DNA from: a virus
Length of the DNA: 24,169 nt
Strand: one strand, 5' to 3'
Virus record (IMG/VR): IMGVR_UViG_3300037225_000291
Span: 1 to 24,169 of that record
Shown here in pieces: positions 1-24,169 of the stretch. The translations under genes were made by a program, and so were the position numbers. The notes beneath the pieces are model-generated. The model ran no database searches, was not told where the DNA came from, and saw only the letters and a program-made list of their open reading frames with translations. Position 1 is the first letter of the stretch. Each line of letters begins with the position of its first letter.

Positions 1-76
1 TTCCATCACTGTTGACGGCAATGTCCGGATAAATAGGGGTCCCCGCGTCAATTGCATCTTGCACTAAGTTTGACAT
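1..76 (-). CDS. Partial gene start, probable tail fibre or distal baseplate protein
   Basis: Only the first 25 codons are inside the window (protein begins MSNLVQDAIDAGTPIYPDIA); the rest lies beyond the left edge. The ATG at 76 has a clear Shine-Dalgarno sequence (CGGAG, about 6 nt upstream) and begins 3 nt after the TAG of the upstream gene, so it belongs to the same operon. The fragment is too short for a family assignment. Its place right after the DUF2612-like gene, at the distal end of a baseplate cluster, is where myoviruses usually encode a fibre or collar protein. That role is inferred from position only. Confidence 0.6.
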   Translation of the reverse strand, partial: MSNLVQDAIDAGTPIYPDIAVNSDG

Positions 77-79
77 ATT

Positions 80-775
80 CTACTCCGTAAATAAAGGTGT
101 CGCTAATTGTCCGCCGTTTACGTCCGTTGAATTATTCCCGAATCCTTTTCCGTTTGAATACCACGGCGTCGCACCGTCAATAGAAAAACAGAAAGGCCGA
201 GATGAACTTTGCTGCACGGAAAGTGCCACGCCACCGGCTTTTACTTTGTCCATGACTTGTTGCCAAAATGGAATAAGCGCGAGGCTACCAGAAAGGTCCT
301 TTCCTAAAAAGTCAGGCCATGATGGATTTTCAAGGTTCAAAACCGCACTTGCGGGTTGCATCTGGATGTAATCAACCTTGCAGGAGGTACCACCTGGAGA
401 GGTCGATAAGAACTGGATAGCCGCAATAAGTCGCTCGGGTTCACCCCTTGAGGCGTTCATTTGGATCTGGGCCCTAAGCGCTATTGCGTACTCCGCATTC
501 GTCATTGTGAGCGAACCGGCAACGATATGCGCCGGACACCCGACAATGCCGCCGATATCGTCGAGCGTTTGGCTGTAGCCGCCCGAGACTGCCGCGTCAA
601 TGCCACGGTACAGGTAGACCGCCATAATCGCTGTTTCAAGCGCCTGTATCTGGTCCGCGAACGCCATGATCTCCTGGGCAAAATACGATACGTCCCCGGC
701 CTTGTTCCGCTTCATGAATTCCGGAAGGAGGCTTATCGCCCGGTCGCTGTAGTTCGGGATTGTCTGCATGCCCAT
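80..775 (-). CDS. DUF2612-like baseplate protein (P2 gpI / Mu gp48-type position)
   Basis: A 231-aa protein that probably links the outer baseplate wedge to the tail fibres. The N-terminal half is helical and contains L-D-D-I-G-G-I-V-G-C-P near residue 71, the 'LDxIGxIVGxPR'-type signature of DUF2612 and related tail protein I families. The C-terminal part is Gly/Ser/Asn-rich (SNGKGFGNNSTDVNGGQL), as expected for a fibre-attachment region. Its ATG overlaps the TAA of the J-like gene (TAATG), and a second ATG two codons later (M3) is an equally possible start. Gene order gp25-like, J-like, then this protein matches simple myovirus baseplates. The family assignment rests on motif and synteny, so the exact role is moderately sure. 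Confidence 0.72.
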   Translation of the reverse strand: MGMQTIPNYSDRAISLLPEFMKRNKAGDVSYFAQEIMAFADQIQALETAIMAVYLYRGIDAAVSGGYSQTLDDIGGIVGCPAHIVAGSLTMTNAEYAIALRAQIQMNASRGEPERLIAAIQFLSTSPGGTSCKVDYIQMQPASAVLNLENPSWPDFLGKDLSGSLALIPFWQQVMDKVKAGGVALSVQQSSSRPFCFSIDGATPWYSNGKGFGNNSTDVNGGQLATPLFTE

Positions 776-1968
776 TAAACTGGCCCCACTACGGTCACGG
801 TCACTGTGCCGGGATACTGGTTATAAGGCACGGCAATGTCGTCTGTCTGCCATCCGCCGCCATCAATGGCCTGTTTGATCGTTATCTTATCCAGACCGCT
901 GCATGCCGCATAAACAGGCCCCAGCCAGCGGTCAATAAGCATGTCCTTGCCTATCAAGAAGCTCGCGGCGTATGCCGCGACAGCGGCCTTGATAAGGGCT
1001 TCGTAGTTGGCGGGAAGCTCTTCTTCGGTGTAGCGCGTTATGGTCACCTCAACGGCCATGTCGACGGGATCGGGCCTGGTAAAGTACACCGTCTGGTTGT
1101 TTCCCTGGGAATCAACAACCACGGAGGAAGTGTTGCCGGTGAGTTTAATCCCACCAGAGGTCCAGGCCCACAGCATGTTCGCAATGTCCTGGTCGGCGCC
1201 ATTGGTGACCATGAATTCCATGCTATGCCCGGGTCGTCCCTGGGCGTCCGCCGCATCGTTCTTGTTTTCAAACCCTCTACAGTTGGTCACGTTAGGGACG
1301 TTATTTAATATATGGGCAGCAATAGAGTCTACGCTGGCGGCCCCGATCACCTTCAGGCTCCTTGATCGCCGTAGGCGGCCCTCAGCGGGAGTTTCAGCAT
1401 TACATCCGGTAACGCCAGGATTTTCGTTATGACATGTGCTCCAATTCGTTACCGCGTCAACGATTGTCCATGTGGTGTTTTCCGGGACCGTAATGGGGCC
1501 TGTCTCGCCCGCACGAAAAACACCCTCCGCCGTGTGGCTGATCTGAAAGATAACAACAGTCTCAAGCAGAGAAAAAACATTTCCGGAAGGGTCCGAAATC
1601 CGTGTCCCTGCGGGTACTGTAACCTGCAAACTGCCGGTTGAAATCAGTTGGCATGTAACTTGCGCAGCTGCTGCCGGAAGCATGTTGAGCCCCACTAGAT
1701 CCACCACGTCCGCAAAGCTGGTATCGTCACCTTTACTCGGAAAGGGCGCATTGTATGCCCCCTGCAGACCCTCCCACGAGTCGGCAAGCAGCTTGCTCAT
1801 GATTCCGATGCGCGTGCCGATCCGCGAGCCCGCCTGTACGTTTGGGGTGCCGTAGATCGCGCGGTACTGCGTTTCGAGCGCCGTCTTGATGTCCGCGAGG
1901 CCAGGCTTGATGAATCCGGTTGGCTGCATGCCGAAATCGGAAAGAACGGTCATTGACGAATAAGACAT
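775..1968 (-). CDS. Baseplate J-like wedge protein
   Basis: A 397-aa protein of the baseplate J family (Mu gp47 / P2 gpJ / T4 gp6-like), which forms the wedge ring that triggers sheath contraction. The N-terminus (FIKPGLADIKTALETQYRAIYG) and the following SRIGTRIGIMSKLLADSWEGLQ are typical family openings. Further family features are AETPAEGRLRRSRSLKVIGAASVDSI in the middle and EVTITRYTEEELPANYEALIKAAVAAY near residue 320. The open frame continues 38 codons upstream to 2082, but that part overlaps the gp25-like gene. The ATG at 1968 has a good Shine-Dalgarno sequence (TTGGAG) and sits right at that gene's stop, so I chose it. The hydrophobic stretch in the longer frame is an out-of-frame artefact, not a signal peptide. 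Confidence 0.9.
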   Translation of the reverse strand: MSYSSMTVLSDFGMQPTGFIKPGLADIKTALETQYRAIYGTPNVQAGSRIGTRIGIMSKLLADSWEGLQGAYNAPFPSKGDDTSFADVVDLVGLNMLPAAAAQVTCQLISTGSLQVTVPAGTRISDPSGNVFSLLETVVIFQISHTAEGVFRAGETGPITVPENTTWTIVDAVTNWSTCHNENPGVTGCNAETPAEGRLRRSRSLKVIGAASVDSIAAHILNNVPNVTNCRGFENKNDAADAQGRPGHSMEFMVTNGADQDIANMLWAWTSGGIKLTGNTSSVVVDSQGNNQTVYFTRPDPVDMAVEVTITRYTEEELPANYEALIKAAVAAYAASFLIGKDMLIDRWLGPVYAACSGLDKITIKQAIDGGGWQTDDIAVPYNQYPGTVTVTVVGPV

Positions 1969-1969
1969 A

Positions 1970-2359
1970 TCAAAACTCCAAATTAGAGAATGAAATATCG
2001 CCGTAAATAGTAAGAGCGGTAAAAGAAACGCTGAAAGCCCTCCGCGCCCGATCAAGCGAAGATCGGTACGCCAGAATTTCAAGGATTTCCGGCGTATCGA
2101 GAATGGCCCCTTTAATAATTATGTCGATTGCGCTCAAGTCCGGGTTCTTCACCATAACCTTGTCGAACCATGGAACACCGATCTGCGTGTCGAGAAACCA
2201 CTCCCCATAAACAAAGCGCAGCCGCTCTTCGCAGTTCTGCCGCACCTGGTCGCGCCCGGACACTATTCCGCCATCATTGATGAAATCCGAATATACGCCG
2301 GCGTCTGCGTTGAACATCAGATCGCCGGTGGTCGGGTCAGCTGCTTCGTCGAAAAGCAT
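1970..2359 (-). CDS. gp25-like / Mu gp46-like baseplate wedge protein
   Basis: A 129-aa protein of the T4 gp25 / P2 gpW / Mu gp46 lysozyme-like wedge family, which connects the first sheath ring to the baseplate. Supporting stretches are QVRQNCEERLRFVYGEWFLD, the following TQIGVPWFDKVM and the C-terminal beta segment ending ISFSNLEF. The start is the ATG at 2359, which overlaps the TAA of the spike gene (TAATG). The frame is open up to 2434, but the extra 25 residues overlap the spike gene and look non-native (Arg/Cys-rich). Its order after the spike and before the J-like gene is the standard arrangement. Confidence 0.87.
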   Translation of the reverse strand: MLFDEAADPTTGDLMFNADAGVYSDFINDGGIVSGRDQVRQNCEERLRFVYGEWFLDTQIGVPWFDKVMVKNPDLSAIDIIIKGAILDTPEILEILAYRSSLDRARRAFSVSFTALTIYGDISFSNLEF

Positions 2360-3039
2360 TATGGCACCAGTCCCTTTGCGAGCACGGTGAGAGAAACAAC
2401 CGGGTGCGGCGCTCCGGTTACGGAACATGCGCACATGCCGGTCACTACGCCATCGGTCGGCAGCAGCGTACCGCCATCCGCAACCGTCTTGCCGTTCAAG
2501 GTCACCAGCCCGGCCGGAGGCGTCGTGATTGCCACGTTTCCGCTCTGCAACAGCTCGACCATGGTGTTGCCGGTTGTATGTTTATGCTTGAGCACGACGC
2601 TCTTATTGTCATACAGCGGGTTATACATTGGATCAGTCGCATTGATTGCGGAGAAATTAAACGGCAGCGCGAAGGCATCAGCGATCTCAAAATGCCTTCC
2701 CGGAAGCGTATCCGCGACATTGGTATCTCCTGCCCACTTTTCAAGGCTACGCTCGCTGAATATCAGAAGTACCTTGTCGCCGGCAGCGACAGGAATAAGC
2801 ACCGAGCAGCTCTGAGTACCAAACGTCAAAAGCAAAACGTTGTGGATGATGGGAAAGGCGCGCTGTTTTCCCAACGTGGAAACAGACCTGATTAATGGTT
2901 TCACGTCGACCGTGAAAGGCGCCGTGGCCGAAACCGTATCGACAACGCCGGGCATGGCGGTATGGACTTCGCGCGACAGCATGTTGAGAAACAGCGATGC
3001 AATCGCAGCGGCGGGGTCTTTTTCATTTAACCCATTCAC
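2359..3039 (-). CDS. Baseplate spike / central puncturing protein (Gp138 / gpV-like)
   Basis: A 226-aa protein resembling the Gp138/gpV/gp45 spike family, which forms the trimeric needle below the hub. Residues 28-115 look like the N-terminal OB-fold (PGVVDTVSATAPFTVDVKPL followed by VLIPVAAGDKVLLIFSERSLEKW). Residues 150-200 (VVLKHKHTTGNTMVELLQSGNVAITTPPAG) are the short beta-prism repeat type usual before the tip. The start codon is GTG, overlapping the hub stop (GTGA), with AAAGG about 10 nt upstream; the first internal ATG is at residue 20. No lysozyme domain is fused. Within the coding sequence, 2899-2917 holds an inverted repeat TTTCACG-N5-CGTGAAA that resembles the site at 7806-7817. 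Confidence 0.84.
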   Translation of the reverse strand: MNGLNEKDPAAAIASLFLNMLSREVHTAMPGVVDTVSATAPFTVDVKPLIRSVSTLGKQRAFPIIHNVLLLTFGTQSCSVLIPVAAGDKVLLIFSERSLEKWAGDTNVADTLPGRHFEIADAFALPFNFSAINATDPMYNPLYDNKSVVLKHKHTTGNTMVELLQSGNVAITTPPAGLVTLNGKTVADGGTLLPTDGVVTGMCACSVTGAPHPVVSLTVLAKGLVP

Positions 3040-3953
3040 GCGATTCTGCCTTTCACCGATGATTTCCAGTCATCACCATGGGAGTCGCCGATATGATGTA
3101 CCTCTGCGACAACAAGCGGTACCGGGGAGTTTGGGATCGATGCCGCAGCGAGTTTGACCGTGTTTCCGGGTTCGGCTTTCGGACAAAGCAGCATATCGAT
3201 ATCGTACCCTCCAAAAGAGAGTGACTCACATCCCGCTTGCGTTTTATTCATCCGCCGCGGGCTTCCAATGAGAAAAGCGGAAAAGCCGGGCGTTCCGTCC
3301 GACCCGGCTCCGCCAGTTTTGCTCTTTACCGGATACATTTTTACCTTGTTGTTTTGCACCGAATAACGCAGCCCAAGCACGTCACAGCATTTTCGCATGG
3401 CATCGGCTGCGGTACCGTGGAATGCCCAGCCCTTTGTCAGCGTCATGTCCGGCATTCCGTTGTTCGCCAGGACTGACATTATTGGCGCCTGGACATCGAG
3501 CGCGAGCACACCCACGATATCGTTTATTATTTGGGTAAGTGAAGCGCCTATCGGGTACGACATGGAAAAAAACGCGGTCTTCAGGTTCACCCCGCCATCC
3601 CAACATGTGAGCGTTGTCTCGACTTCGGGCTTTGTGATGTCATGGGATTGTGTCATTATGTTTCCCATGAAGATCACAGGCAGGCTTTCCACGTCACCCA
3701 TTTCCTCGTATTCCGCCTTCAGGATAGCAGTCATCCCGTCCCTGTATTCCCTCTCCATAGTTCCGGACTTTATAAATGCTCTTGATTCGTCTGAGAGATT
3801 GTTTATTTTGATCGTGCAGGAGTTTGAGCCCGGAAGTTCGGATTTCGTTATGTCGAACATAATCCGCAGCCCCGAGAACCGGCGTGCCTTGTTCTCTTGG
3901 CCAGGGTAGCCGATCGTGAGCGAGTAAATCCTGTTGAAGAAATATTGGTTCAT
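3036..3953 (-). CDS. Baseplate hub protein (Mu gp44 / T4 gp27-like)
   Basis: A 305-aa protein likely to be the trimeric hub joining tail tube and spike. The N-terminal beta domain (residues 1-100, IYSLTIGYPG to IKINNLSDESRAFIKSG) and the central FMGNIMTQSHDITKPEVETTLTC resemble hub domains that carry a tube-like fold. The next part (PIGASLTQIINDIVGVLALD) is the usual hub helix before the NNKVKMYPV strand. The ATG at 3953 overlaps the plug gene's TGA (ATGA) and was preferred to the longer frame up to 4025, whose extra 24 residues (MDTRGWPRRLHRRKK) are basic and read through the plug gene. Hub sequences diverge strongly, so the identification leans on order: Dit-like, plug, hub, spike. Confidence 0.8.
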   Translation of the reverse strand: MNQYFFNRIYSLTIGYPGQENKARRFSGLRIMFDITKSELPGSNSCTIKINNLSDESRAFIKSGTMEREYRDGMTAILKAEYEEMGDVESLPVIFMGNIMTQSHDITKPEVETTLTCWDGGVNLKTAFFSMSYPIGASLTQIINDIVGVLALDVQAPIMSVLANNGMPDMTLTKGWAFHGTAADAMRKCCDVLGLRYSVQNNKVKMYPVKSKTGGAGSDGTPGFSAFLIGSPRRMNKTQAGCESLSFGGYDIDMLLCPKAEPGNTVKLAAASIPNSPVPLVVAEVHHIGDSHGDDWKSSVKGRIA

Positions 3954-4294
3954 ATTTTGCTCGCGTATCGCAGTTCCAGTTTTCTTCCTGCGGTGAAGTC
4001 GTCGCGGCCAGCCTCTTGTGTCCACGTTTCGTTTGATTCATCAATCAGAAAAAATATTCCTGTCGGCAACCCGGCGATGTTGTACTGCAACGTAAGAGGA
4101 TAATTGACCACCATCCTGATACCTGCAAGCAGCATGGCGCCGGATCCGTCCGCGATGTCCATTGACCAGAAGCCTCCGCGGCCGTTCCAATGGAAATAAA
4201 GCGTGTACTGCACTCCATCAAGCGTCACTACCTGCGAGAAGTTCGCGTTTGAAAACAGCGGGATAATGACCGCACCTTCAAAATCGATGCTCAT
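3950..4294 (-). CDS. Baseplate plug-like protein (DUF6983 type)
   Basis: A 114-aa, mostly beta protein. It contains FSQVVTLDGVQYTLYFHWNG, then FWSMDIADGSGAMLLAGIRMV, then LPTGIFFLIDESNETW and the C-terminal ELRYASKI. This pattern (VxLDGxxYxLxFxWN, followed by 'G' plus hydrophobic strands ending in LxY) fits the small plug family described from simple cyanophage-type contractile tails, placed between the Dit-like protein and the hub. It overlaps both neighbours by 4 nt (ATGA). Its role is taken from family and order, since no catalytic residues are expected. Confidence 0.72.
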   Translation of the reverse strand: MSIDFEGAVIIPLFSNANFSQVVTLDGVQYTLYFHWNGRGGFWSMDIADGSGAMLLAGIRMVVNYPLTLQYNIAGLPTGIFFLIDESNETWTQEAGRDDFTAGRKLELRYASKI

Positions 4295-4968
4295 TTTTTA
4301 ACAAGCCCCAGAGTAAGATCGTATGCCCAGCTGCTCGGTTTTGATTTCTTCACCGCTTGTGTACCCTCGTCCTTGGTGTCCATTTGATCGGCCACTCCGC
4401 CGGCCCCTGCAGCGCCGGCGTTAAGAAAATTTATAGTTGCCTGTGACGTGCTCGCCTTTACTACCCGGCATGCGGTCACCTTGAACGGCAGGGAATCGCC
4501 GGTCTTTGAGTCAAAATCGAACTCTAAATTTTCAAAAGCCATATTATTAAAAACGCGCAGATGCGTCGAAATATCGACAAGCAGCGGCTTCGACGGGATG
4601 GTATAGTTGACATCATCGCTCGTCATGCTTGGAATCTTCACCATCCGTCTTCCCATAATGAGAAGCAGCGCCTCGTATGCCGTCATTACCCTATCGTTAC
4701 CTTGATTAACAATCGCCTTATAGTCGCTGAGAAACGGTATCTGCGCGATAGGGGAATTGGTGACGAAACCTTCCATGGTAAACGATTCCGGGTCTTGCCT
4801 GATATGTTCCGAGACATCGAGCCCGGTCTCAACAGGGTATTTCGTAATTTTATTATTGTAGGAATGGCGCTCTGAAATGCCGGCGTCCAACTGAATAAGA
4901 ATGGCCGCCTTTCCCGTTTGCTTGATCGACGGAGGTTCCTTTTTGCGGCCTAAAAGAAGATCAATCAT
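4291..4968 (-). CDS. Dit-like tail protein (DUF6046 type)
   Basis: A 225-aa protein encoded right after the tape measure gene, where myoviruses place the distal tail or baseplate adaptor. Residues 33-75 (ERHSYNNKITKYPVETGLDV then SEHIRQDPESFTMEGFVTNSPI) match the Dit-like N-terminal signature of a 'PVE.G..ISDH....P....EG.VT..P' core. A beta domain follows (VFNNMAFENLEFDFDSKTGD, then LPFKVTACRVV), and the C-terminus is Ala/Gly/Lys-rich and probably flexible. The start lacks a strong Shine-Dalgarno sequence (AAAG, about 7 nt upstream) but lies next to the tape-measure stop, so coupling is likely. Confidence is good for the family and lower for its exact place in the particle. Confidence 0.76.
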   Translation of the reverse strand: MIDLLLGRKKEPPSIKQTGKAAILIQLDAGISERHSYNNKITKYPVETGLDVSEHIRQDPESFTMEGFVTNSPIAQIPFLSDYKAIVNQGNDRVMTAYEALLLIMGRRMVKIPSMTSDDVNYTIPSKPLLVDISTHLRVFNNMAFENLEFDFDSKTGDSLPFKVTACRVVKASTSQATINFLNAGAAGAGGVADQMDTKDEGTQAVKKSKPSSWAYDLTLGLVKK

Positions 4969-4969
4969 T

Positions 4970-6586
4970 TTAATCTTTGTGTTGATTGTAAAGTTGATCA
5001 GTCAGACGCTTCGCCACGCGAGGCATGATGTGGTTCTCGAAATGGTCGTCAAGCGCCTGTATCTGTGTCGCTGTCGAACCGGCCGGAGGATGTATCACGA
5101 TTGAGCCGGTCTGGAAAACCACGTTGCGCCCTGCACCAAGAACGGAAGATGGCCCGGTCCCACTGTATGCGGCCGCCGCCTGTGCTGATCCGGTTCCGAA
5201 CACGTTGCCGGCTGATCGGTCCTTGTCAAAAGCATTTTCGCTGATGATGTTTTTTATCCAGTCCGGAAGCATATTCTCAAGGGTTGCCCATGGGTTCGCC
5301 CAGAGATTGTCCCACCAGGCCTTTACTTCGGTCCACCGCTGATAGAAAAATCCTACAACGGCATCAAGCATCCCGTTAATTCCCTGCACAATCGGGTTAT
5401 TTGAGTTGTTAAGGAACGCAGCCAGGGAGCCGGTGAGCGTGTTTGCCTGGTCCCCGAATTTCATGTACATAAAGATGTCCTGCGCAATCAGAGCAATGGC
5501 CGAGAGCAGGATCAAGACCGGACCTGCCGTCACCATAATGCCGCCGATAGCTTTTGCAATATTTCCAAATATTCCTGCGAACCCCGCTATTTTCAGCATG
5601 GCAACCGTGGTTAATATTCCAGTAAAAACGGAGAGCAGCTTTCCAACTCCCACAAGTGCCGGGCCAGTCGCGACCGCAATACCGCCAAGCACAACGATAA
5701 GCGTCTTCATGCCCGGACTGGTCTTGTCCAGGATGTTGCGCAGCTTATCCATAAAATTCGTGAGACGCTCGATCCATTTTTGCAATCCCACCGATTTGTC
5801 CAGGGTTTCGCCGATTTTCGCGCGAAGCAGGAAAAACGACTGGCTGAGCAATTGCGTTTTTTTGGAGAGCGTATGTGTGCGTTCTTCAGATTTGCCCCAA
5901 TACCTGCCGCCAGGCCCGCCTTCCCGCTGAAAGAGCGACATGATAGAGCTGGCGTCAATCCGCCCGGACTGCGCCATCTGCATTAACCGTCGCTGCCCGT
6001 ATGCGGTTGAAGCGTCAACGCCGAACACCGCGCGCATTGCCTGGGCGCTTACCATGTGCTGCCGCTGCATGCGCTTCAGGATCATTCCGGCGGATGCCGG
6101 GGAATTTATCATCATTTGGGTATACTCAATCATCGTCCCGATGTCCTGCCCTGTACCGGCGGCGATATTGGAAAAAACCTTGAAATCCGGGATAATGTCT
6201 TTCGTGGCATATCCAAGTCGGTGCATTTCTTGGGCAAATGCCGCAACCTGGTCGGCGTTCGATTCTACACCCTTTGCTGTTTCGTAGAATTGGTCAGTCA
6301 TGGCGGCGCCCTTTTTCTGGGAACCGAGGAGCACGCCCCATTTGTTTTGCAGATTGTCGAGTTTTGATTCCGCCATGACAGAGACCGTGGCCAGTCCTAC
6401 GAGCGGGGCCGTGAGATACATGGACATTTTCATGCCGACCTTGGTGATGCCGTCGGCCGCGCGCTCAAGGTTCCTGTATAATTTGTCCGTCTTCGTGTAG
6501 ATACGGCCTATCGCCTTGTCATAAACGTCAAGACCGCGTTCATCGACGGTGAAACCTATCTTCGTTATAAGTTCGCGGAGTGTCAT
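4970..6586 (-). CDS. Tail tape measure protein
   Basis: A 538-aa protein that sets tail length and occupies the tube lumen before DNA ejection. The N-terminus (ELITKIGFTVDERGLDVYDKAI) and residues 40-75 match the tape-measure opening of contractile-tailed phages. Residues 75-290 are helical, with many Gln/Met/Lys. Residues 293-370 form a long hydrophobic, Gly/Ala-rich block (GGIAVATGPALVGVG, VTAGPVLILLSAIALIAQD), the usual membrane-inserting part. The C-terminus is a small beta segment (NVVFQTGSIVIHPPAGSTAT). Using the family rule of about 1.5 A per residue, 538 residues suggest a tail of roughly 80 nm. The start overlaps the stop of the frameshifted chaperone extension (ATGA), with AGGGGAA as ribosome-binding site. 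Confidence 0.92.
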   Translation of the reverse strand: MTLRELITKIGFTVDERGLDVYDKAIGRIYTKTDKLYRNLERAADGITKVGMKMSMYLTAPLVGLATVSVMAESKLDNLQNKWGVLLGSQKKGAAMTDQFYETAKGVESNADQVAAFAQEMHRLGYATKDIIPDFKVFSNIAAGTGQDIGTMIEYTQMMINSPASAGMILKRMQRQHMVSAQAMRAVFGVDASTAYGQRRLMQMAQSGRIDASSIMSLFQREGGPGGRYWGKSEERTHTLSKKTQLLSQSFFLLRAKIGETLDKSVGLQKWIERLTNFMDKLRNILDKTSPGMKTLIVVLGGIAVATGPALVGVGKLLSVFTGILTTVAMLKIAGFAGIFGNIAKAIGGIMVTAGPVLILLSAIALIAQDIFMYMKFGDQANTLTGSLAAFLNNSNNPIVQGINGMLDAVVGFFYQRWTEVKAWWDNLWANPWATLENMLPDWIKNIISENAFDKDRSAGNVFGTGSAQAAAAYSGTGPSSVLGAGRNVVFQTGSIVIHPPAGSTATQIQALDDHFENHIMPRVAKRLTDQLYNQHKD

Positions 6587-6861
6587 TGTTCCCCTGGCGG
6601 TTTTGGCCTGGTCATTTCCGTGACCGCTTCTTCGATTGCGGATCTCAAGTCCAGTACAGCGTTTGCTTCCACGATGTCCATAAACGTATAGCTGGTGTTG
6701 ATCTCCTGCCGTGTTGCCCAGTTTTCGGCAATGAGTCTGTGGATCATGTACTTTGCCCGAACGCGCTCATCAAGCTGGTCGGTGAGCTCTTTTACTTTTC
6801 GGGCGATTCGGTCGGCGTCTTTTGAGCTGCTACGCTTTCCATTCCAGAGCCGACCACGGCG
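6583..6861 (-). CDS. -1 frame extension of the tail assembly chaperone (gpGT-type fusion)
   Basis: This region has no start codon of its own with a ribosome-binding site. It is open in the -1 frame from the slippery site at 6867-6861 to a TGA that overlaps the tape-measure ATG (ATGA). After frameshifting the ribosome would add 92 residues, beginning RRGRLWNGKRSS and continuing through ADRIARKVKELTDQLDERVR to the end TRPKPPGEQ, giving a 241-aa fusion instead of the 171-aa short form. The extension is charged, helical and protein-like, and it fills exactly the gap between chaperone and tape measure. By analogy with lambda G/GT and Mu-like phages, the extension would bind tape measure or tube subunits during tail assembly. 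Confidence 0.86.
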   Translation of the reverse strand, partial: RRGRLWNGKRSSSKDADRIARKVKELTDQLDERVRAKYMIHRLIAENWATRQEINTSYTFMDIVEANAVLDLRSAIEEAVTEMTRPKPPGEQ

Positions 6862-7307
6862 AAAAAATCGGCATAATTCTCCGTGAGCGTGTACCAGAGC
6901 ACCTTGTACATGAACAGGATTTTTCCCTTAAAAACCTCGTTATAGTGCCGCGGTTCCGCCACAGGTTTTCCGTCGACTGTCGTGTGGGTGAACGCCAATT
7001 GCAGGAAGGTAAGCCACTCGCGCGCGGTCATGTTGTCGTGGATTTCCTTGACCGCCTGCGCGATGAGTGAGAAGTCTATGGAGTCAAGATCGGTTTCGAG
7101 CAGTTTGGCGATATTGATTTTAGGTTTTTCGCCGTTCTCGGCTGGTTCAGCCGCGCCGCCGAAAAGCGACCGCAGCGAGGCAATGCCCATAACCAAAGCG
7201 GGACCGAGGCATTTCTCCAACTGGTAAAATACCAGCGTGGATGTTTCCCCGAAAAGCGGGGGGGCCGCGACGGTGCGGCCATCGATTACCTTGAATTTTC
7301 CTTCCAT
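6792..7307 (-). CDS. Tail assembly chaperone, short (zero-frame) form
   Basis: A 171-aa protein between tube and tape measure, in the standard place of the gpG-type chaperone that keeps the tape measure soluble and directs tube polymerisation. The last part (GKILFMYKVLWYTLTENYADFF) matches the common end of phage tail assembly chaperone families, 'F.G.L.EL.KVLW..L..N..DFF', with the frameshift site at the DFF motif. Residues 72-103 (SIDFSLIAQAVKEIHDNMTA) form the helical core. Its ribosome-binding site is a strong CCGGAGG. The residues after the slippery site (AVVGSGMESVAAQKTPTESPEK) are low-complexity, as often seen in the short form. Confidence 0.86.
   Translation of the reverse strand: MEGKFKVIDGRTVAAPPLFGETSTLVFYQLEKCLGPALVMGIASLRSLFGGAAEPAENGEKPKINIAKLLETDLDSIDFSLIAQAVKEIHDNMTAREWLTFLQLAFTHTTVDGKPVAEPRHYNEVFKGKILFMYKVLWYTLTENYADFFAVVGSGMESVAAQKTPTESPEK
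6810..6855 (-). promoter_or_regulatory. Stem-loop stimulating the -1 frameshift
   Basis: Five nt downstream of the slippery heptamer (spacer GCCGT) the mRNA reads GGTCGGC. A perfect complement, GCCGACC, occurs 32 nt later. A 7-bp, mostly GC stem at a 5-nt spacing is what frameshift stimulators usually show. Whether the 32-nt loop folds further, or forms a pseudoknot, cannot be decided by eye. Confidence 0.65.
6861..6867 (-). other. Slippery heptamer for programmed -1 ribosomal frameshift
   Basis: On the coding strand the zero-frame codons read GAT TTT TTC, so the heptamer T TTT TTC fits X XXY YYZ exactly: both tRNAs can re-pair one base back on TTT TTT. It lies at residues 147-149 (Asp-Phe-Phe) of the chaperone. 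The -1 frame then stays open for 92 codons, to a stop that overlaps the next gene's start. Alternatives nearer the zero-frame stop (C GAA AAG, T CAA AAG) do not fit the canonical pattern. Confidence 0.85.
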
Positions 7308-7346
7308 GATGCAAATCCTCCGGTTTATTGTGATTGCAAAAGGGTG

Positions 7347-7775
7347 CTAATTTATAGAGCCCCCAAAGAATTCGTCGAGATCCGCGCAGTCGAAGATCCA
7401 GTCGCGGTCCTTTTCTTCAGTCCCCAGATTGTCGTCGGGGTTCTTGCGGACCCAGCACTCCGCGCATGTGTAGGTCGTGGCGCTGTTGAAATCTTTGATT
7501 GCGATAGGTACGACGCCGGCGTTCGCCTGTTCGTCCAGCAGCGACAGCGCGGAAAACTGGTCGTTGTTCGGCGAGGACTGCATTAATTTGAAGCTGATTT
7601 CCCCGCTCTTGTCGTGCAGGCGCGAGCGCGAAACTTCCCCAAGGCGCCCGACGATCTTTTTGTAAGCGTCCTCGGAGCGTTTCACGGTTATGGATTCCTC
7701 TTTTACCAGGCGGGTCACCGGAATTCCCGCGACAGTAATTCCCCATGATGCGGGGTCGAAAGTTTTTGTTTTCAT
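7347..7775 (-). CDS. Tail tube protein (DUF3277 family)
   Basis: A 142-aa protein that forms the inner tube. It begins with a tube-like beta fold: TFDPASWGITVAGIPVTRL, then SITVKRSEDAYKKIVGRLGEVSRS. It continues with GEISFKLMQSSPNNDQFSAL and the C-terminal RDWIFDCADLDEFFGGS. The signature 'G.....D.W....G..GE..R......G.I...L....P.ND' is that of the DUF3277 tube family, whose usual length is about 140-150 aa. It has AGGAGA as ribosome-binding site and follows the sheath gene, as in other myoviruses. A parS-like palindrome lies in the 50-nt gap between sheath and tube. Confidence 0.87.
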   Translation of the reverse strand: MKTKTFDPASWGITVAGIPVTRLVKEESITVKRSEDAYKKIVGRLGEVSRSRLHDKSGEISFKLMQSSPNNDQFSALSLLDEQANAGVVPIAIKDFNSATTYTCAECWVRKNPDDNLGTEEKDRDWIFDCADLDEFFGGSIN

Positions 7776-7803
7776 GGTTTATCTCCTGAAAAGGTTTACA
7801 AAT

Positions 7804-7819
7804 GGTTTCACGTGAAAAA
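7804..7819. promoter_or_regulatory. parS-like palindrome (possible ParB or other dimeric protein binding site)
   Basis: The gap between the sheath stop (7826) and the tube start (7775) holds GGTTTCACGTGAAAAA. Its core TTTCACGTGAAA (7806-7817) is a perfect 12-bp palindrome. It matches the well-known bacterial ParB site TGTTTCACGTGAAACA at 14 of 16 positions, differing only in the outermost flanks (G for T and A for C). This is direct sequence observation; binding by a host or phage ParB is inference. Confidence 0.5.
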
Positions 7820-7825
7820 CTCGGC

Positions 7826-9418
7826 TTAGATTAACATTCCGGAAATATGGACCGTATGAATTGCCCCGGTATACCAGCACCCGAACTTGATTCCGGACAG
7901 ATTTCGCAACGATTTATCGGAGATCGACCGCAAGGACATGTCCGGAAGGGTGATGTACCACCCCGAGTTTTGCTTCTTGTATGTCGCGCTTGTCGGATCG
8001 TTGTCCGTCCCGTTCGCGGCGATCGCGTTGTTGTCGAAGGCCGTTTTGAAGCTCGGGACCATTGCGTTCATTATCATGGTCGCCCCGTTGATGTCGCCGG
8101 GGACCTTGGGCGTCTGCACAAAGAGCGTCGCGATCCTCGACTGCAAATCCTGGGCAAGCCAGAACTTGAATATGATCTCATCCAGGAAACCGCCATCGCT
8201 GCACACGCCAAAACGCAGCATGGGCTTGTTGGCAATCGTCTGATACGTATTGATGTTCTTCCCGGCCAGACTTGCAATTGGGCTCCCTATACTGTTAAGG
8301 ACCTGCTGCGTGGTGAGAGAGTCTGGTGTTTCACCGAGCAGCGTTTTGAAACATGCCGTATATGATCCGGGCTTGTCGTTCGCGGCAAGCCAGCCGAGAA
8401 GCGCGGCGTCCGAGAACTTCGTAGCTGCGTCGCCTTTATAGATGCCGGCAGTGTTCGCGTAGGCAAGCCCTTTGAAAATCGCCGCCAGTGATGTAGTGTC
8501 CGCTAAAACAGTTTCGTTGATGATGTTGCTGTCAGCCGCGGCGAACAAATGGACCCGCGGTAGCGCGGCAATCGCCGCGGCGACCTTCTCGACCTGAGCG
8601 GCGGTGCGTTCCACTTCCGACACATAAAACCACTCGTCATCGACCAGACGGATTGCCGCAAGCGCGGTATCCAAATCCTCGGTGCGCGCACCGGTCTGCG
8701 AAAACGACATGGCACCCGTAATCCCCGCCAAGTTCCAGGATATTTCCAGCACGACGCCAGTTTTCGGTGTAAAGATGAGCGCGCCAGCAGTGTTGACGCA
8801 TCCGGTGGATGCGGCAAGATAATCTGCAGCCGCAACCAGAATTGCCGCCGCCAATGCCGTGAGCGACGTTTCCGCGTCTGTTGCCCAGGCGTGGCTAGCT
8901 GTTTTCCCGTTCACGGTGACGTAAGCAGTGCCCGCGGTCCAGGTGCCGCCGGCGACCGCCGAATACGCGATCGTGGTGTCGCCGGTACCGGTGCTTAGCG
9001 TCAAGGTACCGCTCGCGGCCGGAATCCCGTTCACCCTGCAAAGCAGCGACGTTTTTGCGGCAATGGTCGCCAGGACGGTGAAATTGAGCCCGCCGCTCGT
9101 GTACACCGCACCGACGGTCGCGTTGGCGGCCGTCACGGTGAGCGTGACCAGTTGGTTGAGCGTGCGAATGCTCGACACGTTTCCGACCTTGACAATCGAC
9201 GGGGCGGGGTTTTGCGCGAAAACCGCCGCGATCGCGGCGAGCGCCGGCGAACCGTCACAGAAATCGGCCGCATAATCGTCGTCGGGTGTGTAACTCGCTA
9301 CGCGGTCTGAAAGGTTAAGATCGTTGGCAAGAATAAGGGGAACGCCAAACCCACCCACGCTCACACCTGCCGCAGCTTCAACAATGTCAATTTTAATCAT
9401 GCTGTCAAGTTCGGACAT
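7826..9418 (-). CDS. Contractile tail sheath protein (DUF3383 family)
   Basis: A 530-aa sheath subunit. The N-terminus (DIVEAAAGVSVGGFGVPLIL), the repeated Ala-rich 'AAIAALPRVHLFAAADSNII' region, FSDAALLGWLAANDKPGSYT and the C-terminus (DMSLRSISDKSLRNLSGIKF, then the GCWYTGAIHTVHISGMLI strand) are DUF3383 features. The protein is longer than the core fold requires. Residues 91-230 carry an Ala/Thr/Gly-rich beta insertion made of two modules, both with relatives in the decoration-like protein at 13358-14443. The insertion probably projects on the outer face of the tail. AGGAGG precedes the ATG with good spacing. Confidence 0.9.
   Translation of the reverse strand: MSELDSMIKIDIVEAAAGVSVGGFGVPLILANDLNLSDRVASYTPDDDYAADFCDGSPALAAIAAVFAQNPAPSIVKVGNVSSIRTLNQLVTLTVTAANATVGAVYTSGGLNFTVLATIAAKTSLLCRVNGIPAASGTLTLSTGTGDTTIAYSAVAGGTWTAGTAYVTVNGKTASHAWATDAETSLTALAAAILVAAADYLAASTGCVNTAGALIFTPKTGVVLEISWNLAGITGAMSFSQTGARTEDLDTALAAIRLVDDEWFYVSEVERTAAQVEKVAAAIAALPRVHLFAAADSNIINETVLADTTSLAAIFKGLAYANTAGIYKGDAATKFSDAALLGWLAANDKPGSYTACFKTLLGETPDSLTTQQVLNSIGSPIASLAGKNINTYQTIANKPMLRFGVCSDGGFLDEIIFKFWLAQDLQSRIATLFVQTPKVPGDINGATMIMNAMVPSFKTAFDNNAIAANGTDNDPTSATYKKQNSGWYITLPDMSLRSISDKSLRNLSGIKFGCWYTGAIHTVHISGMLI
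8954..9148 (-). repeat. Shared Thr/Gly-rich beta module, copy in the sheath
   Basis: Residues 91-155 of the sheath contain AVYTSGGLNFTVLATIAAKT, then ASGTLTLSTGTGDTTIAYS. This corresponds residue for residue, without gaps over most of its length, to residues 11-76 of the decoration-like protein (14216-14413). Nucleotide identity is also visible, for example in the block encoding FTVLATIA. It is a domain copied between two virion proteins, not a simple tandem repeat. Confidence 0.75.
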
Positions 9419-9431
9419 ACGTCCCTCCTGT

Positions 9432-10262
9432 TTAAGAAGATATTTCTATCGCCTGTTGAATTTCATTTTCGAGAGTTATAATGCCGTCTGCCTCAACTGA
9501 TTCGATAACATCAATCGTGCTGCTCCACTCGCTCGTTGTCCTGAAGCGGATATCGAGCAAAGCCCCTTCCTCCGGCATGGTATCAAGGTACTGGTGAGCA
9601 TCGATCACATCTTCAGGCCACACCGGAGTAACGCCGTCTTCCCGCAGGTCTTTGGTAGATTCGGCATCCTGGACCATATCGGAAACTTTATTCATTAGGG
9701 TAAGCGCGTTCACGCCGAAGTAATGCAGATACAGCATAAACTCGCGCTCTCCCGCCTGCCGCCTGCTGCCATTATTGTCGGGCTGAAAAACGGCATCGCG
9801 TCCAATCTTGTGCAATGCCGAAATGCGACCCATGAGAACCGGAGTCGGCCAGCGGTGAATGTCCTGCATGTGCCACACCATTGCCGAGGAACCAGCGGTC
9901 CTGCCTCCTATACCGTTCCAGAGTGGCATGACTGAGTTGATCCACTCATAAATCCTGCGTTGCAGATATTCCTCGTCGAGCTGGGCTATTGCTGCCTTGA
10001 CCCTGGCAACCTCGCTCTGCGTACTGCCGTCAGAGTTCGTGGCAATGCAAGAATAGTTTCCCTCATTGTTGTATGAAAATTCGGAAATCGACATTGAGGC
10101 GGAGGTTTTTCCCTCTATCGCCTGCGCTGCCTGCTGTCCGGTGATGGTTCGCACATACCATTGATAAGATGCGGCGCCGGTGGCCACGATTGAAAGCACA
10201 AGGGCCGCTCCCAGCTTTATACGCTGAGAAACCGGCTGTGTGGTTATTGCTGGGGCGCTCAT
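9432..10262 (-). CDS. Tail terminator / neck protein with N-terminal Ig-like domain
   Basis: A 276-aa protein. Residues 1-88 form an I-set-like immunoglobulin domain: PAITTQPVSQRIKLGAALVL, the strand-C Trp at 35 (YQWY), and the tyrosine corner with Cys72 (YNNEGNYSCIATNSDG). The partner cysteine in strand B is replaced (Ser24), so no disulfide is expected. Residues 95-276 (LQRRIYEWINSVMPLWNGIG, a helical middle, then GALLDIRFRTTSEWSSTIDVIES) resemble tail-terminator or neck proteins of the LIC_12616 type. Order (connector, HK97 gp10-like, short protein, this, sheath) fits the role of capping the tube and sheath. An Ig-like domain on the terminator is unusual and would sit at the neck surface. 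Confidence 0.72.
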   Translation of the reverse strand: MSAPAITTQPVSQRIKLGAALVLSIVATGAASYQWYVRTITGQQAAQAIEGKTSASMSISEFSYNNEGNYSCIATNSDGSTQSEVARVKAAIAQLDEEYLQRRIYEWINSVMPLWNGIGGRTAGSSAMVWHMQDIHRWPTPVLMGRISALHKIGRDAVFQPDNNGSRRQAGEREFMLYLHYFGVNALTLMNKVSDMVQDAESTKDLREDGVTPVWPEDVIDAHQYLDTMPEEGALLDIRFRTTSEWSSTIDVIESVEADGIITLENEIQQAIEISS

Positions 10263-10610
10263 TTAAAAATCCTGCGGGTTTTCTATTTTTGTCACCACAT
10301 ACTCAAAATGCTCGAGCACGCCACTAGTGCAGGGATCCTTGATCGATACCTCGAACCACATACCATCGATTTGTAGCCAGTCTGCCCTCGTCGTTGACGT
10401 CGGAAGATTCAATTCATCCTCTGAAATCACGACATAATTGATTTTATTTCGCTTTCCTTCTTCCAACAGCGCAAGTTGCTGCGCGCTTGCAGGCTGAACT
10501 CCAGCAGCGACAGGCGCATCGGTATACCCACCGGTCGTTGCTTTACCGTATGGCATTGTTTGTGATACAAACCGCCGTCGGGTAAGAGTTTTATTTGCAA
10601 AAAAAAGCAT
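10263..10610 (-). CDS. Putative head-tail joining / neck protein
   Basis: A 115-aa protein. The middle is disordered-looking (KATTGGYTDAPVAAGVQPAS). The C-terminal half is beta-rich (NYVVISEDELNLP, then WLQIDGMWFEVSIKDP and HFEYVVTKIENPQDF), a pattern usual for small head-closure or tail-completion proteins. It starts 2 nt after the stop of the gp10-like gene and ends directly against the Ig-containing gene, so the three are co-translated. I cannot name the family from sequence alone; the role is inferred from place and size. Confidence 0.6.
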   Translation of the reverse strand: MLFFANKTLTRRRFVSQTMPYGKATTGGYTDAPVAAGVQPASAQQLALLEEGKRNKINYVVISEDELNLPTSTTRADWLQIDGMWFEVSIKDPCTSGVLEHFEYVVTKIENPQDF

Positions 10611-10612
10611 TA

Positions 10613-11179
10613 TTACTTATCCAGGCTATTTGTCCAAGTGACCGAATTCAGCTCTTGCGCGGTATCAATCAAAGGCTTTGTCGAGCCGTGTTTTTGTTTT
10701 AATGTGCTCGGTGCATTCTTTTGCCAATGCCCATGAAGTATCGAATTTTTCATTTTGTTTTGCATCCACAAACCCAGCATATCGAGTCCCTGTTTTGGTG
10801 TCAATTTTCCATCCAGGACCTGTTCGTATACTTTTGCCTTAAACGCTTTCAGGTTTTCAAAGTTACCATCAACAGCGGACCGCATTGCGGGGCGCGGTGG
10901 AAGTTTCCAAGGGGACGCCGAGCGTCCCGTCATAATCCCACGCATCGTTTCCGCTTGGGTCTTAGGAACCCCAAACTCATTCCAGGCCGCGATCTTGGCC
11001 ACCTCACCCATATCCTTGCTTTCAACGGGCCCTATTTTATGCCTGCTCGGATAGCCGACCTTTCCGCCTTCAGGAAATCCTACTTTGACGAATGCACCAT
11101 TGATTTCCCTAAGATCGCGGCGAAGTTGCGTGTAGACATTCCCGCCTTTTTCCTCAATTGATATTTTCGGGTGCAACAC
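10613..11179 (-). CDS. Virion morphogenesis protein (HK97 gp10 / Mu gpG-like)
   Basis: A 188-aa neck protein. The motif EVAKIAAWNEFGVPKTQAET (residues 58-77) followed by PPRPAMRSAVDGNF is the classical 'A.....G.....IP.RPF.R.A' signature of the HK97 gp10 / phage virion morphogenesis family, and the C-terminus (TKPLIDTAQELNSVTW) matches the family end 'PLIDTG.L..S...'. These proteins complete the tail or connect it to the head. The start is uncertain: the ORF begins with GTG, directly followed by TTG, with GAGAGG about 12 nt upstream. Base composition looks more AT-rich than the flanking genes, consistent with mosaic exchange. Confidence 0.78.
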   Translation of the reverse strand: MLHPKISIEEKGGNVYTQLRRDLREINGAFVKVGFPEGGKVGYPSRHKIGPVESKDMGEVAKIAAWNEFGVPKTQAETMRGIMTGRSASPWKLPPRPAMRSAVDGNFENLKAFKAKVYEQVLDGKLTPKQGLDMLGLWMQNKMKNSILHGHWQKNAPSTLKQKHGSTKPLIDTAQELNSVTWTNSLDK

Positions 11180-11196
11180 ACAACTTCGCCTCTCGT

Positions 11197-11565
11197 TTAA
11201 CAGGTGCCGCCCGCAGGCCCGCCCGGCACAATAATTCCTATCGTGTTTCCCTCAATCAGCTCCGCGAGCTGGGCCCCATAGGGTGTACTGCACAGATCCG
11301 AGTACCGCCGCATAAGATCGTCCGATACCCTGTACGACTGCGAAACACTGCGCTCCTGCGCCGACACCACCGCACCAGGCGTTCCCGGGCCTGTCTGCGG
11401 GTTCCGCGCGATCATGTGGCACACGCGGAGCGCTACCGCCAACTCGTAATTCTGCCCGAACCGGCTCTGGCTTGTCCGCGATTGCGCTATGGTAGTGAAC
11501 GCAGCAATGCGGGTATCCGCGGCATACGCCGGAGCCAGGGCAGAAATAAGATCGGAAATGCTCAT
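11197..11565 (-). CDS. Head-tail connector protein (DUF4054 family)
   Basis: A 122-aa protein likely to form the ring under the portal. The N-terminus (SDLISALAPAYAADTRIAAF) and the central YELAVALRVCHMIAR match DUF4054. The stretches SVSQSYRVSDDLMRRYSDLC and STPYGAQLAELI also match, where the conserved 'ST.YG..L..LI' ends the fold, and a Gly/Pro-rich tail follows. It lies between an unrecognised gene and the gp10-like gene, the position DUF4054 proteins occupy downstream of DUF2184 capsid genes. Confidence 0.82.
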   Translation of the reverse strand: MSISDLISALAPAYAADTRIAAFTTIAQSRTSQSRFGQNYELAVALRVCHMIARNPQTGPGTPGAVVSAQERSVSQSYRVSDDLMRRYSDLCSTPYGAQLAELIEGNTIGIIVPGGPAGGTC

Positions 11566-11568
11566 GGT

Positions 11569-12108
11569 TTACCTTGCGCGGTCTTCCTTACGAATGCTGG
11601 TTTCAATTGACTTGTACTGCCGTTTGATTGCGGCAAGCACGTTTGACCGCTTTTCAAGCTTGTCAATCTCGGTCAGCGTCGGCATCTTGAAAAGGTTTTC
11701 AATGACGTGAATCTGTTTTTTCTCAAGCGCCTTGACTTCTCCCGCCGGCGCATCTGCCGGAAGAATTCGTGTGCAAAACGCCACCACGTCGAAATCGGGG
11801 AGCTTAACGGATTCCGACACGTTCATGGCCGACCTGGTCGCGTCGATAGCTGAGGTCTCGTCGATTACTTCAATACCAGAGTTCGGATCGGATACTTCGC
11901 AATCCGCTTTGAATGCCGGGCTGTTGAGGAGCTCTTTGGGATGGTTGCCGGTGACGCCGGAAAAAACCGCAATATGTAGGACAGGCGGCTGATACGAAGG
12001 GTCAAACCTGTTTCTGCTCTTGTCTTTGGCAACCTTGTCTTTTTGCTCAGCGGTTTCCGTTGAAACCGTGTACGCGAGTGGATTTGTGGATTTGTTGTTG
12101 AGAATCAT
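11569..12108 (-). CDS. Unrecognised protein between capsid and connector genes
   Basis: A 179-aa soluble protein that I do not recognise. It has no membrane segment or signal peptide. The N-terminal 35 residues are polar and lysine-rich (ETAEQKDKVAKDKSRN). A short beta-like stretch (PPVLHIAVFSGV) follows, then an acidic middle part and a C-terminal helical part (LEKKQIHVIENLFKM, then KLEKRSNVLAAIKRQYKSIE). It is the first gene after the terminator behind the capsid gene and has a strong CCGGAGG ribosome-binding site. Its place next to the DUF4054 connector suggests a head-completion or minor structural role, but that is positional inference only. Confidence 0.75.
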   Translation of the reverse strand: MILNNKSTNPLAYTVSTETAEQKDKVAKDKSRNRFDPSYQPPVLHIAVFSGVTGNHPKELLNSPAFKADCEVSDPNSGIEVIDETSAIDATRSAMNVSESVKLPDFDVVAFCTRILPADAPAGEVKALEKKQIHVIENLFKMPTLTEIDKLEKRSNVLAAIKRQYKSIETSIRKEDRAR

Positions 12109-12140
12109 AATAGAACCTCCGGGATTCTATGGGTTTGTTT

Positions 12141-12171
12141 AAAAAGCCCCGGAACCATTCGGCTCCGGGGC
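12141..12171 (-). terminator. Intrinsic terminator after the major capsid gene
   Basis: On the minus strand GCCCCGGAGCC-GAAT-GGTTCCGGGGC (12171-12146) folds into an 11-bp stem with one G-U pair and a 4-nt loop. It is followed by TTTTT (12145-12141) and further T-containing sequence. It begins about 20 nt after the capsid stop. It would end, or partly end, the head transcription unit that starts at 15841. Confidence 0.88.
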
Positions 12172-12190
12172 GGAAAGTTCACCTCCGCAG

Positions 12191-13294
12191 CTAGGTCGAC
12201 GGGACTGACAGTTCCAGGATCAAGATGGACATGGGATACTGCGAAATCACGCCACCGACCTTGGCATGGCACGGGATCAACCACTCCAGGTTCTTTTCCT
12301 GGGGCGGCAGCTGCTCGAACGGCTGCGGGATATGGTACTGCAATTTGTCCGGGCTCCGCTTGTAGAACACGGCGACGTTGGTGCTTGTCGTCATGTCTGT
12401 GGGCGTCGACGGCCGCGGGCAAACCGCGTTGAGGTCGATCACGTACTCGATTTCCTTAACGCTCGGGTTGTGGGCAAGGAAATAGTCGGCCACGGTTGTG
12501 AACCCTGCGACCGTTCCCGATCCGCCGCCGCCAACCGGCAGCACGAACGGCGTTGTCGTGATTGCAACATATTCCGCGAAGGGCAGGAGGCAAGTGTCCG
12601 GCATTTCCACTGTGTTGGTGAGGGTGCCCTGCAGCGCGACAGCGTTCACCAGGTCCGCGTACATATATGCTGCATTTCCGGCGTTTGTCGTTGTCCAGAG
12701 GCCGTAGGCGGGCCGCGCGATAATCGCGTTGGGCTGGTACACCAGGCCGATGAGTCCGCCATACGTCGGGTCGTTTGCGCGTCCTAGGAAACCGATCTTG
12801 TTGAGCGTCTGCTCGTAATCCATGCGCGTCGCTTCCGCTTCCATCATTTCAAGCGGCACGTTCGCAAACTTCGCGGAGCGTATTTCGTCGAGGTTGTAGC
12901 CATAGGACCCGCCGAAGGCAAGGATCGGCCTGCGCACTTCGCTTGCCTTGACCGATGTGCGGGGCAGATCGTTCGCATAATTGGAAATGAGGCTGAAGGA
13001 GCCTGCGCGGTCGTACATCCTGAAGGTAATGGTTGTTGCGCCGGGACCTGCTTCGCTGTTGACCGGGATCAGGCGCGTGGCCTTGTATTCCGGATACTGC
13101 TTCCAGAATATCTTGGTCATGATGTGTTCGAGCTGACGCGAGAAAAACATGTTATAGCCCTCGGCGTCCTGCGAGTATCCGGGCCGCGTGCGAACGTCCC
13201 TCTTCCACATCTCGTCGAGCGAGTCCGAGTGGAAAGAGACCTTGAAACTCTCTCCCGGCTTCTTGGGTTCGTAATCCAGATTAAACGTGTTCAT
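12191..13294 (-). CDS. Major capsid protein (DUF2184 family)
   Basis: A 367-aa capsid subunit. It has an N-terminal arm (residues 1-30), a P-domain-like region with the long helical segment YNMFFSRQLEHIMTKIFWKQ, and a Tyr/Arg-rich part, YGYNLDEIRSAKFANVPLEM. This is followed by the family-typical MEAEATRMDYEQTLNKIGFLG and NDPTYGGLIGLVYQPN. The C-terminal AHNPSVKEIEYVIDLNAVCP and PDKLQYHIPQPFEQLPPQEK are also typical. All are features of the DUF2184 / major capsid family with the HK97 fold. Neighbours agree: protease/scaffold and decoration-like genes upstream and DUF4054 downstream. AAAGGA precedes the ATG, and a strong terminator follows the gene. Confidence 0.9.
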   Translation of the reverse strand: MNTFNLDYEPKKPGESFKVSFHSDSLDEMWKRDVRTRPGYSQDAEGYNMFFSRQLEHIMTKIFWKQYPEYKATRLIPVNSEAGPGATTITFRMYDRAGSFSLISNYANDLPRTSVKASEVRRPILAFGGSYGYNLDEIRSAKFANVPLEMMEAEATRMDYEQTLNKIGFLGRANDPTYGGLIGLVYQPNAIIARPAYGLWTTTNAGNAAYMYADLVNAVALQGTLTNTVEMPDTCLLPFAEYVAITTTPFVLPVGGGGSGTVAGFTTVADYFLAHNPSVKEIEYVIDLNAVCPRPSTPTDMTTSTNVAVFYKRSPDKLQYHIPQPFEQLPPQEKNLEWLIPCHAKVGGVISQYPMSILILELSVPST

Positions 13295-13357
13295 GTTCGG
13301 TCCTTTCGAGAAATTTTATTGTTTGTTGCCTGTTCTCTGTCGTGTCTGAACTACTCC

Positions 13358-14443
13358 TTATTTCGTCTGAACGACCGCGAGGCCATTGTTGGCGTCCGTG
13401 CAGCCCTGGAAGAAATACCAGTTAGGCACGAGCACGCAGGTGCCGCCGTCGCTGTCGTTCCGGAGACCGCCGCGAACCGCGGTATACGCAACGCCGCCGA
13501 TTGTCGTGGTCCCGTCCTGAAGCCGGACATAGACGGGATCATTGGGCTGTACCGCAACTTCCGAGAAAACCCAGATACGACCGATGCTCATGCAGTTTAC
13601 AACGTCGTTGGCTTTGTAGCTGAGCACCAGCGTGCCGAGGTCCTGCTCTTTACCCTGCGTCTGCATGGACAGGCCAAGAACCAGGTCGGTTGTGTCGAGG
13701 GTGATCGTCCCAGTAAGCCCCGTGGAATGTATCGTTACCGCCCAGCTGGTAATCAGGCAGTCGAGACCATCCTTAGAATAGATGTCGAATGTCTTGTACG
13801 TAGTATCGCTCGCGTCAATATCCGCATCGTCGATCATTTCCATTGCTTCGAGTGCCGTGCAAATAGCGGCGGCATCCGTCGCCGGCGTTCCACTCATAGT
13901 AACTGCCGCCATGGAGGTTCCGTTTACCTTGAGGTTAAGAACGTCACCGCTTACGAAATTTGCACTTAGGACAAGCTGGGCATGATTGGCGCGCGGCAAC
14001 CTGGCAACAAACTGGCCGGGCGTGCTATATGACGGCATCCGGACGATGCCGAGCCCGAGGCCGATGGTTTCGTAGGCGACAGGCGAAACCACATCTTTGA
14101 CTTCCGCAATGTCGAAGGGCATTCCCACGATGCCGACCTTCGCGTATTCCGAATAGTCGCTCTGGCCTTCTATGCCGGAAGGGTTGAGCGCGTCGGTGCC
14201 ATAGGCGTCGGTCAAAACCGCGAGGCTGAAGGTAATCGTTGAGTCCCCGGTACCGCTTACCTTCGTCAAGGTCCCCGATGCCTCCGGGGTCCCGCTTGCT
14301 GTTGCTTTCAGTGTGGTCTTTGACGCGATGGTTGCCAGGACCGTGAAAGAGCAGCTGTTATTGGTGTAGACTGCGCCGGCAGTTGCGCTTGCGCTGGAGA
14401 CCGTAAAGGTCGCGAGCTTCGGCTGAAATCTTTTGATCGTCAT
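13358..14443 (-). CDS. Putative head decoration / cement protein with inserted beta modules
   Basis: A 361-aa protein between scaffold and capsid genes, the usual place of the decoration (cement) protein. The probable core is split. Residues 90-155 (KVGIVGMPFDIAEVKDVVSP then YETIGLGLGIVRMPSYSTPG) and the C-terminal part (IGRIWVFSEVAVQPNDPVYV, then VAYTAVRGGLRNDSDGGTC) resemble structural cement proteins. Residues 11-76 and about 160-235 are Thr/Ala/Gly-rich beta modules with counterparts in the tail sheath insertion. The usual cement protein is shorter, so the modules look like additions. GAAGGAG lies at good distance from the ATG. The cement assignment is moderate; that it is a virion protein is likely. 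Confidence 0.7.
   Translation of the reverse strand: MTIKRFQPKLATFTVSSASATAGAVYTNNSCSFTVLATIASKTTLKATASGTPEASGTLTKVSGTGDSTITFSLAVLTDAYGTDALNPSGIEGQSDYSEYAKVGIVGMPFDIAEVKDVVSPVAYETIGLGLGIVRMPSYSTPGQFVARLPRANHAQLVLSANFVSGDVLNLKVNGTSMAAVTMSGTPATDAAAICTALEAMEMIDDADIDASDTTYKTFDIYSKDGLDCLITSWAVTIHSTGLTGTITLDTTDLVLGLSMQTQGKEQDLGTLVLSYKANDVVNCMSIGRIWVFSEVAVQPNDPVYVRLQDGTTTIGGVAYTAVRGGLRNDSDGGTCVLVPNWYFFQGCTDANNGLAVVQTK
14216..14413 (-). repeat. Shared Thr/Gly-rich beta module, copy in the decoration-like protein
   Basis: Residues 11-76 contain AVYTNNSCSFTVLATIASKT, then ASGTLTKVSGTGDSTITFS. They align without obvious gaps to residues 91-155 of the sheath (8954-9148). A second, weaker shared segment follows in both proteins: VNG plus a Thr/Ala-rich helix, near 13739-13948 here and 8729-8941 in the sheath. 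Confidence 0.75.
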
Positions 14444-14509
14444 ATTTGAACTCCTTCAAAAGGTGGTTGGAATTTCTGTTTTACGTTCTTACTTTTTGCT
14501 CTCCTCTGC

Positions 14510-15088
14510 CTAGCTCTTTTTCACCGACATTGAGCAGGGCTGCTTGTAGGCATCTTGCAGCATGGTGTTCGCGTTCTTCTGGTCCTTGTCGTCCACGTCT
14601 TCGCCGTCGCCCTTGTCCATAGATGTGGCGGCCCTGCGCTGCTTGGCGAGAGCGGACCTGCGCTGCTCGGTGTCGCCGGACTTGATTGCAGCGTCGAACA
14701 TTGCGCCGACGTAATCGGCGCTCTTTCCGTCCATGTTCATTTCGGGGAAAACCTTTTTGATGACGAGCAGACGGATCTCGGCGTCCGTCTTTCCCTTGAG
14801 GTCGGCGGCATCGCACACGAGCACGGCGCTTTCGACAAGCGCGATCCTGGCGGCAACGCCGTCCTGGATGAGCTTGTTGGTGTCGATTGCCTTCAGCTTG
14901 ACCACTTCCGATTTTGCCGCATCCCGCTCAGCGGTCACCGAGTCGAGCGAGGTTTTCGCGGTTGCCTTGTCCTGTGTCAGGGTGTTGACCGTAGCCTGCG
15001 AGGTACCGAGATCGGTACGCGCCTTGACCAGCGCGTTTACGATTGATTCCGGGGCGTCGATTTCTACTCCGTCGAGATTGTACTTCAT
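14510..15088 (-). CDS. Internal in-frame start: separate scaffold protein
   Basis: This is the same frame as the DUF2213 protein, starting at Met197 (MKYNLDGVEIDAPESIVNAL), and gives a 192-aa acidic, coiled-coil protein without the protease domain. It has the layout of lambda C/Nu3 and of similar phages, in which excess scaffold is made from inside the protease gene. The evidence is the ribosome-binding site AAAGGAG with a 7-nt spacer to ATG, better than that of the full-length gene, and the domain border at this point. Whether both proteins are made is inference. Confidence 0.7.
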   Translation of the reverse strand: MKYNLDGVEIDAPESIVNALVKARTDLGTSQATVNTLTQDKATAKTSLDSVTAERDAAKSEVVKLKAIDTNKLIQDGVAARIALVESAVLVCDAADLKGKTDAEIRLLVIKKVFPEMNMDGKSADYVGAMFDAAIKSGDTEQRRSALAKQRRAATSMDKGDGEDVDDKDQKNANTMLQDAYKQPCSMSVKKS

Positions 15089-15676
15089 GAGCCTGCTCCT
15101 TTGTGTAAAGAGTGATTCTGGTTTTTTTCCTGTTTCTTCAATGTCGGCGGTATCCATGTTGAGGACCGCGACAGGCCCTGCCCGTCCGCGGTCTACAATT
15201 GCCAAGTGGTTGCCGCGTATTTTCGTTTGTCGATAATCGTATTCCTGCCCGTCTTCAGTGATGCCGGGTTCGTCGATGTCTTCCGAGTCATAGGCAAGGG
15301 ACAGGCCGCGGCGGCCGTCATTGACAGCCTGTATTCCGGCCTTGTCCATGATAATGCCGGTGATGCGCATATAGGTCCCGTCGCGCCGGATGTTTTCACC
15401 GATTGAGCCGATTTGGTACTGCTTTACATTGTCAGCGGTAATTTTTGGGGTGAGACCCATCTCGTGGTTGTTGATGATAGGCTTCAGCGCAAAGGACGCC
15501 ATGCTGTCGGATTTGAAAACCTCGCTTGGTGCCCGATAAGCGCGCCGGACCGATCCGTCAGGTTGGTGATAAATGAAAATGCCGCTGCGCGTGGCTGCGG
15601 CATCGAATTGAAGGTATCCCTCGGGCGTCTTGGTGACGCTTCCCATGGGAGAGCGGTCGTAGTAGGTTTTGAGCAT
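14510..15676 (-). CDS. DUF2213 prohead protease fused to capsid scaffold
   Basis: A 388-aa protein. Residues 1-175 are the DUF2213 domain, distantly related to prohead serine proteases. Candidate catalytic positions are His71 (IINNHEMG), Ser126 (GRRGLSLAYDSED) and His157 (IRGNHLAIVDRGRAGP). A linker of about 20 residues follows, then a scaffold-like part from Met197 with an N-terminal DGVEIDAPESIVNALVKA and a coiled coil at about 226-265 (VNTLTQDKATAKTSLDSVTA). It ends in a charged tail. An internal ATG at residue 197 has an excellent ribosome-binding site, so a separate scaffold is probably made as well. The first ATG directly follows a hairpin/U-tract, and its ribosome-binding site GAGGGG lies in the hairpin's 3' arm. 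Confidence 0.85.
   Translation of the reverse strand: MLKTYYDRSPMGSVTKTPEGYLQFDAAATRSGIFIYHQPDGSVRRAYRAPSEVFKSDSMASFALKPIINNHEMGLTPKITADNVKQYQIGSIGENIRRDGTYMRITGIIMDKAGIQAVNDGRRGLSLAYDSEDIDEPGITEDGQEYDYRQTKIRGNHLAIVDRGRAGPVAVLNMDTADIEETGKKPESLFTQRSRLMKYNLDGVEIDAPESIVNALVKARTDLGTSQATVNTLTQDKATAKTSLDSVTAERDAAKSEVVKLKAIDTNKLIQDGVAARIALVESAVLVCDAADLKGKTDAEIRLLVIKKVFPEMNMDGKSADYVGAMFDAAIKSGDTEQRRSALAKQRRAATSMDKGDGEDVDDKDQKNANTMLQDAYKQPCSMSVKKS
15096..15102 (-). promoter_or_regulatory. Ribosome-binding site of the internal scaffold start
   Basis: The coding strand reads AAAGGAG-CAGGCTC-ATG inside the DUF2213 gene. A Shine-Dalgarno sequence of this quality at ideal spacing (7 nt) within an open frame, exactly at the protease/scaffold boundary, is unlikely to be chance. 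Confidence 0.72.
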
Positions 15677-15723
15677 AAAAAAAGCCCCTCGAACAAGCGC
15701 TTGGCTTGCATCGAAGGGCTTTT
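15677..15723 (-). terminator. Hairpin plus U-tract overlapping the ribosome-binding site of the protease/scaffold gene
   Basis: On the minus strand AAAAGCCCTTCGA (15723-15711) pairs over 13 bp with TCGAGGGGCTTTT (15692-15680), with one G-U pair. The loop is 18 nt and contains the palindrome CAAGCGCTTG. A T7 run (15683-15677) abuts the ATG at 15676. The 3' arm contains GAGGGG, 8 nt upstream of that ATG and the only visible Shine-Dalgarno sequence, so folding would both signal termination and hide the ribosome-binding site. The element lies downstream of the promoter at 15841, making it an attenuator-like leader structure rather than only an end-of-operon terminator. Confidence 0.8.
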
Positions 15724-15805
15724 AAATGCATATCCGCTGTCTCGCGGAGGCACGTAGCCATCGATTTTAACTAATCAACTATTTCAAACAAAGAATGCCT
15801 AATCT
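15724..15805 (-). promoter_or_regulatory. 5' leader with alternative secondary structure
   Basis: Transcripts from the promoter at 15841 would carry about 130 nt of untranslated leader. Besides the terminator-like hairpin it contains nested complementary segments: GGCT (15759-15756) with AGCC (15720-15717), GTGC (15753-15750) with GCAT (15729-15726), and TCCGC-GAGACA-GCGGA (15748-15733). The outer pair uses bases of the terminator's 5' arm, so the two folds exclude each other. I do not recognise a known riboswitch or leader family. A frame beginning ATG at 15761 runs through the hairpin but has no ribosome-binding site. Confidence 0.45.
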
Positions 15806-15812
15806 CGAATTG

Positions 15813-15841
15813 AATATAGCAACGTTTTTAAAAAATGTCAA
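15813..15841 (-). promoter_or_regulatory. Sigma70-type promoter for the head gene unit
   Basis: The minus strand has TTGACA (15841-15836), a 17-nt spacer, then TATATT (15818-15813), with TG one base before the -10 (extended -10). The surroundings are AT-rich. The -35 box includes the TGA stop of the preceding gene. Transcription should begin near 15806 and run into the protease/scaffold, decoration and capsid genes. Confidence 0.85.
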
Positions 15842-16044
15842 CTAAATTCTTTTTTTTCTTGAATGTGCAGTTTTTCAACCTCTTCATTGGTCACCACTTT
15901 TTTAATGTCAACCGCACATTCCCGGATACCACCCTCGAAACAAATTAATTCGAAGTGGAGGGACAGTTTCCCGGTGTATCGCGGTGCAACGAGGACCCTC
16001 TGCACCGCATCGTTGGCTACCATGCCAAGCTCTTGCGGCTTCAC
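15838..16044 (-). CDS. Unrecognised small protein upstream of the head promoter
   Basis: A 68-aa protein starting with GTG, which overlaps the upstream gene's TGA (GTGA), so it depends on coupling. The sequence is a short beta-like stretch (GKLSLHFELICFEGGIRECA) followed by a charged helix (KKVVTNEEVEKLHIQEKKEF). No membrane segment, zinc motif or known fold is recognised. Its stop codon lies within the -35 box of the promoter at 15841, and it is the last gene before a 161-nt non-coding leader. Confidence 0.65.
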   Translation of the reverse strand: MKPQELGMVANDAVQRVLVAPRYTGKLSLHFELICFEGGIRECAVDIKKVVTNEEVEKLHIQEKKEFS

Positions 16045-16388
16045 GACTTTTTCTTTCCCTGCATATTGTTCTTTTCGGGAAGAACGAACCGTTTGTATAA
16101 CGGAATATGACTGATGGGAAGCTGGCCCTGCTTTTCCATTCCGTCCAGTTTGTCGATGATGATCGATGTTGCCTTGGCGCCCATGTCGATTTCTTTTGTG
16201 AGATGCACGCCGGTGTCCCAGTAAACGTGATCGCCCTCCTGTTTCATTTTAAGTTGTTCCATTTCACCCTCTGAAAATGACAGGTCTTTTTTCAAAGCTA
16301 TGATGATTTCCCCAGTGAGCAGATCACCTCTGTCGGGAAGCAGCCCCAACAAAAGGAGCCGCTCTTCTACGTTCAATTTGTTATTCAT
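16041..16388 (-). CDS. Conserved-looking hypothetical phage protein
   Basis: A 115-aa protein with NVEERLLLLGLLPDRGDLLTGE, then LSFSEGEMEQLKM, then a short strand (DHVYWDTGVHLTKEIDMG) and KATSIIIDKLDGMEKQGQLP. This layout ('ERL.L...LP..G', a 'LSFSE.E' helix, a Trp strand, then 'KEI..G.KA..II...L') resembles small hypothetical proteins I have seen described from other phages, with no known function. The CCGGAGG ribosome-binding site supports the ATG at 16388. It overlaps the downstream gene by GTGA and the 30-aa ORF upstream by ATGA. Confidence 0.75.
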   Translation of the reverse strand: MNNKLNVEERLLLLGLLPDRGDLLTGEIIIALKKDLSFSEGEMEQLKMKQEGDHVYWDTGVHLTKEIDMGAKATSIIIDKLDGMEKQGQLPISHIPLYKRFVLPEKNNMQGKKKS

Positions 16389-16477
16389 TGTTTAAAGTCC
16401 TCCGGTTTGTTAATGTGAAAAGCGCCGGTCTTTCCCGGCCGCCAGAGGGTTTCCTTATGCACCCACAACCGCGGCAT
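16385..16477 (-). CDS. Small 30-aa ORF coupled to the next gene
   Basis: In the 120-nt gap after the gene at 16509 there is an ATG-started frame encoding 30 residues, beginning MPRLWVHKETLWRPGKTGAF and ending PEDFKQ. Its TGA overlaps the ATG of the following gene (ATGA), the same junction type used throughout this operon. The residue mix (three Trp, PGKTG, PEDF) looks protein-like. The ribosome-binding site is poor (GGGCGGG), and a short 5-bp hairpin with CTTTTC lies within it. It may be a real small protein or only the leader that couples its neighbour. Confidence 0.42.
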   Translation of the reverse strand: MPRLWVHKETLWRPGKTGAFHINKPEDFKQ

Positions 16478-16508
16478 TACCCGCCCAGGGATTTGCCCTG
16501 TTGGCTCT

Positions 16509-17321
16509 TTACGCCGCCGGCACTGCGGCAAGAACAGGAATGTAACCGAGCGTGCCACCCACAAGAATAGGAATGATGTTGCTTAGCGTGCTGCTGGTTG
16601 TGCCTGCGTTAAGCAAATGCGTGTTTGCCACTGCCATTCCGCTCGCCTGCGGAATACTCAGGAAGGCGTCCCAGCTGCCGGCACCCGGAGCATCTGCGCG
16701 GATGCACACCACTTTCCCGGTGCTGTTGCGGCTTCCGGAAATGTCGTTCGACTTAATGTAGAGGGCGGCAGGAACATTTCCCGCAACGACGTTCGAGGTC
16801 GAATCGACGTCAATCATCGCCATGACGCCGCAGCACAGGTTTGAAACCGCGCCGGTCCCGACCGTTTCGAAGTAGCCCCACAGACCGTACTTGCAACCGT
16901 TCGAGCCTGCGGTGATTCCGGCACCCAGCTTGGCGTGTCCCTCGATGCCGCCGATTGACATATCGACATTGCCATGAGAGAAGGTGATAACAGTTCTTCC
17001 CTCGATGGCGCAGACAGAATTTCCAGTGGCAATCTGCACACCGCCATCATCGCAATACGCCGCAAACCCACGGAAACGAGTCGCAGAGAGCGAAACGCCG
17101 CTTCCTGCTACGTCAGCCTTGACGCCGATACGCCTGACCCCTGAGGTTGTGTCGGCGATACAGGCGTTTGCTATGAGCGTGCGCATGTTCACGGCGTAAC
17201 TGTCCTGCGTTATCAAGCAGTCGCCGACATCTTCCAGTTTTGCGTGACAGTGGATGACTGCGTGGCCCGAAGAATCCGCTTCCCGCACGACCTCTTGTTT
17301 GATTTCAATGTTCTCGTTCAT
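16509..17321 (-). CDS. Probable virion structural protein, Gly/Ala-rich beta repeats
   Basis: A 270-aa protein rich in Gly, Ala, Ser and Val with short alternating strands (RRIGVKADVAGSGVSLSATR, then RGFAAYCDDGGVQIATGNSV, then GVMAMIDVDSTSNVVAGNVP). It ends in a hydrophobic TLGYIPVLAAVPAA. It has no signal peptide. The first 30 residues are polar and acidic and could be a capsid-binding arm. The composition and its place among head genes suggest a capsid-surface or fibre-like structural protein, and the 'G..YIPVL' end is common in such proteins. It carries eight cysteines, high for this operon. Its ATG overlaps the upstream stop (ATGA). The exact function is unknown. Confidence 0.72.
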   Translation of the reverse strand: MNENIEIKQEVVREADSSGHAVIHCHAKLEDVGDCLITQDSYAVNMRTLIANACIADTTSGVRRIGVKADVAGSGVSLSATRFRGFAAYCDDGGVQIATGNSVCAIEGRTVITFSHGNVDMSIGGIEGHAKLGAGITAGSNGCKYGLWGYFETVGTGAVSNLCCGVMAMIDVDSTSNVVAGNVPAALYIKSNDISGSRNSTGKVVCIRADAPGAGSWDAFLSIPQASGMAVANTHLLNAGTTSSTLSNIIPILVGGTLGYIPVLAAVPAA

Positions 17322-17671
17322 GTGTCCTCTTCTTTTTGGGTGAATGTTGACTCGGCCCGTTTATGGGCCTCCTCTATTTCCGCTTTCCAGCGCGTTACAG
17401 TTTCGTCCATAACGCGAAGTTTTTCTTTTGTATAGTTTGCAAAGATAGGGTTGCCGGGGTCAACCATGTAGAGCTGGCACTCGAACGAAATGGCGGCTTT
17501 GCGCCACCCATCGCGGTCGCATCCGATCTGGCAGAGTTTCTCGATCATCTCATACTTGGTCAGGATGATCGGGTCCTTTCCGTCGCATATCTTTGTTGCC
17601 ATTTGGCGCAACTGTTCGCGATAGATTTGCGATCGGTCGGGAGGGTGCGGAATGTGTGGGTGAGCGGTCAC
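17318..17671 (-). CDS. Unrecognised helical protein
   Basis: A 117-aa, mostly helical and charged protein that starts with GTG overlapping the upstream stop (GTGA). The N-terminus is His/Pro-rich (TAHPHIPHPPDRSQIYREQL), the middle has ILTKYEMIEKLCQIGCDRDG, and a long C-terminal helix follows (YTKEKLRVMDETVTRWKAEI). No catalytic or metal motif is complete; the three histidines near the N-terminus are suggestive only. It sits between a membrane-anchored protein and a structural protein, and its role is unknown. Confidence 0.65.
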   Translation of the reverse strand: MTAHPHIPHPPDRSQIYREQLRQMATKICDGKDPIILTKYEMIEKLCQIGCDRDGWRKAAISFECQLYMVDPGNPIFANYTKEKLRVMDETVTRWKAEIEEAHKRAESTFTQKEEDT

Positions 17672-18024
17672 TGTGGCGCCGCCTCTCCCGGTTTCTGCGG
17701 CATTTCGAGAATTTTTCCGGGGCCTTGCGGGCCAGCATCGACGACCGGCTTGGGCGGCGTAACGAACGGGCCGCCGACCCGGAGCTTTAATATTTCAACA
17801 TCCTTCTTCATACCCACGATCAAATCCCCGAGTTGTTTTGCGGTTGCTTGCAGCGCTCCAGCCATACCATCCTTGTAGTCGGCAATGTCTTTATGCGCCG
17901 ATTCCGAGAAGGTCTGCACACCATCCGTAACGCGTTTGACGAAACGCTCTTCGACCTTGAAAATCACGAGGGAGACAACCCCCGCCAACACGACCCCGAT
18001 CAGAATCCCGATCAACACCTGCAT
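17668..18024 (-). CDS. Small membrane-anchored protein with coiled-coil and Pro-rich tail
   Basis: A 118-aa protein. Residues 1-23 form one strong transmembrane helix (VLIGILIGVVLAGVVSLVIF) without a cleavage site. Residues 25-80 are helical and charged (EERFVKRVTDGVQTFSESAH, then ATAKQLGDLIVGMKKDVEIL). The tail from about residue 85 is Pro/Gly-rich. The topology is like that of an inner-membrane spanin or a membrane-bound accessory protein, but there is no holin, endolysin or outer spanin next to it, and it is surrounded by head genes. The ribosome-binding site CCGGAGG is excellent. A lysis role is therefore only a possibility. Confidence 0.68.
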   Translation of the reverse strand: MQVLIGILIGVVLAGVVSLVIFKVEERFVKRVTDGVQTFSESAHKDIADYKDGMAGALQATAKQLGDLIVGMKKDVEILKLRVGGPFVTPPKPVVDAGPQGPGKILEMPQKPGEAAPQ

Positions 18025-18044
18025 AAAAAACCTCCGGTTAATGG

Positions 18045-19022
18045 TTAAGAACGTGAACCCACTGACTCAAACTCCTTGCCAAACTTCGGCTCTCCATAAC
18101 AGCGACAGTTGTACTGACTGCCTGGAATAGCACCCTTTAAGTTCTGAGGGCGGGGCAGCCAGGCCTTTCCACCGTCCATCGAATAAGCATTTGCATCGTT
18201 CCACCTGCAAAGCGCGCCGTCCATTTTGTAATGGTCTCCGTGCCCACGGGTGGGGAATGGATATTTGCCTCCCGGTGTTCCCACGACCCGCTCGTCTTCA
18301 ACGCTGCGCCAGTAATACTCGGCCACACCAGCACCTTGCTGCCGATATGAAGCGATGTCGCCGTTGAGTTTACTCACCTGGTCTCGGGCAATGAATCGTG
18401 CGCGGATTTCTACTTTGGAGAACACGCCTCGTGTCAAATCGGAATCGGCGAGAATGTTGTCGCTGATAGTTTCAAACCTGTCGCCGGCGCGAATGCCGTT
18501 GGAAACCGTGAGACGCACATCTTTATACACCTGCGCTTTACTGTCTGTGATGAGCGCCACGTTGTCATGGACGAACGCCTCCATGCGGCTCGTCAGCTCA
18601 GGCTCGGACGTGTAGATGTCTACGCCCAAGACCTGCTTGCAGATTTTATACCATTGCTCCCTATTAAAAACGTCTGTGCGCTGTCCGACCGTAGAGAGCA
18701 CCTGCATCATTTGTGAGTTCGGGAAAATGCTGTCGCCGCTTTCCTGAAATTCAGTCATGGCGCCGTCCAGGTCTGCGCTCCATGCGTCCATGTTGACGGA
18801 ATCGCTCTTGAGGCTCTGCGCCTGCGCAACCAGGCGAGGGATGACCGGCAGAACAATCCGCTTGAATTCCTCGCGAAGCTTGGTAACATAAGCAACAAGG
18901 ATTTTACGGTAGTACACTTCCGTGGATATCGGATACACCCAGCGGGGCGGCTTTCCAAGCCTTCGCTTGATGCGATTGGCGCGCGTTGCGAGCTGGTGAT
19001 GAATAAGAGAGGGGAGAGGCAT
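18045..19022 (-). CDS. Minor head protein (phage Mu F-like)
   Basis: A 325-aa protein of the Mu gpF / SPP1 gp7 head morphogenesis family, which binds the portal and enters the head in few copies. The C-terminal domain shows the family signature in order: RFIARDQVSKLNGDIASYRQ (residues 209-228), YYWRSVEDERV, a His in DHYKMDG (263-269), and the end motif PGSQYNCRC (300-308). The N-terminal half is helical. It overlaps the portal stop by one base (TAATG), and portal followed by Mu F is the standard order. Residues 100-200 include EAFVHDNVALITDS, also common in the family. Confidence 0.9.
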   Translation of the reverse strand: MPLPSLIHHQLATRANRIKRRLGKPPRWVYPISTEVYYRKILVAYVTKLREEFKRIVLPVIPRLVAQAQSLKSDSVNMDAWSADLDGAMTEFQESGDSIFPNSQMMQVLSTVGQRTDVFNREQWYKICKQVLGVDIYTSEPELTSRMEAFVHDNVALITDSKAQVYKDVRLTVSNGIRAGDRFETISDNILADSDLTRGVFSKVEIRARFIARDQVSKLNGDIASYRQQGAGVAEYYWRSVEDERVVGTPGGKYPFPTRGHGDHYKMDGALCRWNDANAYSMDGGKAWLPRPQNLKGAIPGSQYNCRCYGEPKFGKEFESVGSRS

Positions 19023-20644
19023 TATTTCGCGGTCTCCTTCGCTCCCGGTTTTGCTTGGCCCTCATCAGGAATCGGTTTTCCGTCCAATCCGAGCTTACCG
19101 CCCTTTGCATTCGCAAGCGCGAGCTGGTTCTGCGCCTCGATTTTAGCCTGCTCCTCTGCGGCCGTCTTGAAGTCAGGGTCGTCCTCGTTCTCGCTCAGCT
19201 TGGTTTCAAACGAGTATGCCTGTCCACCGAACCGGCTCTTGCCTATGGTGCCCTGCGCGTCCGCGATAACTCCCGCGTCGATGTAGGTCTTGTCCGTGTT
19301 TGCCTGCTTATTCCTCATTTCAACAATCTGCGCCTGCGTAGGCTGCCAGAGAGGGTTAAACTTAATCGGGCTATTGTCGTCGACCACATGCCCAAGACCG
19401 ATGTTTACGTAATTGACAAGCCGCTCGACTGGATCGAGCATCTTCTCTTCCTGCATGACGCTCACGCGGTCATACCAGAAGCGCACCTGACTCGCTTCGT
19501 CGTCCGAAAGCCCGCCCTGAGACCGCCCGAAAAGAAGGCACATGGGAAGGCCCTTTTGCGACGCGAGGCTTTCCAGAACCAGGTCAACCAGATCTTTGAT
19601 CCCGGTAACCGTTGAGGTGACGCGCTCGAATTTTTGATTTTCGTCAAGCAGCACCGAATTAAGGACATGCTTTGATTGATCGATCTGCTTGATGTATGCC
19701 ATAACCTCGTCTTCGCGGTGCTCGGCAAGGAGCTGCATAAGGTTATGGATTGTCAACACGCCAACAATAAACTCGCTGACAATGTGCTCGATATTGGCAT
19801 AGGTTTCACCAACAGCGCGCAATCGGTCCCAGCAGGACTGAAAGATCGAATCCGCCCAGCCCTGGTTTTGGAAACGCGTTACGTCGGGAATATCGTCGCC
19901 CTCGAAACGCAAGCAGCGAGATTCGTGAACGAAAAATGGTTGTCCGAAAATCGGTGTTACGCGATAAATTTCAGGAGTACCATAGGTTTCATTACTGGGA
20001 TCCTGATACAGGTCGGCGGGGTTTATCACGATGCGGTACCTGTCGTATACCATGATCTGCTTAACACCCTTGAGTTTATTAATGTTTACCGGCTCGGCAA
20101 AATCTCCCGCGCCATCGTCCAGGATCATCACCGCCAGGGAACCGCCGTACAGGTCTGCCCAGGTCAAAGCCCTTTTAATCATCTTCTTTGCGTGGATCTT
20201 CTTCAATGCACCTTCGATTTTCTTGTCGGTATCTCCCTCCACGGTCCACCAGGCGCGGGTCATGTCGCCGATGATTCGATTCAGGATAATGCGGCCGAGT
20301 CCGTCACTTCTGTAAATGTCCGTGAGGTCTTGATACATCAGCCGCGCTTCAGGCGCGAAGGTCGTGGAAAGTTTCCTGTCGTGGCCCTTCACTCCCAGCC
20401 CGGTAATGAGGTTCTGCCAGGTGTCCATGCTGAAATTAGCGGAGCTGATAATGGGACGCATGGCGCCACGCGGGAAAATGACACCTGCGTTTTCTGCACG
20501 ACGTCGGCCGATAGGATAGCAGTCAATGTCTTTTGTTACGTTACGCGTTACGTTATCCGTAACGCCGTCCTGTTTGTGCCGCTCTCGGTAGCGCTGCTGC
20601 CGTATTGCGGCGGGTGATTTGCTGGATGGGTTTTGTAGCGTCAT
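19022..20644 (-). CDS. Portal protein (DUF1073 family)
   Basis: A 540-aa portal protein, the dodecameric DNA gate of the head. The core from about residue 75 fits DUF1073: YQDLTDIYRSDGLGRIILNR, DMTRAWWTVEGD, ALTWADLYGGSLAVMILDDG, VYDRYRIVINPADLYQD and LVLESLASQKGLPMCLLFGR followed by SQGGLSDDEASQVRFWYDRV. The C-terminus is Lys/Glu/Gln-rich. The first 60 residues are an extra arm (SPAAIRQQRYRERHKQDG, then VTDNVTRNVTKD), basic and repetitive. The ribosome-binding site AAAGGG before the ATG at 20644 supports the long form. M62 is a possible alternative start but has no Shine-Dalgarno sequence. Confidence 0.9.
   Translation of the reverse strand: MTLQNPSSKSPAAIRQQRYRERHKQDGVTDNVTRNVTKDIDCYPIGRRRAENAGVIFPRGAMRPIISSANFSMDTWQNLITGLGVKGHDRKLSTTFAPEARLMYQDLTDIYRSDGLGRIILNRIIGDMTRAWWTVEGDTDKKIEGALKKIHAKKMIKRALTWADLYGGSLAVMILDDGAGDFAEPVNINKLKGVKQIMVYDRYRIVINPADLYQDPSNETYGTPEIYRVTPIFGQPFFVHESRCLRFEGDDIPDVTRFQNQGWADSIFQSCWDRLRAVGETYANIEHIVSEFIVGVLTIHNLMQLLAEHREDEVMAYIKQIDQSKHVLNSVLLDENQKFERVTSTVTGIKDLVDLVLESLASQKGLPMCLLFGRSQGGLSDDEASQVRFWYDRVSVMQEEKMLDPVERLVNYVNIGLGHVVDDNSPIKFNPLWQPTQAQIVEMRNKQANTDKTYIDAGVIADAQGTIGKSRFGGQAYSFETKLSENEDDPDFKTAAEEQAKIEAQNQLALANAKGGKLGLDGKPIPDEGQAKPGAKETAK
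20535..20564 (-). repeat. Short GTTACG repeats at the 5' end of the portal gene
   Basis: The plus strand reads two 9-nt copies GTTACGTTA separated by 3 nt, followed by the inverted half GTAAC. On the coding strand these encode the VTDNVTRNVTKD stretch of the portal arm. CGTTACG and CGTAACG are inverted copies, so the segment could bind a dimeric protein, or it may only reflect the repeated peptide. Confidence 0.5.
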
Positions 20645-20653
20645 TTTTTCCCT

Positions 20654-21856
20654 TTATTTTTTCGTTCCGAACCATTCACTTGCAGGAGGAAATCCGGTAA
20701 CTTCGGAAAGCTCGGACATGGCATAGCGACGTGCGTCCATGCCATGACTGAAATAATGCGTTGTTTTTTCTGTAAACTTTCCGTCCTTATCCTTCACATA
20801 CATGTAATTTCTTTGCTCTTTGATGCATTTTGTACTCGGTTTTGTCCAATGCTGAATGTACTGATTAACCCGCTGGATTCCATATTCAACGCTACCTTGG
20901 CCCTTTTTAACGGGTATTACGTTGTAGCCATAATCACACAGCTCTTGTATGCTCTTCGGTTCCGCACTGTCAGCCACAATGAGGTCGCGGCTTTTCCTTA
21001 TCCCCACCTGAGCAAACCTATCAGCAATTTGCCGGTTGGTTAAGCCGATCTCGTAAATCAATTCTTCGGAATAAAGTTTTTTCCCTTGTATAGTATTTCG
21101 TACAAGAACGGTGGGGTCAATCGAATAACCAAAGTCAATACCGCATATTTGAACAGGGTGGACAACTGGCGGGATTTCGTCTACAATTAAAAAGTTCGGG
21201 TATACCAGCCCTTCAATTTTTCCGACGAGGCCGAGGCCATATATCCGCCAACCATTAGGGTCTGTTTCTCTTAGGTTTTCAACACGCTCAATCGTGCGTT
21301 GCGGAAGAAACATCTTTGCATCTAAGTATGTTGAATGAATCCAAGCAATGCCGGATTTTCCTCTAAGGTCGTGCACCCAAAATTGGTGAACTGGGTTGAA
21401 ATCATAAAAAACTTTCCCTCGCGTTCTTAAAAGCATCGCATCAACGATAGGCTTCGGAATGTTGTTCACTTCGTTACAATAAAGAACACTTCTGCGAGGG
21501 CCGTGCGCTTTTCCTGGGTTGTCAGAAGCAAAAAATTCTAAGATAACATGCTCACCAAATTCATAGAAATGTTTTGTCTCGTTCCATTTGCTTTCATCCC
21601 ATATAGGGGCCATGATGTTCTTGAAATCTCGAATAGCTCCAGCCTCCAAATGCGGAAAACTTTCCGAAGTTATTGAAACAAGAAACGGGATAGTTACAAG
21701 CTGGCACCAATAAGAAAGAAGCTGAATAATCGAATATGTTTTTGAAGAAGAAGTGCCTCCTTCGTTTACAATCGTATGAATTAATGGATCAAGCAAAGCG
21801 GCAAGGTTTTTGTGAAAAATATCAGTGGCGTTGTGTGGGTAAATGATGTTGCTCAT
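20654..21856 (-). CDS. terL: Terminase large subunit (Terminase_3 family)
   Basis: A 400-aa packaging motor: ATPase domain plus nuclease. The Walker A-like P-loop is at residues 33-40 (GGTSSSKT) and Walker B at 125-129 (LYCNE, Glu129). The coupling region is near RTRGKVFYDFNPVHQFWVHD. The nuclease domain has the expected acidic residues: Asp241 (CGIDFGYSIDPT), Asp296 (LIVADSAEPKS) and Asp374 (HGMDARRYAM). Length and motifs fit the PBSX/SPP1-type Terminase_3 group, in which headful packaging is common. The gene looks more AT-rich than portal and minor head genes, a sign of mosaic origin. It begins 4 nt after the small subunit's stop without a clear Shine-Dalgarno sequence. Confidence 0.93.
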   Translation of the reverse strand: MSNIIYPHNATDIFHKNLAALLDPLIHTIVNEGGTSSSKTYSIIQLLSYWCQLVTIPFLVSITSESFPHLEAGAIRDFKNIMAPIWDESKWNETKHFYEFGEHVILEFFASDNPGKAHGPRRSVLYCNEVNNIPKPIVDAMLLRTRGKVFYDFNPVHQFWVHDLRGKSGIAWIHSTYLDAKMFLPQRTIERVENLRETDPNGWRIYGLGLVGKIEGLVYPNFLIVDEIPPVVHPVQICGIDFGYSIDPTVLVRNTIQGKKLYSEELIYEIGLTNRQIADRFAQVGIRKSRDLIVADSAEPKSIQELCDYGYNVIPVKKGQGSVEYGIQRVNQYIQHWTKPSTKCIKEQRNYMYVKDKDGKFTEKTTHYFSHGMDARRYAMSELSEVTGFPPASEWFGTKK

Positions 21857-21860
21857 AATT

Positions 21861-22436
21861 TTATTGGGATGCTATTTCATCTGCCTTGGTGTTAAGTTCT
21901 TCAATTTTAGCCTTCGTTTCGGGATTGACGACATTCCAAACGTGTTCTATCTTGGGATGAATTTCCTTTCCTTTCGTTGTGTGATCTACTTTATCATGCA
22001 GCATTCCAAGGTGGCGGGCGAGAAGTTCGAGAGCCTTTGTTTTCGGGTGAAGTTTGCACGATATGCTTCCGCCGTCTTTAGTGGTTGTCTGCGAAACAGA
22101 TTCAACGCATGCCGCGTCATCGTCGGTAAGTGATGCAGAATCTTCAAATGTTACGCTGTCACCACTCCATGTGGCAATCTTGCGCATGTCGGAAAATCCG
22201 ATGCGCTTCAGCTCGTGCACCACATCATCTTGGGATACCTGGCAGCGCTTGCGGCGCTCCTCCATGAGTTCGGCGAGGCGGGTTTGTATCGCAGGTTTCA
22301 TCAGGTTTTCACTTGCGATTGAATAGGCGGTGTCCGCGCTGTACCCTGCTCTTATTGCCGCTTGCGTCCCATTCAAATCAATGAGATACTGCTGGCAGAA
22401 CTCTTCTTGCTTGTCAGTGAGTTTTTTTTCATCCAT
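21861..22436 (-). CDS. terS: Terminase small subunit (Terminase_2 family)
   Basis: A 191-aa DNA-recognition subunit of the packaging motor. The N-terminus is the family signature (LTDKQEEFCQQYLIDLNGTQ then AAIRAGYSADTAYSIASENL), with the helix-turn-helix at about residues 21-48. KPAIQTRLAELMEERRKR and SQDDVVHELKRIGFSDMRKI follow. A later helical part (KTKALELLARHLGM, residues 130-143) is the usual oligomerisation region of SPP1 gp1-like proteins. The ATG at 22436 has no good Shine-Dalgarno sequence, although the frame cannot be extended to another standard start. Packaging sites often lie in or near such genes, but none can be recognised here by eye. Confidence 0.92.
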   Translation of the reverse strand: MDEKKLTDKQEEFCQQYLIDLNGTQAAIRAGYSADTAYSIASENLMKPAIQTRLAELMEERRKRCQVSQDDVVHELKRIGFSDMRKIATWSGDSVTFEDSASLTDDDAACVESVSQTTTKDGGSISCKLHPKTKALELLARHLGMLHDKVDHTTKGKEIHPKIEHVWNVVNPETKAKIEELNTKADEIASQ

Positions 22437-22619
22437 ATATTTGGGACGGGCGCAACGCGCACACGTTCCGCAGATAAAGATAATAACAAAAGGAAATAAT
22501 AAAACTATGTGTGTTCCGTAGATGTACAGGGCTGGTCAGTGGATGGAGTAGAAAAGGCGAGGTAGATGAGAACTGACCTTCAGGTATTCCATTGCCTTCC
22601 CCTTTCGGTTTGTTTTTAT
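22437..22619 (-). other. Non-coding leader upstream of the terminase genes
   Basis: This 183-nt gap separates the HTH gene from the terminase operon. It holds a 7-bp inverted repeat, GGTCAGT (22578-22572 on the minus strand) with ACTGACC (22540-22534), enclosing 31 nt. An 18-codon ATG frame at 22592-22536 (MEYLKVSSHLPRLFYSIH) has GGGG 6 nt upstream. Close to the terminase start lies an AT-rich tract (22466-22505) where a promoter would be expected, but I cannot place convincing -35 and -10 boxes. Confidence 0.5.
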
Positions 22620-22982
22620 TTATAAATTATTAACTGATGTATTGCCTTGTTTCCTGAACCCCCCGAGCTGCGCAACAATAAGCCGCGCGCCGTCTTCGAA
22701 ATGAATCCGCCAGGATCGCCCCACTTTCGTTGCTCTTAATTTTACCGGCTCTCCCGCCGTTTTAGCACGTTCGCTTTCCCGGCACCAGCGCCGGACGATC
22801 TCGCATGACCGATGTATTCCCTTGGCCACCGCCTCCGTGCTCATCGTGGGGTCACTCAATGGCAGGGAATCAAAGTTCCAGGCACCATCTTTCTTATGCG
22901 CCCCCCACATTGCAGCCCGAGCGATAGCATAGAGCGTTCGACGGTCGACCTGATAAAGGTCTTTTAGCTTGTTTATGTTCAT
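22620..22982 (-). CDS. Putative HTH DNA-binding protein
   Basis: A 120-aa protein with two helix-turn-helix-like segments. Residues 5-24 (KLKDLYQVDRRTLYAIARAA) resemble a homeodomain-like or transposase-type HTH. Residues 46-70 (TMSTEAVAKGIHRSCEIVRR then WCRES) plus a later beta-wing (KVGRSWRIHFED) resemble an excisionase/MerR-type winged HTH, in which 'T...VA......VRRW' is followed by 'G..WRI'. It may regulate the late genes that start just downstream. It has no Shine-Dalgarno sequence, and its ATG overlaps the stop of a tiny frame that does (see 22979-23023). A stop codon two codons upstream excludes a longer start. Confidence 0.65.
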   Translation of the reverse strand: MNINKLKDLYQVDRRTLYAIARAAMWGAHKKDGAWNFDSLPLSDPTMSTEAVAKGIHRSCEIVRRWCRESERAKTAGEPVKLRATKVGRSWRIHFEDGARLIVAQLGGFRKQGNTSVNNL

Positions 22983-23023
22983 CGATCATATTTATTGCGT
23001 AGGACAGCGTTCCAGTATTTCAA
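22979..23023 (-). CDS. 14-codon coupling mini-ORF with a perfect ribosome-binding site
   Basis: AAAGGAGG lies 4 nt ahead of a TTG that opens a 14-codon frame (MKYWNAVLRNKYDR with TTG read as Met). The TTG overlaps the stop of the nucleotidyltransferase-like gene (TTGA), and its own TGA overlaps the ATG of the HTH gene (ATGA). The arrangement would carry ribosomes to the HTH start, which lacks a ribosome-binding site. A longer ATG frame (22979-23161) shares the stop but overlaps the upstream gene and looks non-native. Confidence 0.4.
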   Translation of the reverse strand: MKYWNAVLRNKYDR

Positions 23024-23397
23024 TGTTCCTCCTTTGTGTTTCCAAATGGCATTACACTGATGTCGAGGTATGGCCCCTTGTCGTCGTAGGTTAAATAAAA
23101 GCTCCAAGCTAAACGGCCACACGGTTTTTTCTCGGGCTGTTTTCCTTCGTCTGCCAAGCAAGTACGAGCGGTTCCAATAATCACTTCTGTTGCTTTTTTT
23201 AAATGTTCAATCAGATTTTCAGCAGGAATAGCGGAATCGCGCCATGGGCACGCGATAAGATCAATGTCACGCTTCAAACTTCCATGAACGGCAAGAGCAT
23301 ACCCACACCGCTCGGCAACATAACGCAACGCAGAAATGAGAGCCTTATAAAACTCTGCACAAAGTTCTGCCCGCTCGTCGCGTCTTTTTCGCATCAT
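23020..23397 (-). CDS. Small nucleotidyltransferase-fold protein
   Basis: The frame is open from 23415. I chose the ATG at 23397 because AAGGA lies 5 nt before it, while the first ATG has none. Numbered from 23415, the motif AVHGSLKRDIDLIACPW (42-58) is the nucleotidyltransferase signature G-S-x-x-x-D-x-D, with Asp50 and Asp52. Asp118 in PYLDISVMP is a candidate third metal ligand. The N-terminal helix is basic. Related small phage proteins with 'HGS..RD.DLIA.PW' are known as hypothetical proteins. The substrate is unknown; nucleotide, RNA or protein modification are possible. It lies between HD hydrolase and HTH genes, which suggests an accessory function rather than a structural one. Confidence 0.7.
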   Translation of the reverse strand: MMRKRRDERAELCAEFYKALISALRYVAERCGYALAVHGSLKRDIDLIACPWRDSAIPAENLIEHLKKATEVIIGTARTCLADEGKQPEKKPCGRLAWSFYLTYDDKGPYLDISVMPFGNTKEEH

Positions 23398-23469
23398 TCT
23401 TTTCCTTGCTATCATAGAAATCGATCTGCCCTGCGGGGCGCCACTCCCGCATTGTTTGGGTTAATACGT

Positions 23470-24018
23470 TTAGCGCTGACTTTGGGCAGAATTTGACAGC
23501 CGATAAAACTCTTCGAGAAATTTGAATTCAATCTGTCCGGGCGGTGCCGGCTGAATGACTTCCGGCAACGGGTTCTCAAATAAGCACCATTCCCCGAACT
23601 TGACATTCATTAAATCGCGCGCCTCGGTTGCGAGTAAAATCTCATCCGCCTGCTTAACAATTCCTGGCATGCATTTTTGGAGGCCATAATGTTCGGTAAT
23701 GGTTTCCATGATGCGCGTTTCCATTATTTCGTATGGAACTGAGATGGGTGAGTTTCGTTTGACCGGCCTCGGCAAATCCACCAGATACGCCTCGCTCGCA
23801 TCATGCAGTAACCCCCAAAGCTCAAAGCCTTTTGATAGTTTTGAAACTCTGAGCGAGTGTTCCGCTACCGAATAGAAGCATCGGCAATGTCCAGCAAATC
23901 GGCACATAAGGGCAAGCGAATGAGCAATATCTCTTATGTATACCTCATCAGGACGCGGGTCTTGCGGATAAAAATCGATACCAGAATAGGTCTGCATCCA
24001 ATCACCGGTTCGTGTCAT
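23470..24018 (-). CDS. HD-domain phosphohydrolase (YfbR-like)
   Basis: A 182-aa metal-dependent phosphohydrolase resembling YfbR-type 5'-deoxynucleotidases and phage HD proteins. Metal and catalytic residues are visible in order: His54 (YSVAEHSLRVSK), His72-Asp73 (GLLHDASEAYLVDLPRPVK, with Glu76) and Asp125 (KQADEILLATEARDL). The segment HDASEAYL.DLPRPVK is characteristic of the phage group. Likely substrates are dNMPs or other nucleotides, giving a role in managing nucleotide pools during infection. The start has GAAGGG about 8 nt upstream. The remaining C-terminal part (PEVIQPAPPGQIEFKFLEEF) is common in these proteins. Confidence 0.85.
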   Translation of the reverse strand: MTRTGDWMQTYSGIDFYPQDPRPDEVYIRDIAHSLALMCRFAGHCRCFYSVAEHSLRVSKLSKGFELWGLLHDASEAYLVDLPRPVKRNSPISVPYEIMETRIMETITEHYGLQKCMPGIVKQADEILLATEARDLMNVKFGEWCLFENPLPEVIQPAPPGQIEFKFLEEFYRLSNSAQSQR

Positions 24019-24092
24019 TTAGGCCGCCCTTCTTTTTTAAAAGAATTCATTGCGCATACCATCTTTAAAATATCGGTTTGTTTTTGCGCCTC

Positions 24093-24169
24093 TTATTTAT
24101 TGATTTTGTTTTTCAAATATTCAGGTATTTTCACCTTGCTCAGATCGCAGCCGCTCAGGTCAAGCCCGC
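24093..24169 (-). CDS. C-terminal fragment of an upstream gene, pentapeptide-repeat-like
   Basis: The last 24 codons of a gene that continues beyond the right edge: GLDLSGCDLSKVKIPEYLKN then KINK. The DLSGCDLSKV part fits the A(D/N)LxX pentapeptide pattern, and a basic tail follows. Between its stop and the HD gene (24019-24092) there is only AT-rich sequence with a 15-codon ATG frame that lacks a ribosome-binding site and ends at the HD start. Identification from so short a fragment is tentative. Confidence 0.5.
   Translation of the reverse strand, partial: GLDLSGCDLSKVKIPEYLKNKINK

Follow-up and report, generated by a model that had tools for sequence, protein, structure and literature searches.

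We found that the head maturation protease gene of a virus known from a 24-kb partial record is preceded by a sigma70-type promoter, a short leader and an intrinsic terminator, an arrangement shared by four independent relatives. The RNA between the promoter and the stop signal is probably able to refold and so override it, suggesting that head making is under an on/off switch. On balance we favour the interpretation that this is a transcription attenuator ahead of the head-gene cassette, off by default and opened by an effector.

The stretch of DNA that was analysed (the window) comprises 24,169 nt, positions 1 to 24,169 of IMG/VR record IMGVR_UViG_3300037225_000291. On its minus strand the head genes follow the order small and large terminase, portal, MuF-like protein, small genes, DUF2213 head protease, cement protein and major capsid protein. 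Relatives were found by viral contig scans with alignments of DUF2213, the capsid protein and the neighbouring small gene p68. The four independent relatives are L001 (on a contig shared with L004, L018, L019 and L039), L005 (on a contig shared with L020, L026 and L037), L025 and L040; the leader of L041 is identical to that of L040 and the two were counted once. The features of the window are as follows.

15838 to 16044, minus strand: p68, a 68-aa gene with no assigned function, directly upstream of the promoter and alongside the leader in 5/5 phages
15813 to 15841, minus strand: sigma70-type promoter TTGACA-17-TATATT with extended -10; L001, L005, L025 and L040 have a 17-nt-spaced promoter at the same place
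15677 to 15806, minus strand: predicted leader RNA of ~130 nt, its start assumed 7 nt past the -10
15756 to 15765, minus strand: putative antiterminator box AUCGA-U-GGCU, which pairs with the 5' arm of T1
15726 to 15753, minus strand: hairpin P1, made up of two short stems with an internal loop and enclosed by the antiterminator helix, a candidate effector site; similar in shape and different in sequence in L001, L005 and L025
15680 to 15723, minus strand: intrinsic terminator hairpin T1, -27.5 kcal/mol, with stems that covary across five leaders
15685 to 15690, minus strand: Shine-Dalgarno sequence GAGGGG within the 3' arm of T1, read from the sequence, with an unpaired probability of about 0 in the default fold
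15677 to 15683, minus strand: U7 tract of T1, read from the sequence, directly against the start codon
14510 to 15676, minus strand: DUF2213 head maturation protease (Pfam PF09979, 1.2e-40; PHROG 530, 5.2e-88)
13358 to 14443, minus strand: structural cement protein (PF22758, 3.3e-11)
12191 to 13294, minus strand: major capsid protein (PF09950, 2.5e-34)
12146 to 12171, minus strand: terminator T2 directly 3' of the capsid gene, also present in L019 and L020

The initial annotation had described an extended sigma70-type promoter 165 nt ahead of the protease gene, a 13-bp hairpin with a U7 tract against the start codon and, in the 3' arm of this hairpin, the only Shine-Dalgarno sequence, and each of these held in the window. 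The promoter hexamers (TTGACA at 15841-15836 and TATATT at 15818-15813, with TG ahead of the -10) give an 11/12 match, the best scoring in the 12-20 kb region of the window. The ATG at 15676 follows 165 nt after the start of the promoter, which overlaps the p68 stop codon. When the leader was folded, an energy of -53.4 kcal/mol was obtained, compared with -33.8 +/- 3.8 kcal/mol for shuffled sequences (z -5.1; 0/200 as good). T1 (15723-15680) consists of 13 outer and 6 inner pairs and runs into T7 (15683-15677) followed by the ATG, and GAGGGG (15690-15685) is the sole Shine-Dalgarno sequence ahead of DUF2213.

The DUF2213 proteins of the four relatives are 58-70% identical, and the leader sequence is strongly diverged (48% mean column identity). 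Directly ahead of DUF2213, all five phages have a promoter whose hexamers are 17 nt apart, then a leader that is 84-130 nt long, then an intrinsic terminator. T1 has a predicted energy of -17 to -37 kcal/mol across the five leaders, carries a run of T6-7 and ends 0-16 nt before the start codon. The -35 hexamer of L040, TTGCTT, is weak and falls below the scan threshold. L005 has a gene on the reverse strand that separates the promoter from p68; the unit of promoter, leader and terminator remains with DUF2213. Since the same order is found at the same place in four independent relatives, the arrangement is not due to chance.

The combination of promoter and terminator was found in 0/18 more distant DUF2213 loci, 8 of them from annotated phage records. 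Phage isolates carry only distant DUF2213 genes (36% or less), and the promoter is absent from the eight that were examined; scans of genome collections found no prophage relatives. Searching with a covariance model of the five leaders gave a single copy in each phage, where detection is by construction, no second copy in the available sequence of the five phages, and none in the distant loci. A DNA pattern search for the box returned only unrelated coding sequence, plus L018, which is on the contig of L001. Three unrelated phages, L047, L049 and L050 (Listeria B054, Rhizobium RHEph04 and Aminobacter Erebus), lack a matching promoter but have hairpins like intrinsic terminators shortly upstream of DUF2213, and given these, terminators ahead of the capsid module may be more widespread.

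In each of the three phages whose sequence reaches the capsid end (the window at 12171-12146, L019 and L020), T2 lies after the major capsid gene, and its stem differs in sequence among them; the sequences of L025 and L040 stop short of the end of the capsid gene. Because a terminator also follows the capsid gene in each phage that reaches this point, protease, cement and capsid form a promoter/terminator cassette, and the promoter, T1, the three genes and T2 are a single unit within the late region.

Elsewhere in these contigs, L019 has at 9650-9855 an insertion between a tail-sheath-like gene and the next gene, where the window has only about 50 nt. On the opposite strand this insertion carries another extended promoter, TTGACA-17-TATATT; it also has three perfect inverted repeats that interlock in a pseudoknot-like way, and there is no Rfam match. 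L018 encodes at 9755-11917 a portal protein with a C-terminal leucine-rich-repeat-like extension that is absent from the portal of the window, and the adjoining large terminase also looks different from that of the window.

Each of the five phages carries p68 together with the leader, and the distant DUF2213 loci yielded no p68, but phylogeny alone could account for this co-occurrence. The protein has no family match, its predicted structure has a low confidence of 69 and no PDB match was found below E 1; with these results we did not retain p68 as an RNA-binding protein. The gene inserted between p68 and the promoter in L005 (1687-2244, reverse strand) encodes a 185-aa secreted-protein-like product, the C-terminus of which resembles a type IX sorting signal; this hints that the host has type IX secretion, as Fibrobacterota do.

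The initial annotation also proposed that an upstream segment can pair with the 5' arm of the hairpin. We found this pairing in the window, AUCGA-U-GGCU (15765-15756) with AGCC-CU-UCGAU (15720-15710), at -11.9 kcal/mol; 0.5% of shuffled boxes match this energy, the box having been chosen after the fold was seen. The pairing excludes the T1 helix, with which it shares the T1 5' arm. When transcripts were cut before the 3' arm, those of the window, L001, L005 and L025 all folded the box, near the leader's 5' end, and the T1 5' arm around P1. The common shape is a helix of 3-5 bp, then a 1x2 internal loop, then a second helix that encloses P1. The corresponding pairings are CGA-U-AGUCUU with AAGGCU-CU-UCG in L005 and UUGA-U-GGUUCC with GGAGCC-CU-UCAA in L025; that of L001 is the same with one mismatch and is weak (-3.7 kcal/mol). 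L040 forms 4/7 template pairs in the common register and, as a reading of the sequence, a shifted variant, UAA-AUA-GCUU with AAGC-CC-UUA.

In a hand-set register 27/28 template pairs form in four leaders, compared with 9-16 after sliding by 1-3 nt. Three columns have double compensatory changes, C-G to U-A in L025 and G-C to A-U and U-A to C-G in L005. The antiterminator pairs were counted on the hand-set register; MAFFT sets L005 one base off, so RNAalifold reports little covariation on the automatic alignment. No other site is as good as the homologous box position in the window, L005 or L025; in L001 that position ties for best. In permutation tests the template ranks 2/24 for four leaders and 2/120 for five, and by duplex energy the native combinations of box and arm rank 4/120 in the five leaders. 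The T1 arms themselves covary, with native arm pairs ranking 1/120. Pairing with the GC-rich arm is nearly as frequent when the upstream leader is shuffled (fractions 0.06-0.62). In the comparison of related leaders for covariation that the initial annotation had named, four leaders keep the pairing, with double changes, and L040 fits only in a shifted register. The alternative helix on the T1 5' arm covaries in the window, L005 and L025, is weak in L001 and shifted in L040, in a comparison of only five sequences, and judging from these sequences it is probably an antiterminator.

The default fold is the terminating one, 6-16 kcal/mol better than the antiterminator fold, and therefore head-gene expression would need something that favours read-through. 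In the model that we favour, host RNA polymerase would start at the strong sigma70 promoter and, with the leader RNA in its most stable fold, would by default stop at T1, giving no protease, cement or capsid protein. While the leader is being transcribed the 5' box may pair with the T1 5' arm around P1. If something kept this antiterminator helix in place, the simplest candidate being an RNA-binding factor of the phage that acts on P1 during the lytic phase, polymerase would then read into the protease-cement-capsid cassette and end at T2. In the window and two relatives the T1 3' arm contains the ribosome-binding site, and there the same refolding may partly free translation. Among cis models, the simplest has an RNA-binding effector that acts on P1. 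A further step, that this is an undescribed family of phage leader RNA which senses a phage factor, perhaps a head protein or p68, such that conditional termination decides expression of the cassette and provides feedback or timing of capsid assembly, is conceivable but rather doubtful. Ribosome-mediated attenuation through a leader peptide is unlikely, since no short ORF with a Shine-Dalgarno sequence was found in any of the five leaders besides the start of, or overlapping, DUF2213.

The hairpin might instead act mainly on translation, hiding the Shine-Dalgarno sequence of the protease gene until a signal melts it. Three of the five leaders have this sequence within the hairpin (GAGGGG in the window, GAGGG and GGAGGG in L001 and L025), with an unpaired probability of about 0 in the default fold; when the antiterminator was enforced it was 0.30-0.53 unpaired, only 0.30 in the window. 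However, in L005 and L040 the Shine-Dalgarno sequence is downstream of the terminator while the hairpin and U tract are retained, so termination is the common element. We consider a translational switch highly improbable, and masking of the ribosome site was rejected as a conserved function. The initial annotation had proposed an attenuator-type switch on termination or translation; the attenuator layout is conserved, with a mutually exclusive, probable antiterminator that covaries in 4/5 leaders, but masking as a conserved feature did not stand. A constitutive, partly efficient terminator that tunes dosage or halts late transcription from upstream, with no switching, is very unlikely as well. 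It would agree with the similar hairpins in the Listeria, Rhizobium and Aminobacter phages that have no matching promoter, but a stop ahead of the capsid genes that is not conditional is difficult to account for, and because the promoter is upstream of the terminator in all five phages the terminator acts on the cassette's own promoter.

The leader could also be of the lambda pR'-tR' type, in which transcripts from a constitutive late promoter end at a nearby intrinsic terminator until a phage antiterminator protein of the Q or AlpA type is loaded onto polymerase at the promoter and lets it pass terminators, with the competing fold incidental. This would account equally well for the T1 covariation and has precedents: Q reads through a terminator upstream of late genes (PMC4825925), and AlpA bypasses intrinsic terminators immediately upstream of AlpA target genes (PMC7969949). 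However, the promoter is in the middle of the head module, no element is conserved in the -35/-10 spacer (2-12 of 17 positions identical in the five phages), although Q proteins may have diverged, and no recognisable Q is encoded in the window, itself a partial record. T2 is retained past the capsid gene, yet a processive antiterminator would ignore it, and the covariation of box and arm is left unexplained. We regard a Q-type leader as possible, though not what we would expect. Unlikely, in our judgement, is that the short transcript is itself the product, either a small RNA like StxS, which is produced between PR' and tR' (PMC7873438), or a dual small and messenger RNA like IsrK, whose masked ribosome site keeps the read-through mRNA silent (PMC4825925), to be opened in trans by the short RNA. 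The compact promoter-RNA-terminator unit in five phages fits such an RNA, and the masked Shine-Dalgarno sequence of three leaders would silence a read-through mRNA. Against it, the leader is strongly diverged, no unpaired seed is strictly conserved, the unit is always directly ahead of DUF2213, which points to action in cis, and nothing in Rfam matches at gathering scores.

A transcription attenuator predicts that short leader RNAs accumulate and that capsid transcripts rise only once the terminator is overcome. Accounts of how phages control late genes usually invoke dedicated polymerases, activators or processive antiterminators. A small attenuator ahead of the capsid cassette would, if true, be a compact way of timing or balancing head assembly, and a transferable genetic switch. 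Attenuators are well known as a kind, and this leader family appears undescribed. Consistent with the initial annotation, which recognised no known leader family, a search of Rfam 15 gave no match at the gathering score in the window or its relatives and only chance-level matches for the leader at a relaxed threshold, and in the literature searched, one library, a search for attenuators ahead of phage capsid genes gave nothing comparable.

The exchange of antiterminator and terminator through a shared terminator 5' arm resembles the PyrR leader and the ribosomal protein L10 leader, but the PyrR model scores 17.7 bits here against the 54 required. HK022 put is likewise a phage nascent-RNA element that could affect termination, and put RNA by itself suppresses termination of early genes (PMC9378689); it has no match here, and our leader has its own terminator. 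IsrK of the Gifsy-1 prophage shares a prophage promoter, a short RNA, a terminator and, with three of our leaders, a masked ribosome site, but it controls an antirepressor and adjoins antQ, and there is no match to it in sequence or Rfam. In the AlpA-controlled alpB leader of Pseudomonas aeruginosa a promoter and then an intrinsic terminator are immediately upstream of the first gene, as here, but the DNA element at which AlpA loads, in the stretch from -35 to -10, has no conserved counterpart in our phages. Lambda pR'-tR' shares with our leader a strong sigma70 promoter, a short leader and an intrinsic terminator just upstream of late genes. It differs in its promoter-spacer element and Q gene, as we found no conserved spacer element in the five phages and no known Q gene in the partial record, whereas the leader described here is inside the head module, with a conserved terminator after the capsid gene and an apparently covarying competing fold.
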